Assembly: GCA_015065965.1 (NCBI GenBank)
Contig: SVPH01000009.1
Span: 1-64,000, forward strand
DNA length: 64,000 bases
Origin: Oscillospiraceae bacterium
Lineage (GTDB): Bacteria; Bacillota; Clostridia; Oscillospirales; Acutalibacteraceae
Direction: 5' to 3'
In this document: in pieces, positions 1 through 64,000 of the stretch
How positions within the stretch are numbered: position 1 is the first letter of the stretch
Layout: each line of letters opens with the position of its first letter
Notes under the pieces: generated by a model
The model's database searches: none
What the model was told of the DNA's origin: nothing
The model's input: the letters and a program-made list of their open reading frames with translations, nothing else
Position numbers and translations under genes: made by a program

Positions 1-183
1 CTCATTATGTGCATTTACATATTTCAGAAACAAGTCTTTTTCTTCGCCTTTTAACGTTGAATCAAGAACTTTTTCATTTTCAACAAGTACATTCAGCTTC
101 GATTTTAATTTTGCAGCAAGTTCGGGACTGAATTCCTGCGGTTCAATGTTACCGTAATAGAATTCTTTGATGAATCCTGACAT
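1..183 (-). CDS. Partial small mobile-element protein (DUF6809-like)
   Basis: A minus-strand reading frame begins at the ATG complementary to 181-183 and runs off the left edge, so only the first 61 codons are visible. A GGAGG ribosome binding site lies at about 190-194. The product starts MSGFIKEFYYGNIEP and continues as an acidic, helical sequence. This N-terminus resembles small proteins (DUF6809 type) that I know from clostridial mobile elements; the family assignment is from memory. No function is known. It sits directly downstream of tnpV on the same strand, which fits an accessory gene of the same element. Confidence 0.55.
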   Translation of the reverse strand, partial: MSGFIKEFYYGNIEPQEFSPELAAKLKSKLNVLVENEKVLDSTLKGEEKDLFLKYVNAHNE

Positions 184-221
184 TTTGAAAACCTCCGTAA
201 AGATTATTTCTGCAGTATGTT

Positions 222-599
222 TTAATCGTAAATCAGCTCAACGTGGACGATCTCTTCGGCACGGTTGCGAATGTTATTCATTCGGGCAACCCATAACATC
301 TGGTCTTTGATTTTCAGCCTTTCGTTTACACCTTCGGCTTTTGCCATCTGCTCAATGAGTCGGTCAAGCCTTTTGTTTGCCTGCTCATTCACATCGGCAA
401 GGTGACTGTTCAGTTTGCAACGGAGAACGAGTCTGTTGTAAAGTGCCGGGCGATGCTCTTTGAGGTAGGCGAGACGTTTTCTGCCCCACATTCCGATAGG
501 ACGTTTATCGGGTTCGGGAAGAGTTATGTTCGGGATATAATAATCACCGACGAGTGTGTATGCGAGACCTGTTTTTTCATCAATAATAAATTTTTTCAT
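222..599 (-). CDS. tnpV: TnpV-like transposon-encoded protein
   Basis: The 125-residue protein has the layout of TnpV, a small protein of unknown biochemical role carried by Tn4451-type and other clostridial mobilizable elements. It begins with a short beta segment (KTGLAYTLVGDYYIPN), followed by a conserved PIGMWGRKRLAYLKEH stretch and a basic helical C-terminal half. There are no membrane segments. A good ribosome binding site (AGGAGG-like, about 606-611) precedes the ATG. It follows the gene at 606-893 with a 6-bp gap, so the two are likely cotranscribed. Identification is by sequence pattern; the role in transposition is not established. Confidence 0.7.
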   Translation of the reverse strand: MKKFIIDEKTGLAYTLVGDYYIPNITLPEPDKRPIGMWGRKRLAYLKEHRPALYNRLVLRCKLNSHLADVNEQANKRLDRLIEQMAKAEGVNERLKIKDQMLWVARMNNIRNRAEEIVHVELIYD

Positions 600-605
600 T
601 ATAAA

Positions 606-893
606 TTACCTCCTGTGTATTCCATTCTGTTTTGCGTTTTCGCTTGATTTTGCTCTCCGTTCATCGGAGTAGGGAGCAGTCAGTCGGAAACCAAATCTGC
701 CTTTTTCAATTTCAAATCTTAATCCGCCTTGTTCATCGTCGTCGAACTGTCGGCAATAGTCGGGATATTTCTCCGCATATTCCGTAAGACGGTTTTTAAG
801 GTTGGTGTTGTGAGTGTAAATTTCTACGAGCGGACTTTCTTCATTGAAGTAGATTTCCGTGTGTTTCTGACGTTTCTTCAAACCTGTTTTCAT
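606..893 (-). CDS. Hypothetical mobile-element protein
   Basis: This 95-residue soluble protein starts with a basic segment (MKTGLKKRQKHTEIYF), and the rest reads as a small mixed alpha/beta domain containing TNLKNRLTEYAEKYPDYCRQ. I do not recognise a named domain. Similar short proteins sit beside tnpV in clostridial elements, and here it lies 6 bp upstream of tnpV on the same strand. The annotation as a real gene rests on that pairing, its reading frame and its composition. No function is proposed. Confidence 0.5.
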   Translation of the reverse strand: MKTGLKKRQKHTEIYFNEESPLVEIYTHNTNLKNRLTEYAEKYPDYCRQFDDDEQGGLRFEIEKGRFGFRLTAPYSDERRAKSSENAKQNGIHRR

Positions 894-1090
894 AAATGCC
901 TTCTTTCTGTGAAAATAGTATGGTTTTTGTAATTTTTCTTCGGCTCTACAGCCGTAAAAGTGAGGTCGTTATCCGATAGAAACAGTCCAAATGATGCAGA
1001 GTTCATTTGAACTGCTGCTATTCGGATTTTTGCATTTTTTACAGCTCTTGCAAATTCTTCAAAATTATGTAACCTTTATCTGTTCTGAAT

Positions 1091-1116
1091 TGTTATAATA
1101 GTGAAAGGACCTTTCA
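1091..1116 (+). promoter_or_regulatory. Extended -10 promoter overlapping a 15-bp palindrome
   Basis: TGTTATAAT at 1091-1099 is an extended -10 element without a clear -35. Immediately downstream, 1102-1116 reads TGAAAGG-A-CCTTTCA, a perfect 7-bp inverted repeat around one base, placed where transcription should begin. This is the layout of a repressor operator. It drives the short reading frame at 1132 or whatever gene once stood there. Regulator unknown. Confidence 0.45.
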
Positions 1117-1131
1117 AGCGGTGGTGATTTA

Positions 1132-1206
1132 ATGGATGGTAACGATTTTGAGCGAGTATTCAAAAGAAATAACAAACGGTTGCTATTTTTGTGTCAGCAA
1201 GATTAA
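1132..1206 (+). pseudogene. Truncated N-terminal gene fragment, 24 codons
   Basis: An ATG at 1132, behind GGTGGTGA (1120-1127) and the promoter at 1091-1099, opens a 24-codon frame starting MDGNDFERVFKRNNKRLLFL. This looks like the beginning of a longer gene and faintly resembles the first helix of sigma-70-like proteins of mobile elements, but it is too short to assign. Its 3' half overlaps the oppositely oriented relaxase fragment at 1160-1249. I read it as the left side of a recombination junction near 1187. It could also be a genuine micropeptide. Confidence 0.35.
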
Positions 1207-1249
1207 CATTTCGGGCGGTGACTCGGTCAACGCCGTCATTTCTTGCCAT
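1160..1249 (-). pseudogene. Relaxase (MobV/Pre-like) N-terminal remnant
   Basis: On the minus strand, GAAAGGAG (1261-1268) is followed by ATG at 1249 and codons for MARNDGVDRVTARNV. This start resembles Mob/Pre-type plasmid recombination proteins (relaxases) of clostridial mobilizable elements. The frame diverges and stops after 29 codons at 1160, so the catalytic His/Tyr residues are gone. It lies in the expected place: downstream of an oriT-like hairpin and after repA, mobC-like and int genes on the same strand. The family call comes from pattern recall and from the adjacent nick-like sequence. The element is therefore probably no longer self-mobilizable from this oriT. Confidence 0.5.
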
Positions 1250-1304
1250 ATATAATTTTTCTCCTTTCTGCGATTTGTGTATACAATGCAAGCCACAGGG
1301 GTTT

Positions 1305-1341
1305 CACTTCTGCGGAAGTGTAATAACCCACTATAACACTT
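1305..1341 (-). other. Putative MobV-type oriT
   Basis: Two hairpins lie just upstream of the relaxase remnant. The first is CACTTC-TGCG-GAAGTG at 1305-1320. The second, read on the minus strand, is AAGTGT (1341-1336), a 14-nt loop containing TATAGTGGGTTATT, and ACACTT (1321-1316). The loop differs by one base from the pMV158-family nick sequence TAGTGTG/TTA as I recall it. Position, structure and nick-like core together support an origin of transfer. Confidence 0.5.
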
Positions 1342-1494
1342 TCATCCGTACCGTCTGCAAAGTGCCGTGGGCTGTCTGCGGACAGAGGGCAGGTTTGCGG
1401 CTCTTGCGAGAGCCTTGACGAATTTGAACCCTGAAAATAATTGTTGCAAATTCGTGAACCGCTCAAAATTTCTGCTGCAATTTTTTACGGTTCC

Positions 1495-1567
1495 GTGACG
1501 GTTGTGACAGTTGTGACGGTTGTTTTACTACCGCCAATTTAACCGTCACAACCGTCACAACTGTCAC
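1495..1567. repeat. Iteron-like 9-mers: three direct, three inverted
   Basis: Three contiguous 9-mers at 1495-1521 read GTGACGGTT, GTGACAGTT, GTGACGGTT. After a 19-nt spacer, three contiguous 9-mers at 1541-1567 read AACCGTCAC, AACCGTCAC, AACTGTCAC, the reverse complements of the same unit. The last overlaps the stop codon of the RepA-like gene. The array could be an iteron-type replication origin for that protein, or a very large hairpin acting as its terminator; sequence alone does not decide. Confidence 0.7.
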
Positions 1568-2721
1568 GCTTCAGAAGAAATCAATTCAAAATTGATTCTT
1601 CTTCCGTCGTGAATACGGTTGCTTTCATATCGTATTCCGAAATCATTTTCAAGATTTGTTGCTACGATATTCAATTTTTTTGTCACGATATTTGGGGGAA
1701 TATCGAGTTTTAAAATTTCAACAAGCTCTGATGCCGTTCCGCTCCATTTCGGATTTTCGTTTGTGATGAAATCTGCAATTTTCAGAACGATTGGGTCGGG
1801 TGGAGATTTCCATAATTCTGTTTCGGCATGGTCCAGATCCCAGAAAAGTTTTTCCTGATTTCTGACAAGATAAAGTTTCTGATCGCATTGGTCTCTGCCA
1901 ACAATATCGAGGGTTGCAGTGCTGTCCGTTCGCTTTTCTTTTTGAAGAATAAAAGCTCCGTCAGCGCAACCGAGAATGCCTGTTGTTCCCGATATCATAT
2001 CGAATTTATCCGATGCTTGTTGCTTTCTTGTGTGATGCACAATCAGCAAACAAATCTCTTTTTGGTCAGCGAATTTTTTAAGATTTCCTACACATTCATA
2101 ATCGTTGGCGTAACTGTAAGTATCGTTTCCGCCTTGCCTTATTTTTTGCAAAGTATCGATTATAATTATCCGAGTGTTCGGATGCTTATCAATAAATTCT
2201 TCGAGCTGATCTTCAAGACCTTCACCAAGTTTTTTTGAGGTGATAGCAAAGTGTAAATTTGCAGTTCCGTCAACGCCGAACATTCTGCACATTCGTTTTT
2301 GCAAACGTCTGTGGTCATCTTCGAGAGCGAGATAAAGAACGGTGCTTTGCTTCACTTCGTAATCCCAGAGCTTCTGTCCCGTTGCAATATGATATGCAAG
2401 CTGTGCAACGAAAAAGGATTTACCGACTTTCGGTGCACCTGCGAGGATATAGGTTCCGGGATAAATAAGATTCTCAACGATAGCGGGTTTATCACGGTAA
2501 ACCTCGTCGAAAAGTTCTTCGAGATTTACCGTGGGCAGAAAATTTTTGCTCGATTGCTGCGTGAGCTGACTGCCTAACAACCGCAAGCGTTCTTTTTTGG
2601 CTTGGGTCTTGATTTCAGTGTTATCAAATGTTATACTGTTAATACATATTTGTGGTGACTGTTCACCGTCTGCGTCAACGGACGGATTCTGAACAGTCAT
2701 TTTTTCATTTGCGGAGAACAT
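1564..2721 (-). CDS. RepA-like AAA ATPase (replicative helicase family)
   Basis: The 385-residue protein contains a RecA-fold ATPase. Walker A is GAPKVGKSFFVAQLAYHI (about residues 95-112) and Walker B is RIIIIDTLQKI (about 185-195). These are typical of RepA/DnaB-like hexameric helicases on plasmids and integrative elements (AAA_25 class). The C-terminal 80 residues look like a winged-helix region. The ATG at 2721 has an AAAGGAGG site 5-6 bases upstream. It follows the ribbon-helix-helix gene with a 1-bp gap, and its stop lies inside an iteron-like array, so it probably supports autonomous replication of the excised element. Role inferred from family and context. Confidence 0.8.
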   Translation of the reverse strand: MFSANEKMTVQNPSVDADGEQSPQICINSITFDNTEIKTQAKKERLRLLGSQLTQQSSKNFLPTVNLEELFDEVYRDKPAIVENLIYPGTYILAGAPKVGKSFFVAQLAYHIATGQKLWDYEVKQSTVLYLALEDDHRRLQKRMCRMFGVDGTANLHFAITSKKLGEGLEDQLEEFIDKHPNTRIIIIDTLQKIRQGGNDTYSYANDYECVGNLKKFADQKEICLLIVHHTRKQQASDKFDMISGTTGILGCADGAFILQKEKRTDSTATLDIVGRDQCDQKLYLVRNQEKLFWDLDHAETELWKSPPDPIVLKIADFITNENPKWSGTASELVEILKLDIPPNIVTKKLNIVATNLENDFGIRYESNRIHDGRRINFELISSEA

Positions 2722-2722
2722 A

Positions 2723-3043
2723 TTATGCCTCCTTTAGTGAGTCAATTGCTGATGTAATTCTTGATAATAAATCAAGCAAATCGACATCAACATTCCGACC
2801 CGCCTCGATGCGTTTCAGCTCAGAAATCACAGCTGAAAGTTCGTCTTTGATAGCTTTGTATGTTCTCGAGGTCGGTTGGATTATAATCTGATTGCTCAGC
2901 AGAGCCTCGGTAATATAATCCTGTTTCGTCATACCCGAAATCTTTACAAGTGAGTTTAACAGCTTGCCTTCTTCGGGAGAAACTCGGAATGAAACGTTGA
3001 CACTTCGGAATCTTCCGTAGTAGTCTAAATTCTTTTCTGACAT
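2723..3043 (-). CDS. Ribbon-helix-helix mobilization protein (MobC-like)
   Basis: The product of about 106 residues has an N-terminal segment, VNVSFRVSPEEGKLLNSLV, followed by an ISGMTKQDYITEALL helix. This is the pattern of ribbon-helix-helix/MobC-like accessory proteins that bind oriT or element promoters. A predicted helical C-terminus (about 70-105) could oligomerise. I chose ATG 3043 because AAAGGA lies 10 bases upstream; a GTG at 3052 overlaps the integrase stop but is too close to the site. Translational coupling to int is likely. It may assist the relaxase that is now truncated. Confidence 0.65.
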   Translation of the reverse strand: MSEKNLDYYGRFRSVNVSFRVSPEEGKLLNSLVKISGMTKQDYITEALLSNQIIIQPTSRTYKAIKDELSAVISELKRIEAGRNVDVDLLDLLSRITSAIDSLKEA

Positions 3044-3048
3044 TGTTT

Positions 3049-4119
3049 TCACATCCTTTCTAAATCTAATTTTTCGGCAATCTCTTTTTGTTTTGTCGGG
3101 AACAGGTGAGCATATCGGTATGTGATATCGATACTCTCATGACCGACTCGGTCGGCGATTGCCAATGCCGTGAATCCCATATCAATGAGAAGAGAAACAT
3201 GACTGTGTCTTAAATCATGAATACGGATTCTTTTAACGCCAGCAAGTTGTGAGCCTCTGTCCATTTCATGGTGCATATAGCCTTTGCTGACATCAAAGAG
3301 TCTGTCTTGTGGAGTGATTCCATATAGACTGTTTGCAAATTCCTTGATTTCTTCACAGAGAAAATCGGGCATCTGAATTGTACGGATGCTCTTTGGTGTT
3401 TTGGGGTCGGTCAGAACATCTTTCCCTTCAATTTTTTGATATGACTTGTTGATGCGTATTGTTTTCTTTTCGAAATCAACATCATCGAGAGTCAGGGCAA
3501 GCAGTTCTCCGATTCTCAGACCGCACCAATATAAAACTTCGAAAGCATAAAATGATGCAGGCTTGTCCATTATCGCTTCTGAAAATTTCAGATACTCTTC
3601 TTTTGTCCAGAAGAGCATTTCTTTAGATTTTTCTTTCCCCATATTGCCTGCTTTTGCAGCAGGGTTGCTGGGTAATTCATAAAATCTGACAGCGTGATTG
3701 AAGATGGCGCTGAGCTGATTATGAATTGTTTTCAGATAAGTGGGGGAATAGGGTTTACCTTTTTCATCACGGTATGCAATCATTTCATTCTGCCACGCAA
3801 TGATATCGGAAACTTTGATTGCGCTCATTTTCTTGTTCTTGAAATACGGTGTTATTTTATTATCAATAACATTGTTTTTCATAAGCCAGGTGTTGAGCTT
3901 TAATCTGTCCTTCAAATCATCTTTGTAGATTTCCACAAAAGACTTAAAGGTTATGTTCATATCTCCCTTTTTCTGGCTGAGAAATTTTATTTCCCATTCC
4001 TGAGACTCTTTCTTTGTTTTGAAACCTCTTTTGACTTTTCGGTTTCTTTCGCCGGTCCATGATGTGTAATAAAACGAACAAAACCATGTGCCGTTCTTTT
4101 TGTCTTTGTACGATGGCAT
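3049..4119 (-). CDS. int: Tyrosine recombinase, integrase of the element
   Basis: The 356-residue protein has an N-terminal AP2-like arm-binding region (YKDKKNGTWFCSFYYTSWTG), a SAM-like core-binding domain (about 60-155), and a catalytic domain with Arg in WCGLRIGELLAL (about 198), the box HDLRHSHVSLL (about 298-308), a His in VGHESIDITYRYAHLFP and the nucleophilic Tyr in the same segment. It joins element ends to an attB site. It lies 3 bp downstream of the excisionase-like gene and just upstream of the MobC-like gene, as in Tn916-type and IME modules. All catalytic residues appear present, so the protein is probably functional. Confidence 0.92.
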   Translation of the reverse strand: MPSYKDKKNGTWFCSFYYTSWTGERNRKVKRGFKTKKESQEWEIKFLSQKKGDMNITFKSFVEIYKDDLKDRLKLNTWLMKNNVIDNKITPYFKNKKMSAIKVSDIIAWQNEMIAYRDEKGKPYSPTYLKTIHNQLSAIFNHAVRFYELPSNPAAKAGNMGKEKSKEMLFWTKEEYLKFSEAIMDKPASFYAFEVLYWCGLRIGELLALTLDDVDFEKKTIRINKSYQKIEGKDVLTDPKTPKSIRTIQMPDFLCEEIKEFANSLYGITPQDRLFDVSKGYMHHEMDRGSQLAGVKRIRIHDLRHSHVSLLIDMGFTALAIADRVGHESIDITYRYAHLFPTKQKEIAEKLDLERM

Positions 4120-4122
4120 TTT

Positions 4123-4323
4123 TTATTCTCCTTTCTGCTGTTCTGCGTTCATGCCGTAAAACTGTTCTTCAAAGTACTTTCGGCTTATTCTGCCTCGAAC
4201 AACTCTGTAGCCTTTTTCAGCGAGAGATTTGTTCATTTCTCTGATAAGCTTGTAGGCATATGACGATGATACACCGAGTTCTTCGATGATTTCTTCAACT
4301 GAAATCATATAACCTGTTGACAT
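4123..4323 (-). CDS. Small DNA-binding excisionase-like protein
   Basis: This is a 66-residue basic protein with a helix-turn-helix: ISVEEIIEELGVSSSYAYKLIREMN, then a wing-like RVVRGRISRKYFEEQFYG. The pattern fits small excisionase/MerR-like proteins encoded next to tyrosine integrases. ATG 4323 is preferred over the GTG at 4332 because AGGAGG at 4334-4339 is 8-10 bases upstream. It is the first gene of the int operon, behind a large palindrome at 4352-4373 that it or another regulator may bind. Excision role inferred. Confidence 0.7.
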   Translation of the reverse strand: MSTGYMISVEEIIEELGVSSSYAYKLIREMNKSLAEKGYRVVRGRISRKYFEEQFYGMNAEQQKGE

Positions 4324-4351
4324 TTGGTTCACCTCCTATTATAATAACCTC

Positions 4352-4373
4352 AAAGCGAACATATGTTTGCTTT
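4352..4373. promoter_or_regulatory. 22-bp palindromic operator candidate
   Basis: The segment has half-sites AAAGC(G/A)AACAT, perfectly symmetric except for one pair, centred at ACATATGT. A further AAAGCG-type half-site follows at 4374-4380. It lies in the divergent region between the excisionase-like gene and the DUF6076 gene, where a repressor could control both. On the minus strand, TATAAT occurs at 4340-4345 between palindrome and RBS. Regulator unknown. Confidence 0.5.
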
Positions 4374-4489
4374 ACGCTTTGATTATAGCATCCGTTGTCA
4401 AAAATGCAACGGTTTTGCACGATATATTTTGGAGCGATTTAGATTTTCAAAAAGACCACAAAGAGGCATTTTCTAAAAGGGGGACGTAA

Positions 4490-5956
4490 ATGGGAAAAAT
4501 TTATACAGAATACAAATCATCAAAATATGATGAATATTTAAAAGCAAGAACACCTCAAAATGGGTTAGCACTTAATGTGTATAGTAATCGAGTAGATATA
4601 AACTGTGAAAGTCAATCTGTATCGATAAATACAGATTCTTATAATGATTATGTTGACAAAGATTATCAGACTTATGATTCAGATTCTGGTTTTGATTTTT
4701 TTCTAAATTTAAATGATTTAATGGTTTATATATTTAAAGATGTTGTTTCGGATAAAAATGATTATGCAAAAATTTATGTTGACAGGCAAAAACATAAGGC
4801 TGATTATGATAAAATCAATTTTCGCTTTTTGGATGATGAACTCATTAAATTAATCTTTTATTCGGAAGAGCCTGACGTTGTTCCGGATTTAATAAACTTT
4901 TTGTTTGGGTCATCTATAAAGTTTGATTTAGGTGTTGGAATTTTCGATTTTATATACGCAGATTTTGACACACCGTTGAAATATCTGATAAATACTTTTG
5001 AGTCGTTTTTATGTGATGATATATTTATGCTTGAAAATCACTATGTTTTTAATGAAAAGCAAAAGAAATATGAGCTGTTGTTAGATTATGATAAAACTGT
5101 TGCGATGATTAGTCCGCTAATGTATGCATCTGTTTACTCGGGAATTTGTCCTCCAAGATTTGATTTCACCCAAGATGTTCTTGAGCAGATAAAATGGTAT
5201 GGTAATTACCTGATAACCTTGCAAAATGAATATCGTGAGATGATAAAATTTTGTTATGATGAAGATTATTACCCTGAATTCTTTTTAGGTGCATCACCTA
5301 AAGCCAGATATTATCTGTATAGAGCAATTAAAGGATTACCAAATAAAAGTTACAGAACGGTAGAAATGAGTTCAAATAGTTTTTGTGATGATTACATCAA
5401 ATTATTAGATGATACATATAGATATCAGGATTTTGATATGAACAAATACAGAATTGAAGATTTTGATTTTGCAAAAGATTCGGAAATTGATTTGGTTGGT
5501 ATGGTGTCAACGCTGTCATCATATCGCAACATTACAGAAAATTATGTTTTTTCTAAAGTTGATGAGATTCTTGAACTCGAATTCAGCAAAATGATAAATA
5601 GTAACATTAAAATCAAAAAATGTAAAAGATGCGGTAAATACTTCAGACTCAAAGGAAATTATAATACGGATTATTGTGGTTACATTGCTGAAGGTGAGAC
5701 GAGAAATTGCCGTGAGATTGCTGCGGCAGAAAAGTATAAAGAGAAAAATGCCGATAACAAGGCGTTACAGATTTATAACAAGTATTACAAGCGATATCAC
5801 GCTCGCCTCAAAGTCAAACAGATTAAAGAACCGGATTTTTATAGCTGGAAGTATAAAACTCTGATTATGCGTGTCGAGTGCGAAGACGGAAACATCACAC
5901 CGGAGGAATATGAAGCCTGGAATGAAGAATATTTCCCGAATCGAACTAAAAAGTGA
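4490..5956 (+). CDS. DUF6076-family protein, accessory gene of the element
   Basis: The 488-residue soluble protein is rich in Asp, Tyr, Phe and Lys. Its C-terminal third carries a zinc-ribbon-like motif: KCKRCGKYF (about 383-391), then YCGY and NCREIAAAEKY. After it comes a helical tail with KYYKRYHARLK. This arrangement matches DUF6076 proteins, which I know from clostridial genomes as uncharacterised. An AAAGGGGG site precedes the ATG. The gene is clearly more AT-rich than the guaA region beside it, consistent with acquisition. It lies between int and the guaA end, inside the presumed element. A defence or regulatory role is possible, but nothing in the sequence proves it. Confidence 0.7.
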   Translation: MGKIYTEYKSSKYDEYLKARTPQNGLALNVYSNRVDINCESQSVSINTDSYNDYVDKDYQTYDSDSGFDFFLNLNDLMVYIFKDVVSDKNDYAKIYVDRQKHKADYDKINFRFLDDELIKLIFYSEEPDVVPDLINFLFGSSIKFDLGVGIFDFIYADFDTPLKYLINTFESFLCDDIFMLENHYVFNEKQKKYELLLDYDKTVAMISPLMYASVYSGICPPRFDFTQDVLEQIKWYGNYLITLQNEYREMIKFCYDEDYYPEFFLGASPKARYYLYRAIKGLPNKSYRTVEMSSNSFCDDYIKLLDDTYRYQDFDMNKYRIEDFDFAKDSEIDLVGMVSTLSSYRNITENYVFSKVDEILELEFSKMINSNIKIKKCKRCGKYFRLKGNYNTDYCGYIAEGETRNCREIAAAEKYKEKNADNKALQIYNKYYKRYHARLKVKQIKEPDFYSWKYKTLIMRVECEDGNITPEEYEAWNEEYFPNRTKK

Positions 5957-5969
5957 AAAACAAAATTAA

Positions 5970-6011
5970 AAAACCTCTTGTATGAATTAAGCGTTCATAC
6001 AAGAGGTTTTT
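5970..6011. terminator. Bidirectional terminator
   Basis: A perfect 17-bp stem (5970-5986 with 5994-6010) around TTAAGCG is followed by T runs on both strands. It serves the DUF6076 gene and the convergent guaA operon. Confidence 0.9.
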
Positions 6012-6137
6012 CCTCGTTATTATGAATATTTTGGGGAATTTTCAGCCTTATTCTCGTGAATCGTATCAAATCAGTATCGGATTTGATTTTTAAGTCTCAA
6101 AAACGGCTATAAATAAGGGTTTCACGCCCTTACTGTA

Positions 6138-7118
6138 TTATTCCCACTCTATTGTTCCGATCGGCTTGGGAGTGAGATCGAGGAGAACGCGGTTGATGCC
6201 GTCTACCTCAGCGGTAATTCTGTCTGTGATCTTATGAAGAACTGAGTAGGGGATTTCTTCGATTGTTGCAGTCATAGCATCTTTTGTGTTTACTGCGCGG
6301 ATTATTGCGGGCCAACCTTCATAACGCTTGCTGTCTTTTACACCAACACTCTTCATGTCGGGAACAGCAATAAAATATTGCCATACTTTTTCTGCAAGAC
6401 CGCAGTTGTCAAATTCCTCACGGAGAATTGCATCGGCTTCGCGCAGTGCATGAAGTCTGTCACGAGTGATAGCACCGAGGCAGCGTACACCGAGTCCGGG
6501 ACCGGGGAACGGCTGACGGTAAACCATAGCGTGGGGAAGACCAAGTGCTTCGCCTACAACTCTTACTTCATCTTTATAAAGGAGTTTTACGGGTTCAACA
6601 AGTTCAAATTCCATGCCTTCGGGAAGACCGCCAACATTGTGGTGAGCCTTAACGCCGTCAGACTCAAGAATATCGGGATAAATTGTGCCCTGAGCAAGGA
6701 ATGAAATTCCTTCAAGTTTCTGTGCTTCTTCGTTGAAAACTTCAATGAATTCATTGCCGATGATTTTGCGCTTCTTTTCAGGTTCGCTTACGCCTGCAAG
6801 GAGGTTAAGGAATCTGTCTGTTGCATCAATATAAATAAGGTTTGCATCAAGTTCTTTGCCGAAAATATCAATAACCTGTTCGCTTTCGCCTTTGCGCATA
6901 AGTCCGTGGTTAACATGAACGCAAACAAGTTGTTTGCCGATTGCTTTTATAAGAAGAGCGGCAACAACGGATGAATCAACACCGCCTGAAAGGGCAAGAA
7001 GAACTTTTTTATCGCCAACTTGTGCTCTGACTTCGTTAACCTGTTCTTCAATGAATGCGTTTGCAAGTTCGGGTGTTGTTATGCGTGCCATTGATTCGGG
7101 TCTGACATTTGTGCTCAT
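6138..7118 (-). CDS. guaA: GMP synthase, ATP-pyrophosphatase subunit only
   Basis: The 326-residue protein contains the PP-loop LLALSGGVDSSVVAALL (about 40-56), the FLAQGTIYPDILES motif, RQPFPGPGLGVR and the C-terminal dimerisation segment ending KPIGTIEWE. It amidates XMP to GMP. The usual N-terminal class-I glutamine amidotransferase domain of about 190 residues is absent, as in the two-subunit enzymes of archaea. Its start (ATG with GGAGGATG upstream) is clean, so it is not a truncation artefact. It needs ammonia or a separate GuaA-type glutaminase, not seen in this window. It follows a CofE-like gene by 21 bp. Its 3' end faces the mobile element and is a likely attB. Confidence 0.93.
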   Translation of the reverse strand: MSTNVRPESMARITTPELANAFIEEQVNEVRAQVGDKKVLLALSGGVDSSVVAALLIKAIGKQLVCVHVNHGLMRKGESEQVIDIFGKELDANLIYIDATDRFLNLLAGVSEPEKKRKIIGNEFIEVFNEEAQKLEGISFLAQGTIYPDILESDGVKAHHNVGGLPEGMEFELVEPVKLLYKDEVRVVGEALGLPHAMVYRQPFPGPGLGVRCLGAITRDRLHALREADAILREEFDNCGLAEKVWQYFIAVPDMKSVGVKDSKRYEGWPAIIRAVNTKDAMTATIEEIPYSVLHKITDRITAEVDGINRVLLDLTPKPIGTIEWE

Positions 7119-7139
7119 TTTACATCCTCCGTTCTGTTA

Positions 7140-8333
7140 TCAGTTTGTATAGTTATCAAAATAGCCCTGAACAAGAACTACGGGTGTACCCTTGTCACCT
7201 GAGCCGCTTGTAAGGTCGCAAAGTGAACCGATAAGGTCTGTGAACTGGCGGGGAGTGGTACCCTGTGATGACATATCGCCTACAAGGCTGCTGCCGTCTT
7301 TTGCTTCGATTTTCTTTGATATTGCATCTTTAAGAGCATCGCCGCTGAGATCCTTGAAATCGTTATCGGCAAGATATTTGAGTTTGAGTTCATTGGGAGT
7401 ACCTTTGAGTCCGTCTGTATAAGCAGGGGATACGCAAGGATCGGCGAGTTCCCAGATTTTGCCCTGAGGGTCTTTGAAAGCGCCGTCACCGTAAACCATA
7501 ACTTCAATTTGTTTGCCGCTTGCCTGCTTAAGAAGTTCCTGAGTTTTATTTACAAAAGGATTACAATCTCTGGGGAAGAGTTTTATTGTATCTTCTGTTG
7601 ATTTATTTGAACCGAGAAGACCGAAAGACTCATTGCAACCGCTGCCGTTGACAGGAGCGGTAAGAATATCATCAAGTCCGCAAACGATTTTTGCGCCTGC
7701 AGCCTTGAGAAGACGCTTCGTTCTTGCTCTTGTGTGTATATCGCATGTGAGAACACAGTCTGCATAATCAAGAATGCTCTTTGCCTGATTTGCAAAGATT
7801 ATTTCGCATTCGGCACCTGCATCTTTAACGATCTGTGAGTAGTAGTCAACATAATCAACGCCGGTGAACTCGTGTTTGTTTTCTCCGAAAAGTTCACGGT
7901 ATTTTTCGAGGGTGAGAATGTCGCTGTAAGGATTGATGCCTGCATCATCAAGTTGATCATATGTCAAAAGATGATTTCCGACTTCGTCGCTGGGATAACT
8001 GAGCATAAGAACAACTTTCTTTGCACCCATTGCAATACCCTTAAGGCAGATTGCAAAACGGTTTCTTGAAAGAATCGGGAAGATAACACCGATTGTTTCA
8101 CCGCCGAGTTTTGCTTTAACATCTTTGGCGATTGCATCAACGCTTGCATAGTTACCCTGGCTTCTTGCAACGATTGATTCTGTTACGGCAACAACGTCTT
8201 TGTCGCGGAGTTCAAAGCCGTCGCACTTTGCTGCTTCAATTACACTGTCACAAACAATCTGTGCAAGATCGTCGCCCTCACGGATGATGGGACAACGGAT
8301 ACCTCTTGAAATTGTGCCTGTTTTTCTTTCCAT
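7140..8333 (-). CDS. CofE-like gamma-glutamyl ligase family protein
   Basis: The 397-residue protein resembles coenzyme F420-0:L-glutamate ligase (CofE), which forms amide bonds with GTP. Typical segments are DDLAQIVCDSVIEAA, DKDVVAVTESIVARSQGNY and a DIHTRART region, followed by a C-terminal extension to residue 397. Clostridia of this type do not make F420, so the true substrate is unknown. The gene is the first of a two-gene operon with the glutaminase-less guaA, behind a good promoter (8385-8413) and an AGGGGG ribosome site. A role in supplying or attaching glutamate or an amide is only inference. Confidence 0.7.
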   Translation of the reverse strand: MERKTGTISRGIRCPIIREGDDLAQIVCDSVIEAAKCDGFELRDKDVVAVTESIVARSQGNYASVDAIAKDVKAKLGGETIGVIFPILSRNRFAICLKGIAMGAKKVVLMLSYPSDEVGNHLLTYDQLDDAGINPYSDILTLEKYRELFGENKHEFTGVDYVDYYSQIVKDAGAECEIIFANQAKSILDYADCVLTCDIHTRARTKRLLKAAGAKIVCGLDDILTAPVNGSGCNESFGLLGSNKSTEDTIKLFPRDCNPFVNKTQELLKQASGKQIEVMVYGDGAFKDPQGKIWELADPCVSPAYTDGLKGTPNELKLKYLADNDFKDLSGDALKDAISKKIEAKDGSSLVGDMSSQGTTPRQFTDLIGSLCDLTSGSGDKGTPVVLVQGYFDNYTN

Positions 8334-8384
8334 TAAAAGACCCCCTAAATCTGTTGCGAAGATTTTAAAAAATTCACATTCTGT

Positions 8385-8413
8385 ATTTTATCACTATATA
8401 AATCAGAAATCAA
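8385..8413 (-). promoter_or_regulatory. Promoter of the CofE-like/guaA operon
   Basis: On the minus strand, -35 TTGATT (8413-8408), a 17-bp spacer and -10 TAAAAT (8390-8385) lie about 50 bases before the first gene. Confidence 0.7.
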
Positions 8414-8680
8414 GAGCGATATAATATATTATTGACCGATATATGAAAAAACTTTTGTGCTTTTTGCCGTAAAATGGCATGATTTTAAAAGTTGAAAATG
8501 CAGGAAAATTTTTTGGTGTTGCAATATTTGCGGTGAATTGTTTGAATTTTCACCATAAAACGGATGTAAAATTGAAATAAAATATGTTTACGAAAAAAAT
8601 ATGCAAGTTGACAAAGAATAAATTTCATTATATAGATTTTGCTTAAAATGTTTGGTTTTGTTTGTTCGGGGGTGTGTGCA
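8414..8680. other. Gene-free AT-rich interval
   Basis: About 270 bases between the guaA operon promoter and the nanK terminator hold no credible reading frame, repeat or RNA gene that I can see. The interval is rich in A and T with scattered TTTGC/GCAAA words. Confidence 0.6.
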
Positions 8681-8713
8681 ACAAAAAACGGAACAGCATG
8701 CAACTGTTCCGTT
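8681..8713 (-). terminator. Terminator after nanE-nanK
   Basis: Stem AACGGAACAG (8687-8696) with CTGTTCCGTT (8704-8713) and a TTTTTTG run on the minus strand, just after the nanK stop. Confidence 0.88.
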
Positions 8714-8717
8714 ATAA

Positions 8718-9593
8718 TTAAATTTGTGATGCATTGTATGCGGCACCGAGCAGGTTTGCATCGTTGCCCATTTTTGCTTTGACAATTTTTACATTGCGGT
8801 AACTTTGCATCAATTCTTTTTGAAGGCGGTTGTTAATTTCTTCGGTTATATAGGTTTCGTTCATTATTCCGCCGCCGAGCACAACAATCGGAGGGTTGAA
8901 AATATAAATAAGACCTTTCAGTCCTACGATTATTTCATCAATCCATCCGTCAATCAAATAACGGATTTCAGGGTTTTGAAAATTATCAAAGATCTCTCTG
9001 CCGTTCATTTTTTTATGCAATTTTTCTTCAACGGATTTTACAAGAGCCGTTGCGGAAGCGTATACTTCATAGCAGCCGATACCGCCGCAGGTACATTTTT
9101 TACCGTTTGCATGAGTTACCATATGACCGAATTCACCTGCAGAAAATGAACTGCCTGTGAAAAGTTTGCCGTTAAGGAAGATTGCACCGCCTATTCCCGT
9201 GCCGTAAGTCAGACATATGAAATTCGGATATCCTTTTGCGGCGCCGAAAAAAGCCTCGCCGATTGCGGCGGAATTGACATCGTTTTCAACCGCTGCAGGA
9301 ATGCCGGTTTCGGTTTCAATGATTTCTTTGATTTTTGTACCTGTATAACCGGGTATGCTGTCGGTTGCAAAAATAATTTCACCTTTGAAACTGTCAACCT
9401 GACCTGCAGTTGAGATGCCGATTCTGTCTATATCGTTGTGTTCTTTTATTATTTCAACAATACGGTCAACAATCTTTCTGCCGCCTTCATGCGCATTTGT
9501 CGGAATAGACTTTTTCTCGGTTAAATTAAAGCCTTCATCGCAAAAGGCATATTTTATTTCTGTTCCGCCAATGTCAAAGGCAAGGATTTTCAT
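8718..9593 (-). CDS. nanK: ROK-family sugar kinase, probably N-acetylmannosamine kinase
   Basis: The 291-residue ROK protein has the N-terminal phosphate-binding motif LAFDIGGTEIKYAFCD, the catalytic ENDVNSAAIGEAFFG segment (Asp at about 105), GTGIGGAIFLNG, and the ROK zinc-binding signature CTCGGIGCYEVYAS (about 165-178). It phosphorylates a hexose or N-acetylhexosamine. Substrate assignment to ManNAc rests on its neighbour: its ATG overlaps the nanE stop by 4 bp, so both are translated together. A glucokinase role cannot be excluded from sequence alone. A terminator follows directly. Confidence 0.8.
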   Translation of the reverse strand: MKILAFDIGGTEIKYAFCDEGFNLTEKKSIPTNAHEGGRKIVDRIVEIIKEHNDIDRIGISTAGQVDSFKGEIIFATDSIPGYTGTKIKEIIETETGIPAAVENDVNSAAIGEAFFGAAKGYPNFICLTYGTGIGGAIFLNGKLFTGSSFSAGEFGHMVTHANGKKCTCGGIGCYEVYASATALVKSVEEKLHKKMNGREIFDNFQNPEIRYLIDGWIDEIIVGLKGLIYIFNPPIVVLGGGIMNETYITEEINNRLQKELMQSYRNVKIVKAKMGNDANLLGAAYNASQI

Positions 9594-10294
9594 TTGCTTT
9601 CCTCCAACGCTTTGACAAATCGTTTTGTAATGTCCATGGGTCTTGTGATTGCAGTGCCTACAACTGCTGCATGTGCACCGCAGTTGAACGCTTCAACAAG
9701 TTGTTCCGGCACCCAGATACCGCCTTCAGCAATAACAGTTGCACCGAGTTCTTCTTTGTATCTTCTCATAAGAGTGAAGTCAGGAAGGGGAGTGCCTTTG
9801 GTATATGGCGTGTAGCCGCTCATGGTTGTACCGATAAGATCACAGCCGAGTTCAAGCGCAAGTTTACCCTCTTCAAAGCATGATGTATCTGCCATGAAAA
9901 GTTGATTGGGATATTTTGCGCGGATTTCTTTGAAGAAATCTTCAAATGATATACCGCCGGGTCTTAAACGGTTTGTGGCATCAACCGCAATAATATCACA
10001 GCCTATTTCTGCAAGAGCATCTACCTCTTCCATTGTCGGTGTAATATAAACGTCGCTGTCGGGGTAATCTTTTTTGATGATGCCGATTATCGGCAGGTCT
10101 ACTCTTTCTCTGATAGCCAGAATGTCAACAACAGTATTTGCTCTTATTCCGACGGCACCGCCGAGGGATGCAGCATAAGCCATTTTGCTCATTATGTAAC
10201 TGTCATATAATGGCTCTGTTGACAGGGCTTGGCAGGAAACTATGAGACCGCCTTTGATTTGTTCGAGTATTTGAGTGTTATTTTTCTTTTCCAT
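9590..10294 (-). CDS. nanE: N-acetylmannosamine-6-phosphate 2-epimerase
   Basis: The TIM-barrel enzyme of 234 residues converts ManNAc-6-P to GlcNAc-6-P in sialic acid/ManNAc use. Diagnostic segments are IKGGLIVSCQALSTEPLYD, GGAVGIRANTVVDI, PIIGIIKKDYPDSDVYITPT, DIIAVDATNRLRPGG, MADTSCFEEG and VIAEGGIW. I start it at ATG 10294. An in-frame TTG at 10330 lies inside the -35 element, and the family starts near this ATG. There is no Shine-Dalgarno sequence, and the -10 box ends 8 bases before the ATG, so the message should be leaderless or nearly so. No nanA lyase is seen nearby. Confidence 0.92.
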   Translation of the reverse strand: MEKKNNTQILEQIKGGLIVSCQALSTEPLYDSYIMSKMAYAASLGGAVGIRANTVVDILAIRERVDLPIIGIIKKDYPDSDVYITPTMEEVDALAEIGCDIIAVDATNRLRPGGISFEDFFKEIRAKYPNQLFMADTSCFEEGKLALELGCDLIGTTMSGYTPYTKGTPLPDFTLMRRYKEELGATVIAEGGIWVPEQLVEAFNCGAHAAVVGTAITRPMDITKRFVKALEESK

Positions 10295-10301
10295 ATCAAA
10301 G

Positions 10302-10330
10302 ATTATAACATGTTTTTTTACATAATTCAA
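10302..10330 (-). promoter_or_regulatory. nanE promoter, nearly leaderless
   Basis: Minus-strand -35 TTGAAT (10330-10325), 17-bp spacer, -10 TATAAT (10307-10302). The nanE ATG begins at 10294, so +1 falls at or one base before the start codon. Confidence 0.75.
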
Positions 10331-10348
10331 TTGATTTTTATAAAAACC

Positions 10349-10377
10349 TTGTTTGTCTGCAATTTTTGTGCTAATAT
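10349..10377 (+). promoter_or_regulatory. Promoter of first plsC gene
   Basis: -35 TTGTTT (10349-10354), 17-bp spacer, -10 TAATAT (10372-10377), divergent from the nanE promoter with 18 bp between the two -35 boxes. Confidence 0.6.
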
Positions 10378-10424
10378 ATATTTGGATATTGAAAGAATTC
10401 TTTTATGTGTATCGGAGGCAAACT

Positions 10425-11018
10425 ATGACAGAACCTAAAACATATGTGAGGATGAGAGGTATCCTTAACGGACTTTTCAGAGTTCTTTTCAGACCTACAA
10501 TAATAGGTAATGAAAATATTCCTTTAGACGGGCGAGTCGTTATCGCGGGAAACCATACTCATTTTATGGACTGTATTTCCGTTGCTGCGTCTACCAAAAG
10601 ATGTGTTCATTTCCTTGCCAAAAGTGAACTTATGAAACCGCCTCTTAAATGGTTCTTTGCTCCGTTTGGCATTATACCCGTTCACAGGGGACAAAAAGAT
10701 AAAGCGGCTCTTTCAAGCGCAATAGAGGTTCTTGAAGACGATAAAGTTATCGGCATTTTCCCTGAAGGAAAAGTAAATGAAGCAAGAGGAACTCTTTTGC
10801 CTTTTAAATTTGGTGCAGTCAGAATGGCTCAGGTAACCGGTTCAAAAGTTGTTCCCTTTGTTATTACAGGCAGATATAAATTTTTAAGAAAAAGCATTAA
10901 GATTCAGTTCTTTGAGCCGGTAACAATTACCGATAATCTTGAAGAGTCCAATCAAATGCTTTGGAATATTGTTCATGATGCGCTTGAAAACGAAAAAACA
11001 AACAACGAAAGCAAATAA
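10425..11018 (+). CDS. plsC: 1-acyl-sn-glycerol-3-phosphate acyltransferase (PlsC family), copy 1
   Basis: The 197-residue PlsC-domain protein has the catalytic box NHTHFMD (about residues 42-48), the substrate-binding FPEGKVNEARG (about 112-122, with FPEGK where FPEGT is usual) and VVPFVITGRYKF. It should transfer an acyl chain to lysophosphatidate or a related acceptor at the membrane face. The ATG at 10425 has GGAGG at 10414-10418. It is about 60% similar by eye to the copy at 11916. It is monocistronic or weakly linked to the sigma factor gene downstream, which has its own promoter. Confidence 0.88.
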   Translation: MTEPKTYVRMRGILNGLFRVLFRPTIIGNENIPLDGRVVIAGNHTHFMDCISVAASTKRCVHFLAKSELMKPPLKWFFAPFGIIPVHRGQKDKAALSSAIEVLEDDKVIGIFPEGKVNEARGTLLPFKFGAVRMAQVTGSKVVPFVITGRYKFLRKSIKIQFFEPVTITDNLEESNQMLWNIVHDALENEKTNNESK

Positions 11019-11052
11019 GTTTACAAATTGTTCATAAAATAAATATCACATT

Positions 11053-11103
11053 TTGTAGTTTTTAGGTGTTTTATATATAATAAGAGGTTTATTGTAACCT
11101 CTT
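11053..11103 (+). promoter_or_regulatory. Sigma-factor gene promoter with 5' hairpin
   Basis: -35 TTGTAG (11053-11058), 17-bp spacer, -10 TATAAT (11076-11081). Starting at the base after the -10 box, AAGAGGTT (11082-11089) and AACCTCTT (11096-11103) form an 8-bp inverted repeat ending right before the AGGAAGGAG ribosome site. It could be an operator or a hairpin that protects or gates the 5' end. This is a housekeeping-type promoter, not an obvious ECF one. Confidence 0.6.
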
Positions 11104-11120
11104 AGGAAGGAGAGTTGCTT

Positions 11121-11621
11121 GTGTGTGCGGTAACTGCTCAATATAATGATGAAAGACGCCACATAGAGTATGCGGTTGAAAAATATAGTCAGATGCTGTT
11201 CCGTATTTGTTACAGTATTTTAGATAACAAGCACGATGCAGAGGATGCGTTGCAGGAAACGTTCCTCAAATATATGACCAAGGCTCCTTTGTTTGAAGAT
11301 TCCGAGCATGAAAAGGCATGGCTTATAAAAGTTGCAACCAATATCAGCAAAAATATGTGCCGTTTTAATAATCGGCACGCTACCGAAAATCTTGAAGAAC
11401 TCCGCAGCATAGGTGTCAGCGATGATGACAGGGATATTTTTGAACTGATAATGCGTCTGCCGTCTAAATATAAAATTGTACTTGATCTTTATTATATAGA
11501 AGGCTATAAAGCAAACGAAATCGCAAAGATAACCGGTGCATCACCCGTAACGGTTAGGAAACGTTTGCAATACGGTCGCAAATTGCTGAAATCGGAACTT
11601 GAAAGGAATGATATGAAATGA
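11121..11621 (+). CDS. ECF-type RNA polymerase sigma factor
   Basis: The 166-residue protein has region 2 (EKYSQMLFRICYSILDNKHDAEDALQETFLKYM, here described from about 20 to 52) and region 4 (MRLPSKYKIVLDLYYIEGYKANEIAKITG with helix-turn-helix ASPVTVRKRLQYGRKLL, about 112-158). It is of the general ECF type with no extra domains. GTG 11121 is preferred because GGAG at 11109-11112 is well spaced; the TTG at 11115 is too close. The downstream gene overlaps by ATGA. Its neighbours are lipid acyltransferase genes, so an envelope-stress role is plausible. Confidence 0.88.
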   Translation: MCAVTAQYNDERRHIEYAVEKYSQMLFRICYSILDNKHDAEDALQETFLKYMTKAPLFEDSEHEKAWLIKVATNISKNMCRFNNRHATENLEELRSIGVSDDDRDIFELIMRLPSKYKIVLDLYYIEGYKANEIAKITGASPVTVRKRLQYGRKLLKSELERNDMK

Positions 11622-11800
11622 TGAAGCCAAACAATCAACTCGGTGAATATACCAGAGTTATGAGTTGCGTTGATATTGATGAAACGGTGAAGTGCAAAAT
11701 CATTGAAAATTGCGCCCGATACAGCACTATGAAAAAAATTAAAGGCGGAAAATACAAAATTATTGCTGTTAAAAAAGAGCAAACAGCAGAGAAAATTTAA
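11618..11800 (+). CDS. 60-residue protein coupled to the sigma factor
   Basis: This small basic protein overlaps the sigma gene by ATGA and ends just before a strong terminator, so it is cotranslated. It contains MSCVDIDETVKCKIIENC and a lysine-rich C-terminus, with no membrane segment and no zinc-binding anti-sigma motif. The place is where anti-sigma factors are normally encoded, so it may be a minimal regulator or the remaining head of one. I recognise no family. Confidence 0.55.
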   Translation: MMKPNNQLGEYTRVMSCVDIDETVKCKIIENCARYSTMKKIKGGKYKIIAVKKEQTAEKI

Positions 11801-11816
11801 AAAGAATCAGTTTTCT

Positions 11817-11844
11817 GGCGGAGCAGTTTTGCTCCGCCTTTTTT
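11817..11844 (+). terminator. Terminator of the sigma-factor operon
   Basis: GGCGGAGCA-GTTT-TGCTCCGCC followed by six T. Confidence 0.93.
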
Positions 11845-11915
11845 ATTTATGGAGGCTTTAGTGTCAAAAATAAAGCCTGTTTTTTGGTAATTATTACTAA
11901 ACGGAGGACAAAAGA

Positions 11916-12500
11916 ATGAAAGAACCCCTGCTTTACCGCATTGTGAGAAGGCCTCTTGGCTTTTGCTTCAAAGCAATTTATAAGCCTTCGGTAATCGGTA
12001 AAAAAAATATTCCTGAAAACGGCAGGATAATCCTTGCAGGTAATCACACAAATTATTTTGACTGTATACTTGTCGGTACAGCAACGAAAAGATGCGTGCA
12101 TTATCTTGCAAAAGACGAACTGATGAAAGGCCCTTTAAAGTACATATTTAAAGGAATGGGCATTATTCCCGTTAACCGCAGACAAAAGGATAAAGCCGCT
12201 CTTGAAAATGCTGAAAATATTCTTAAGGATGAAAAGGTAATCGGCATTTTCCCTGAGGGAACGATAAACAGAACGGAAGATATAATTATGCCCTTTAAAT
12301 TCGGAGCAGTCAAAATGGCAAAAGATACCGATACGGCAATTGTTCCGTTTGTTATCACAGGTAAGTACAAACCTTTCAAAAGAAGCGTAAAAATCAGATT
12401 TTTTGAACATGTTGAAGTGTCTGATAATCTTGAAGAGTCAAATAATAATCTTATGAACATAGTTGCCTCGGAGTTGGCAAAGGAAGGAGTAAAATCATGA
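11916..12500 (+). CDS. plsC: PlsC-family acyltransferase, copy 2
   Basis: The 194-residue protein has the NHTNYFD catalytic box (about 48-54), FPEGTINRTED (about 118-128) and VPFVITGKYK. It acylates lysophosphatidate or a similar acceptor. The closest relative here is copy 1 (shared CVHYLAKDELMK-type blocks and PVNRRQKDKAALENA), so the pair arose by tandem duplication before the sigma genes came between them. The ribosome site is ACGGAGGAC. Its stop overlaps the next gene, starting a likely four-gene operon through 17307. Confidence 0.88.
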   Translation: MKEPLLYRIVRRPLGFCFKAIYKPSVIGKKNIPENGRIILAGNHTNYFDCILVGTATKRCVHYLAKDELMKGPLKYIFKGMGIIPVNRRQKDKAALENAENILKDEKVIGIFPEGTINRTEDIIMPFKFGAVKMAKDTDTAIVPFVITGKYKPFKRSVKIRFFEHVEVSDNLEESNNNLMNIVASELAKEGVKS

Positions 12501-13105
12501 AGAAACCTGAAGATAAAGAATTTGGATATAAATTCTTAACACCTTTTATGCGTCCGCTTTTCCGCTTTTTCTATTCACCCAAAATTATCGGTGCGGAAAA
12601 AATACCCAAAGATGCTGCAATTGTTATTGCAGGTAACCACAAGCATGTATATGACCAGTGCCTTACTATAATGGCAACCAAAAGAGTTATTCACTATATG
12701 GCAAAGAAAGAATACTTTGAGGGTAAACTTGCTCCATTTTTCAGAGCAGTCGGATGTATTCCTGTTGACCGTTCAAGGCGCGATTTTTCAAGTGCTAAGT
12801 CAGCAATGAAGGTGCTTAAAGATGGGGGTGCAATAGGTATTTTCCCCGAGGGCACACGAAACAAAACCGATAAATTCCTTCTCCGTTTTAAAACGGGTGC
12901 GGTTTCCATGGCTAAGAAATCGGATGCATACATAGTTCCTTTCGGGCTTACAGGTGATTATAAATTCCGCAGCAAGAACCTTACAGTCCGCTATGGCGAG
13001 CCGTTTAAGGTTGACGATATGACTGTAGAAGAGGCAAATGATAAACTCTACCATGAGGTTGAGAGACTTATGCAAGAAAACCTTAAGGCAGAAAAGACAG
13101 CGTGA
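12497..13105 (+). CDS. plsC: PlsC-family acyltransferase, copy 3
   Basis: The 202-residue PlsC protein has the acyltransferase box as NHKHVYD (about 46-52), FPEGTRNKTDKF (about 119-130) and IVPFGLTGDYKF. It is more diverged than copies 1 and 2. Translation is coupled to copy 2 by an ATGA overlap. The next gene begins 19 bp later. Three PlsC paralogues within 2.7 kb suggest acceptor or chain-length specialisation, or a special lipid, but specificity is not visible from motifs. Confidence 0.86.
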   Translation: MKKPEDKEFGYKFLTPFMRPLFRFFYSPKIIGAEKIPKDAAIVIAGNHKHVYDQCLTIMATKRVIHYMAKKEYFEGKLAPFFRAVGCIPVDRSRRDFSSAKSAMKVLKDGGAIGIFPEGTRNKTDKFLLRFKTGAVSMAKKSDAYIVPFGLTGDYKFRSKNLTVRYGEPFKVDDMTVEEANDKLYHEVERLMQENLKAEKTA

Positions 13106-13124
13106 TTTTGGGAGAAAAAAGAAA

Positions 13125-16028
13125 ATGAGAATTGGTATGGATGTCGGTTCAACAACTCTTAAATGTGTTGCAATCGATAATGATAATAATATTGTTTTTA
13201 AAGCATATGAGCGCCATTATTCAAAGATTGCGGAAAAAAGCGCCGAAATGCTTTCGCAGATAATTAAGGAAAATCCGGGGTTCAAAAAATCTTCTCTTAC
13301 GGTTTCGGGTTCGGCAGGTATGGGTTTTGCCAATGCTCTCGGTCTTGAATTTGTTCAGGAAGTTTATGCTACAAGAGTAAGTGTTTCAAAACTTTTGCCC
13401 GGCACAGATGCCGTTATCGAACTCGGCGGCGAGGATGCAAAAATTCTTTTCTTTACGAACGGTGTAGAAGTAAGAATGAACGGTTCATGTGCAGGCGGTA
13501 CAGGCGCGTTCATTGACCAGATGGCATCGTTGCTCGGTGTTGACCCGACGGAGATGAACACTCTTTCACAAAGCCACGAAAAGATTTATTCGATTGCATC
13601 AAGATGCGGTGTTTTTGCTAAATCCGATATTCAACCCCTTCTTAATCAGGGTGCAAGGAAAAGCGATGTTGCCGCAAGTATTTTTACTGCTGTTGTTAAT
13701 CAGACCGTTTCCGGTCTTTCTCAAGGCAGAAAGATTGAGGGTAATGTTGTTTATCTCGGCGGCCCGCTTTATTTTCTTTCAGAACTTCGCAAGGCTTTTG
13801 ATAAAGGTCTTGGTGTTGAAGGTAAGTGCCCCGAAAACGGACTTTATTTCGTTGCTCTCGGTGCTGCATATTCATCAAGCGGCAATGAACTTGATATGGT
13901 TGAGGTAACCGAAAAGATAAGAAATGCAAAAGAGAGCGGCGAGTATCTTGGTGCAACGCCTCTTTTTACTTCTGAAAAAGAATATGAAGAATTTACAAAG
14001 CGTCATGCAGCAAATACGGTTGAAACCAACTGTAAAATTTCAAGCGGAGAAAAAGTTTACATAGGTATTGATGCAGGCTCAACAACAGTTAAAGCCGCTG
14101 TAATTAACAAAAACGGTGAAATTGTTATGAGCAGATATATGTCAAATAACGGTGACCCTGTATCCCTTATAAAGGATTTTCTTGTTGATTTCTATAAAGA
14201 ATTTCCTGATGCAGTTGTTGCATCAAGTGCGGTTACCGGATATGGCGAGGATATTATTAAAAATGCGTTTGCGGTTGATATCGGTATTGTTGAAACTGTT
14301 GCTCACTTTACCGCTGCAAAGAAATTTAAGCCTGATGTTGATTTCATAATTGATATCGGCGGTCAGGATATAAAATGTTTTAAAATAAGAAATAATGCAA
14401 TTGATAATATATTCCTTAATGAAGCATGTTCTTCGGGATGCGGATCATTCCTTCAGACTTTTGCTGCTGCATGGGGATATGAAATTGATGAATTCTCAAA
14501 ACTCGGCATTTATGCAGACAAGCCTGTTGACCTTGGTTCACGCTGCACTGTTTTCATGAATTCATCTGTAAAACAGGCGCAGAAAGACGGCGCATCAATA
14601 GAAAATATTTCTGCAGGTCTTTCAATAAGCGTTGTTAAGAACGCTCTTTACAAGGTTATCCGTGCAACAAGTGCGGATGAACTCGGTGAAAATATTGTTG
14701 TTCAGGGCGGAACATTCCTTAATGATGCTGTTCTGCGCGCATTTGAGCAGGAAATCGGCAGAAATGTTGTAAGACCCGCAATTTCAGGTATCATGGGCGC
14801 TTACGGTGCTGCTTTATATTCAATGGAAAGAGCACCCGAAAAGAGCACAATTATTTCCGCAAAGGAACTTGAGAGTTTTGAACATAAGGTTAAGGCTGTA
14901 ACATGCGGCAAGTGCAGCAACAATTGCCGTCTTACGGTTAACACATTCTCATCAGGCAGAAGTTTTATCGGCGGCAACAGATGCAGTAAGCCTATTGCAA
15001 AAACAAATGCCGTTACCGGCAAGAATATGTTCGATTATAAACGCGAACTTCTTTCAGAGTATCAGCCCGTTAAAGGAACAAGACCGCAGATTGGTCTGCC
15101 TATGGGTCTTAATATGTTTGAACTCCTGCCTTTCTGGCACACATTCTTTACGCAACTCGGTTTCGGAATAGCACTTTCCGAAAAATCGTCAAGAGAACTT
15201 TATGTTTCGGGTCAGCACACAATTCCGTCTGATACTGTTTGTTACCCTGCAAAACTTCTCCACGGCCACATTGAATCTCTTCTTAAGCAAGGCGTAAAAG
15301 ATATTTTCTATCCTTGTATGACCTATAACCTTGATGAAGACCTCGGTGACAACCATTATAACTGTCCCGTAGTTGCCTATTACCCTGAAGTTATCCGTTC
15401 TAATGTTGGTGAACTCAAAAAAATAAACTTCATGAGTGATTATGTCGGACTTCACAGGCGTAAGGATTTCGTTAAGAAAATGCACGCAATTCTTTGTAAC
15501 TACTACGAAGGCATAAGCGTTAATGATGTTAAGATTGCATCTGATAAGGCATATGATGAATACTATTCTTTCATGAACAAGATTCACGTTAAGGGAATGG
15601 AATTCATGAAAGAGGCAAAAGAGAAAGATATGCCTGTTATTGTTCTCTGCGGCAGACCCTATCACCTTGATGAAGAAATTAATCACGGTATTGATAAACT
15701 TATCTGTGAATGCGGTGCTACCGTAATAACAGAAGACAGCGTAAGTCCTCTTGAAAATAAGTTCCCCACAACCGTTCTTAATCAGTGGACATACCATTCA
15801 AGGCTTTATGCTGCCGCAAAATATGTTGCAAAGCAGAATGATAAAGATTTAAATGTTGTTCAACTTGTTTCTTTCGGCTGCGGTGTTGATGCTATCACAA
15901 CCGACGAAATGAGAACAATCCTTGAAAAAGACGGTAAGATTTATACTCAGATTAAGATAGATGAAATTTCAAACCCCGGTGCAGTTAAGATCAGACTCAG
16001 AAGTCTGTTTGCGGCAACGGGCAGATAA
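13125..16028 (+). CDS. Double-activase protein: two BadF/BcrA-type ATPase domains plus DUF2229
   Basis: The 967-residue protein starts at ATG 13125 (GGGAG 10 bases upstream). Two ASKHA ATPase domains each carry a nucleotide motif and cluster cysteines. The first has MDVGSTTLKCVAID, GSCAGGTGAF and SRCGVFAKSD. The second (from about residue 310) has GIDAGSTTVKAAV, NEACSSGCGSF and SRCTVFMN. Between about 590 and 640 lies a CGKCSNNCRLTVN cluster motif. The C-terminal third is DUF2229-like with GLPMGLNMFELLPFW and DTVCYPAKLLHGH. Such proteins couple ATP hydrolysis to low-potential electron transfer to a 2-hydroxyacyl-CoA-dehydratase-like partner, here the next gene. The substrate is unknown; relation to the double-cubane-cluster systems is likely. 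Confidence 0.85.
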   Translation: MRIGMDVGSTTLKCVAIDNDNNIVFKAYERHYSKIAEKSAEMLSQIIKENPGFKKSSLTVSGSAGMGFANALGLEFVQEVYATRVSVSKLLPGTDAVIELGGEDAKILFFTNGVEVRMNGSCAGGTGAFIDQMASLLGVDPTEMNTLSQSHEKIYSIASRCGVFAKSDIQPLLNQGARKSDVAASIFTAVVNQTVSGLSQGRKIEGNVVYLGGPLYFLSELRKAFDKGLGVEGKCPENGLYFVALGAAYSSSGNELDMVEVTEKIRNAKESGEYLGATPLFTSEKEYEEFTKRHAANTVETNCKISSGEKVYIGIDAGSTTVKAAVINKNGEIVMSRYMSNNGDPVSLIKDFLVDFYKEFPDAVVASSAVTGYGEDIIKNAFAVDIGIVETVAHFTAAKKFKPDVDFIIDIGGQDIKCFKIRNNAIDNIFLNEACSSGCGSFLQTFAAAWGYEIDEFSKLGIYADKPVDLGSRCTVFMNSSVKQAQKDGASIENISAGLSISVVKNALYKVIRATSADELGENIVVQGGTFLNDAVLRAFEQEIGRNVVRPAISGIMGAYGAALYSMERAPEKSTIISAKELESFEHKVKAVTCGKCSNNCRLTVNTFSSGRSFIGGNRCSKPIAKTNAVTGKNMFDYKRELLSEYQPVKGTRPQIGLPMGLNMFELLPFWHTFFTQLGFGIALSEKSSRELYVSGQHTIPSDTVCYPAKLLHGHIESLLKQGVKDIFYPCMTYNLDEDLGDNHYNCPVVAYYPEVIRSNVGELKKINFMSDYVGLHRRKDFVKKMHAILCNYYEGISVNDVKIASDKAYDEYYSFMNKIHVKGMEFMKEAKEKDMPVIVLCGRPYHLDEEINHGIDKLICECGATVITEDSVSPLENKFPTTVLNQWTYHSRLYAAAKYVAKQNDKDLNVVQLVSFGCGVDAITTDEMRTILEKDGKIYTQIKIDEISNPGAVKIRLRSLFAATGR

Positions 16029-16041
16029 GGAGGTAAGAGTT

Positions 16042-17307
16042 ATGAGTAAAAAAGTTACGGACAGAGTTGAATTTACAAAAGATATGATGGATTACACAAT
16101 TCTTGCACCCAACATGCTTGATATTCATTTCCGTCTTCTTATCAATATTTTCGGTCAGTACGGTTATAAAACAGAACTTTTGCAGAATGACGGCAGAACA
16201 GTTGTTGACGAAGGTCTTAAATATGTTCATAACGATACATGTTACCCTGCACTGCTTGTTATCGGTCAACTTATAGATGCTCTTAATACCGGAAAATATG
16301 ATCCTGATAAAACCGCTCTTATGATTACTCAGTCTGGTGGCGGCTGCAGAGCATCAAACTATATTCATTTGCTCAGAAAAGCGCTTAAAAAAGCAGGCTA
16401 TCCTCAGATTCCTGTTATTTCACTTAATCTTTCGGGTCTTGAGAAAAACAGCGGCTTCAAAATCCGTCTTTCAATGGCGCTTAAGATGCTTTCAGCCGTT
16501 ATTTACGGTGACCTCATAATGCTTCTTAAAAATCAGGTTGAGCCTTATGAAGTCAATGAGGGCGATGCAAAAAGACTGACCCAGAAATGGATTGACGATA
16601 TCAGCGCAGACCTTAAAAAGGGTAGGGGATATTCGTTTTTTGAAATTAAGAAAACTCTGCCCAAAATCACAAAAACTTTTGCAGAAATCCCTGTTAAGGA
16701 TATAAAGAAAACAAAGGTAGGCGTAGTTGGTGAAATTTATGTTAAGTATTCACCGCTTGCGAATAACCATCTTGAAGAATTCCTTTTCAGTCAGGATTGC
16801 GAAGTTATGGTTCCCGGTCTGCTTGGATTCATTAATTTTAAAGTTGATAACAGACTTGAGGATATCAAACTTTACGGCGGAAATCCGTTTAAGAAAATTG
16901 CAATGAGAATTGCAATGTGGTATCTTGCAAAAATCGAAAAAAATCTCAACGATGCAGCAGCAGCCTACGGTAAATTTACCGTTCCTGCTCCTTATGCTCA
17001 TATCAAAGAAAAGTGCACCAAAATTATCGGTGCAGGCTGCAAAATGGGCGAAGGCTGGCTCCTTACGGCAGAGATGATGGAACTTATCGAAAGCGGTTAC
17101 GGTAACATTGTTTGTGCACAGCCCTTCGGATGCTTGCCTAACCATATCGTAGGCAAGGGTATGATAAGAAAACTTAAGGAAATGTATCCGCAGTCAAACA
17201 TCGTTCCTATCGACTATGATCCCGGCGCAACAAGAGTTAATCAGGAAAACAGAATCCGCCTTATGCTTGCAGTTGCAAAAGAGAATGCTGCCACAGCAGA
17301 AAAATAA
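16042..17307 (+). CDS. 2-hydroxyacyl-CoA dehydratase-like iron-sulfur protein
   Basis: The 421-residue protein begins at ATG 16042 with AAGGAGG at 16027-16033, 13 bp after the activase gene. It contains HNDTCYPALLVIGQ, MITQSGGGCRASNY, and near the C-terminus KIIGAGCKMGEGWLL and CAQPFGCLPNHIVGKG. These cysteines could bind the active [4Fe-4S] or double-cubane cluster. In many Clostridia this part is fused to the activase in one chain of about 1400 residues; here it is split. Classical 2-hydroxyglutaryl-CoA dehydratase subunits, CoA transferase and electron-transfer flavoprotein genes are absent nearby, so amino-acid fermentation is not implied. Confidence 0.82.
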   Translation: MSKKVTDRVEFTKDMMDYTILAPNMLDIHFRLLINIFGQYGYKTELLQNDGRTVVDEGLKYVHNDTCYPALLVIGQLIDALNTGKYDPDKTALMITQSGGGCRASNYIHLLRKALKKAGYPQIPVISLNLSGLEKNSGFKIRLSMALKMLSAVIYGDLIMLLKNQVEPYEVNEGDAKRLTQKWIDDISADLKKGRGYSFFEIKKTLPKITKTFAEIPVKDIKKTKVGVVGEIYVKYSPLANNHLEEFLFSQDCEVMVPGLLGFINFKVDNRLEDIKLYGGNPFKKIAMRIAMWYLAKIEKNLNDAAAAYGKFTVPAPYAHIKEKCTKIIGAGCKMGEGWLLTAEMMELIESGYGNIVCAQPFGCLPNHIVGKGMIRKLKEMYPQSNIVPIDYDPGATRVNQENRIRLMLAVAKENAATAEK

Positions 17308-17311
17308 AAAA

Positions 17312-17346
17312 TTATCCCCGATGCTTTTGCATCGGGGAATTTTTTT
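17312..17346. terminator. Bidirectional terminator
   Basis: CCCCGATGC-TTTT-GCATCGGGG (17316-17337) with T runs on both sides, between convergent genes. Confidence 0.93.
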
Positions 17347-17348
17347 GA

Positions 17349-17792
17349 TTATTCTTCAATTCTGAGTGAATATGTTTCGCCGCTCACGATTTCTGTCATA
17401 TCAATACCTGCGGATGCATATGCATCGCCGACGTAAAATGCCCAGTAGTTTCCGGTCGTTTCGTATTCAGCAAATATACCGTTAACTGTTTTTACATAAA
17501 GACCGTAATCGCCTTCTTCACCTTCAATGATTCCGAGTTCCTGGAGTGCTTCGCCGACAATTGTTTTATCCGTATTGATTTTAAACGGAGTTATATGTCC
17601 TTCTGCATCGTGGACCTGGAATATAAATGTTTTTTCACCCTGACCAAGTTCAGGCATTGATGTCATTTCAACAGGAGCAGCCGTTGTTGTTGGTGTATCC
17701 GGCTTGCTTTTGCATGAGCACAAAACAAATGCCGAAGCAATAATAACTGCAATAACAGTAATCATTAAACGTGTTTTTTTCAATCTGAACAC
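17349..17792 (-). CDS. DUF4430 lipoprotein
   Basis: The 147-residue protein has a basic N-terminus, a hydrophobic stretch and a lipobox ending VLCSC, so it should be lipidated at Cys 27 or 25 and anchored outside the membrane. A Thr/Pro-rich linker (PDTPTTTAAPVEMTS) precedes a DUF4430 domain (about 55-147) with DKTIVGEALQELGI, GNYWAFYVGDAYASAGI and SGETYSLRIEE, the fold also found at the C-terminus of cobalamin-binding transcobalamin-like proteins. Ligand unknown. Confidence 0.82.
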   Translation of the reverse strand: MFRLKKTRLMITVIAVIIASAFVLCSCKSKPDTPTTTAAPVEMTSMPELGQGEKTFIFQVHDAEGHITPFKINTDKTIVGEALQELGIIEGEEGDYGLYVKTVNGIFAEYETTGNYWAFYVGDAYASAGIDMTEIVSGETYSLRIEE

Positions 17793-17885
17793 TTCCTTTC
17801 AGTTAATTTATATCACACAAACGTTTTTTATGCAACATAAAAATAATACGGGGTGAATAATATTTGTTGAAAGAGAGTTGGTTAT

Positions 17886-18749
17886 GTGGTTTTGAAAATA
17901 AAAAAATCATTCCTTTTTATTATAGCAGTGGTATGTATGTTGCTTGCTTTAATGACAATTCCTTTCAAAACGGTTCCGGTTTTGTCAGAACAAAAAAGCA
18001 TTGAGTTGCCTGTTGTAATGTATCATCAACTAACAAAGTCCGAGTCCCGTGCAGGCAGATACATTCTGACAGTTGAACAGTTCGAAAAGGATCTTATTTA
18101 TCTGAAAAATGAAGGATATAAAACTGTTACTGTTAGACAATTGCTTGATTTTTCAATGGGTAAAATCAGCCTGCCGGAAAAATCAGTGATGCTCACCTTT
18201 GATGACGGTTGTGAAACACTGTATTCATATGCTCTTCCTCTTCTTGAAAAATACGGTTTTACAGCCGTAGGTTTTGTTGTCGGAGCGTATACGGACAGTT
18301 ACAGCAAAATAAATGACCATAATCTTAATTATTCAAACCTAACATGGAGTGAAATTAATGAACTTTGCAACAGCGGAGTGATTGATATTCAGAGTCACAC
18401 ATATGATTTGCATAAGAATACAGATGACCGCTCGGGTATAAAAAAGAAAAAAAGTGAAACTTTGGAGCAGTACAGTGAATTTTTAACTGCAGATGCGGTA
18501 AAAATGAAAGAGAAGATGTATGAGAACACAGGTAAAATACCGATCGCTATAGCATATCCGTTCGGAAGTTACAGCAAGGAATCTGCGGAGATTCTAAAAA
18601 GGTGCGGCATAGAAATGGCATTTACCTGTGAAGAAAAAATAAACATAATAAAAAAAGCCGAGTCCGAATGGCTGTTCGGGCTCGGCAGATATAACAGACC
18701 TGAGGGTATCAGTTCAGAAAGTTTCTTCGAAAAAATGGGAATAAGTTAG
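17886..18749 (+). CDS. Polysaccharide deacetylase (NodB domain), exported
   Basis: The 287-residue protein has an N-terminal signal anchor (about 6-24), then a NodB carbohydrate-esterase-4 domain: VVMYHQLTK, MLTFDDGCETLYSYALPLL (metal-binding and catalytic Asp-Asp), DIQSHTYDLHKN (His-x3-His metal ligands) and IAYPFGSYSKESAEIL. It removes acetyl groups from peptidoglycan or another surface glycan. The start is GTG 17886; the ribosome site is weak (GAGAG). It converges on the aminotransferase gene with 7 bp between the stops. Confidence 0.87.
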   Translation: MVLKIKKSFLFIIAVVCMLLALMTIPFKTVPVLSEQKSIELPVVMYHQLTKSESRAGRYILTVEQFEKDLIYLKNEGYKTVTVRQLLDFSMGKISLPEKSVMLTFDDGCETLYSYALPLLEKYGFTAVGFVVGAYTDSYSKINDHNLNYSNLTWSEINELCNSGVIDIQSHTYDLHKNTDDRSGIKKKKSETLEQYSEFLTADAVKMKEKMYENTGKIPIAIAYPFGSYSKESAEILKRCGIEMAFTCEEKINIIKKAESEWLFGLGRYNRPEGISSESFFEKMGIS

Positions 18750-18756
18750 TTTTAAC

Positions 18757-20022
18757 TTAAGCGAGAATCTTTTCAATTGCGGCGATTTCAACGCAAAGGC
18801 AAAGAATCTCAACCGCTTTGCAGAGTTCGTCCCTTGACGGGAAGGTGGGGGCAATGCGGATATTTTTATCTTCGGGGTCTTTACCGTAGGGGTAGGTTGC
18901 TCCTGCACCTGTAAGTGTTACGCCTGCCTCTTTGCAAAGTGCAACAGTTCTTTTTGCACAGCCTTCATAAACATCAAGGCTGATGAAATATCCTCCGTTT
19001 GGTACAGTCCATTCAGCAATACCTTTGCCGGCAAGTTTGTTGTCAAAAGCAGAAAGAACAGCATCAAACTTGGGCTTGAGAATCTCTGCATGGCGGAGCA
19101 TATGTGCCTCAATACCGGCGAGGTTTTTAAGGTAGTTTGTGTGTCGGAGTTGATTTATCTTATCATAACCGATTGTTTGGATTGTCATTCTGCTTTTAAT
19201 TGTTGCAATATTAGCATCAGAAGCGGCAAGAACCGATACACCTGCACCGGGGAAAGTAACTTTTGAGGTTGAAGTAACTTCAATAAAATAGTCCTCAGTG
19301 CCGTTTCCTTTTGCTGCATCAAAAATGTTAAGAAGAACATCGTGTTCACTGTTTATATGATGAACGCAGTAAGCATTATCCCATATAACTCTGAAATCCT
19401 TTGCGGCAGGCTTGAGAGAAGCAAAACGGCGAACGGTTTCATCTGAGTAAGTATAACCTGTGGGATTTGAATACATGGGAACACAAATTATACCCTTGAC
19501 TTTTTCATCTTTAATGAGTTCGTCAATCATGTCCATATCAGGGCCTTCGGATGTTGTAGGAATGTTAATCATTTCTATTCCGAAATGCTCAAGAATTGAA
19601 AAATGTCTGTCATAACCGGGAACAGGGCAAAGAAATTTTATTCCTTCCTGTTTGCACCAAGGTTCGTCACCTGCACCGAAAATCATGCATTGTGCAATAT
19701 AGTCATACATAATGGTGAGGCTTGCATTTCCGAAGACAATTGTGTTTTCGGGCTTTACACCGAGAACTTCCGCAAACATCTGCTTGCACTCGGGGATACC
19801 GTCAAGGATACCGTAGTTACGAACATCAAAGCCGTTTGATGCCTTGTAATCGCCGAGATAAACAGGGCTGAGCATTTCATTAGTTAATTCAAGTTGATCT
19901 GCACCGGGCTTACCTCTTGACATATCAAGTTTAAGACCCATTGCTTTATATGAGTTATATTCTTCCGTGAGAACAGCCAATCTTTCAGAAAGTTGCTCAC
20001 GGGATAAATTCTTAATATCCAT
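18757..20022 (-). CDS. PLP-dependent aminotransferase, aspartate aminotransferase subgroup Ic
   Basis: The 421-residue fold-type I aminotransferase has the PLP lysine in TSTSKVTFPGAGVSVL (about 245-260), VPMYSNPTGYTYSDETVRR, VIWDNAYCVHH, and the N-terminal SRGKPGADQLELT and LDGIPECKQMF typical of subgroup Ic, whose characterised members are aspartate aminotransferases. It interconverts aspartate and glutamate with their keto acids. Its own promoter lies at 20057-20085, and CGGAGG precedes the ATG. It is a single-gene unit. Confidence 0.85.
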   Translation of the reverse strand: MDIKNLSREQLSERLAVLTEEYNSYKAMGLKLDMSRGKPGADQLELTNEMLSPVYLGDYKASNGFDVRNYGILDGIPECKQMFAEVLGVKPENTIVFGNASLTIMYDYIAQCMIFGAGDEPWCKQEGIKFLCPVPGYDRHFSILEHFGIEMINIPTTSEGPDMDMIDELIKDEKVKGIICVPMYSNPTGYTYSDETVRRFASLKPAAKDFRVIWDNAYCVHHINSEHDVLLNIFDAAKGNGTEDYFIEVTSTSKVTFPGAGVSVLAASDANIATIKSRMTIQTIGYDKINQLRHTNYLKNLAGIEAHMLRHAEILKPKFDAVLSAFDNKLAGKGIAEWTVPNGGYFISLDVYEGCAKRTVALCKEAGVTLTGAGATYPYGKDPEDKNIRIAPTFPSRDELCKAVEILCLCVEIAAIEKILA

Positions 20023-20056
20023 TTCAAAACCTCCGAAAATATGCTTAACGGCTTAT

Positions 20057-20085
20057 ATTGTATATTATACGGAAGATTTTTGCAA
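20057..20085 (-). promoter_or_regulatory. Promoter of the aminotransferase gene
   Basis: Minus-strand -35 TTGCAA (20085-20080), 17-bp spacer, -10 TACAAT (20062-20057). A second TATAAT lies 10 bases after the -35 but is badly spaced. Confidence 0.6.
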
Positions 20086-20169
20086 GTGTTATTTTTGAAT
20101 CCTGCAAAAATTTGTTGTTATGCACATAAAAAGCATTAAATAATGCATTGAAGTGATGTATTTATATGC

Positions 20170-20199
20170 AAAAAGGGCAGCCTACTAAGGCTGCCCTTT
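20170..20199 (-). terminator. Terminator of the rhamnose operon
   Basis: 12-bp stem AAAGGGCAGCCT (20172-20183) with AGGCTGCCCTTT (20188-20199) and T run on the minus strand, 13 bp after the fucO stop. Confidence 0.92.
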
Positions 20200-20211
20200 G
20201 ATTGTATGCTA

Positions 20212-21360
20212 TCAAATAAGTGAGTTATAAAGAGCGGTGATTTCCTCAACGCTTGTATCTCTGGGATTGCCGGGGCGGCAAGCATCGTCAAATGCTGACT
20301 GTGCAAGGAAGGGGATGTCTTCAGCCTTAACAATCTCTTTAAGGTCTGCAGGGATGCCGACATCAATTGAGAGTTGCTTAACAGCATCGATAGCAGCCTT
20401 TCTTGCTTCTTCAATGCTCATTGCATCTGTTCCTTCAACACCCATTGCCTTTGCGATATCTCTGTATTTATCACCTGTTGCAGGTGCGTTATATTCCATA
20501 ACTGTGGGGAGAATGATAGCGTTTGCAACGCCGTGAGGTGTATCGTAAAGTGCACCGAGGGGATGTGCCATTGAGTGAACAATACCAAGGCCTACGTTTG
20601 AGAAGCCCATGCCTGCAACATACTGACCGAGAGCCATACCTTCTCTGCCTTCGTCGGTGTTTGCAACAGCGCCTCTGAGGCTCTTTGCAATGATTTCAAT
20701 AGCCTTGATGTGGAACATATCGCTGAGTTCCCATGCGCCTTTGGTGATGTAGCCTTCAATAGCATGTGTAAGAGCATCCATGCCTGTTGCGGCGGTAAGT
20801 GAAGCCGGCATAGTTGACATCATATCAGGGTCAACAACTGCTACAACGGGGATATCGTGTACATCAACGCAAACCATCTTTCTGTTGTTCTGAGCGTCTG
20901 TGATAACATAGTTAATTGTAACTTCTGCTGCTGTACCTGCTGTTGTGGGAACAGCGATGATGGGAACGCACTTGTTCTTTGTGGGAGCAACGCCTTCGAG
21001 CGAGCGAACATCAGCGAATTCGGGATTAGCGATGATAATGCCTACTGCCTTTGCGGTATCCATTGATGAACCGCCGCCGACAGCGATAATGCAATCTGCG
21101 CCGCTTGCCTTGAATGCTTCAACGCCTGCCTGGACATTTTCGATTGTGGGGTTAGCCTGAATTGTGCTGAAAACATCGTAAGCGATGTCAGCGCCTTTAA
21201 GAATATTGAAAACTTTGTCTGCAACGCCGAATTTGATGAGGTCGGGGTCACAGCAAACAAGAGCCTTTGCAAAGCCTCTTGCATTAAATTCATCAGCAAT
21301 GGCAGCGATTGCGCCTTTGCCGTGATATGAAGTTTCGTTAAGTACAAATCTGTTTGCCAT
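20212..21360 (-). CDS. fucO: Lactaldehyde reductase, iron-dependent alcohol dehydrogenase
   Basis: The 382-residue group III alcohol dehydrogenase has NAD-binding IAVGGGSSMDTAKAVGI (about 93-109), PTTAGTAAEVT, and metal ligands in DALTHAIEGY (Asp and His, about 194-203) and HSMAHPLGALYDTPHG (two His, about 262-277). It matches FucO closely and reduces the L-lactaldehyde made by RhaD to 1,2-propanediol. It has an AGGAGG site and lies 19 bp after rhaD, as the last gene of the operon. Confidence 0.92.
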   Translation of the reverse strand: MANRFVLNETSYHGKGAIAAIADEFNARGFAKALVCCDPDLIKFGVADKVFNILKGADIAYDVFSTIQANPTIENVQAGVEAFKASGADCIIAVGGGSSMDTAKAVGIIIANPEFADVRSLEGVAPTKNKCVPIIAVPTTAGTAAEVTINYVITDAQNNRKMVCVDVHDIPVVAVVDPDMMSTMPASLTAATGMDALTHAIEGYITKGAWELSDMFHIKAIEIIAKSLRGAVANTDEGREGMALGQYVAGMGFSNVGLGIVHSMAHPLGALYDTPHGVANAIILPTVMEYNAPATGDKYRDIAKAMGVEGTDAMSIEEARKAAIDAVKQLSIDVGIPADLKEIVKAEDIPFLAQSAFDDACRPGNPRDTSVEEITALYNSLI

Positions 21361-21379
21361 TTTTAGTTCCTCCTGTTAA

Positions 21380-22201
21380 TTAAAGATTAAGGAAATCTCT
21401 TCTGTAAACATCTTCAAGTTTGAATGCTTTAACGATTTCCACAAGATCGGGATCTGTAATAGTGTTAACTCTGGGAAGGTGAGCAGTCATCATGTAAAGT
21501 TGAGCCGCTTTTTCGACGGTTTCAATAAGACCGAATGCTTCATCAAGGTCTTTACCGCAGCCGTAAATGCCGTGCTGACCCCAGATAACGAGTCTGAATT
21601 CCTTCATTTTCTCTGCTGTTGCGATGCCGATTTCATTTGTACCGCAAACCATCCAAGGAAGAACACCGATACCGTCAGGGAAAACAACCATGCACTCTGT
21701 GCACATTTCCCAAAGTGAATGTGTGAATTTCTTTTCGCTCAATTCATGAACATATGTCATTGCGAGTGTGTTTGTTGGGTGGCTGTGCATGATAACTCTG
21801 TTTTCAGGGTTTTTACTGAGTCTTGAAATATGGCTCATAAGGTGAGCGGGAAGTTCCGATGTGGGTCTGCCGCCGTCATTGTAGCCCCAAAGGAGTTCAG
21901 CGGTTGTACCGTTTTCAGCGATTTTAATAATGCCGAGGTTGTTTTCGGGATCATCTTCAACATTCTTGAAGTATTTTCCTGTGCCTGTAACAATGAAAAT
22001 CTTGCCGATAAGAACACTTGCATCAAAACCCATTTCAATTGTTCTTATGGGATTGTTGATATCAAGATATTCAGCAACTTCATCATTTTCAAGCATCATG
22101 CTGATGTTTCCGCCGTTTCTTTCGTCCCAGCCCATGCGATACATGTTTGCTGTGGCTTTACACATGCCTTTTACAAAAGGTGCATCCATTATGTTTTTCA
22201 T
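21380..22201 (-). CDS. rhaD: Rhamnulose-1-phosphate aldolase
   Basis: The 273-residue class II aldolase/adducin-domain protein has MGWDERNGGNISMML, VTGTGKYFKNVEDDPENNLG, zinc ligands in HSHPTNTLAMT (His pair, about 140-142) and GQHGIYGCGKDLDEAFGLIE (third His). It cleaves L-rhamnulose-1-P to dihydroxyacetone phosphate and L-lactaldehyde. The ATG overlaps the rhaA stop by 4 bp, so the two are coupled. Confidence 0.94.
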   Translation of the reverse strand: MKNIMDAPFVKGMCKATANMYRMGWDERNGGNISMMLENDEVAEYLDINNPIRTIEMGFDASVLIGKIFIVTGTGKYFKNVEDDPENNLGIIKIAENGTTAELLWGYNDGGRPTSELPAHLMSHISRLSKNPENRVIMHSHPTNTLAMTYVHELSEKKFTHSLWEMCTECMVVFPDGIGVLPWMVCGTNEIGIATAEKMKEFRLVIWGQHGIYGCGKDLDEAFGLIETVEKAAQLYMMTAHLPRVNTITDPDLVEIVKAFKLEDVYRRDFLNL

Positions 22202-23436
22202 TTTCTGTTCACCAAAACCTTTTCTTCATATTCTTTAATACTGTTAAGATAACAGTTTTCAGTTCCTTGTCTTTCTAAAAACTCTGTCCATACATCACCC
22301 ATGGGCAGTGTTTTCATTTCCTCGCTGAGTATCATGAGTTCAGTGAAGTTTGCGCTGTCCTGTAAATCTTTCATTTCCTTTGAAGGCTGAAGCAGAGCAA
22401 AAAGAAGCGCTTTTTGTACGTTTCTTACACCTGTAACCCATGCACTGATGCGGTTGATTGATGCATCGAAATAGTCGGTTGCGATGAAAACTCTGTCAAG
22501 CGCATCGTTTCTGACAATTTCTTTTGCAATTTCTTTGGTTTCATCATCAAGGATAACAACATGATCGCTGTCCCAACGGACACCTCTTGTAATGTGCAGA
22601 GCGATTTTGTCACTGAAAGCAAGCATTGATGGGATTTTGTCTGAAACAAGTTCAGTGGGATGGTAGTGGCCGTTATCCATCAGGGGAGTAATGCCTTTCT
22701 GTATTGAATAACTAAGGCAGAATTCAGCCGATCCTACAGTATATGATTCAAGACCTATGCCGAAAACTTTTGATTCAAGTGTGATGTAAACCATGCTTTT
22801 ATCATAGGGAGTTTCAAGAATTTCATCGAGTGATTTCTTGAAACGCAGACGAGGAGTAAGGCGGTCTGCAGGGATATCCTTATATCCGTCGGGAATCCAT
22901 ATGTTCATAACGCAGGGAATACCGGTTTCTTTTGCAAAATAATCTGAAAGTTCAACGCAGCGCTTGCCGTGTTCAACCCAGAATTTGCGTACGTTTTCAT
23001 CGGGTGATGAAAGAGTCAGCCCGTCTTTAACCATGGGATGAGAGAAGAATGTGGGGTTAAAGTCAATACCGATTTTTCTTTCTTTTGCAAATTCAACCCA
23101 TTTTTTGAAGTGTTCAGGTTTAAGAGCGTCACGGTCGGCCTTTTCACTGTCAAAAATTGCATAACTTGCGTGAAGGTTAAGTTTCTTTTTGCCGGGAATA
23201 AGGCTGAATGCCTTGTCGATATCAGCCATGAGTTCTTCGGGATTCCTTGCTTTTCCGGGGTAATTGCCTGTTGTCTGAATACCGCCGGAAAGTGCATCGT
23301 CGCTGTCAAAACCGCCAACATCATCGCCCTGCCAGCAATGAACAGAAACGGTAATATCGCCGAGTTTATTTAACGCTTCTTCGGTATCAATACCGAACTT
23401 TGCGTAAATCTCTTTTGCGCTTTCGTATCGAGTCAT
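22198..23436 (-). CDS. rhaA: L-rhamnose isomerase
   Basis: The 412-residue metal-dependent TIM-barrel isomerase converts L-rhamnose to L-rhamnulose. Typical segments are VSVHCWQGDDVGGFD (about 31-45), GGIQTTGNYPGKARNPEEL, LNLHASYAIFDSEK, MDNGHYHPTELVSDKIPSML and HITRGVRWDSDHVV. It is the first gene of the rhaA-rhaD-fucO operon, behind a strong TTGACA/TATTAT promoter and a GGAGG site. The rhamnulokinase gene rhaB, which should act between RhaA and RhaD, is not in the window. Confidence 0.95.
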   Translation of the reverse strand: MTRYESAKEIYAKFGIDTEEALNKLGDITVSVHCWQGDDVGGFDSDDALSGGIQTTGNYPGKARNPEELMADIDKAFSLIPGKKKLNLHASYAIFDSEKADRDALKPEHFKKWVEFAKERKIGIDFNPTFFSHPMVKDGLTLSSPDENVRKFWVEHGKRCVELSDYFAKETGIPCVMNIWIPDGYKDIPADRLTPRLRFKKSLDEILETPYDKSMVYITLESKVFGIGLESYTVGSAEFCLSYSIQKGITPLMDNGHYHPTELVSDKIPSMLAFSDKIALHITRGVRWDSDHVVILDDETKEIAKEIVRNDALDRVFIATDYFDASINRISAWVTGVRNVQKALLFALLQPSKEMKDLQDSANFTELMILSEEMKTLPMGDVWTEFLERQGTENCYLNSIKEYEEKVLVNRK

Positions 23437-23473
23437 ATGTATCCTCCGTGTTTTGAATAATCATATTTATTTA

Positions 23474-23502
23474 ATAATACTACTCTTTTAATTTTGTGTC
23501 AA
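23474..23502 (-). promoter_or_regulatory. Rhamnose operon promoter
   Basis: Minus-strand -35 TTGACA (23502-23497), 17-bp spacer, -10 TATTAT (23479-23474). The near-consensus core suggests control by a repressor or by catabolite repression, but I see no clear operator palindrome. Confidence 0.8.
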
Positions 23503-23560
23503 CGGATTTGTTCTGATTTTATTCAAAAATCGTATGAGATAACTGCAACTAAATATTTAC

Positions 23561-23589
23561 TTGATTTTTCAAATTATATATTGTATTAT
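23561..23589 (+). promoter_or_regulatory. Promoter of acyltransferase gene
   Basis: -35 TTGATT (23561-23566), 17-bp spacer, -10 TATTAT (23584-23589), about 25 bases before the GAGGG site. Confidence 0.65.
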
Positions 23590-23620
23590 AAACAAAATGT
23601 GCTTGAATGTGAGGGTTGAT

Positions 23621-24652
23621 ATGAGCGAAAACACATTAACCGCAAACCGAAGCCAAAAATGGGATATATTAAAATTTATTTTAATTTTTCTTGTTGTTCT
23701 GGGACATGCTGCCGATTATTATACGGGAACGCATGAGCATATGCGAAGCCTTATTTTTTACATTTATGTTTTCCATATGCCTGTTTTTGTTTTCGTGTCG
23801 GGTTTGTTTGCCAAAAGAACGGTTGACGAGAAGCGTTTTGATAAAATGCTGGGATATATAGTTATTTATTTGGTTTTGAAAATTTATATTTTCATATTTA
23901 AATATTTTCTTGGCAGAAATCCTGTTTTTAATGTTTTTGTTGAAAGCGGTATGCCTTGGTTTATGCTTGCATTGTTTGCTTTTAATTTAATCACCATTGC
24001 CTTGAAAAAAGCACCACGAACGGTTGTAATAATAATCAGTATTTTACTTGCCTGTGCAATAGGTTATTTTCCTTCAGTCCGTGATTTTTTGGCACTATCA
24101 AGAATAATAGTTTTTTATCCGTTTTTCTATTTAGGTTATTGTTTTGACAGAAGTAAAATTGAGCACTTTTGCAACGGTAAAACTAAAAAGATAGTTGCTG
24201 CAATAATTCTTGCAGTGTTTGCAATATTTGTTTTTGTGCAAGGTGATGATATATATAGTCTCCGTTATCTTTTAACAGGAAGAAATCCGTATAATACACT
24301 GGGTAAATTTGAAACTGCAGGATTTTTGTTAAGGCTTTTATATTATCTTGTTGTTACAATTATCGGCGCTTGCGTTATAATTGTTTCACCAAGTAAGACG
24401 CCGTTTGGATTATGTGCAAAATTTGGGCAGAGAACTCTTGCGGTTTACGGATTACATTATGGCGGATTGTATCTGATTTATGATATATTGCAACTTAAGC
24501 CTTTTCTTAATGAAACAATAGGACGTTACAGCGAATGGAGTGTAGTTCCGGTATCTGTTATTATTACGCTGTTTTTTTCTGTTGATTTCTTCAATAAAGG
24601 TCTTACATTTCTTTTAAATTTGCCGAGTAATCTGTTAAAAAGAAAAAAATAA
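23621..24652 (+). CDS. Acyltransferase family 3 membrane protein
   Basis: The integral membrane protein of 343 residues has about ten hydrophobic segments. The N-terminal KWDILKFILIFLVVLGHAADY carries the conserved His of acyltransferase-3 (OafA/WecH-like) enzymes, and HMPVFVFVSGLFAKR follows. These proteins O-acetylate or otherwise acylate surface sugars. ATG 23621 is chosen over upstream codons because GAGGG at 23611-23615 precedes it and the AT3 domain begins soon after. It lies next to a glycosyltransferase/teichoic acid gene, so modification of the same surface polymer is plausible. Confidence 0.85.
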   Translation: MSENTLTANRSQKWDILKFILIFLVVLGHAADYYTGTHEHMRSLIFYIYVFHMPVFVFVSGLFAKRTVDEKRFDKMLGYIVIYLVLKIYIFIFKYFLGRNPVFNVFVESGMPWFMLALFAFNLITIALKKAPRTVVIIISILLACAIGYFPSVRDFLALSRIIVFYPFFYLGYCFDRSKIEHFCNGKTKKIVAAIILAVFAIFVFVQGDDIYSLRYLLTGRNPYNTLGKFETAGFLLRLLYYLVVTIIGACVIIVSPSKTPFGLCAKFGQRTLAVYGLHYGGLYLIYDILQLKPFLNETIGRYSEWSVVPVSVIITLFFSVDFFNKGLTFLLNLPSNLLKRKK

Positions 24653-24663
24653 CAAATTGATTT

Positions 24664-24697
24664 AAACCGGTCTGCTTTAGGGCAGATCGGTTTCTTT
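24664..24697 (+). terminator. Terminator of acyltransferase gene
   Basis: 12-bp stem AAACCGGTCTGC with GCAGATCGGTTT (one G-U pair), weak T-rich tail. Confidence 0.75.
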
Positions 24698-24714
24698 CAT
24701 CGAGGTATATGCTA

Positions 24715-24743
24715 TTGACATAAATTATCAGTAATGTTAAAAT
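24715..24743 (+). promoter_or_regulatory. Promoter of GT2/teichoic acid gene
   Basis: -35 TTGACA (24715-24720), 17-bp spacer, -10 TAAAAT (24738-24743). Confidence 0.78.
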
Positions 24744-24784
24744 AAAAATAATTTAAATTATGATATAGTTTAGGTGTTGTTTTG

Positions 24785-27421
24785 ATGTTTAAATATCGTA
24801 TATCGGTTATCGTTCCAATTTATAATGTAGAGAAATATATTGAGAACTGTCTTAAATCTCTTGTTGAACAAACAATTAATAAAGATGATTTGGAAGTTCT
24901 TCTTATTAATGACGGCTCACCTGACAACAGCGAAGCCATATGCCGCCAATACGCTGAAAAATATCCGTTTTTTAAATTGTTTTCTAAAGAGAACGAAGGC
25001 TTATCAAAAACCCGAAATTTCGGTATAGAGCATGCACAGGGTAAGTATTTTGTCTTTTTAGATCCCGATGATGAACTTACTAAAGAGTCGCTTCAAAATC
25101 TTGCTGATTTTTTTGATAAGTATGAAGATGAAATTGATATTATTACATATAAAATAGTCCCTGTTTATAATGGCAAACAAAGTGAAAGCCTTCATTACAG
25201 ATATAAATATCTTACAAGAGAAGGTATTTATGATCTGACAAAACCTGAAAATGTTTATGTTACACAAACTAATGTAAACATATGTGTCAAAAATCAGGGA
25301 AAGGATAATATTCTTTTTGATACAACAGAGAATTTCCGTCATGAAGATCAAAAGTATAATATTGATATTGTCAGAAAGAAAATGAAAATAGGGTACTGTA
25401 CTGGAGCAAAGTACCTTTATACAAAGAATCCCACAAGTTTTACAAATACAATCTTTTATTCTTACTATATTTTTGAAACAACAATGGATTTTTGGGAAGA
25501 ACTTTTTGCGTCGTATCCTGACAGAGTTCCTCCTTATATACAGGCAATGTATGTCAATGATATTAATTGGAAATCCAAAACAGATATTCTTCTTCCCTAT
25601 CACTATGAAAAAGATGAGTTTAACAGAGCGGTCGACAGGATATGTAACCTTTTGAAACGTGTTGATGATGAAGTTATTATAAAGCATCCTAAGGTTGAAG
25701 TACCGCACAGATATTTTATGATAGGCTTAAAGGATAAATCTGCACTGGATGTAAAAGCCGGTTGCTGCGGCGTTTCTCTTTTTAAGGAAGATAAACCTCT
25801 TTTCTATGAAGGAACAATACCGCTTACAGTCTGCCGATTTAAGGTTGACAGTGAAAAGGTTTATATCGACGCATTTGCGCGTTCACCCATTTTTTCGTTT
25901 TGTGAAAAACCTAAAGTTTACATGCATCTTTCGGGAACAAATTCAACTGAAACAGTTGAACTTGATCTTGAAAATTCTGCATGGGACTATTACCATGCCA
26001 AAATAAAGACCAATAAATTCTGGAGAATCCGTTTTAATTGGGATTATAAAAAATACGGAGGAATATATTTTACCGTTATTATTGGTGGCGAAAGAATCCC
26101 TGTTCGTCTTGAATTTATTATGAACACGCCCTTCAGCAGCGGTGTTTCGCGTAATTCAATATTCAGATTTGGATATGAATTCACACAAAAACAAAACGGT
26201 TTTGATTGTGTTAAATCATCTTCTGCTGCTGAAAAAGCGTATAATAATAATTTCGAAAAGTCCCTAATGCTTACAAAACCGAGAACATTTTTGTACCGTA
26301 AACTTTGTGCAAATAAAATTTCTTCGGAAAGACGTATATGGCTTTATTATGACTGCAAAAATGTTTTTAAGGATAACGGATATTATCAGTTTATCCATGA
26401 TTTTGAAATTGATGACGGTGTGGAAAGATACTATGTTGTCAATGACAGCATGGACAGAAGTTCACTTTTTACATCTGCACAAAAAAAGCACATTATAAAA
26501 TTCGGTTCAATCAAGCACAAAAAACTTTTCCTTGCATCAGAAAAAATTATAACCGCATTTGCTGAGTATAATAATTACAATCCGTTTATAAGCGGCGTGT
26601 GGAAATACTATACCGATGTTTTTAAAGCAGAGATTATTTATCTTCAGCATGGTGTTTTGCATGCGTTCTTGCCGTGGAAATATTCCAATGACCGCTTGAA
26701 TGCGATTGACAGAGAGGTTATTTCAACAACATTTGAAGCAAGAAATATGGTAGAAAATTACGGTTTCCGTGAGTGTGATTTGATTCCCTCAGGTATGCCA
26801 AGGTATGACTTTATGGACGTGGATTCCGTAGTAAGTGAAAACAAGATTCTGTTTGCACCCACATGGCGTAAATATCTTATAGGTGTTGATTCGTCGGGCG
26901 GATTCTTTGCATCGCCTGATAAGTTTAAAAACAGCGTTTTCTTTAAAGAAACTTATGATTTCCTTCACAGCGAAGAACTTGAAAAATGCCTTGAAGAAAA
27001 CGATTGGTATCTTGATTTTAAACTTCATCCCATTTTTGCGGATTATGCTCCGTTGTATGAACTTGAATCAAAAAGAATACGCGTTGCGGAAAAAACTGTT
27101 GATGAAAAGAGTTATAAGATTTTCATAACCGATTTTTCATCTTTCTGTTTCGATTTTGTTTATCTTAAGATAACAATGATGTATTTTGTACCCGATAATG
27201 AAATGTTCAGAGCAGGAATGAATGATTACCGTAAACTTGATCTTCCGCTTGAAGAAGGTTTCGGTCCGTTGGCTCTCAATGCAAATCAGGCAGTGGAGGA
27301 TTTATGTTCTCTTATAAGCAGAGGAGGAGAACCTGAGCCGGTTTATCAGCAGAGAATGGATGGTTTCTTTATTAATAAAGATAAAAACTGCCGTGACAGA
27401 ATATACAACGCAATCAAATAA
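24785..27421 (+). CDS. Glycosyltransferase 2 / CDP-glycerol glycerophosphotransferase fusion
   Basis: The 878-residue cytoplasmic protein has an N-terminal GT-A domain (about 1-230): VIVPIYNVEKYIENCLKSL, LLINDGSPDNS, the DxD-like FLDPDDELTKE. A middle beta-rich region (about 330-480) links to a C-terminal TagB/TagF-type glycerophosphotransferase domain (about 530-875) with YLQHGVLHAFLPWKY, ISTTFEARNMVENYGF, IPSGMPRYD, FAPTWRKYL, KLHPIF and ITDFSSFCFD. It should add a sugar and polymerise glycerol- or ribitol-phosphate in a teichoic-acid-like surface polymer. ATG 24785 follows a TTG; the ribosome site is weak. It is monocistronic. Confidence 0.9.
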   Translation: MFKYRISVIVPIYNVEKYIENCLKSLVEQTINKDDLEVLLINDGSPDNSEAICRQYAEKYPFFKLFSKENEGLSKTRNFGIEHAQGKYFVFLDPDDELTKESLQNLADFFDKYEDEIDIITYKIVPVYNGKQSESLHYRYKYLTREGIYDLTKPENVYVTQTNVNICVKNQGKDNILFDTTENFRHEDQKYNIDIVRKKMKIGYCTGAKYLYTKNPTSFTNTIFYSYYIFETTMDFWEELFASYPDRVPPYIQAMYVNDINWKSKTDILLPYHYEKDEFNRAVDRICNLLKRVDDEVIIKHPKVEVPHRYFMIGLKDKSALDVKAGCCGVSLFKEDKPLFYEGTIPLTVCRFKVDSEKVYIDAFARSPIFSFCEKPKVYMHLSGTNSTETVELDLENSAWDYYHAKIKTNKFWRIRFNWDYKKYGGIYFTVIIGGERIPVRLEFIMNTPFSSGVSRNSIFRFGYEFTQKQNGFDCVKSSSAAEKAYNNNFEKSLMLTKPRTFLYRKLCANKISSERRIWLYYDCKNVFKDNGYYQFIHDFEIDDGVERYYVVNDSMDRSSLFTSAQKKHIIKFGSIKHKKLFLASEKIITAFAEYNNYNPFISGVWKYYTDVFKAEIIYLQHGVLHAFLPWKYSNDRLNAIDREVISTTFEARNMVENYGFRECDLIPSGMPRYDFMDVDSVVSENKILFAPTWRKYLIGVDSSGGFFASPDKFKNSVFFKETYDFLHSEELEKCLEENDWYLDFKLHPIFADYAPLYELESKRIRVAEKTVDEKSYKIFITDFSSFCFDFVYLKITMMYFVPDNEMFRAGMNDYRKLDLPLEEGFGPLALNANQAVEDLCSLISRGGEPEPVYQQRMDGFFINKDKNCRDRIYNAIK

Positions 27422-27426
27422 AATCA

Positions 27427-27461
27427 GCAGGCTGTATCGATTAAGATACAGCCTGCAATTT
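27427..27461. terminator. Bidirectional terminator
   Basis: Perfect 12-bp stem GCAGGCTGTATC/GATACAGCCTGC followed by AATTTTTATTG, between convergent genes. Confidence 0.93.
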
Positions 27462-28670
27462 TTATTGTTTATTCATTTTCTTTTCGCTTATTATTCCTGC
27501 AAAGCATACAGCAGCGGCACCTATGCAGACAGCAAGCATGATTATGAATACGGTGTTCCATCCGCTGTTTTGTGCAACCGCACCAAGTGTGTATGAAGTG
27601 GTAGTGCTTCCGATATAACAGAAGGTGTTGAGCAGTCCTGCGGCAAAACCTGCGTTAAGCATTCTGCGGTAATCAAGTGCAAACATACTTGTAATAACGT
27701 TGTTTATCATCGACATTCCGCACGCAACACAGATAAAGCAAACCATTATTGCTGTAATGCTGTGAATTTTCAGCGAAAGGAGTATACCACCGCAAAGCAA
27801 AGCGGAGAATATATAAAAAATAAGATTCATGCAAGCGTGAGACGGTATCTTTTCATGAACTTTCTTAGCAATAGCCGCACCCATTGTTGAAACCATCGGC
27901 AACAGCAGCGTAAGCAATATTGAAAATGACTGGGATACTCCGAATTCTTCATAGAGGACTGACGGTACCCATGTGTTTACACCGTCTTTGATAAAACCGT
28001 TTGCAATGCCTGCAAATGCTGCCAAGAAAAGTGCAAGTAAAACTGGTTTGCCCATCTTGATTTTTTCGTCTTTGTTTTTTTCAATTTGAGCAATCTTTTC
28101 GGGTGCTTTGCCAAAGAGTGTAAGCCATATCGCTGCGCTGGCAGTCAGAACAACAGCGGCAACATAGAACACAGTCTGCCAGTTACCGAATTTAACGGAT
28201 ACGGAAGAAATACCGTAAGCAATAAGTGTACCGACGGCAACCGTTGTGCTCATTGCAAGAATTGCCTTGGGTAATTTTTTATCCGAAACATAATCAGAAA
28301 GTGTTTTTATAAGTGTACTCCATAGAACAGACTGAACAATTCCGTTTCCGAGCCAAATGAATTTCATTATTGATATGTCATTGGAAACAGGCATAAGCAG
28401 GTTGAAAACTGCAGAGCACATCAGCGAGAGAAAAATCATTATTTTTGCGTTGTATTTTTTTGAGAGTATGCCGTTTACAAGTTGACCGGCACCATACGCA
28501 AAGAAGAAAAAGGAACTGACAAGCCCTGCGTCCGCTTTCGTAACGCCCAAATCAGAAACTATTGCTACAATTGAAGCGTTGAAATTCAGCCTGCCTACAT
28601 ACGCTGCAGTATAAGCAAGCCAGCAGATGAATATGATTTTATTTTCTTTTTTTTCGATTTGTTTATCCAT
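27462..28670 (-). CDS. Major facilitator superfamily transporter
   Basis: The 402-residue protein has 12 predicted membrane segments and MFS features, including SFFFFAYGAGQLVNGILSKKY near TM2-3 and a central cytoplasmic loop (about 195-215, IEKNKDEKIKMGK). Its shape resembles the organophosphate/hexose-phosphate antiporter branch (GlpT/UhpT-like), with WLAYTAAYVGRLNFNAS at the start. Substrate not determinable. The ribosome site is poor (GGAG about 16 bases from the ATG). Confidence 0.82.
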   Translation of the reverse strand: MDKQIEKKENKIIFICWLAYTAAYVGRLNFNASIVAIVSDLGVTKADAGLVSSFFFFAYGAGQLVNGILSKKYNAKIMIFLSLMCSAVFNLLMPVSNDISIMKFIWLGNGIVQSVLWSTLIKTLSDYVSDKKLPKAILAMSTTVAVGTLIAYGISSVSVKFGNWQTVFYVAAVVLTASAAIWLTLFGKAPEKIAQIEKNKDEKIKMGKPVLLALFLAAFAGIANGFIKDGVNTWVPSVLYEEFGVSQSFSILLTLLLPMVSTMGAAIAKKVHEKIPSHACMNLIFYIFSALLCGGILLSLKIHSITAIMVCFICVACGMSMINNVITSMFALDYRRMLNAGFAAGLLNTFCYIGSTTTSYTLGAVAQNSGWNTVFIIMLAVCIGAAAVCFAGIISEKKMNKQ

Positions 28671-28696
28671 GTTTTTTGTTTTTTCTCCGTAAGTAT

Positions 28697-28730
28697 AGGC
28701 TTACCATTGTGTAACGGTAAGCCTGTTTTT
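28697..28730. terminator. Hairpin between metallophosphoesterase and MFS genes
   Basis: AGGCTTACC (28697-28705) pairs with GGTAAGCCT (28716-28724). The T run (GTTTTTTA) lies on the plus-strand side, so it would best stop plus-strand transcription. For the minus-strand genes it is only a hairpin without a U tail. Confidence 0.45.
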
Positions 28731-29710
28731 TATACAAGCGGTATGGTGAAATTATAATCTGTATACCAAACACTTGCCGAGTAACTTCTTGAGCGGATTT
28801 CTACTCTGTCTTCATAAACTTCAAACTGGCAGCCCGTGCCGTTTGAAACGCGTCCTCTGGGGGACATATACATATACTGAGGAAGATTTATGCTGTGGAA
28901 TGAGCCGTCGCTTTCAACTGTTACATATCCATTGAATTTTTCCTGGCTTTCATTTGAAAGACCGTTATGAATGTGTCCGTTAATATAGAAAACATTATTA
29001 TACTTTTTAAGTATTGCTTCTACCGCTGCGGACTGATCACCGATACCGCCGTCATCGGGTTCCATATCGTCATCACCCCATGTTACGGGCAGCCCGTGAG
29101 ATTGGTTAAGAGGCCAGTGACAGATAACAAATATTGGAAGATTATCGGCAGCAGCCTTTGCCATTTCTGATTCAAACCATTGAAGTTGTGCGTCACTGAG
29201 ATACATTGAAGTTCTGTCCGCTTCACTTGCGAGAACAATAAATGTATATCCGTTTACTTTGGTTGAATAATATTCGTTTTCAATTTTTCTGCCTGTAATT
29301 TGTTCGCTGTATTTGATGAAATAATCTTTTGCAAGGTTATATCCTTCATCTTCTGTCCATGTGTCATGGTTGCCCTGAGCGAGAATAATGTTTTCAGCAG
29401 GGTCATATCCCTCAAATGCTTTAACAAGCATTTCCCACTCTTCAATGCGACCGTGGTCAGTAATATCACCTGAACAAACAAGAGCATCCAAACGGGAATC
29501 GGCATTTTCCATGTCATAAAGTCCGAAACCAAGCATGAAAGCACGCAGACTGTCTGTCATATGTATGTCTGATATTGCAGCAAAATTGAGTTTGCAGTTT
29601 GCGGGGTCAATAGGTTCGTTCTTTGCTGTGAAGTTGCCGAAAACGGGAAAGGCGAAAAGGTTGATTGCGGAGAGTAAAACAGAAAGAAATGCCTTAATAA
29701 ATCCAATCAT
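28730..29710 (-). CDS. Exported calcineurin-like metallophosphoesterase
   Basis: The 326-residue protein starts with a hydrophobic signal/anchor (about 3-25). The phosphoesterase fold carries the metal motifs FAAISDIHMTD (D-x-H, about 44-54), LVCSGDITDHG (GD), AQGNHDTW (GNHD), FVICHWPLNQ and NGHIHNG (GHxH). It hydrolyses phosphomonoesters or diesters outside the membrane. It follows the DUF4434 gene by 17 bp on the same strand, and both lead with similar signal sequences, suggesting joint action on an extracellular substrate. Confidence 0.87.
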   Translation of the reverse strand: MIGFIKAFLSVLLSAINLFAFPVFGNFTAKNEPIDPANCKLNFAAISDIHMTDSLRAFMLGFGLYDMENADSRLDALVCSGDITDHGRIEEWEMLVKAFEGYDPAENIILAQGNHDTWTEDEGYNLAKDYFIKYSEQITGRKIENEYYSTKVNGYTFIVLASEADRTSMYLSDAQLQWFESEMAKAAADNLPIFVICHWPLNQSHGLPVTWGDDDMEPDDGGIGDQSAAVEAILKKYNNVFYINGHIHNGLSNESQEKFNGYVTVESDGSFHSINLPQYMYMSPRGRVSNGTGCQFEVYEDRVEIRSRSYSASVWYTDYNFTIPLV

Positions 29711-29727
29711 AATTTAACCTCTTTTCT

Positions 29728-31074
29728 TTATTTGGCTGCAACGGCGGCAGACATATTACCTGCGGCATCATATGCAACTATTTCATAAACATCTTCGGCT
29801 TTTCCGCCGGCATCGGATAAACTAAGGTTTGTTGAACCGTAGCACATTTCAACTCTGCCAAGGAATTCGCCGTTTTTCGTTATGCGGTAATACGCAATGC
29901 CGAAATTATCGCCGGATTCATTCCATGTAAGTTCAATGCCGCCATCTGTTTCTGTTTTTGTGAAATCAGGAACTGCAGAAGGAGCAACTGATTCGAGTAC
30001 ATAGCCGTTTTTTACATAATCAAGATATGTTTCAATATAAAAAGATTCAACTGCTTCAGGGCTGAAATAATGGTTGTATGAGAATGTAATTATGTTTTCG
30101 GCATATCGGGAAGCCACTTCCATTTGCCAAATAAATCTGTCAAGAGTGGATGTGATTACCTGCGTATTTTCTGTTGCAGGTCTTGTGAAAATGCCGTCAA
30201 GCGCAGTGTCGGCAAAAGCAAGGCTGAAATTCTCGCAGTTTGCCCAGAGTTTTACATCTGCATTTGCTGTTTTAACTGCGGCGGCATACATTTTCCAATT
30301 GCGCTCAAGGTTTTTCTCCGATGTCCAAAGAGCGCCTACTGCATCCTGAGGTGCAAAAATATCACCGTCTCTGAAATTAACTTTGTCAAATAAACGGACA
30401 AGGTTTGTAAGAGTTGTCAAAGGTCCTGCAGAGAGATACTCAGCATAAAACGGGCTGAGCAGAAGGGGGAGAGAAGGATTGAGAACGGTTATTCTGTCAA
30501 GTATTTTATTAAGTCCGTCTGCCATGCCGCCAATGTTTATCTGGCAGGTAAGTACATTATTGAATTCAGGGGTAAAATACCAACCGTAAAAGTTTTCTTT
30601 ATATTTGCTGTAATATTTGTTATAGATTTCCTCAGTCATATCTGCAGCAATACTACACATTTCGCTGTATTGGTTTGTTAATGCGCCCTGAGTCCAAAAA
30701 TCGTCAAACATTGCAAGCCCAACGAAAACTTTTATATCTGTTCCCGTGCAGTTACGAAGTGCCGCTTCAATAACATCGGGGTATCTTTGAGCATCTGCAA
30801 ATGCAGCAAGTTCAGTTTCATAATAAACAGTCCAGCTGCCGCCTGATGCTTTGTTTGCAACATCCTGCAAAATCAGATACTTAACACCGGCGTTCTGCAT
30901 ATTTTCAATCTCTTTTTGCCACTGTTCATCGCTCCATGTACTGCTTAGCCATGATTGAAGAAAGGTGCCGTTGAATTCAGGCGAACATTTTTGTTCGGGT
31001 GTTTCGGAAAAAGGAGTTATTGAAATAACAAATGTAAGAATTGCTGATATTAAACTTTTAAAAAATGATAACAT
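29728..31074 (-). CDS. Exported DUF4434 protein with fibronectin-III-like C-terminus
   Basis: The 448-residue protein has an N-terminal signal (about 5-20), then a TIM-barrel-like DUF4434 domain (about 35-330) starting FNGTFLQSWLSSTWSDEQW and including GVKYLILQDV and FYGWYFTPEFNN. The C-terminal 90 residues (PSAVPDFTKTETDGGIELTWNES onward, described here in part) form a fibronectin-III-like module. The barrel is thought to be glycosidase-related, but activity is not proven. GGAGG precedes the ATG, and an extended -10 (TGATATAAT, 31098-31106) lies upstream. First gene of a two-gene operon. Confidence 0.78.
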   Translation of the reverse strand: MLSFFKSLISAILTFVISITPFSETPEQKCSPEFNGTFLQSWLSSTWSDEQWQKEIENMQNAGVKYLILQDVANKASGGSWTVYYETELAAFADAQRYPDVIEAALRNCTGTDIKVFVGLAMFDDFWTQGALTNQYSEMCSIAADMTEEIYNKYYSKYKENFYGWYFTPEFNNVLTCQINIGGMADGLNKILDRITVLNPSLPLLLSPFYAEYLSAGPLTTLTNLVRLFDKVNFRDGDIFAPQDAVGALWTSEKNLERNWKMYAAAVKTANADVKLWANCENFSLAFADTALDGIFTRPATENTQVITSTLDRFIWQMEVASRYAENIITFSYNHYFSPEAVESFYIETYLDYVKNGYVLESVAPSAVPDFTKTETDGGIELTWNESGDNFGIAYYRITKNGEFLGRVEMCYGSTNLSLSDAGGKAEDVYEIVAYDAAGNMSAAVAAK

Positions 31075-31136
31075 GTGTGTACCTCCGTTTTAAGCACATT
31101 ATATCATAATATTAAGATTTTGTATAGTGAAGCGGT

Positions 31137-32492
31137 TTATTGAAATAAGCCTTTCTTTTTCATCTGCTTTTTCACAATAAAGAACAGTGCAAACTGAGCA
31201 AAGAAAGTAACGGCCCAAGAAACGGGGTATGCCCAATAAAGGAACATGAGTTCGTGGTTCAGCGGAAGAATAAAATAAACCCAGAAGAGCCTTATACCGC
31301 ATGAACCAAGCAATGATATAATCATGGGCTCAAAAGACTTACCCATACCTCTTATCTGACATGCAGCAACATCCATCAGTGAGCAGAAGAAATAAAACGG
31401 CATAATCATTTTCAATCTTTCTGCACCGATTGCAATAACGCCTGCCTCGTCGGAGAAAAGACCGACAATCTGATTGCCGAATATTCTGCCGAGCCAGCCC
31501 ATAGCAAGACCTACAATTAAAGTTATAATAAGACAATAGCGGTAAACTTTGCTGATGTTTTCATATTTTTTTGCACCCATATTCTGAGAGGTAAAATTCA
31601 TGGTTGTCTGGGCAACAGCGTTTGTGCATGTATAAACATATGAATCAAAGTTTGAACCTGCTGCAATGCCTGCCATGGCTACCGAACCGAATGAATTTAC
31701 CGTTGACTGAATGATAACGTTTGAAACGGAAAACAGTGAGTTCTGAATTCCTGCAGGTATACCGAGTCGAACAATGCTTTTGACTTCTTCTTTATAGATT
31801 TTAAGTTTTTTAAAAATGAGGCGGCATGCATTAGGCATTTTAGCCAGATAAATAATTATAAGTATTGCTGAGAGATACTGCGAAACAATTGTTGCTATTG
31901 CAACACCGCTGACACCCATTTTAAAAACAAGTATAAGCACAAGGTTGAGAACAACATTAACAATACCTGAGAAAGTCAGAATATAAAGCGGTCTTTTTGT
32001 GTCGCCCGTTGCTCTTACTATTGATGCGCCGAAGTTATATGCAAGAAGCCCCGGTGAACCGAGAAAATATATTTTCAGATAGAGTGTTGCAAGGTCAATT
32101 ACATCATCGGGAACATCCATGAGTTTAAGCATTTTTGATGAAAAGAAGAAGCCTACGGTTCCGATAAAAATGCCGCATATAACGCTCATGAACATTGCGG
32201 TGTGAACGCATTCGTGGACTGCTTTTTCGTCTGATTCGCCGATGTGTCTTGCAACCATAACGCCGGAACCCATTGACAGACCGAGAAACACATTAAGAAA
32301 CAGATTGACAAGTGAGCCTGTTGAGCCAACTGCCGCAAGTGCCTGGCTGCCGACAAATCTGCCGACAACAATAACGTCAGCCGAATTATATGCAAGTTGT
32401 AAAAGACCTGTCAGCATAAGCGGAACCGAAAAAATAAGTATCTTTTTCAGAAAAGGCCCGCTCGTCATGTCAAGAGAATATCTTTTTTCCAT
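31137..32492 (-). CDS. MATE-family efflux transporter
   Basis: The 451-residue protein with 12 membrane segments in two repeats belongs to the MATE/DinF family: the N-terminal MTSGPFLKKILIFSVPLMLTG, NSADVIVVGRFVGSQALAAVG and the LNLVLILVFKMGVSGVAIATI segment. It exports drugs or metabolites in exchange for Na+ or H+. It lies 17 bp after hydF with a GAGGAAG ribosome site, so it is the last gene of the hydrogenase-maturation operon; a functional link is not evident. Confidence 0.88.
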   Translation of the reverse strand: MEKRYSLDMTSGPFLKKILIFSVPLMLTGLLQLAYNSADVIVVGRFVGSQALAAVGSTGSLVNLFLNVFLGLSMGSGVMVARHIGESDEKAVHECVHTAMFMSVICGIFIGTVGFFFSSKMLKLMDVPDDVIDLATLYLKIYFLGSPGLLAYNFGASIVRATGDTKRPLYILTFSGIVNVVLNLVLILVFKMGVSGVAIATIVSQYLSAILIIIYLAKMPNACRLIFKKLKIYKEEVKSIVRLGIPAGIQNSLFSVSNVIIQSTVNSFGSVAMAGIAAGSNFDSYVYTCTNAVAQTTMNFTSQNMGAKKYENISKVYRYCLIITLIVGLAMGWLGRIFGNQIVGLFSDEAGVIAIGAERLKMIMPFYFFCSLMDVAACQIRGMGKSFEPMIISLLGSCGIRLFWVYFILPLNHELMFLYWAYPVSWAVTFFAQFALFFIVKKQMKKKGLFQ

Positions 32493-32509
32493 TTTATTAC
32501 TTCCTCATG

Positions 32510-33712
32510 TTAATCCAGTTCCCTGAGTGCATCGGGGAAAGGAGTTATGCTTCGCCTGAGAATGCCATGCATGTATGCAATTGCTATGCCGTAATTAGTC
32601 ATAGGTATTCCGCAGTCGGCGGCATAGCCTGTTCTTGACTGCATTTCCCGGGCATTAAGCATACATCCTCCGCAATGAATAATAAGCGAATACTGCGATA
32701 AATCCTCGGGGAATTCATTGCCGCTTGTGAAATTAAATTCAATGTTTTTATTTGTATAGTTTCTGACCCAGTTCGGCATTTTAACAGTTCCGATATCATT
32801 GCATTGCCTGTGATGGGTGCAGCCCTCTGAAATCAGAATTTTGTCGCCGTCTTTGAGTTTGTCAAGTTGTGCAGCGCCGTGAACTGCAGCATTGAGGTCT
32901 CCTTTATAACGAACAAAAAGAATTGAGAACGAGGTCAGTGCAATATCATCGGGAGTGTCCTTTGAAACCTGAGCAAAAGCCTGGGAATCGGTAATTACAA
33001 GTTTCGGCTTTTTGCCAAGAGAAGAAAGTGTATCTTTAAGTTCCGTATCACGGCAGACGACTGCTGTTGCGCCGTTTTCGATAACCTCGCGGATTACTTG
33101 TTGCTGGGGCAGAATAAGCCTGCCTTTAGGCGCAGATTCGTCAATTGGCACTACCAGCACAACAAGATCGCTCGGCTCAATAAGGTCAGCAACTATGCGC
33201 TTGTTGTTTTCTGCCGATTTAGCCTTGCGTGCAATTAAATCCTTAAGTTTGTTGATGTTTGTGCCGTTTTGTGCGCTGACATATATTTCACCTTCGTCTG
33301 CATCGGGAATGCGGTTGAGCAGGTCGGTTTTGTTATATGCAATAATATATGGTGTCTTTTTGGATTTGAAAAGTGAAATAAGACTGTTATCCGAATCCTG
33401 CAGTCCTATTTTACTGTCAACAACAAGAACGGCGATGTCTGTGTAATTCAGTGCTTGTTTTGCTCTTTTTACGCGCATCTCGCCAAGTTCACCTTCATCG
33501 TCAATTCCCGGTGTGTCAATAATGACGACGGGACCGAGAGGTAGAAGTTCCATCGCTTTTTTTACGGGGTCAGTTGTTGTTCCTTTAACATCAGAAACAA
33601 GCGAAAGGTTCTGACCCGTAACTGCGTTCACAAGGCTCGATTTGCCTGCATTGCGTTTGCCGAAAAAGCCGATGTGAATTCTTTCGGCGGAAACTGTGCT
33701 GTTAAGGCTCAC
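32510..33712 (-). CDS. hydF: [FeFe]-hydrogenase maturation GTPase HydF
   Basis: The 400-residue protein has an N-terminal GTPase domain: P-loop FFGKRNAGKSSLVNAVTG (about 15-32), GTTTDPVKKAMEL (switch I), DTPGIDDEGE (G3) and YNKTD (G4). The C-terminal cluster-binding domain has CTHHRQCNDIGTVKMPNW and HCGGCMLNAREM, the HxxxC/HCxxC ligands of HydF. It is the scaffold that carries the 2Fe precursor to HydA. The start codon is GTG 33712 with AGAGGTGA upstream. It follows hydG by 18 bp. Confidence 0.95.
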   Translation of the reverse strand: MSLNSTVSAERIHIGFFGKRNAGKSSLVNAVTGQNLSLVSDVKGTTTDPVKKAMELLPLGPVVIIDTPGIDDEGELGEMRVKRAKQALNYTDIAVLVVDSKIGLQDSDNSLISLFKSKKTPYIIAYNKTDLLNRIPDADEGEIYVSAQNGTNINKLKDLIARKAKSAENNKRIVADLIEPSDLVVLVVPIDESAPKGRLILPQQQVIREVIENGATAVVCRDTELKDTLSSLGKKPKLVITDSQAFAQVSKDTPDDIALTSFSILFVRYKGDLNAAVHGAAQLDKLKDGDKILISEGCTHHRQCNDIGTVKMPNWVRNYTNKNIEFNFTSGNEFPEDLSQYSLIIHCGGCMLNAREMQSRTGYAADCGIPMTNYGIAIAYMHGILRRSITPFPDALRELD

Positions 33713-33730
33713 AAAATCACCTCTGTTTTA

Positions 33731-35179
33731 TCAGAATCTGAAATCTCTGCGGTTTGAGTTTTTGATATCTTCAATGTTTTTCTCGGCAATGGCGCGAACC
33801 TTTTCACCGGGAATTTTTTTAAGTTCGTTTTTGATTAATTCAAAGCCGATTTTCTTTGTTTCTTCGCTTGCATAGTCAACGAGGTATTCGGTCAGAGTCA
33901 TGAGTGCGTTCGGATGGCAGCAGTTGAGAATTTGTCCGTTTTTGCACAGGGCCATAAATCTGTCACCTGTTCTGCCTTCGCGGTAACATGCGGTGCAGAA
34001 AGAGGGAATGTGCTTAAGTTCCATCAGCCAGCGCACAACTTCATCAAGCGTTCTCTGGTCAGAAACATCAAACTGTTCTGAGTCATGGGGTCTTTCTTCT
34101 TCCGTATATCCGCCGACAGATGTTCTTGATGCACCGCTTATCTGCGAAATACCAAGCCTGAGTGCTTTTCCTCTGACTTCTTCGGACTCTCTTGTTGAAA
34201 TAATCATGCCTGTATAAGGAACGGAAATTCTGATACAAGCAATAAGTTTTTCAAAAAGTTCATTTGATATGCCGTTATCGAAAGCATCGGGGTCAATATC
34301 GTCTGCTCTTTTAAGGCGAGGAACGCTGATGGTATGAGGACCTACGCCGTGAACCGCTTCAAGATGTTCTGCGTGCATAAGCAGACCGACAAACTCATAT
34401 TTGTAAAGTTCAAGACCGAAAAGCACGCCGAGACCTACATCGTCAATGCCGCCCTGCATTGCTCTGTCCATAGCCTCTGTGTGATAGTCGTAGTCATGTT
34501 TCGGGCCTGTGGGATGCAGTTTAAGATAACTTTCTTTATGATAGGTTTCCTGAAAAAGGATGTATGTGCCTATTCCTGCATCTTTAAGTTTGCGGTAATT
34601 TTCAACCGTTGTTGCGGCAATGTTAACATTTACCCTGCGTATTGCGCCGTTTTTATGATTGATGCTGTAAATTGTGTTAATACATTCAAGAATATATTCG
34701 ATAGGATTGTTAACGGGGTCTTCGCCTGCTTCAATTGCAAGGCGCTTATGACCCATGTCCTGAAGAGCAATAACTTCTTTTGCAACTTCTTCCTGAGTAA
34801 GTTTTTTGCGGGCAATGTGTTTGTTCTTAAAATGATACGGGCAGTAAAGGCAGCCGTTAACGCAGTAATTTGAAAGATAGAGAGGTGCAAACATAACAAT
34901 TCTGTTGCCGTAGAATGCCTGCTTAATTTCTTCTGCGAGTTTAAACATTTCATCAATTTTTTCCGGGATTTCGCAAGCAAGGAGAACAGCGGCATCTCTG
35001 TGTGAAAGACCTGCGCAGGATGTTCCGCTTGCAGTTCTCTTAGGGCGTGCCTTTTCAAGAATACTGTCGATAAGTTCAACATTGTTTTTGTTTTGTTCTG
35101 CGTATTCGAGTGTTGCAAGAATTTCTTCGTTGTTGATAAATTCTTCCGCTTTGAGTGATTTGGGATTATAAATTGCCAT
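33731..35179 (-). CDS. hydG: [FeFe]-hydrogenase maturase HydG, tyrosine lyase
   Basis: The 482-residue radical SAM enzyme of the ThiH-like class has the cluster motif CVNGCLYCPYHFKN (C-x3-C-x2-C, about 108-121) and a C-terminal second cluster motif with CTACYREGRTGDRFM and NCCHPNALMT (about 395-425), needed to release CO and cyanide from tyrosine as an Fe-bound synthon. Length is as expected for HydG (about 470). It lies between hydE (48 bp upstream) and hydF. Confidence 0.96.
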   Translation of the reverse strand: MAIYNPKSLKAEEFINNEEILATLEYAEQNKNNVELIDSILEKARPKRTASGTSCAGLSHRDAAVLLACEIPEKIDEMFKLAEEIKQAFYGNRIVMFAPLYLSNYCVNGCLYCPYHFKNKHIARKKLTQEEVAKEVIALQDMGHKRLAIEAGEDPVNNPIEYILECINTIYSINHKNGAIRRVNVNIAATTVENYRKLKDAGIGTYILFQETYHKESYLKLHPTGPKHDYDYHTEAMDRAMQGGIDDVGLGVLFGLELYKYEFVGLLMHAEHLEAVHGVGPHTISVPRLKRADDIDPDAFDNGISNELFEKLIACIRISVPYTGMIISTRESEEVRGKALRLGISQISGASRTSVGGYTEEERPHDSEQFDVSDQRTLDEVVRWLMELKHIPSFCTACYREGRTGDRFMALCKNGQILNCCHPNALMTLTEYLVDYASEETKKIGFELIKNELKKIPGEKVRAIAEKNIEDIKNSNRRDFRF

Positions 35180-35227
35180 TTTCTTTATTTCCTTTCTTAG
35201 AGTCAGAAAATCTTTCTCTTCAGATTT

Positions 35228-36268
35228 TTATATTTTTTTGAAATCGCCTTTTAAAGTAACGATTTTATAACCTATTGATTCCATGCGTTGCTTTAACTCA
35301 GCAACATTGGCGGCAGATTCCGCACCGCCTGATAATTTGTTGTTATACAGTTCATATTTGCTCCGCAATTCAAACGGAGAAAGATTAGGCATAACAACAT
35401 TAGCGCCTGAAAGAATACCTTTTTCTCTGCCGTAAGGGTCAATAGAGCCGAGTGCTGTTGTTGACGGCAGAAGAATTGAAGGTGAAATAAGCCTGACTAT
35501 TGAGAGCAGGTAGCAGGTGAGTTCAACCGTTCCTGCTTTTTCGGATGCGAAACATGTGCTTTTATGAGGAACAAACGGACCTATTCCGCACATTTCAGGC
35601 TTGAACTGCTCGATGAATTTTAAATCTTTTGCAAGTGTTGCTGCAGTCTGATAAGGTGAGCCTACCATAAATCCGCAGCCTGTCTGAAATCCGATTTTTT
35701 TCAGATTGTTCAGGCATTCCATGCGGTTTTTAAATGACATTTCCTGCGGATGAAGTTTCTGATAGTGTTCCTTATCTGCCGTTTCATGGCGGAGAAGATA
35801 TCTGTCTGCTCCTGCATCATACAGTTTTTTATAACTTTCATAACTTCTTTCGCCAAGAGAAAGCGTTACGGCACAATCAGGATATTTTTGCTTTATTTCA
35901 GAAACAACAGAACAAACAACTTCATCGCTGAAGTATGCATCTTCGCCGCCCTGCAAAACAAAGGTGCGGAAACCGAGCGGATAGCCCTCGTCACAACATG
36001 ATAAAATCTGCTCAGCGGTCAGCCTGTATCGTTCGCAGGAGTTGTTGCTTGCCCGTATACCGCAATAATAACAGTTGTTTTTACAGATGTTGCTTATTTC
36101 AATCAAGCCGCGAATATATACATCTGTTCCGTAAATTTTCTTTCTTACCTGAATGGCTTTTTCAGCAAGCAAACGGGCAGATTCTTCGTTTCTGTTGGTT
36201 ATCAGATATTCATACTCGTCAATGGTGAGAGAATGGTTTTTTTCAAGTTTGTTAATTAAATTAATCAT
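35228..36268 (-). CDS. hydE: [FeFe]-hydrogenase maturase HydE
   Basis: The 346-residue radical SAM protein (BioB-like barrel) has EISNICKNNCYYCGIRASN, giving the C-x3-C-x2-C SAM-cluster motif at about 62-69. It also has FVLQGGEDAYF, LSLGERSYESYKKL, LRHETADKEHYQKLHP and GCGFMVGSP. It acts with HydG and HydF to build the dithiomethylamine bridge of the H-cluster. The start overlaps the regulator gene by 8 bp. No hydrogenase structural gene is present in this window. Confidence 0.95.
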   Translation of the reverse strand: MINLINKLEKNHSLTIDEYEYLITNRNEESARLLAEKAIQVRKKIYGTDVYIRGLIEISNICKNNCYYCGIRASNNSCERYRLTAEQILSCCDEGYPLGFRTFVLQGGEDAYFSDEVVCSVVSEIKQKYPDCAVTLSLGERSYESYKKLYDAGADRYLLRHETADKEHYQKLHPQEMSFKNRMECLNNLKKIGFQTGCGFMVGSPYQTAATLAKDLKFIEQFKPEMCGIGPFVPHKSTCFASEKAGTVELTCYLLSIVRLISPSILLPSTTALGSIDPYGREKGILSGANVVMPNLSPFELRSKYELYNNKLSGGAESAANVAELKQRMESIGYKIVTLKGDFKKI

Positions 36269-36518
36269 TGAATATTTTGTTTGAATACGCGGTTTTAACG
36301 CTTATTCCGTCAAGTTTTCCTATCTTGCCTGAAAGTTCCGAGATAGTGTCCTGCGGAGCATCGACGGCAAGGCTTACAATGTTTATGTTTCTTTCGCGGT
36401 AGGGCAAACCCATTCTGCCTACTATACATTCGCCGTATTCATGGAGCAGAGCATTGAGTTTATCAACCGATTCCGTGTTTTCAATAATAACGCCGATAAC
36501 GGCAATTCTATTTTCCAT
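36261..36518 (-). CDS. TM1266-family putative [FeFe]-hydrogenase system regulator
   Basis: The small ACT/ferredoxin-like-fold protein of 85 residues reads ENRIAVIGVIIENTESVD, then LLHEYGECIVGRMGLPYRERNINI and a C-terminal strand. It is known as the TM1266-type iron-only hydrogenase system regulator, encoded with hyd maturases; its NikR-C-like fold suggests ligand-responsive regulation. ATG 36518 is chosen because GAGGTGA lies 5-6 bases upstream; an upstream in-frame start would run through a terminator hairpin. First gene of the hyd operon. Confidence 0.88.
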   Translation of the reverse strand: MENRIAVIGVIIENTESVDKLNALLHEYGECIVGRMGLPYRERNINIVSLAVDAPQDTISELSGKIGKLDGISVKTAYSNKIFND

Positions 36519-36530
36519 TTTTATCACCTC

Positions 36531-36564
36531 AAAAAGAAAACTGTGCCCTGAAAAAGGCACAGTT
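36531..36564 (-). terminator. Attenuator-like terminator in the hyd operon leader
   Basis: Read on the minus strand, AACTGTGCC (36564-36556), 8-nt loop, GGCACAGTT (36547-36539), then TTCTTTTT. It lies between the possible leader peptide and the ribosome site of the TM1266-like gene, so transcription of the operon must pass it. Confidence 0.8.
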
Positions 36565-36578
36565 ATGCACAAAAATTA

Positions 36579-36623
36579 TTATGCTTGGTTGAGTATATCA
36601 ACAATTGAAACTGCACCTTTCAT
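36579..36623 (-). CDS. Possible 14-codon leader peptide of the hyd operon
   Basis: An ATG at 36623 with AAGGA 8-9 bases upstream opens the frame MKGAVSIVDILNQA, then tandem TAA codons. It lies in the transcribed leader, 15 bases before the terminator hairpin. It has no run of one amino acid as in classical attenuators. It might be a real small protein, a coupling element, or chance. Confidence 0.4.
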   Translation of the reverse strand: MKGAVSIVDILNQA

Positions 36624-36656
36624 TCGGAAGAATCCTTGTGTCAGGAGTATATATAA

Positions 36657-36686
36657 ATTATATATCATTTTATATATGAGTGTCAA
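36657..36686 (-). promoter_or_regulatory. hyd operon promoter
   Basis: Minus-strand -35 TTGACA (36686-36681), 18-bp spacer, -10 TATAAT (36662-36657). The expected start near 36650 leaves a leader of about 130 nt before the first gene. A run of TATATA words surrounds the -10. Confidence 0.78.
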
Positions 36687-36704
36687 TGTGCATAATATAC
36701 TAAA

Positions 36705-37004
36705 TTACACAAGAAATCCCGCGATAAGTGAAGCAACACATGCGGAAACGGCAACAACAGTAAGCGGAAGTTTAAAATATGCGAGAACTATTGCAACAAT
36801 CGTGCCGACTGCAGCAGTAACAGGGTTATCTGTTGAATAAAAAATTGCAGGGAAGGTCATCGCGCTGAGAACGGCATAGGGAATGTAATAGAGCACACTT
36901 TGCAGAAATCTTGATTTGATTTTGCGTTTGAAAAGCGTAAACGGAATCATTCTGATAAGATAGGTTATTCCTGCCATAACTGCAATATAAAGTACCATCA
37001 TCAT
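36705..37004 (-). CDS. azlD: AzlD, branched-chain amino acid export subunit
   Basis: The 99-residue membrane protein with about four hydrophobic segments has YLIRMIPFTLFKRKIKSRF and a YIPYAVLSAMTFPAIF block typical of AzlD. Together with AzlC it exports branched-chain amino acids or analogues. The start overlaps the azlC stop (ATGA), so translation is coupled. Confidence 0.88.
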   Translation of the reverse strand: MMMVLYIAVMAGITYLIRMIPFTLFKRKIKSRFLQSVLYYIPYAVLSAMTFPAIFYSTDNPVTAAVGTIVAIVLAYFKLPLTVVAVSACVASLIAGFLV

Positions 37005-37708
37005 TCTGCATCATCCTCCTTCGCAAGTTCAATCGGGAAGAGCAGTGCACCTATAACGGCGGCAAGAACAGCGCTTATTATAATTGCAAAGCCTGAGGAA
37101 AGAGCAGGAAATGCGTATTTACAAATAACGCTGAATACAGCAGCGAAACAGATAACAACAAGGTCTTTTCTGCTTGCTCTTGCAGCAGGAACAATTATCG
37201 CAATAAACATTCCGTAAAGCAGAATTCCCATTGCTGCCGTGAGCGTTTGCGGCAAACCGAGACCGGCAATTGCGCCTGCAGCCGTTCCGCCTGTCCATCC
37301 GAGTGCAGAAATAAGTATAAGCCCGTACATATATGAAGGCACAAGTTTTTCTTTTTGAGAGGAGGCAACGGCAAATATTTCATCCGTTATGCCAAAAGAA
37401 GCAATCATTCTATGGGCAGTGGTAAATTTGTCAGAGAGTTTCTGAGAAAGTGAAAGACCCATTAGTGAATATCGCAGATTAATAACAAACTGTGTAAGCG
37501 CCATTTCAATCAGTGTTCCGCCGGCGGCGATTATGCCGACACCTGCTGCCTGACCTGCAGATGTGAGGTTTGTTATTGAGATTATAACAGCCTGTAATGC
37601 TGTGAGACCTGACTGAACAGCCATTATTCCGAATCCGAAAGATACGGAAAAATAACCCAATGCTATCGGTATTCCGTGTGACAGGCCTTTTGTGAACGGT
37701 GATTTCAC
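37001..37708 (-). CDS. azlC: AzlC, branched-chain amino acid permease
   Basis: The 235-residue protein with about seven membrane segments has IALGYFSVSFGFGIMAVQ, INLRYSLMGLSLSQKL and ASFGITDEIFAVA, the AzlC signatures. It exports branched-chain amino acids with AzlD. AAAGGAAG lies upstream of the ATG. It is the first gene of the pair. Confidence 0.92.
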   Translation of the reverse strand: MKSPFTKGLSHGIPIALGYFSVSFGFGIMAVQSGLTALQAVIISITNLTSAGQAAGVGIIAAGGTLIEMALTQFVINLRYSLMGLSLSQKLSDKFTTAHRMIASFGITDEIFAVASSQKEKLVPSYMYGLILISALGWTGGTAAGAIAGLGLPQTLTAAMGILLYGMFIAIIVPAARASRKDLVVICFAAVFSVICKYAFPALSSGFAIIISAVLAAVIGALLFPIELAKEDDAE

Positions 37709-37789
37709 TTTGAGTACTTCCTTTCATTTTGATGATTACCAAAATGTAATTCTAACACCGAAGAATTATAATTTCAATATTTTTTTATT

Positions 37790-37828
37790 AAAAAATCCGA
37801 CCGAATCATAAAGAAACGGTCGGATTTG
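37790..37828 (-). terminator. Terminator after ceramidase-like gene
   Basis: AAATCCGACCG (37793-37803) with CGGTCGGATTT (37817-37827) and TTTTTTAAT on the minus strand. Confidence 0.9.
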
Positions 37829-37840
37829 ATTTTTGTTTGA

Positions 37841-39628
37841 TTATTTAATTTCTTCTGCAATTTCTGCAAAGCCCTTCATCATTGAGGAGCCTGCATATTT
37901 GCCGAGAGAAATCATTTCCTGATAATGGTCGCCGAGAAGTGACATTGAATAGTCATTATCGGGAACAACATAACCGATAGCATCGTTCATAAGACCGAAG
38001 CAGATGGTGTCTTCGCCAAAGAGTTCATAGATTGTTGCATAGCCGAAGTCTTTGCCTGAGAATGAACCGTCAGCAGTGAGTGAACCGCCGCCGCAAACAA
38101 GATCCTGAACAATTTCACCGGGAAGGAAAGCAACCTTAACGTCGCCCATTTCCATGTAACCGATTTCAGCAAAGATATAGTAACTCAGACCTTCCTTGCA
38201 AACTGTGTAGTTAACAAGATTGAGTTTACCAACAAGTTGGATAAGGGGATTTGTAACCTTAATCTTAACTTCTTTGTTGATAATGTTGAGATTGGGTTCA
38301 AGAACGATTTCCTTAGCGGGTTTATCATCCCAGTTTTCATACCAGAGAGTGTAGTGTTCACCGCCGATTTTCTTTTCTTCTTCAATCTTTGCTTTTTCAG
38401 CATCAGTAAGACTTGCTTCTACTTCAGCCTTTGATTTTGTAAGATTGAGTGCCATATAAGCGATTTCTTCGCCATAGCGAAGGGTTTCTTCATATCTGCG
38501 TTTTGTGGGTACGCCGTCGCCGGCAGGGCCTCTGCCTTCATAGATACCGGCAATAGCACCGTTGAAGAACATGAAGTTATAGCCTTTTTCTTCAATCTTT
38601 TTACCGAGATAATAAATATAGTCACCCGAAAGGTCTCTGCCGTTGTCTTCTTCGTTAACGGGAAGACCTGCAACGTCGGGGTGAGCAGCAATGTTAACGA
38701 TCATTGTGGGATCAATAGATTTATCATCGGGAGTGAAAACAAATCTTGAAAGTTCATCAATAAGTGAGGTTGACTGGCTTCTGTTTTTGTTGTTAAAATA
38801 TGAGTTTTCATCATCGCCGATTTCTTTAACTGCATATGTCATTGTGCCGGGAACCATATCGTTAACTGCTTCCTTCATGGCGTTTGCAACGGTGTCATAA
38901 ACAAATTCCATGTAATCGGCATTTGCGCCTCTTTCCTTTTCAACAAAAGGAACATAGGAAAGAGCGAGGTTCTTAAAGAGTTTGGGGAAAAGATTTGTCC
39001 AAAGACCCTGTGTGTCAATACAACTGTGAGTGTGAGTTGATGAAACATTTATGCTGTTGAATTCAACGCCGAGATCCATTGCTTCAACACGCTTGCGGAT
39101 TTCTTTGATATCGCCGTTTGAGAAACCGATGCAGTCGATATTTGCAAAGAGAGCAACGCCTCTGTTTGAACCGTCCTCAACAGCAATAACTCTTACCTGC
39201 ATATCGTCGATGATTTCTTCAATCTCGTTTACCATACCGTTGTTGGGATCAATGAAACCGCCAAGATAATAACCTGATTTTGTTCCGTTTTTAACGGATT
39301 CTCTGAGATCATCGGGAATAAGAGATGCTTTTGCGTGGCCTAACTTCCACTGAGCGTTGGGTGCTGCTTCGTCTGCCCAATCTTCTGTGCCTTCGTAGAA
39401 GTTTTCAACTACTCTGTCTTTAACCTTAACAAAATTTTTGCTGTCGGGAACTATAGCGTTGATTGCACCTACAAGTGTTGTGAAGATAACTTCAACAATA
39501 CCGAGACCAACATTTTCAAGTGTTTTGCCTATGTCTGCTGCAGCGGCTGTGCCCATTGTTGATGCACTGCCGAAGAGAAGAGAAAACACAAGAAGAATGC
39601 TTACAATTTTTGAAGTGATTTTTTTCAT
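37841..39628 (-). CDS. Secreted neutral/alkaline ceramidase-like protein
   Basis: The 595-residue protein has a Sec signal peptide (about 1-31, ending STMGTAAAA). The domain resembles neutral ceramidases and the broader neutral/alkaline non-lysosomal ceramidase N-terminal family: GLGIVEVIF region, VALFANIDCIGFSNGDIKEI, the zinc-binding SSTHTHSCIDTQG (about 200-212), VNIAAHPDVAG (His ligand) and FFNGAIAGI. Near the C-terminus, VAFLPGEIVQDL matches the family. It would be exported and could cleave amide bonds of sphingolipids; a different lipid or peptide amide is equally possible. A lysine/glutamate-rich linker follows residue 390. No neighbour gene shares its job. Confidence 0.75.
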   Translation of the reverse strand: MKKITSKIVSILLVFSLLFGSASTMGTAAAADIGKTLENVGLGIVEVIFTTLVGAINAIVPDSKNFVKVKDRVVENFYEGTEDWADEAAPNAQWKLGHAKASLIPDDLRESVKNGTKSGYYLGGFIDPNNGMVNEIEEIIDDMQVRVIAVEDGSNRGVALFANIDCIGFSNGDIKEIRKRVEAMDLGVEFNSINVSSTHTHSCIDTQGLWTNLFPKLFKNLALSYVPFVEKERGANADYMEFVYDTVANAMKEAVNDMVPGTMTYAVKEIGDDENSYFNNKNRSQSTSLIDELSRFVFTPDDKSIDPTMIVNIAAHPDVAGLPVNEEDNGRDLSGDYIYYLGKKIEEKGYNFMFFNGAIAGIYEGRGPAGDGVPTKRRYEETLRYGEEIAYMALNLTKSKAEVEASLTDAEKAKIEEEKKIGGEHYTLWYENWDDKPAKEIVLEPNLNIINKEVKIKVTNPLIQLVGKLNLVNYTVCKEGLSYYIFAEIGYMEMGDVKVAFLPGEIVQDLVCGGGSLTADGSFSGKDFGYATIYELFGEDTICFGLMNDAIGYVVPDNDYSMSLLGDHYQEMISLGKYAGSSMMKGFAEIAEEIK

Positions 39629-39790
39629 GATTGATTTCTCCTTGTCCTTTATTACCTTTTCACGGTAATTTAATCTTTAATATTTTAACATTAAATTTAC
39701 AAACTGTAAAGAGTTTTTTTACGCAAACACCAAAATTTATCAACTCAAATCAAATATAGAAGTAAATATGTCCAAAAATCCATTTCAAGG

Positions 39791-39819
39791 TTGAAAAATG
39801 GACGCCGATAGAGTATAAT
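39791..39819 (+). promoter_or_regulatory. Promoter of pdxK-thyA-folA operon
   Basis: -35 TTGAAA (39791-39796), 17-bp spacer, -10 TATAAT (39814-39819). Confidence 0.75.
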
Positions 39820-39852
39820 GTTTGTAAATATATTCGGAAGGATGAAACAGGT

Positions 39853-40704
39853 TTGAAAAGGCAAAAGCGCGTTGCCGCTATACATGATATTTCCGGTATC
39901 GGCAAATGCTCGCTTACTGCTGCAATACCGATTATTTCCGCTGCAGGAGTTGAGGCAGCAGCAATGCCGACTGCGGTACTCTCCACCCATACAGGAAACA
40001 TTCAAGGCTTTACATACCGCGATTTAACAAGTGACATTCAGCCTGTTGCAAACCATTGGAAATCTCTCGGCATTACTTTTGACGGTATATACAGCGGTTT
40101 TCTCGGTTCAACAGAGCAGGTTGATATTGTTTGTTCGTTTATTGATGAGTTTAAGGATGAGCAAACTGTTGTAATTGTTGATCCCGCAATGGCTGACAGC
40201 GGCAGAATGTATACAACTTTTGATGATTCCTTCGCAAAAGAAATGATTTTGCTTTGTAAAAAGGCGGATATAATCGTTCCGAATCTGACTGAAGCGGCAT
40301 TTTTACTTGATGAGGAATATGTAGAGCCGCCTTACACTAAAGAATACATTGAGGGATTGATGCAGCGCCTTTTTGCAGTACTCGGAGTTCCGATGATTGT
40401 GTTGACGGGTGTTTCGTTTGAAAATGATAAAATAGGATGTGCTGTTTGTGAAAATGGCGGAGAAGTTTTTTACCGCTTTTCTGAAAAATATTCCGGAATT
40501 TATTACGGTACTGGTGATATTTTTGCATCGGCTCTTACCGGTGCATTCCTTAAGGGTAAGTCAATATATGAGAGTGCGGAAATTGCTCTTGAATTTACAT
40601 GTTCGGCTATAAAAAGAACTTTTGATGCGCAGACAGATACCCGTTTGGGTGTTAATTTTGAGCAGGGTCTCGGCGACTATATAAAATGTTTGGGAGGTCA
40701 TTAA
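39853..40704 (+). CDS. pdxK: Pyridoxamine/pyridoxal kinase
   Basis: The 283-residue ribokinase-fold kinase has AAIHDISGIGKCSLTAAIPII (substrate binding, about 8-28), the LSTHTGNIQGF segment, VVIVDPAMADSG, VPNLTEAAFLL and the C-terminal anion-hole motif GTGDIFASALTGAFLKG (catalytic Asp). It phosphorylates vitamin B6 vitamers. The start is TTG 39853 behind GGAAGGA; the nearby ATG at 39842 is closed by a stop. It ends 1 bp before thyA. Confidence 0.87.
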   Translation: MKRQKRVAAIHDISGIGKCSLTAAIPIISAAGVEAAAMPTAVLSTHTGNIQGFTYRDLTSDIQPVANHWKSLGITFDGIYSGFLGSTEQVDIVCSFIDEFKDEQTVVIVDPAMADSGRMYTTFDDSFAKEMILLCKKADIIVPNLTEAAFLLDEEYVEPPYTKEYIEGLMQRLFAVLGVPMIVLTGVSFENDKIGCAVCENGGEVFYRFSEKYSGIYYGTGDIFASALTGAFLKGKSIYESAEIALEFTCSAIKRTFDAQTDTRLGVNFEQGLGDYIKCLGGH

Positions 40705-40705
40705 A

Positions 40706-41536
40706 ATGAGTTTGGCAGACAAAATATTTATTGATACATGCAAAGATATCCTTCAGAACGGTTTCTGGGATACTGAACTTGATGTCAGACCCAGGTGGGA
40801 GGACGGAACTCCTGCACATACCGTTAAAAAGTTTGGGGTAGTTAACCGATATGACCTGAGCAAAGAATTCCCTGCTCAGACAATAAGAAAAACTTTTATA
40901 AGAAGTGCTGTTGACGAACTTCTTTGGATTTGGCAGAAGAAGTCAAACAATATCAATGACCTTGGCAGCCATGTATGGGATTCCTGGGCTGATGAAAACG
41001 GAAGTATCGGTAAAGCATACGGCTATCAGTTGGGTGTCAAACACCATTACAGAGAAGGGGATATGGATCAGGTTGACAGGGTTATTTATGATTTGAAACA
41101 TAACCCTCAGAGCAGAAGAATCCTTACCAATATATATGTTCATCAGGATTTGAATGAAATGGCACTTTACCCTTGTGCATACAGCATGACATTTAATACA
41201 TCGGGTAATAAACTTAATGCAATCCTTAATCAGCGTTCGCAGGATATGCTTGCGGCAAACTGTTGGAATGTTTGTCAGTATGCTGCGCTTGTTCATATGC
41301 TTGCACAGGTTAGCGGTCTTGAAGCAGGTGAGTTTGTTCACGTTATTGCCGATGCTCATATCTATGACCGTCATATTCCCATCATTGAGGAACTTATCAG
41401 CAGAGAGCCTTACGATGCTCCTGATTTTGTTATGGATAAGAGCATAACGGATTTTTATCAGTTTACAAAGAACAGTTTTTCACTTGAAAATTATAAATAT
41501 CATGATTTCAGCGAGAAAATTCCCGTTGCAATCTGA
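40706..41536 (+). CDS. thyA: Thymidylate synthase
   Basis: The 276-residue ThyA has the catalytic Cys in LYPCAYSMTFNTSGNKL (about 152), the RSQDMLAANCWNVCQYAALVHML block (described in part), the folate-binding IADAHIYDRHIPI and NPQSRRILTNIY arginines. It makes dTMP from dUMP using methylenetetrahydrofolate. GGGAGG precedes the ATG. It is followed by folA after 14 bp, which regenerates tetrahydrofolate. The protein is complete and close to the usual 264-280 residues. Confidence 0.96.
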   Translation: MSLADKIFIDTCKDILQNGFWDTELDVRPRWEDGTPAHTVKKFGVVNRYDLSKEFPAQTIRKTFIRSAVDELLWIWQKKSNNINDLGSHVWDSWADENGSIGKAYGYQLGVKHHYREGDMDQVDRVIYDLKHNPQSRRILTNIYVHQDLNEMALYPCAYSMTFNTSGNKLNAILNQRSQDMLAANCWNVCQYAALVHMLAQVSGLEAGEFVHVIADAHIYDRHIPIIEELISREPYDAPDFVMDKSITDFYQFTKNSFSLENYKYHDFSEKIPVAI

Positions 41537-41550
41537 AGTGAGGTTAAGCA

Positions 41551-42039
41551 ATGAAAGCCATCGTTAATGTTGATAATAACTGGGCAATAGGTTTGGGCGA
41601 TTCTCTTATAAATCATATACCTGCCGATATGAAGTTTTTTAAAGAAAAGACAACAGGCAATGTTGTTGTTATGGGGCGTTCTACTTTTATGACCTTTCCC
41701 GGTCCTAAGGCTCTTCCCAACAGAGTCAATATTGTTCTTACAACGGATAAAGGCTGGAGTGCGCCTGATGTTATCGTTTGCCATTCAACAGACGAACTTT
41801 TTACGCAACTTGAAAGATATGATACAAACACTGTTTATGTCATAGGCGGTTCTTCCGTTTATGAGCAACTTCTGCCTTTTTGTGATACTGCCTATGTAAC
41901 AAAGGTTGATACTGCAAAACCTGCCGATAAATATTTTCCGAATCTTGATAATGATTCCGACTGGGAAATAGTATGTCAGGGTGAAGAACAGGAGCATAAA
42001 GAAGTTAAATTCAGATTTAATACATATAGGAAGAAATAA
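41551..42039 (+). CDS. folA: Dihydrofolate reductase
   Basis: The 162-residue DHFR has AIVNVDNNWAIGLGDSLINHIPADMKFFKEKT (active-site Trp and acidic residue; described in part), VVMGRSTFMTFP, GPKALPNRVNIVLT, and VIGGSSVYEQLLPFCDTAYVTKV. It reduces dihydrofolate with NADPH, directly recycling the product of ThyA upstream. A terminator follows. Confidence 0.95.
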   Translation: MKAIVNVDNNWAIGLGDSLINHIPADMKFFKEKTTGNVVVMGRSTFMTFPGPKALPNRVNIVLTTDKGWSAPDVIVCHSTDELFTQLERYDTNTVYVIGGSSVYEQLLPFCDTAYVTKVDTAKPADKYFPNLDNDSDWEIVCQGEEQEHKEVKFRFNTYRKK

Positions 42040-42040
42040 A

Positions 42041-42104
42041 GGCGGAATTATGCCCGCCGCAGCCGGACCGCAGCGGGTTTACCTTGCATTGGTCCGGCTT
42101 TTTT
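42041..42104 (+). terminator. Tandem hairpins, terminator after folA
   Basis: A small stem GGCGG/CCGCC (42041-42058) is followed by AGCCGGACC (42061-42069) pairing with GGTCCGGCT (42091-42099) over a 21-nt loop, then TTTTTT. The large loop contains GCAGCGGG, able to pair with the upstream CCCGC, so alternative folds exist. Confidence 0.8.
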
Positions 42105-42121
42105 GAAAGGAGTGAAGGCGA

Positions 42122-43171
42122 ATGGATGCAGTTCAGTATAAATGCCCGAATTGCGGAGGCGGTTTGAAATTTGATGCTGCAAAGCAGGATTTTATCTGTG
42201 AGTACTGTGATTCTGTTTTTAAGGAAGAAGATTTTTTTGCAAAAGATGAAACTCTTGAAAACGAAAGCCCTGAGCAGAAGGCTGTTGAACAGCAGGAGTA
42301 TGAAAACGCTGTTCTTTATGTTTGCCCGAGTTGCGGTGCACAGGTTATAACCGATGAAACAACTGCTGCCACAACATGTTACTATTGCTCCAATCCGGTT
42401 GTGCTTTCGGGAAGGCTCAGCGGAGAATTAAAGCCTGATATGATAATTCCGTTCAAAATTGATAAGAAAAGTGCTGTTCAGAAGTTTAAAGATATGTGCA
42501 GTAAAAAGAAATTTTTGCCAAAGAATTTTGTCTCTGAATCAAGGCTTGAAGAGATAAAAGGAATTTACTTCCCTTATTGGTATGTTGATTGCGAAACAAG
42601 CGGCAGCATAAATGCAACATCACGTCAGGTCAAAACATGGGTTGTCGGTGATGTTCAGCACACTGAAACCACCGTTCGCAGTCATTTCAGAGCGGGCGAT
42701 ATGATGGTTCGTAATATGCCCGAATCTGCGCTGAGAGGCAAGGATAAAGACATAATGCGATATGTCTGTCCGTTTAACGGTGCTGATTTTGTACCTTTCT
42801 CGATGTCATATCTGTCGGGATATTTTGCAGAAAAAAGGAATATCGAAACAAATGAAATTGCATCGGGAGTTACCCAGAAAATCAAACATTTTTCCGAGGA
42901 AAAACTTGAAAAATCAATTGATGCCGTGAATGTAACATTGAAAGACAGTTCAATAAATGTAGGCGAACTCAGATGGAGTTACAATCTTCTTCCGGTATGG
43001 GTTCTCAACTATAAACATAAAGATAAAAATTATATATATGCACTCAACGGTCAGACAGGTAAGGTGTACGGTGAATTGCCTGTGTGCGGCAAAAAACTCG
43101 CAATGCTTTTTGCAGGAGTTGCGGCAGGTGTATCTGTAATACTAACAGTTGCAGGGGGGCTTTTGTTTTGA
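42122..43171 (+). CDS. Zinc-ribbon protein with C-terminal membrane segment
   Basis: The 349-residue protein has two N-terminal treble-type zinc ribbons: YKCPNCGGGLKF...CEYC (about 7-30) and YVCPSCGAQV...CYYC (about 64-88). The rest is a beta-rich middle domain (PFKIDKKSAVQKF, GIYFPYWYVDCETSG), and one membrane helix lies near the end (MLFAGVAAGVSVILTVAGG). It resembles TFIIB-type zinc-ribbon proteins of Bacillota of unknown function. Its stop overlaps the next gene by TTGA. Confidence 0.75.
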   Translation: MDAVQYKCPNCGGGLKFDAAKQDFICEYCDSVFKEEDFFAKDETLENESPEQKAVEQQEYENAVLYVCPSCGAQVITDETTAATTCYYCSNPVVLSGRLSGELKPDMIIPFKIDKKSAVQKFKDMCSKKKFLPKNFVSESRLEEIKGIYFPYWYVDCETSGSINATSRQVKTWVVGDVQHTETTVRSHFRAGDMMVRNMPESALRGKDKDIMRYVCPFNGADFVPFSMSYLSGYFAEKRNIETNEIASGVTQKIKHFSEEKLEKSIDAVNVTLKDSSINVGELRWSYNLLPVWVLNYKHKDKNYIYALNGQTGKVYGELPVCGKKLAMLFAGVAAGVSVILTVAGGLLF

Positions 43172-44046
43172 AAAAGATAATTTCAATTACCCTTGCGCTT
43201 TTCTTCGTTTTATCTTTTGCGGTTTTGGCATATGCTTACGATAACTTTGTTGACGATTCGGCAATGCTTTTTTCGTCAGATGAAACATCTGAAATTACTG
43301 ATTGCGTTGAATCTTTTTCTTTAGAAACAGGTTACTCTCTTGCTGTTGTGACAACGGATGATTCAATGGGCAAATCTTCCGATGAATATGCCGATGATTA
43401 TCTTGATGACCTTATTGATAATCAGTGTTGGTCAGAGGACAGCATGCTTTTTCTGATTGATATGGATAACCGTGAGATTTATATTTCAACAACGGGAAGT
43501 GCAATGGATTCGTATGACAGTTTTCAGATTGATAATATAATTGACAGTGGATATTCGGAACTTGTTCAGGGGAATTATGCCCGCGCTGTTATACTTATGA
43601 CCGAAACGGCTGAGGGTATATATAACGAATCGAACGATGAAAATTATGATAATATATACGGTTATATAGGTTCATATGAAGATTACGGATATAACGAATA
43701 TGACTATGATTATTATGATTATGTTGATAACAACCGCAGCGGATTTTCTGTTGACTTTACCGATATATTAGTTTATATCATTGTCGGTATCGGTGCAGCG
43801 GGAATAACTGTTCTGATTGTTAAAAGCAAATATAAAAACCACGGCAAGGATGATATGTTCGATACAGATGATATTTCACTTGATATTACAGGTTCAACCG
43901 ATAATGTAATCAGCAGAAATGTTGTAACAACAAGAATTCCGAAGAATAATAATCACGGCAAGCACGGCGGAGGTTTCTCCGGCGGCGGTTCGGTTCATCG
44001 CTCCTCAGGCGGCAGAATGCACGGCGGCGGAGGAAGAAAATTTTAA
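43168..44046 (+). CDS. TPM-domain exported membrane protein
   Basis: The 292-residue protein begins at TTG 43168, which overlaps the upstream stop and has AGGGGGG about 8 bases upstream. A signal peptide (about 2-22) is followed by a TPM (TLP18.3/Psb32) domain, about 25-165: VDDSAMLFSSDETSEITDCV, GYSLAVVTTDDSMGKSSDEY, MLFLIDMDNREIYISTTGS. Then come a Tyr/Asp/Asn-rich stretch, one membrane helix (about 205-228) and a Gly/His/Arg-rich tail with HGGGFSGGGSVHRSSGGR. The fold is linked to phosphatase-like or assembly roles. It is coupled to the zinc-ribbon gene. Confidence 0.82.
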   Translation: MKKIISITLALFFVLSFAVLAYAYDNFVDDSAMLFSSDETSEITDCVESFSLETGYSLAVVTTDDSMGKSSDEYADDYLDDLIDNQCWSEDSMLFLIDMDNREIYISTTGSAMDSYDSFQIDNIIDSGYSELVQGNYARAVILMTETAEGIYNESNDENYDNIYGYIGSYEDYGYNEYDYDYYDYVDNNRSGFSVDFTDILVYIIVGIGAAGITVLIVKSKYKNHGKDDMFDTDDISLDITGSTDNVISRNVVTTRIPKNNNHGKHGGGFSGGGSVHRSSGGRMHGGGGRKF

Positions 44047-44064
44047 TTGTAACGGAGACAAAAA

Positions 44065-45104
44065 ATGAAAAGAAAAGTCGGTTATGCAGTAGTTGGACTC
44101 GGCGTAGGTATGAGACACGCAGATGCGGCTGCAAAATCAGAAAATGCAAACCTTATAGCGGTTTGCGATTTGAAACAGGAAAAACTTGATAAGATAAAAG
44201 AAAAGTATCCCGAAACGCTTACATATACCGATTTTGATGAGATGCTTTGAACCCGGATATTGATGCGGTCAGTATTGCTGTTCCGAGCGGTATGCACGCA
44301 GATTTTGCGGTAAAAGCAATGAAGGCTGGCAAAAATGTTCTTATAGAAAAACCGATTGATATTACCGTTGAAGCCGCTCTTAGAATTGAAGAAACAAGAA
44401 AAGAAACGGGAATGAAAGCAGGCGTTGTTCATCAGAACAGATATAATCCCGATATGTTTCCCATGAGAGATGCGGTTATAAGCGGTAAAATAGGCAAGGT
44501 TCTTTTCGGTGACTTTGCCGTTAAGTGGCACAGAACACAGGAGTATTATGATAACGGCGGCTGGCGAGGAACCTGGGCGATGGATGGCGGAGGTTCGCTT
44601 ATGAACCAGGCTGTTCATACAGTTGATCTTATGCAATGGCTTATGAACAGTGAGGTTGAAAGTGTTACGTCGCAGATGGCAGTTTATAACCATAAGATTG
44701 AAACTGAAGACTTTACCGCCTCGCTTATCAGATTTAAGTCGGGTGCAGTTGCAACATTTATCAGTACAACATGTGCTTATCCGGGTATTTGTACCGATAT
44801 AAAGATATACGGCACAAACGGTTCTATGGAGGCTGATCAGGACAAACTTAAACTTTGGAAGTTTGCTGATGCTCCAGAAGATGAAGAAGCGGAAATGCTT
44901 GAAAAATATGCAGGTAACGGTTCGGCAGCGGCTCTTGATCCTACGCTATGCATCGGTCACAACTATGTTGTTGAAGATATGATAAATGCTGTTCTTGAGG
45001 ACAGAGACCCTTCAATTGTTCCCATGGAAGCGATAAAAAGCGTGCGTATTGTAAACGCTGTCTATGAGTCCGCCAAAACAGGAAAAACAGTTTATTTTGA
45101 ATGA
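44065..45104 (+). pseudogene. Gfo/Idh/MocA oxidoreductase with a -1 frameshift
   Basis: The first frame (44065-44250) encodes the N-terminal Rossmann fold (KVGYAVVGLGVGMRHADAA, IAVCDLKQEKL) and ends TDFDEML-stop at 44248. The second frame (from TTG 44247 to 45104) continues directly with NPDIDAVSIAVPSGMHADF, LIEKPIDITVEAAL (catalytic Lys), HQNRYNPDMF and the C-terminal domain. Restoring one T in CTTTGA (44245-44250) rejoins them at the normal family spacing. It may be a recent mutation, a sequencing error or rare recoding. Family members oxidise sugars or inositols with NAD(P). GGAG precedes the first ATG; ppa follows in the operon. Confidence 0.85.
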
Positions 45105-45114
45105 GGTGAAATAT

Positions 45115-45648
45115 ATGGGAAATATTTGGCATGACATAAATCCTAAGAGAATTACTTCCGAGGATTTCATGGCGGTAATTGAAATCACAAAAGGCAGCAA
45201 AAAAAAGTATGAACTTGATAAAGAAACGGGATTCCTTATGCTTGACCGTATTCTTTACACATCAACCCATTACCCTGCAAACTACGGTTTCATCCCCAGA
45301 ACTTACGGCGATGACGGCGACCCTCTTGACGTAGTTGTTATCTGCAGCGAAGTAATTGATCCGATGACACTTGTAAGATGCTATCCGATTGGTGTTATAG
45401 CGATGAAAGACAGCGGTAAACTTGATGAAAAAATCATTTCAATATCTTTTAACGACCCAAACTATAATTGTTATAAAGATATCAGTGAACTTCCAAAACA
45501 TGTTTTTGATGAAATGACTCATTTCTTTTCAGTTTATAAAAATCTTGAGGATAAAGAAACGGTTGTTGATGAAGTTCGCAACAGAGAAGCGGCAATTGAA
45601 ATTATCAGCAAGAGTATAAATAACTATATTACAGAATTTTGCCGATAA
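45115..45648 (+). CDS. ppa: Inorganic pyrophosphatase, family I
   Basis: The 177-residue family I enzyme has ITKGSKKKYELDKETGFLMLDR, HYPANYGFIPRTYGDDGDPLDVVVI (partly quoted) with the DGDPLDV signature at about 64-70, and KDSGKLDEKI. It hydrolyses pyrophosphate to drive biosynthesis. ATG 45115 is chosen because GAGGTGA is 6 bases upstream. It is the last gene of the operon with the zinc-ribbon, TPM and oxidoreductase genes. Confidence 0.95.
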   Translation: MGNIWHDINPKRITSEDFMAVIEITKGSKKKYELDKETGFLMLDRILYTSTHYPANYGFIPRTYGDDGDPLDVVVICSEVIDPMTLVRCYPIGVIAMKDSGKLDEKIISISFNDPNYNCYKDISELPKHVFDEMTHFFSVYKNLEDKETVVDEVRNREAAIEIISKSINNYITEFCR

Positions 45649-45706
45649 TTTTTAATTTTTGTCTTTACTTTTTAAGAAGTTTATTGTAAAATACATTTTA
45701 TATACT

Positions 45707-45728
45707 CGGCTGGCTTTTCCGGCAGCCG
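45707..45728 (+). other. Hairpin in the guaB leader
   Basis: CGGCTG (45707-45712) pairs with CAGCCG (45723-45728) around GCTTTTCCGG, ending 8 bases before the AGAAGGAG ribosome site. The conserved purine riboswitch core is not recognisable. Confidence 0.4.
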
Positions 45729-45752
45729 AAATTTCCAGAAGGAGTGAACAAA

Positions 45753-47261
45753 ATGGCTATTTATTGTCAGGAGCCCTCAAGAACATTCAGCGAATATCTT
45801 CTTATTCCGGGCTACACCTCAAGGGAATGCATCCCCGCAAACGTTAATCTTAAAACACCTCTTGTTAAGTTCAGAAAGGGCGAAGAAGAATGCCCCCTGA
45901 GCCTTAACATTCCTCTTGTTTCTGCAATCATGCAGTCAGTTTCAAATGATACACTGGCAATTGCTCTTGCAAAAGAAGGCGGCATTTCATTTATCTACGG
46001 CTCACAGTCAATTGAAGATGAAGCGGCTATGGTTGCCAGAGTTAAGAATTATAAAGCAGGTTTTGTAATCAGTGATTCAAACCTTAAGCCTGATTCAACC
46101 CTTGCAGAAGTTCTTGATATTAAAGAACTTACAGGTCACAGCACAATGGCTGTTACCGATAACGGCAGCCCCAACGGCAAACTTCTCGGTGTTGTTACAG
46201 GCAGAGATTACAGAGTCAGCAGAATGGATCTTTCAACACCCGTTTCCTCATTCATGACTCCTTTGGAAAAACTTATCACCGCTCCGGAAACAACAACATT
46301 AAAGGAAGCAAACGATATTATCTGGGATAATAAACTCAATTCACTTCCAATTGTTGATAAAAACGGCAATCTTCTTTATTTTGTATTCCGTAAGGACTAT
46401 TCACAGCACAAGGATAATCCTCAGGAACTTCTTGATTCAAACAAGAGTTACATTGTTGGTGCAGGCGTTAACACTCTTGACTATGAGAAACGCATTCCCG
46501 CTCTTGTTGAAGCAGGCGCAGATGTTCTTTGCATCGACTCATCAGAAGGCTATACCGTATGGCAGGAGCAGACCCTTGCATTCGTTCGTGAAAAATACGG
46601 CGATAAGGTTAAAATCGGTGCAGGTAATGTTGTTGACCGTGATGGCTTCATGTTCCTTGCAAAGGCAGGTGCTGACTTTGTTAAGGTAGGTATCGGCGGC
46701 GGTTCAATCTGTATCACCCGTGAAACAAAAGGTATCGGCAGAGGACAGGCGACTGCTCTTATTGAAGTTGCTGCAGCAAGAGATGAATATTATGCAGAAA
46801 CAGGTATCTATGTCCCCATTTGCTCAGACGGCGGTATCGTTCATGACTATCATATGACACTTGCTCTTGCAATGGGTGCAGACTTCCTCATGCTTGGCAG
46901 ATACTTTGCTCGTTTTGACGAAAGCCCCACAAATAAACTCATGATTAACGGCGCTTATGTTAAAGAGTATTGGGGTGAAGGCTCCAACAGAGCAAGAAAC
47001 TGGCAGAGATATGACCTTGGCGGTAAGGCTAAACTCAGTTTTGAAGAAGGCGTTGACTCATATGTTACCTATGCCGGTTCGTTGAGCGATAACGTAGCAA
47101 AGAGTCTTTATAAAGTTAAGTCAACAATGTGTAACTGCGGTGTTCTTACAATTCCCGATCTTCAGAAGAACGCAAAACTTACTGTTGTTTCCGCAACAAG
47201 TATTGTTGAGGGCGGTTACCACGATGTTACTCTTAAGACATCGGCAACATCAGGCAGATAA
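45753..47261 (+). CDS. guaB: IMP dehydrogenase
   Basis: The 502-residue protein has an N-terminal barrel segment ([14 protein letters not shown]), a Bateman module of two CBS domains (about 95-215: [20 protein letters not shown] and [14 protein letters not shown]), then the barrel with [12 protein letters not shown] and the active-site loop [20 protein letters not shown] (catalytic Cys about 317). The flap and [13 protein letters not shown] follow. It oxidises IMP to XMP, the substrate of GuaA. AGAAGGAG gives ATG 45753. Confidence 0.95.
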
Positions 47262-47279
47262 CTTAGAATTATGTTTTAA

Positions 47280-47312
47280 AAACGGTATAGTTACGGCTAT
47301 GCCGTTTTTTTG
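47280..47312 (+). terminator. guaB terminator
   Basis: AACGGTATAG with CTATGCCGTT (47282-47307, one G-U pair) followed by seven T. Confidence 0.9.
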
Positions 47313-47439
47313 CTTTTGTAGTTGACATTAAAGAAATGAGTTACATATCAATTTGATGATTTAAATCTGTTTTTTTAACTTGATTTATTGTTAAACTTTT
47401 TGTTTAAAATTTTTATACATTCTCAGCATTCAAAAAATC

Positions 47440-47467
47440 TTGACAAAAAGGCGAAGTGTGATATAAT
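47440..47467 (+). promoter_or_regulatory. V-ATPase operon promoter
   Basis: Consensus -35 TTGACA (47440-47445), 16-bp spacer, -10 TATAAT (47462-47467). The 140 bases before it, after the guaB terminator, hold nothing I can identify. Confidence 0.85.
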
Positions 47468-47491
47468 ATTTAAAAATGAAAAATGTTTTTT

Positions 47492-47537
47492 AGGAACCAG
47501 CTGTCTGCAGAGGATGTTGGTTCCTTTATGTTTTTTT
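47492..47537 (+). promoter_or_regulatory. Terminator-like hairpin in the V-ATPase leader
   Basis: AGGAACCA (47492-47499) pairs with TGGTTCCT (47518-47525) over an 18-nt loop containing CTGTCTGCAG, followed by TTATGTTTTTTT. It lies in the leader between promoter and first gene, where an attenuator would be. Confidence 0.6.
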
Positions 47538-47592
47538 GCGGGAAAACATATTGCTTATAATAACTAAGAAAAACTCAAAAAGGAGAAGCGTT

Positions 47593-48201
47593 ATGGAAGT
47601 ACAACTTCAGGAACTTATTGAGCAGATTAAAAAAGATGGTGTGGATGCGGCTGAAATACAGGCAGAATCGATACTTAAATCTGCAAGAGCCGAGGCGGAA
47701 AAAATTATATCTGATGCTCAGAACCATGCAGATAAGATTATTGCCGAAGCCAAAAGTGAAAACGCAAAAATTGTAAAATCCGGCGAGGATGCCATCCGAC
47801 AGGCTGGACGTAATTTGCTTATCTCATTCAGAGAAAGTGTTGCAAGAGAACTTCGTGTTATAGTTAGCGAAAATGTTAATGCAATGTATTCATCAAATGA
47901 GTTCTCCAAACTTATTGTAAAGGTTGTGGAATGCTGGGCAGGCAATCCCGATGCAGAAGATATCTCTGTAGTTCTTAACAGTGAAGATGTGAAACTTCTT
48001 GAAGAGTCTCTTCTTACAGAACTTAATTTAAAAATGATTAAAGGCATTACTCTTAAGGCGAATGATGATTTCGACGGAGGATTCCGAATTTCTTTAAATA
48101 ACGGTTCGGTTTATTATGATTATTCCGTTGAGGCTGTTACTGATATGTTGTCAAATTATCTCAGCCCAAAGGTTGCTGCTCTTTTGAAAGAGGCTGAATA
48201 A
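47593..48201 (+). CDS. ntpE: V-type ATPase subunit E
   Basis: The 202-residue protein has an N-terminal coiled coil (about 15-75: IQAESILKSARAEAEKIISD and a repeated ADKIIAEA pattern) and a C-terminal alpha/beta domain (about 100-200) as in the peripheral stalk subunit E. It links the catalytic head to subunit I. ATG 47593 has AAAAGGAG upstream. First gene of the seven-gene V-ATPase operon. Confidence 0.85.
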   Translation: MEVQLQELIEQIKKDGVDAAEIQAESILKSARAEAEKIISDAQNHADKIIAEAKSENAKIVKSGEDAIRQAGRNLLISFRESVARELRVIVSENVNAMYSSNEFSKLIVKVVECWAGNPDAEDISVVLNSEDVKLLEESLLTELNLKMIKGITLKANDDFDGGFRISLNNGSVYYDYSVEAVTDMLSNYLSPKVAALLKEAE

Positions 48202-48203
48202 TT

Positions 48204-48761
48204 ATGGCTGAATATTATCTTATATCTCAATTGCCGTCGCTTGACGGAATTAATGAAAACACTCCTCTTCCCGTAACATCGGAGAGGTTTGAGGAACTTT
48301 GTATGCGATTTCTCGGAAAAAAAGCGCAGTGTGAATTGCAGAAATTATCTCTTGTACCTCCGAGAAATCCGGATAAATCATCATCTGCATTGATTGAAAA
48401 ATGGAATGATGGTGAACGCAATCTTCGACTTGCGCTTGCTAAGTTTCGTGCAGAAAAAATGAACAAAAACTTTAATTCTGATAATCAGTCTTTCTCTGTC
48501 GGACTTTTGCAGGCTGTGCGTACAGCAGTTGAAATTGAAAGTCCTATTGAGGCGGAAAAATTTCTCAATCAATATCGTCTTGATTTTCTTGAATCGCTCA
48601 GACCGTCGGATTCTTTTTCGGAGGAATTTGTGTTCTATTACGGGCTTAAACTAAAACTCATTGAGCGTATAAGAAAATTTGATGCAGAAAGCGGAAAATC
48701 CGCTTACAAAAATATCTATAACTCCATTATGAATGATGACAGATCGGAGGTTATACAATGA
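48204..48761 (+). CDS. DUF2764-family protein of the V-ATPase operon
   Basis: The 185-residue soluble helical protein begins MAEYYLISQLPSLD, typical of DUF2764. It is found between E and A genes in V-type ATPase operons of spirochaetes, chlamydiae and Bacteroidetes as I recall. It has no C-, F- or G-subunit motif, but may replace subunit C as the rotor-membrane adaptor. The 3' end overlaps the A gene by 4 bp (ATGA). Role inferred from constant genomic position. Confidence 0.78.
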   Translation: MAEYYLISQLPSLDGINENTPLPVTSERFEELCMRFLGKKAQCELQKLSLVPPRNPDKSSSALIEKWNDGERNLRLALAKFRAEKMNKNFNSDNQSFSVGLLQAVRTAVEIESPIEAEKFLNQYRLDFLESLRPSDSFSEEFVFYYGLKLKLIERIRKFDAESGKSAYKNIYNSIMNDDRSEVIQ

Positions 48762-50527
48762 CTGAAAACAAAGGCAAGGTAGTAAGTGTTAACGGTAACC
48801 TTGTATCCGTAAAGTTTGAAGGCAATGTTTCAATGAATGAAATTTGCTATGTTAATGTTGATAATACAAAACTCAAAAGTGAGGTTATCCGTATTCGCGG
48901 AGATATTGCACAGATTCAGGTATATGAAATGACAGGCGGTATAAAATGCGGCGATGATGTGGAGTTCACCGGTGATATGCTCTCCGCTCAACTTGGTCCG
49001 GGCTTGCTTGGTCAGGTTTATGACGGACTTCAGAATCCGCTTCCTGTTTTGGCGGAACAAGCCGGTTGGTTTCTGGAGCGCGGAATTTATGCTGGCGGAT
49101 TGAATTCAGAGAAAAAATGGGAATTTACACCCACTGCCAATATCGGTGATACTTTGCGTGCCGGCGAATATATCGGAACAGTCCCTGAAGGTCCGTTTAC
49201 ACACAAAATTTTTGTTCCCTTTTATCTTCTCGGTAACTACACATTAAAGTCAATAGCAGAGAAAGGCGAATATACCGTTAATGAAACCGTTGCGGTTATA
49301 ACCGATGAACGAGGCAGAGAAATTTCGCTTACTATGTCATTCAAGTGGCCTGTAAAACGTGCGGTAAAATGCTACAGTGAAAGACTTGCACCGATTGAAA
49401 CAATGGAAACAAAGGTACGCCTTATAGACTCATTTTTCCCTGTCGCAAAGGGCGGAACTTACTGCACACCCGGTCCTTTCGGCGCAGGAAAAACAGTTTT
49501 ACAACACACTACATCAAAGTATGCAGACGTTGATATCGTTATCATTGCTGCATGTGGCGAGCGCGCAGGTGAGGTTGTTGAAACTTTAACCGAATTTCCC
49601 GAACTTACCGATCCGAAAACAGGACGTTCGCTTATGGAACGTACCATAATTATTTGTAATACATCCTCCATGCCTGTTGCATCCCGAGAAGCATCGGTTT
49701 ACACCTCGGTAACTCTTGCCGAGTATTACCGTCAGATGGGTCTTAATGTTCTTCTTCTTGCCGATTCAACATCACGCTGGGCGCAAGCGCTTCGTGAGAT
49801 GTCAGGCAGACTTGAGGAAATTCCCGGTGAAGAAGCGTTCCCTGCGTATCTTGAATCATATATTGCTGCTTTCTATGAAAGAGCAGGTTATGTCCGTTTG
49901 CCGGACGGAAGCAAAGGCTCGGTTACAATCGGCGGTACAGTTTCTCCTGCCGGCGGTAACTTTGAAGAACCCGTAACTCAAGCAACGCTCAAGGTTGTTG
50001 GTGCTTTCCACGGTTTGTCCCGTGAACGTTCGGATGCCAGAAAATATCCTGCAATTGACCCGCTTATTTCGTGGTCAAAATATAAGACTGTTACAGATTC
50101 GGCAAAATCTGTTTTCTGTAAAAATATACTTCTTTACGGCGATGAAATCGGCTCAATGATGAAAGTTGTCGGTGAAGAAGGAACAAGTCTTGAGGATTAT
50201 ATTGTTTATCTTAAATCGGAAATGCTTGATTCCGTATATCTTCAGCAGAATTCTTTTGATTTGATTGATGCTAACTGTACAACAGCACGTCAACGCTATG
50301 TTACTGACAAACTGATACATGTTTTGGGCAGTGAATATGCACTTGACAATAAAGATGATGCAAGAATCTTCTTTAACCGCATGCGTCAGAAATTCATCGA
50401 CTGGAATTATACTGAATTTGAAAGCGATGCTTTTGCAAAGACAGAGTCTGAAATAGATTCAATTTATGCAGACGGTCACGGCAAAATAAGCCGTGAAGCG
50501 GAAGCGTTGTTAAAGGGTGGTGTGTGA
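48758..50527 (+). CDS. ntpA: V-type ATPase catalytic subunit A
   Basis: The 589-residue catalytic subunit has a beta-barrel N-terminus (about 1-75), the non-homologous insertion with [26 protein letters not shown] (partly quoted; about 125-150), the Walker A loop [10 protein letters not shown] (about 239-248), [12 protein letters not shown] (catalytic Glu), [20 protein letters not shown] and [13 protein letters not shown]. It hydrolyses or makes ATP on the cytoplasmic head. The stop overlaps the B gene start. Confidence 0.96.
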
Positions 50528-50529
50528 TA

Positions 50530-51825
50530 ATGAATAAAGTTTTTAACAGGATTGAATCCATCACAGGTAACGTTATCACCGTTAAAGCAGAAGGTGTGCG
50601 ATACAATGAACTTGCACAGATAAACACAAGATTCGGCAAATCGCTTGCTCAAGTTAATAAAATCGACGGCGATATTGTTTCACTTCAGGTTTTTGCAGGT
50701 GGTCAGGGTGTTTCAACAGGCGATGAAGTTCGTTTTTTGGGCCGTGAAATGCGTGTTTCATTCAGTGAAGATCTTCTGGGAAGAATTTTTAACGGTTCGG
50801 GTGAACCGAGGGATAAGGGTCCCGCCCTTACAGAAAACATGAAACCTATCGGCGGACCATCCGTAAATCCCACAAAGCGTATTTTGGCAAACCGCATGAT
50901 GAGAACAAACATTCCGATGATTGATATGTTTAACACTCTTGTTGTTTCACAGAAACTTCCCATATTCTCCATTTCGGGCGAACCCTATAACCAACTTCTT
51001 GCACGAATTGCCCTTCAGGCTGAAGCGGATGTTATCGTGCTTGGCGGCATGGGTCTTAAATATGACGATTTTCTCTATTTTAAGGAAGAACTTTCAAATG
51101 GCGGTGCTTTAAGTAAAACAGTTATGTTTATTCATACCGCATCAGATCCTACTGTTGAGTGCATGATGATTCCCGATATGGCTCTGGCTGTTGCGGAGCA
51201 GTTTGCATTGCAGAATAAGGATGTTCTTGTTCTTCTTACCGATATGACCAACTTTGCAGATGCAATGAAAGAAATTGCCATCACTCAGGAACAGGTGCCG
51301 TCAAACCGAGGCTATCCCGGCGACCTTTATTCGCAACTTGCATCACGCTATGAAAAGGCAGTTGACTTTGCAGATTCGGGATCTGTAACCGTTCTTGCAG
51401 TTACAACAATGCCCGGTGATGATGTAACTCACCCTGTTCCTGATAATACAGGTTATATTACAGAAGGACAGTATTATCTTAAAGGCGGTCGTATCGAGCC
51501 TTTTGGTTCGCTTTCGCGACTTAAGCAGAATGTAAACGGCAAAACCCGTAAGGACCACCGAGCGCTCATGGATGCAATGATCCGCATGTATTCTTCTTAT
51601 AAAGAAACATTAGAAAAGAAGAACATGGGTTTTGCAATGACACGCTGGGATGATAAACTGCTCAAATACGGTCAGTTTTTTGAAAACAAACTCATGGATT
51701 TGTCGGTCAATCTTTCTCTTGAAGAAGCGCTTGACCTCGGATGGGAAATTCTTGCAGAGTGTTTTGAAAAGGATGAAACCGGAATCAAATCCGACCTTAC
51801 AGACGAGTTCTGGCCCGTCAGATAA
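50530..51825 (+). CDS. ntpB: V-type ATPase regulatory subunit B
   Basis: The 431-residue non-catalytic subunit starts at ATG 50530 (or GTG 50524, the overlap codon). It has [44 protein letters not shown] (partly quoted) where the Walker A glycine loop of A is replaced, [17 protein letters not shown] and [22 protein letters not shown]. It alternates with A in the A3B3 head. Twelve bases separate it from the D gene. Confidence 0.95.
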
Positions 51826-51836
51826 GGAGGATTGAA

Positions 51837-52469
51837 GTGGCAAAAATCAAACTGACTAAGAATGAGTTAAAGATACAGAAGGATGCCCTCAAAATGTATC
51901 GGAGATATTTGCCTACTCTGACACTCAAAAAACAGCAACTCCAGGCTGAAATTCGTACCATTGAATTAAAAGCCGATGCGGTAAGAAAAGAGAGGGAAGA
52001 CCTTGAAAAAGGTTTTGACTCATGGATTGCCGTTTTCAGCGAAACGGATGCTTTCCCCGACGGAATAATTACTGTAACAAATATCCGAAAAGGTTCCGGT
52101 AATATTGCGGGCGTAACGATTCCGGTCTATGAAGGTGCGGATTTCGCACGAGGAGACTATGATTTATATGAAACACCGCTTTGGGTTGATATAGCCGCAA
52201 ATCATATGGAAAAAGCGATGTCGCTTGACCTTGAAGCAGAAGTGTTGGATGAGCAGGTCAGACTTCTTGAACAGGAACTTCGCGCAACCTCACAGAGAGT
52301 TAACCTGTTTGAAAAGGTTAAAATTCCCGAAACAGAGGAAAATATCAAAAAAATATCAATTTATATGGCGGATCAGCAGGTAAGTGCCGTTGTCCGCTCA
52401 AAGATTTCAAAACGCAAAATTGCGGCACGCAATGAAACATCTTCGGAAACGGAGGTGTACTCACTGTGA
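51837..52469 (+). CDS. ntpD: V-type ATPase subunit D (central stalk)
   Basis: The 210-residue protein is mostly two long coiled-coil helices (about 5-65 and 120-180) with LKMYRRYLPTLTLKKQQLQAEI and LEQELRATSQRVNLFEKVKIP, the subunit D signature. It forms the rotating shaft. Start is GTG 51837 with AAGGAGG 6-7 bases upstream. The C-terminus overlaps the I gene start. Confidence 0.92.
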   Translation: MAKIKLTKNELKIQKDALKMYRRYLPTLTLKKQQLQAEIRTIELKADAVRKEREDLEKGFDSWIAVFSETDAFPDGIITVTNIRKGSGNIAGVTIPVYEGADFARGDYDLYETPLWVDIAANHMEKAMSLDLEAEVLDEQVRLLEQELRATSQRVNLFEKVKIPETEENIKKISIYMADQQVSAVVRSKISKRKIAARNETSSETEVYSL

Positions 52470-54388
52470 TTGTGCCTATGAAAAAAGTTTCTCTTATAAT
52501 GAGAGAAGATAAAAAAACCGAAACACTCAAAAAACTTCGTAAACTCGGTATTCTTCACATTGAATCTGTTGAAGGTTCAGGCAAAAAACTTGACGAACTC
52601 AAAGAAAAATCAGCCTTGCTTGAAGGTGCGCTTTTCAGTATTTCGGAAAAGAAAAATAAAAAAATAAAGCAAGAAAACATTGATGCTTCAAATGCAATTA
52701 CCGTTTCAAAAGAAATCGCTGATCTTGAGGATGAGAAAAAACTCTGTTCAGTTGAAAAAATCGCTCTCACCGCAGAACTTGACAGACTTTCGGGCTGGGG
52801 AGAAATTGATCCCGAAATGTTTTGCGTTTTGGCTGAAAAAGGCGTTGATATTTCGCTTTATGAAATGCCGAAATCTGAATATGAAAATTTGGGTGAAAGC
52901 ATAAAAACTTTGTCTTTTGAAAAAACAAAATCTTCCGTAAAATTCCTGCTTATTAAATCGGACCTTGAAGGTGAAAACGAGGTGATTGATTTATTGAAGG
53001 CATACAGGATTGATATGCCTGCAGCATCAATTACCCAAATGAGGCAGAAAATTGAAGACTTGAATAATCGAATCAAAGAGATTGATGAAAAAATTTCTTC
53101 ATTTTCAGGCTGTGCTGAAAGTATTAAAAAAGCAATCAAGGCCTGTGAAAAAGAGATTGAGTTTGAGATTTATGCAACCGGTATGGCAAACGAAAGTCTG
53201 TCTGAAAACGGAAAATCAGTTTCTTACTTCGTTGGGTATGTTGAAGAAGAAAATCTTGAATGTCTAAAAAAGACGGCAAAAGAGAACTCGTGGGGTCTTC
53301 TTGTTGAAGAACCTACAGAAGAAGATAATGTACCTACCAAACTGAAAAACAATAGGTTTGTAAGTCTTATATATCCGCTTACTGACTTCCTCGGCACAGT
53401 TCCCGGTTATTTTGAATATGATATCTCGGGTTGGTTCCTTGGATTTATTCTCATTTTCTTCGGAATTATCTTTGGCGACGGAGGTTACGGTCTGCTGATT
53501 TGTGCAGTAACGGGAATTATGATTGCAAAATCGTTTGCAACAAAAAAGAAAGTTTCTCCCGCATTTCTGCTTATCGGACTTTTCGGTTTGTCAACTATTC
53601 TTTGGGGAACTCTGACCTGCACATGGTTTGGTCTTTCCCCCGAACAATTGCCTGAATGGCTTCAAAAACTTTCGATACCCGTTATTTCTAATGTCTATGC
53701 CGACAGAATATGGTATCCGCCGTGGACAAACGGTGAATACGGACTTACAACTGCACAGAATCTGCAGATATTCTGCTTCTCACTGGCTCTTGTTCAACTT
53801 ACTGTGGCTCATATCAAGGTTGCTGTACGGAACAAAAAATCAATCAAAATTCTCGGTGATATCGGTTCAATAATGCAACTGGTCGGTATTTTTTATGTAG
53901 TGCTCAGTTTTGTTGTAAATGCTGAAGTGTTCAGTTTCGGACTGGTGATAGGCGGTGTTCCTGTCGGTACGGTTGCTCTTGTGCTTGTTATTGCGGGCTT
54001 TGTTTTGAGTTTCGTATTTTCAAACTACGAGGGAAATATCGTTAAATCAATACTTTCGAGTCTCAAAAACATTGTTTCTGTTTTGCTTGGTGTTGTAAAT
54101 GTATTTTCCGACATAGTTTCGTATATACGTCTTTGGGCTGTCGGTCTTGCAGGTGCGGCAATATCCGCAACAGTCAACGAACTTGCAGGTCCGTTACTCG
54201 GCAACTTTATGTTTATGATTATTGCGGTTGTGCTTCTTGTGTTCGGCCACGGACTTAATATGATACTTAATGTTTTGTCGGTTATTGTTCACGGAATAAG
54301 ACTCAACACATTGGAGTTTTCATCGCATCTTGATATGTCCTGGAGCGGACATAAATTCAAACCCTTTGAAGAACAAATTGAAAATTAA
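52466..54388 (+). CDS. ntpI: V-type ATPase subunit I (stator membrane subunit a-like)
   Basis: The 640-residue protein has a cytoplasmic N-terminal half (about 1-310, coiled-coil arms) and seven to eight C-terminal membrane helices (from about 320: FLGFILIFFGIIFGDGGYGLL; then SIMQLVGIFYVVLSFVVNAEVF). SYIRLWAVGLAGAAI carries the conserved Arg that faces the K ring. It forms the ion half-channels. Start GTG 52466 (GGAGGTG at 52450-52456); ATG 52478 is the alternative. Confidence 0.93.
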   Translation: MIVPMKKVSLIMREDKKTETLKKLRKLGILHIESVEGSGKKLDELKEKSALLEGALFSISEKKNKKIKQENIDASNAITVSKEIADLEDEKKLCSVEKIALTAELDRLSGWGEIDPEMFCVLAEKGVDISLYEMPKSEYENLGESIKTLSFEKTKSSVKFLLIKSDLEGENEVIDLLKAYRIDMPAASITQMRQKIEDLNNRIKEIDEKISSFSGCAESIKKAIKACEKEIEFEIYATGMANESLSENGKSVSYFVGYVEEENLECLKKTAKENSWGLLVEEPTEEDNVPTKLKNNRFVSLIYPLTDFLGTVPGYFEYDISGWFLGFILIFFGIIFGDGGYGLLICAVTGIMIAKSFATKKKVSPAFLLIGLFGLSTILWGTLTCTWFGLSPEQLPEWLQKLSIPVISNVYADRIWYPPWTNGEYGLTTAQNLQIFCFSLALVQLTVAHIKVAVRNKKSIKILGDIGSIMQLVGIFYVVLSFVVNAEVFSFGLVIGGVPVGTVALVLVIAGFVLSFVFSNYEGNIVKSILSSLKNIVSVLLGVVNVFSDIVSYIRLWAVGLAGAAISATVNELAGPLLGNFMFMIIAVVLLVFGHGLNMILNVLSVIVHGIRLNTLEFSSHLDMSWSGHKFKPFEEQIEN

Positions 54389-54399
54389 GGAGAATTATT

Positions 54400-54825
54400 A
54401 TGAATTTAGGATTATTAGCAACAGCGTTGGCAATGGGTATTGCCGCAACAGGTTCTGCAATCGGTATCGGTATTGCGGGTCAGGCATCAATCGGCGCATG
54501 GAAAAAGTGTTATATGAGCAATAAAGCGGCACCGTTCATTCTTACCGTTTTTGCAGGTGCACCTCTTACCCAAACAATCTACGGTTTCCTTCTTATGCAG
54601 CAGATGAGTTCATCTGACGCAGACCCTGCATTCCTTTTCGGTCTCGGAATTGCATCGGGCGTTGCTATGGCAGTTTCGGCTGTTGTTCAAGGCAAAGCCG
54701 GTGCAGCCGGTGCAGACGCTCTTGCTGAAACAGGTAAAGGCTTTTCGCAGTATATTACAGTTGTTGGTCTTTGTGAAACAGTCGCACTCTTCGCCCTTGT
54801 TTTCAGCATGGTTGCTCTCGGATAA
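54400..54825 (+). CDS. ntpK: V-type ATPase subunit K (rotor ring), Na+-type ligand set
   Basis: The 141-residue proteolipid has four membrane helices in two hairpins, as a duplicated c-type subunit. Residues matching the Na+ site of Enterococcus hirae NtpK are present: Thr57-Gln58 in APLTQTIYGF, Tyr61 in the same block, Gln97 in AVVQGKAGAAG and the essential Glu126 in GLCETVALF. One carboxylate per two hairpins is typical of V-type rings. It is the last gene, followed by a terminator. Ion specificity is inferred from ligands. Confidence 0.93.
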   Translation: MNLGLLATALAMGIAATGSAIGIGIAGQASIGAWKKCYMSNKAAPFILTVFAGAPLTQTIYGFLLMQQMSSSDADPAFLFGLGIASGVAMAVSAVVQGKAGAAGADALAETGKGFSQYITVVGLCETVALFALVFSMVALG

Positions 54826-54845
54826 GTAATTTAATATAAAAAGAT

Positions 54846-54887
54846 AAACCAGGTGCATCGGGAATAACCCTGTTGCACCTGGTTTTT
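54846..54887 (+). terminator. V-ATPase operon terminator
   Basis: AAACCAGGTGCA (54846-54857) pairs with TGCACCTGGTTT (54874-54885), T run follows; about 20 bases after the ntpK stop. Confidence 0.92.
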
Positions 54888-54932
54888 ATTGTGATAAAAA
54901 TCTAAAGTAAAATCTAATGATTTATTATAATA

Positions 54933-55826
54933 TTAAAGTCCTGTTTTTTCGTTAATATACTTTCTTGCCATGCAAGCGTATTCATAGGGATTGGCCTTTG
55001 CAGGATCTTGTTCTGCTTCAACAACAACCCAGCCTTCGTATCCTGCTTCGTCAAGAATATCAAATACGGGTGTGAAATCAAAGTCGCCGTCACCGGGAAC
55101 TGTGAATGCACCTGCTCTTACACAGTCAAGGAAACTCCAGCCCTTTTCTTTACCCTCGTTGATTACATCCTGACGGATGCTCTTGAGGTGAACATGTTTA
55201 ACACGGTTAACATATTTTTTGAGAACACCGATTGCATCTTCGCCGGAGAATGAAAGGTGACCGGTATCATAAAGGAGATAAACAAGGTCAGGATCGGTGA
55301 TTTCCATGAGTTTGTCAATTTCTTCCTCTGTCTGAACGCCTGTTCCCATATGATGATGAACGGTGAAATACATGCCTTTTTCTTTTGCAAGTCTGCCCAT
55401 TTCGTTAAAGCCTTTTGCAATAAGTGCCCACTGTTCATCAGTGTAAACAGGTTTGTCTCCAAATATGCTCAGAGCCTTGCCTTGAATGGAGTTGCCCTGT
55501 TCGGATGCACCGATAACCTTTGCGCCGAGTGCATGAAGAAAATCTCTGTGCTTGATAAAAGCCTCGATTGTTGCCTCGTAACCGTCTGAAAGAAGAAGTG
55601 ATGAAAACCATGCATTGCAGATTCTTAAACCTCTTACATCGAGTTTGTGCTTGAGTGTTTCAACATCCTTGGGGTATTTATTGCCGATTTCGCTGCCTTT
55701 AAAGCCGCTGAGTGCCATTTCACTTACGCACTGCTCAAAGGTGTTTTCTGCACCAAGGTCAGGCAGATCGTCATTTGTCCAAGCGATAGGTGCTATCGCA
55801 AGGCTTACTTTTTCTTTGTTAAGCAT
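54933..55826 (-). CDS. iolE: Inosose dehydratase
   Basis: The 297-residue TIM-barrel (xylose isomerase-like AP-endonuclease fold) protein has [17 protein letters not shown] (about 8-24), [50 protein letters not shown] and VVVEAEQDP. These match IolE, which dehydrates scyllo-inosose to a diketo cyclohexane. ATG 55826 has GGAGG at 55835-55839. It follows iolD, with the ribosome site inside the iolD tail. Confidence 0.9.
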
Positions 55827-55843
55827 ATATTTTGCCTCCGATA

Positions 55844-57700
55844 TCAATAAAGTCTTGCTTTTTCTATGTTTGCCTGCATATCTTCATATGCAGCCTGAAC
55901 AGTTTCACTGGTTGATACCTCGGCAACGCCGACTCTCCACCAAGCGTCATAACCGTCACTCATGCTGCCGTGAACAACTTTGATGTCAAACAAGCAGGGG
56001 ACAGTCTGTTCTTTTGAATCCTTGATTGCTTCACGAAGTTCAGCAACATTTGTAACTCTGTATGCTTTGCAGCCGTAACCCTCTGCTATCTTTGCAAAGT
56101 CAATGGGAACGATTGCACCGTCAAGCATACCTGTAAGGGGATTCCTTGCCTGGAATCTTGTGCCGAATGTATCGGTGCCCTGATTGTTCTGAAGGTTTTC
56201 AATGCATCCCCAGCCTGAGTTATCAAAAAGCATAACATTAATCTTAGTGCCTTCCATAACTGCGGTGTAAAGTTCACTGTGAAGCATTAGGAAACTGCCG
56301 TCACCAACCATAGTGTAAACTTCTCTGTCAGGCTCCGCAAGTTTTGCGCCGAGAGCGCCGCAGATTTCATAACCCATGCAGGAAAAACCGTATTCCATGT
56401 GATATGTTTTGGGAACTGATGAACGCCAGAGTCGCTGCATGCAACCGGGGAGACTTCCCGATGAACCGATGGCAATAGATTTTTTATCTATTAATCTGTT
56501 AATTTCGCCGAGAGCCCTTGTCTGTGAAAGACCTTCTTTAAGGTGAACACTGTAGCAGCGATCAACCTCAGCGATGTATTCTTCTTTGATTTGTGCAAGT
56601 TCGCTGCTGTCCCAATTTGAATAGTATTCTTTAACTGAAAGTGCTCCCATTATGTCAAGTAATGCGGTTTTTGCATCGGCAATTACTGCGGTTGCGTCCA
56701 TTTTAAATGCATCAAATGAACACACATTAATTGAAAGCATTTTTACGTTTGGATTGTGAAATCCCCATTTTGATGCGGTTGTGAAGTCTGTGAGGCGTGT
56801 GCCGACTGCGATAACAAGATCAGCCTGCTTTGCAACAGCGTTTGCTGCGGGACCGCCTGTTACACCGATACCACCCATGTTAAGCGGTAAATCCCAGCGG
56901 ATATTGCCTTTACCTGCTTGTGTTTCGCCAATGGGAATGTTAAATTTCTCGGCGAAGAACTGTGCGGTTTCCCATGCTTCGGAATATGTAACGCCGCCGC
57001 CTACAACAAGAAGCGGTTTTTCACTGCGCATGATAGCGTTAACTGCTGCGTCAATTTCACGCTGAGTAGGTGAGCGTCTGTCAAGATACCATACTCTCTT
57101 TTTAAGAAAATAATCGGGGTAATCAAATGCTTCGCCCTCAACATCCTGAGGCATTGCAAGGCAAACTGCGCCTGTCTCGGCAGGATCCGTAAGTACACGC
57201 ATAGCATTAAGGCAGGCAGTCATAAGCTGTTCGGGTCTTGATATTCTGTCCCAATATCTGCAAACAGCCTTGAATGCGTCGTTAGCGGTAACGGTGTAGT
57301 TTGTGGGCTGTTCAATTTGCTGAAGAACAGGATCGGGCTGGCGGCACGCAAAGGTGTCACCGGGAAGAAGGAGCAGGGGAATGCGGTTAGCGGTTGCAGT
57401 ACCTGCTGCAGTTACCATGTTAAGTGCACCGGGACCGATTGACGATGTACATGCAATAATCTGACGGCGGTTTTTCTGCTTTGCAAATGCAATTGCGGCG
57501 TGTGCCATGCCTTGCTCGTTATGACCCTGATAGAATTTAAGATTATGGCCGCCCTGTTCAAGTGCCTGACCGATGCCTACAACGCAGCCGTGGCCGAAAA
57601 TGCCGAAAATTCCGTCAACAAATTTTGTTTCAACTCCGTCAAAACTGATATACTGATTATCAAGGAATTTGACAAGAGCCTGTGACATAGTGAGTTTCAT
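55844..57700 (-). CDS. iolD: 3D-trihydroxycyclohexane-1,2-dione acylhydrolase
   Basis: The 618-residue thiamine-diphosphate enzyme has the N-terminal TPP-binding pyrimidine domain with [17 protein letters not shown] and a conserved Glu/Gln-Gly region, and [20 protein letters not shown]. The C-terminal pyrophosphate domain has [18 protein letters not shown] (GDGS). It hydrolyses the ring of the IolE product. It ends just before iolE and follows iolB by 18 bp. The order of transcription is iolB, iolD, iolE. Confidence 0.93.
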
Positions 57701-57718
57701 ATATTTTCTCCTTATATC

Positions 57719-58519
57719 TTATTTAATCGGCGGCCACATATCCGCCTCTTTTTCGCTGTCTGTTACCCAAAGATGTTCGTCAACAAAAGTAGGTGTAATG
57801 TAAGGATTACCGTCAAGATGCCTGATTACCCAAAGGTACCAGAGTGCATAACCGGGTGCTGTGGTTTGAGGATGGGTTTCAAGTTCGGTAATGAAAACAG
57901 TTGAATTTTGATGCGTTTTTACAACATCCTCACCGAGTTCTGCAAAGCCGTAGCCGTTTTCGGGAAGAAATTTATAAAAATAAATTTCAGGCTGAGGATG
58001 CCAGTGAGGAGGATAACTTGACCATTTTCCCGGGAAACCGATAACCTCGCCGACAACAAGGTTTGAATACGGTGCGTTTGAGTAGTCAAACACAGTGCGG
58101 ACTATTCTTGTTGACGCTTCTCTCATCGTGCCGGCGCCTCTGTTTTCATTTCTGCATTCCTCGGGAGTATAAAGTTTTGAGGGGAAAGTGCGTTCGTTTT
58201 CTGTTCTTTGAATAACTATTTCAACATCTCCTGCTGCCTTGAATGTTACTTTTACATCATTTGCAACATGAAGCACCCAAGGACAGTAATCAAAACAATT
58301 GGGTCTGTTAACACTTACACTGTTGTTTTCCCATTCAAATGTCATTTCACCGCTGATGAGGAGATATGCCCTTTCAAGATGCTGTTCTTCGCTGAAAACA
58401 TCGCCCGCTTTGAGTTTAAGGATGCCGAAATCCATAAGGCTGTTATGAATTTTATCATCAATTGTTGTGATTTCATGATAGCCGTAATCATAATTCTGCG
58501 GACCTCTTATATGTTTCAT
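57719..58519 (-). CDS. iolB: 5-deoxy-glucuronate isomerase
   Basis: The 266-residue bicupin has metal ligands in HWHPQPEIYFYKF (His-x-His and Glu) and SYPPHWHPQ, with TTAPGYALWYLWVIRHL near the C-terminus. It converts 5-deoxy-glucuronate to 5-dehydro-2-deoxygluconate. It is the first gene of the operon. The kinase iolC, aldolase iolJ and dehydrogenase iolG are not adjacent, although two Gfo/Idh/MocA genes occur in this window. AAAGGATG precedes the ATG. Confidence 0.93.
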   Translation of the reverse strand: MKHIRGPQNYDYGYHEITTIDDKIHNSLMDFGILKLKAGDVFSEEQHLERAYLLISGEMTFEWENNSVSVNRPNCFDYCPWVLHVANDVKVTFKAAGDVEIVIQRTENERTFPSKLYTPEECRNENRGAGTMREASTRIVRTVFDYSNAPYSNLVVGEVIGFPGKWSSYPPHWHPQPEIYFYKFLPENGYGFAELGEDVVKTHQNSTVFITELETHPQTTAPGYALWYLWVIRHLDGNPYITPTFVDEHLWVTDSEKEADMWPPIK

Positions 58520-58580
58520 ATTTCATCCTTTCTGAGGCAAAATAACCTCATAATGATTTGATTTATATATATTTATCTTA

Positions 58581-58609
58581 ATTATATACTATATATAGTG
58601 ACTTTTCAA
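58581..58609 (-). promoter_or_regulatory. iol promoter with palindrome between -35 and -10
   Basis: Minus-strand -35 TTGAAA (58609-58604), 17-bp spacer, -10 TATAAT (58586-58581). Within the spacer lies the perfect 12-bp palindrome ACTATATATAGT (58588-58599), a good place for a repressor. A small hairpin GAGG/CCTC lies in the leader. Confidence 0.72.
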
Positions 58610-58663
58610 GCAATTTAAATTAAATAGAATTGAGAAAATGTGAAAATTTTTTTGAAAAAGGTA

Positions 58664-58692
58664 TTGACAATATCAAACAAATGATATATTAT
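58664..58692 (+). promoter_or_regulatory. tRNA-Lys promoter
   Basis: -35 TTGACA (58664-58669), 17-bp spacer, -10 TATTAT (58687-58692), about 27 bases before the tRNA start. Confidence 0.85.
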
Positions 58693-58725
58693 ATTGGAGT
58701 TGCAAAAAGCAACACAACTGAATAT

Positions 58726-58801
58726 GATCCATTAGCTCAGTCGGTAGAGCACTTGACTTTTAATCAAGGTGTCCGGAGTTCGAATCTCCGATGGATCACC
58801 A
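58726..58801 (+). tRNA. tRNA-Lys (UUU), CCA encoded
   Basis: The 76-nt cloverleaf has a 7-bp acceptor stem GATCCAT/ATGGATC, D-arm AGCTCAGTCGGTAGAGC, anticodon loop CTTTTAA with anticodon TTT in stem TTGA/TCAA, T-arm CCGGAGTTCGAATCTCCG and encoded CCA. A terminator hairpin follows directly. Confidence 0.97.
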
Positions 58802-58851
58802 AGAAAAGCAGTACGCAACAGCGTGCTGCTTTTGTTTATTGTTCGGAGATT
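58785..58851 (+). repeat. 67-bp direct repeat, copy 1 (tRNA 3' end plus terminator)
   Basis: Starts in the T-arm of tRNA-Lys (TCTCCGATGGATC...) and runs through the terminator to TTCGGAGATT. It is identical over 67 bases to 58937-59003. The first 17 bases are the 3' end of the tRNA gene, as in attachment sites of tRNA-targeting elements. Confidence 0.95.
58804..58835 (+). terminator. tRNA-Lys terminator
   Basis: AAAAGCAG (58804-58811) pairs with CTGCTTTT (58826-58833), with inner ACGC/GCGT. A wider inverted repeat (TCGAATCTCCG with CGGAGATTCGA at about 58844-58854) embraces the tRNA 3' end and this hairpin. Confidence 0.9.
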
Positions 58852-58936
58852 CGAGCGACATAGTCCGTGTGCGGCGGTACGCCTTGGCGGAGCCGCACGG
58901 ACAAAAAAACGAACTCACGACAGTGAAACTGTCGGG

Positions 58937-59003
58937 TCTCCGATGGATCACCAAGAAAAGCAGTACGCAACAGCGTGCTGCTTTTGTTTATTGTTCGGAG
59001 ATT
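58937..59003 (+). repeat. 67-bp direct repeat, copy 2
   Basis: Exact copy of 58785-58851, 152 bp downstream, without the rest of the tRNA. Between the copies (58852-58936) lie two further hairpins: GTCCGTG...CACGGAC (about 58863-58903) and CGACAGT-GAA-ACTGTCG (58918-58934). It could be an att scar or a remnant of a duplicated tRNA gene. Confidence 0.95.
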
Positions 59004-59120
59004 TGAACATAAACCTATATATTGAAAAGATCGATAACAAATGAAAACATAGAAATTTTCTATTGTCTTAACTCCCATTATTTGTTAAACTAATAATGAT
59101 AATGTGCAGGAGGTTTTATT

Positions 59121-60362
59121 ATGGAAAAAATAAGAATTGGTGTGTTCGGTGCAGGCAGAGGAATTGAAGTTGCAAAAAATTTTTTGCTTCTTGATTGCGA
59201 TATAGTTGCACTTTGCGATTTTAATAAAAAAAGAGCAGATGAAGGCATACAAAAACTCGGAATTGATGTTCCGGTGTTTGAAAATTTTGATGAATTTATT
59301 GACCGAGATATGGACGCAGTTATTCTTGCAAACTATTTCCATGAACACGCACCTTATGCAATAAAATGTTTTGAAAAAGGTATACACGTTTTCTCTGAGT
59401 GTATCAGTAACGGCACTATGGCAGAGGGTGTAGAACTTATCCGAGCCTATGAGAAGAGTAATTCAATTTATATGCTTGCGGAAAACTATCCGCAGATGAT
59501 TTTTAACCGTGAGATGAAAAGAGTATGCGATAACGGCACACTGGGTAAAATTATTTATGCGGAGGGTGAATACAATCATCCTTATGCTCCTGATGATGCA
59601 GAATTCAATAAGAACTATGTTTATTTTGTTAATCACTGGAGAAATCTTCTTCCTCGTTCATATTATATTACCCATTCTCTTGCTCCTCTTATGTGGTCAA
59701 CGGGTGCAACTCCCGTAAAAGTAAGTGCAACACCTGTTTTTTCTCCTATAATTGAAAATGCAACCGCAAGACGTGTCGGTGACAGAGCAGCGATTATAAT
59801 CACAACTAACGATGATGATTCTGTATTCAGAATCACGGGATGCGGAGCCTTTGGTGCCCATCATAACTCATACCGACTTTGCGGTGAAAACGGTCAGATT
59901 GAAAATCTCCGCGGCATGGGTGAAAAGGTTATGCTTCGTTACAGCGACTGGGCTATACCGGATGGCATGGAAGAAGTTAATCTTTATGACCCCGAATGGA
60001 ACGATAATGATGAAGAATTAATAAATCAAAGCGGACATGGCGGCGGTGATTATATAATCGCTCGTATGTTTCTTGATTGTATAAGAGAAGGTAAACAGCC
60101 TGAACATCCATTTGATATCTATTCGGCTGTAACAATGTCATCTGTTGCAATTCTTGCTCACCGCTCAATTTTAAACGGCGGAGCGCCTTATGATATACCT
60201 GATTTCAAAAATGAAGAATGCCGCAAGGAATATGAGGATGACAGACAGTCTCCTTTCTATGGTACTGACGGAACCGAACCAAACATTCCGTGCTGCTCAA
60301 ACCCCGATTATAGACCTACAGAAGAGCAGATTAACAGAATGATTGAAGTGTTAAACAGTTAA
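59121..60362 (+). CDS. Gfo/Idh/MocA-family oxidoreductase
   Basis: The 413-residue NAD(P)-dependent dehydrogenase has the Rossmann motif RIGVFGAGRGIEVAKNFLLL (about 4-23), IVALCDFNKKRADEG, GIHVFSECISNGTMAEGVEL (position of the usual EKP motif, here SECIS, so the catalytic Lys is replaced) and the C-terminal domain with HHNSYRLCGENGQIEN. It is longer than typical members. Substrate unknown, probably a sugar or inositol derivative given the iol genes upstream. GGAGG precedes the ATG; a promoter may lie near 59074-59100 (TTGTCT, TAAACT). Confidence 0.87.
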   Translation: MEKIRIGVFGAGRGIEVAKNFLLLDCDIVALCDFNKKRADEGIQKLGIDVPVFENFDEFIDRDMDAVILANYFHEHAPYAIKCFEKGIHVFSECISNGTMAEGVELIRAYEKSNSIYMLAENYPQMIFNREMKRVCDNGTLGKIIYAEGEYNHPYAPDDAEFNKNYVYFVNHWRNLLPRSYYITHSLAPLMWSTGATPVKVSATPVFSPIIENATARRVGDRAAIIITTNDDDSVFRITGCGAFGAHHNSYRLCGENGQIENLRGMGEKVMLRYSDWAIPDGMEEVNLYDPEWNDNDEELINQSGHGGGDYIIARMFLDCIREGKQPEHPFDIYSAVTMSSVAILAHRSILNGGAPYDIPDFKNEECRKEYEDDRQSPFYGTDGTEPNIPCCSNPDYRPTEEQINRMIEVLNS

Positions 60363-62686
60363 TTTTTATATTCCTTGACGAAAACTCAAAAATAAACGGC
60401 TCGCACCTGAAAGGCACGAACCGAATTGTTATTTACCGAAATGCAGAGGGCGGAATACTGCTGAGAACTGCAGCGCACGAAGTTTATCATTTCATTGAGC
60501 AGTGGTCACCCGAAAGCGCAAAGCAACTGCGCGACTATACACTCAAAGCGCTCGGCGAGAGCGGAGTTGACATTGAAAAGGCGCTTGAAAAATATCAAAG
60601 GCAGGGCTATGAAACCAGAGAAGCGCAGGAATCGGATTTTGTTGCAGATTCAATGTTTGACGTTTTCACAAACAAGAAGTTCATAATGCAACTTGCGAAA
60701 GAGAACCTGCCGCTTATGCAGAGAATATCGAAAAGATTGACGGCGGTAACGGATATAATCAGAGGCAGGCTTGAAGCACTCGGCGTAAGAAAAGGCTCTG
60801 ACGGAGCGGAACTCAAGCCCGAAATCAAGGCGCTGAAGGATGAGGCAGAGAAACTTGACAATATCCGAAATCTGTTTATGGAAGGTTATAAGCAGGCGAG
60901 CGAGACCTTTAAGGCGCAGAATTCTCAGAAAGATGCAGGTAACGGGCAAAAAAATAACGCCGATGTGGCGGTGAAATACAGTGTGAAAGAAAACGAGTTT
61001 GACATAACATTTAAGGATATCGAAGAACTTCGCAAAATCCCCAAAAAGAGCGTAACCGAATTGACAAGTGAAGAAGTAACAATTACCCAAAAATGGGCAA
61101 GGAAATTTTATAAAGAAATAGGCAAAAAATCACCGTTCTTTCGTGCTTGGTTTGGTGATTGGAGAGAAAATGATAAACAAAAATTAACAAAGGTAATTGT
61201 AAACACAAAAAAGATAGATGTTTCGGACGTTCCAAGAACGGGCACGAAAAATCTTGATACAGGATGGGATATTAGTGTTTCGGGTAAAGGTATAGATAAA
61301 ACGGCGAACGCTCACGGAAAATGGTCACTTGAATATCATTCTCTTTCAACAATCAACTCGATGTTGGAAAATGCCGTTTTGCTTGAAACGGTTGTTGTAG
61401 GAAACCCAAGCAAAAAACTTGGACAAAACGTTGCTTTTCTGCATCATATGTATGTTCCTATTGTTGCTGATGGTAAGGATATGGTGGCAAAATTATATGT
61501 CACTGAGGAAATTGGAAACGAGCATAAGTTTTATCTTATAAAAACAGAAGCAGTTTCTGCCAAATCCAGACGTGACAGCGATAAAGCCTCACGTCAACTT
61601 TCCTCGGATAAAACTGCTTCTATAAATACAGTAGCAGATTTGTTTGCTTTTGTCAAGGAAAGAACTGCGGATTTTGAGAGTGATAGTGACAATCCGATTT
61701 TGTTTAAACCTAAAAAAGTTGGAATACTTACAAATTCTGATGGTACACCGCAGATTGTTTATCATGGAAGCCCTCAAAAATTCACTGTTTTTGAGTATAG
61801 TAAAATGAATACAAACGGAAATGCTCACGGCAGAGGATTTTATTTTACAGAAGATAAAACGATGGCGGAAGGCTATCAAAGAGAAGGGGGACAACTCCTT
61901 GAAGGGTATCTTAATATAAAAAATCCTATGTCAGAAGAAAAAGTGACAATAAAGAAACCCGACCTTGTAAAATTGATAAAGGCAACTTGTGAAGCGGAAG
62001 CAAAAGAAATGGTTGATGACGGAGAATATGATAATGTATCTGATGCGTTACCAGACACATGGATATCCAATTATGTTTACACTTACGGAATGAGCCTTAA
62101 TGAGGCGTACAGAGAGGTTGCAGATATAATTTATTCATCCGCCGAGAGCGATGTTGAAATTATTGCTGAAATAACAAATGTTACTGATACAGGAAACGTT
62201 CTTGAAAATGTGCATAAAACAACGGGTTATGACGGCGTAATTTACACTAACGAACGAGGAACACACGAATATGTTGCCTTAACAAGCAATCAATTCAAAT
62301 CCGTTGATAATATCGGCACTTTTGACGGAAATAACCCCGATATCAACTACTCCACCAAAGACACAAGCCCGATACAGGCGCATTATGCGGAAGTGCTTCG
62401 TGAAAACAACAACCTTCGGCAGATTATATCCGCGCTTGACGAGATGAATTACAGCAGCGCAAGGAAAGAATTCACGCTTAACAGCAGGGATATTTTCGGC
62501 ATTGCAAGCAAACTGATAAAGCAGACTTCAAGCAAATATGACAAGAAAACCCTTGCCGATGAACTGACGGTTCTTTATGATTACATGGCGAACAACAAGG
62601 GAACGGCAGACAGCGAAGAAATCCTTATGAGGTTCATATTTCAGTCAATTATTTTGCTGATTTGTTTTGTAAAGAATTCAATATAG
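60363..62686 (+). pseudogene. Fragment of a phage/ICE polyvalent protein (zincin, FGDW domain, ADP-ribosyltransferase-like)
   Basis: A frame is open from about 60347 but has no start codon before ATG 60653. Upstream in the same frame lies a zincin motif HEVYH (60476-60490) with RTAAHEVYHFIEQ around it. Then come a charged helical region, the FRAWFGDW block that links domains in polyvalent proteins (about 61140-61165), an EndoU/LPD-like region, and an ADP-ribosyltransferase-like region (VYHGSPQKF, GRGFYFTEDKTM, GYDGVIYTNERGTHEYVAL, about 61755-62290) ending NNPDINYS. The frame runs into the antisense of the next gene at 62641, so both ends look cut. GC is higher than in neighbours. Assignment is from family pattern recall. 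Confidence 0.7.
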
Positions 62687-63438
62687 TTGTCAAATCTTTC
62701 AATTTTTTCGTCACCATCCATGGCGGAAATAAGGCGCAATGCTCTTTGCGTTTCATTTATGGCTTTGTCTTTTTCTCCTTTGTCGATATAAAATTCAGCG
62801 ATTTTCCACATCATTTGCAAAAGAATTTCAAATGATATCCACTTTTGTTTTTCTGCAGCATTATATTTCGGCTCGCCTGTTAATATGAAAGCCATTTCGG
62901 ATAGTTTTGTAAAATAAATTTCGGGAATTTGTTCAAGAGCAGATTTCGCACCTTCGGCATCGCCTTTAGCATTGTATGCATAGGCAAGAAATCGCAGTGC
63001 ATCATATCTGACCTCATGGTTGCTGGTTTTGTCAATTAATTTTGATGCAAGAGAGATTGTTTCATCCGGATTCTTACTGTAATTCATAACATAGAGCATA
63101 TTGTTGAGAAGAATATCGTTATCAGGGTATTTTTTGAGCCCTTCTTCAAGAATTTTTTTGCCATCTTCGGGATTCGTTTCTCTGAGTTTATATGATTCAT
63201 AAACTAATTGTTCGATTTCCTTATCTTTTTCACTTGAGTCAAATGATAAAAGTTCATCGGTTGAGATTCCGAAATACTGTGCAATAACCGGCACTAAGGT
63301 TATGTCCGGCAGAGCGATATCGTTTTCCCATTTGCTTACAGCCTGAAAGGATACACCGATTCTTTCCGCAAGTTGTTCCTGAGTTATTTTTTGCTTTTTA
63401 CGCAAGGATTTAATTTTGTTTCCTATTTTTAATTCCAT
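62641..63438 (-). CDS. Xre-family regulator with helical TPR-like C-terminal domain
   Basis: The 265-residue protein has an N-terminal helix-turn-helix (KIGNKIKSLRKKQKITQEQLAERIGVSFQAVSKWEND, partly quoted; about 4-60) followed by about 190 residues of paired helices with TPR-like spacing (LLNNMLYVMNYSKNPDETI, ALRFLAYAYNAKGDAEGAKSAL, KDKAINETQRALRLI). Such regulators often bind a peptide or ligand through the C-terminus. It is transcribed alone; CAGGAG precedes the ATG. It follows the truncated polyvalent gene tail to tail. Confidence 0.87.
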   Translation of the reverse strand: MELKIGNKIKSLRKKQKITQEQLAERIGVSFQAVSKWENDIALPDITLVPVIAQYFGISTDELLSFDSSEKDKEIEQLVYESYKLRETNPEDGKKILEEGLKKYPDNDILLNNMLYVMNYSKNPDETISLASKLIDKTSNHEVRYDALRFLAYAYNAKGDAEGAKSALEQIPEIYFTKLSEMAFILTGEPKYNAAEKQKWISFEILLQMMWKIAEFYIDKGEKDKAINETQRALRLISAMDGDEKIERFDNYIEFFTKQISKIID

Positions 63439-63559
63439 AGCAGTGCTCCTGTTTTATATGTTAAAAATGCTCTTTACAATTTGAGTATATGGTATTTTGT
63501 TTTAATAATCAATAACTGCACAAACGACATTGTTCAACCTGCAGTTGAAAACAAAAAAA

Positions 63560-63619
63560 TTGGGCGGTTTCTGACCGCCCAACAAATTAATAATACCATA
63601 ATTAAAACATAAAAGTCAA
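63560..63619 (-). promoter_or_regulatory. Promoter immediately followed by a terminator hairpin
   Basis: Minus-strand -35 TTGACT (63619-63614), 18-bp spacer, -10 TATTAT (63595-63590), giving +1 near 63583. The next bases form TTGGGCGGT (63582-63574), loop, ACCGCCCAA (63568-63560) and then TTTTTTT, a complete terminator at +1. It lies 120 bases before the Xre gene, so it may gate that gene or yield a very short RNA. Confidence 0.6.
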
Positions 63620-63705
63620 TATATTTCATATAAATTATGTGCATGTTAAACAAATTTCTGTGAAATATACAAAGCAAAAGCGATAACTTTGTACAATATT
63701 CCGTC

Positions 63706-63734
63706 TTGAAAACATCAAAAATCTATGCTATATT
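63706..63734 (+). promoter_or_regulatory. Promoter of the terminal structured RNA
   Basis: -35 TTGAAA (63706-63711), 17-bp spacer, -10 TATATT (63729-63734); +1 expected near 63740. Confidence 0.75.
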
Positions 63735-63739
63735 ATAGT

Positions 63740-64000
63740 CAAGGAAAGGGTGATACCGATGAACAGGTAAAAACCTGAAGATTAATGAGATAAACAAAAC
63801 AAATCTCAAAAATCTTCGCCGCAATCTTAATTAAAATAAATCAGAAAAAGTAAAATCAGAAATACTTTAAAACTGAATTACAGAATTAAGATTGGACTAT
63901 ACTGCAGAAAGAGAGGTTATCCAAAGATGTTAGATATCAAGAGTTCACAGAAATAACCCTTGGCTGAATGTGTAAAGAAACATCAGTCAAGGGTTATTTC
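63740..64000 (+). ncRNA. Candidate structured noncoding RNA or riboswitch-like leader
   Basis: About 260 nt follow a promoter and contain no credible reading frame (an ATG after AAAGGGTG gives only three codons). Nested stems are visible: CAGGT/ACCTG (63764-63777, AAAA loop); GAAGATT/AATCTTC (63777-63783, 63811-63817) enclosing GAGAT/ATCTC; an 11-bp stem CAATCTTAATT/AATTAAGATTG (63822-63832, 63884-63894) enclosing TCAG/CTGA and AAAGTA/TACTTT; and a 17-bp terminal stem (63951-63967, 63983-63999). Single-stranded parts are A-rich. GGTTAT (63915-63920) could pair with ATAACC of the terminal stem. I know no family that I can assign with confidence; the clostridial raiA-type RNA is one to test. 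Confidence 0.65.
63951..63999 (+). terminator. Large terminal hairpin at the window edge
   Basis: 17-bp stem (one G-U pair) between 63951-63967 and 63983-63999. A-rich on the 5' side and T-rich on the 3' side; any T tail lies beyond the window. Confidence 0.7.

Follow-up and report, generated by a model that had tools for sequence, protein, structure and literature searches.

At the end of the 64-kb stretch of DNA analyzed here (the window, positions 1 to 64,000) lies what appears to be a member of an uncatalogued family of small RNAs of gut Clostridia that falls outside Rfam 15. Judged from its sequence and that of its relatives, the RNA is a stand-alone gene and not a riboswitch leader, and the conservation of a minigene and of a frame of about nine codons indicates that it probably works by being translated. 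A typical member combines a strong extended -10 promoter, at least one minigene of 2 to 4 codons about 25 nt past the -10 element, a structured middle that evolves fast, another strong Shine-Dalgarno (SD) site, an ORF of 8 to 10 codons (ORF2, M(x)LDxKxxxK) and an intrinsic terminator in whose 5' arm the ORF2 stop codon lies. We provisionally file it as a translated (dual-function) small RNA, in which the conserved signals are those of transcription, of two translation starts and stops, and of termination. Our main reading, to which we assign a probability of about 45%, is that these small RNAs form a new, translated family, onto which ribosomes load and from which they quickly leave, with ribosome occupancy as the working principle.

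Promoter, spread and copy number of the family

The features of the window copy are as follows.

63706-63711, + strand: -35 element TTGAAA; the same hexamer is found in 65/117 high-scoring relatives
63726-63734, + strand: extended -10 element TGC-TATATT, separated from the -35 element by a 17-nt spacer
63741-63750, + strand: the minigene's Shine-Dalgarno-like AAGGAAAGGG, within the ribosome-binding motif GG-N3-7-CC-N1-3-ATG
63748-63776, + strand: hairpin round the minigene (UACC 63754-63757/GGUA 63766-63769, AUG in the loop, outer GGGU/ACCU)
63759-63770, + strand: 3-codon minigene ATG AAC AGG TAA (M-N-R-stop), resting on motif-ATG counts in 151 members
63777-63817, + strand: hairpin GAAGAUU/AAUCUUC, belonging to the variable core of the RNA, from the predicted fold only
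63822-63894, + strand: long helix 63822-63832/63884-63894 round an A-rich core, with covariation in 13 sequences
63906-63916, + strand: Shine-Dalgarno AGAAAGAGAGG of ORF2
63927-63956, + strand: ORF2, 9 codons, MLDIKSSQK-stop, the stop lying inside the 5' arm of the terminator
63950-64000, + strand: intrinsic terminator hairpin, arms ~63950-63967/63983-64000

The TTGAAA/TATATT promoter proposed in an earlier note on this DNA was borne out at 63706-63734, with transcription predicted to start near 63741. When the corresponding position was scanned in the 124 relatives that have a minigene and sufficient upstream DNA, an extended -10-type promoter scored highly in 117, compared with 19/346 flanking control windows; among these 117, the TG extension was present in 112 and the 17-nt spacer in 107. 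The window stops inside the RNA gene, and the U-rich tail of the terminator runs on to ~64008. An own promoter and an intrinsic terminator are thus present at the level of a predicted consensus.

Relatives were collected by several searches. BLAST over 60 genomes, including that of the window, revealed 14 sites distributed over 11 genomes within the genus (E <1e-20), three of these genomes carrying two copies; the 3' third alone was matched in a genome of another family. A conserved-motif scan of a species-genome collection identified 74 stretches, every one titled as coming from a metagenome-assembled or uncultured bacterium and 59 of them from ruminant-gut (RGIG) records. A first covariance model, which consisted of the 3' module only (SD, ORF2 and terminator), matched 14/45 genomes of the genus and 44/295 genomes of the order (27/149 genera, 11 families). 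A rebuilt model matched 21/391 genomes of the class, adding seven families; of 299 genomes sampled across the phylum, it matched none but the window's own. The covariance scans were run under strict filters, at which weak matches are lost. Relatives thus span at least 18 families within a single class, Clostridia. No exact match of two family patterns was found in IMG/VR viral contigs, blastn with the window copy gave no match in phage or plasmid records, and no E. coli copy was found.

A genome carries up to four separate gene copies. On the minus strand of locus L050, three copies (1172-1274, 1614-1715 and 4338-4437) lie within 3.3 kb, two of them ~440 nt apart, and other close pairs were seen in L176, L179 and L205.

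The minigene and ORF2

The earlier note had described about 260 nt without a usable reading frame; we found two very short conserved frames there, MNR* and MLDIKSSQK*. In an alignment of 14 sequences the 5' block consisted of an SD followed by ATG-xxx-AGG-TAA. We then read the motif GG-N3-7-CC-N1-3-ATG across the wider family without demanding a stop codon. Among 160 motif ATGs in 151 unique members (14/165 rows having been dropped as duplicates), 143 opened a frame of 2 to 4 codons (3-codon 125, 2-codon 14, 4-codon 4), compared with 12/72 in 239 flanking windows (3-codon 3, 2-codon 3, 4-codon 6); the members are phylogenetically non-independent, near-identical cores alone having been removed. 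In a separate count, SD-ATG-N3-N3-stop occurred in 106/149 members compared with 11.6 in shuffles, and 25/151 members lacked a 2- to 4-codon minigene by the motif used. The minigene region was used by the first BLAST alone and is absent from the wide-family searches (the motif pattern and both covariance models), so its conservation is not circular.

The length of the minigene is kept while its codons change. The 125 3-codon minigenes encode MYR (35), MNR (18), MRR (14), MYK (8) and 26 other kinds of peptide, with Arg or Lys last in 98/125, and TAA, TGA and TAG stops are all seen. This pattern argues for selection on starting and stopping, not on the peptide. Some members carry two to four minigenes in a row, for example three in L098 (16/149 rows were dropped from this listing as duplicates). 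L158 has four successive minigenes upstream of ORF2, 45-107 nt apart, and a tandem arrangement was also noted in L157.

On our main reading, ribosomes would load at the 5' end of the RNA, add one to three residues to the initial methionine on the minigene, and then terminate or drop off. Such start-stop cycling would keep a ribosome on the 5' end and so protect the RNA, and the ribosome there would set the folding of the middle and the frequency with which ORF2 is translated. In the minigene, selection would act on starting and stopping as such. A more specific version, which we hold more tentatively, is that start-stop cycles on the di- to tetrapeptide minigenes of this stand-alone RNA, which are sometimes in tandem, sense or set translation capacity (initiation, drop-off or termination), and that the outcome is reported or acted on by the roughly nine-codon frame embedded in the terminator. 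Complementarity between SD and anti-SD is assumed on general grounds; patterns for the 16S 3' tail gave no match in the window's own genome or in 45 genomes of the genus. If this more specific version is true, the RNA would belong to a class of its own, neither non-coding nor a conventional mRNA, and its working parts would be ribosome start-stop cycles. A minigene kept in length and free in codons across at least 18 families would show very short translation under selection, and the family could offer a testable natural setting for studying how peptidyl-tRNA drops off, how ribosomes protect RNA and what micropeptides do. With frames of 3 and 9 codons, it would escape both gene callers and purely non-coding RNA scans.

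ORF2 had a length of 8 to 10 codons in 131/134 cases, a figure partly conditioned by selection since the pattern and the models contain ORF2 and the regular expression requires ATG, Leu/Ile, and Asp or Glu-Pro; stops were TAA in 89, TGA in 31 and TAG in 14. This count, of 134 ORFs from 136 entries with 2 outside the regular expression, was not de-duplicated and includes 79 unique 9-codon sequences. In the motif-scan stretches, where the pattern fixed ORF2 codons 1-5 only, a stop followed after 8 or 9 codons in 73/74. The exceptions were ORFs of 15 codons in L079 and L183, and a frame change in one of the copies in L176. ORF2 is present in the printed sequences of L220, L224 and L225, in L224 with a GTG start (by eye).

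One alternative is that the RNA is a miniature mRNA, with the 9-residue peptide MLDxKxxxK as its product and the minigene and middle as 5' UTR control. The length of ORF2, Leu-Asp, Lys-5 and the final Lys are widely kept, and model matches outside the pattern carry one-codon in-frame insertions after ATG (MTLD, MMLD, MKLD); Leu and Asp are also written with synonymous codons (Leu-2 as TTA, CTA, TTG, CTG or CTC). Single-nucleotide codon differences were synonymous in 33/112 types compared with 24.4 expected. However, synonymous freedom in ORF2 is small, the final AAA is perhaps just an A-tract pairing with the U-tract, a divergent clade begins MLEP... or MIEP..., and no gene for processing, export or a receptor recurs in the neighborhoods. 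We regard this alternative as doubtful.

Codon choice in both frames shows conservation of more than the encoded residues. Among unique 9-codon ORF2s (79 sequences) Lys-5 was AAG in 65/70 and Leu-2 was TTA or CTA in 65/71, and the minigene Tyr codon was TAC in 47/47; by contrast, the window's long frames (stop-free frames of at least 900 nt, not annotated genes) favor AAA, TAT and other Leu codons. This difference makes a nucleotide-level role possible, and nucleotide-level constraint seems to act on ORF2 and the minigene as well. In the window's genus, the AGG of the minigene may be kept partly for pairing, because AGG-UA pairs with the UACC preceding AUG. This inner UACC/GGUA helix was invariant in 13 sequences, so covariation gives no test of it.

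AGG also bears on a second alternative, that repeated abortive translation occupies ribosomes or rare tRNAs under some condition, making the RNA a sink of the kind considered for the phage lambda bar minigenes. The last minigene codon was AGG in 67/125 and another NGG in 6, whereas AGG made up 53/576 Arg codons in the window's long frames. A work cited in PMC8012679 links early NGG codons with peptidyl-tRNA drop-off in its title, and tandem minigenes would fit a sink, as would the presence of as many as four gene copies in a genome. Set against this, the minigene codons vary, so that no single tRNA is targeted; a sink needs neither a conserved ORF2 nor covarying structure; and the axe-txe minigene is reported to be non-toxic and inactive in trans (PMC8708949). 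We judge a sink unlikely.

Structured middle and terminator

Excess folding and stems claimed in the earlier note held up. The predicted fold of 63740-64000 had an energy of -72.5 kcal/mol (z -8.4) and that of 63740-63946, without the terminator, -42.7 kcal/mol (z -5.3); each beat all 200 dinucleotide shuffles. Compensatory changes in the 11-bp helix 63822-63832/63884-63894, which the note had proposed to look for, were found in homologues: two-sided changes affected 6/9 aligned pairs among 13 sequences including the window, modest numbers in which four sequences supply the two-sided changes of the core. In the wider family, the best helix score just before the SD of ORF2 was at least 9 in 38% of members compared with 8% of shuffles (n = 149). 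The terminator-like end is a predicted intrinsic terminator and covaries strongly, with two-sided changes at all 18 modelled pairs among 94 sequences and none of 500 shuffles scoring as high, in an alignment fitted to the tested structure. The loop GTAAAGAA was considered as a universal feature of the terminator and rejected; it was forced by the motif pattern, and model matches carry other loops.

The last minigene and ORF2 are separated by anything between 35 and 537 nt (n = 126; for L223 a tandem minigene served as the anchor in place of ORF2 in the spacing, motif and promoter counts, and its 37-nt spacing is an artefact), which makes the translated modules the constant part. Promoter, minigene, ORF2 and terminator are the constant parts of the gene, the two tiny frames with their SD sites being the most conserved and the structured middle the least. 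This bears on a third alternative, in which the middle regulates in trans and the only role of the tiny frames is to stabilize the RNA. The covarying helix lies in the middle, and PMC8708949 discusses how bound ribosomes or SD binding could stabilize an RNA. In near-coreless L066 (minus strand, ORF2 match 5291-5399), however, the minigene stop lies 35 nt from the ORF2 start and both frames are retained; this, together with the poor conservation of the middle, makes a trans-acting middle distinctly unlikely.

Gene neighborhood and known RNA families

That the RNA controls a downstream gene in cis, as a riboswitch or attenuator, which the earlier note had offered with its ligand-responsive leader, has a terminator behind a structured leader and the GGTTAT (63915-63920)/ATAACC letters in its favor, but is extremely improbable, since the next downstream ORF (at least 100 aa) lies on the same strand at 46 and on the opposite strand at 45 of 91 loci, neighbors are unrelated, a tRNA-Pro (CGG) gene follows the window copy just past 64000, and exact GGTTAT/ATAACC pairing, and with it the competition proposed for these letters, occurs in only 3/151 relatives. 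No partner gene within 3 kb either side was found above 10/133 loci, the figure for the commonest neighbor cluster, whose median identity was 25%. An XRE/TPR gene lies upstream of the window copy and likewise in two relatives, and three other relatives adjoin what we take, by eye, to be glutamine synthetase. The view that no annotated gene explains the locus was confirmed, and the evidence supports a discrete promoter-driven RNA gene with covarying stems; the description as a structured ncRNA survives for a structured stand-alone RNA gene and not for a purely non-coding one, given the two conserved tiny frames.

Upstream of the start of the XRE gene, at 63553-63582, we observed a hairpin with strong GC pairing, TTGGGCGGT...ACCGCCCAA, followed on the minus strand by a T-run and terminator-like in appearance. 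The window also contains an ORF (60653-62686) with polyvalent-protein ADP-ribosyltransferase (PF18760) and LPD3 (PF18798) domains, which could be what truncation has left of a larger mobile-element protein, because its final residues resemble an unrelated tail (by eye).

Rfam 15 gave no family match at the locus or in the relatives scanned, where raiA, 6S, T-box and riboswitch models had been put forward as candidates. A cmscan of the window at gathering scores identified one tRNA elsewhere, and 63000-64000 gave no raiA at E<=10; scans of 8 and 18 relatives gave tRNAs and one lysine riboswitch only. The suggested raiA type found no RF03072 match in the window or the relatives scanned, and a raiA search of the window's own genome gave 0 matches, as did all 14 controls. 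Neither 6S, T-box, tmRNA, riboswitch nor other Rfam models matched the RNA. Weak matches to animal microRNA families (terminator) and FopS/RsaOG (nearby hairpin) fell below gathering scores and were rejected. Replacement of tmRNA was also rejected; tmRNA scored over the curated cut-off in 39/45 genus genomes, the window's own included (a looser count of 44/45 takes in tRNA-like matches, and the control also gave matches in archaea). No such RNA was described in the published titles and abstract openings searched, and the peptide strings MLDIK, MLDIKSEQK and MLDNK returned 0 papers. Thousands of predicted candidate RNAs are given in PMC8040213, and the family may be among them, unnamed.

Minigenes are known mostly as phage or leader elements. 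The closest known cases, axe-txe mg2 and lambda bar, likewise have an SD and a very short frame before another frame, here mostly with a UAA stop. Those minigenes belong to the leaders of ordinary genes or to a phage. In the present family they appear again and again on a structured RNA that stands alone, with only the roughly nine-codon frame after them. Among dual-function small RNAs, SgrS/SgrT, SR1 and RNAIII encode longer single peptides. They resemble the family in being discrete structured small RNAs with a terminator and an internal frame, whereas the family has 1 to 4 minigenes plus a frame ending in the terminator stem. ROOL, GOLLD and OLE are longer than the window RNA family; unlike them, it has no Rfam match and its pattern was not found in viral contigs. 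They are alike in being orphan structured bacterial RNAs, and ROOL is named for the rumen (PMC12286853). The raiA motif RNA (ModT, RF03072), with helices P1-P8 and two pseudoknots, is likewise a structured Bacillota RNA gene with its own promoter and terminator, but its model does not match here (PMC11706538). The two-codon axe-txe minigene mg2 is translated and acts in cis to increase expression of the gene that follows, and ribosomes on mini-ORFs protecting RNA are discussed in the same source (PMC8708949); the gene that follows there is an ordinary downstream gene, which the window RNA lacks. The lambda bar minigenes appear in titles cited in PMC8012679.

A second unannotated RNA-like gene was observed in L004 at ~1480-1930 (G000:C3, ~55810-56260); a 6S RNA lies ~470 nt away on the opposite strand. 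The second gene was considered as a family member and rejected, its best score with model R2 (14.3 bits, E 0.087) not being significant. This 6S-adjacent RNA also occurs in L023, L024 and L033, and an Rfam scan of the 4 loci returned 6S. Both RNAs have a promoter/5' box TATATTATAGNCGAGGAAAGGAAC in common, and the 6S-adjacent RNA carries an SD and a conserved short frame (MYLEAHQFAAAEINHR, MYSAEHQLAAAESDR, MYLAEHQLAAAATER, MYSAEHQLAAAVSDK).
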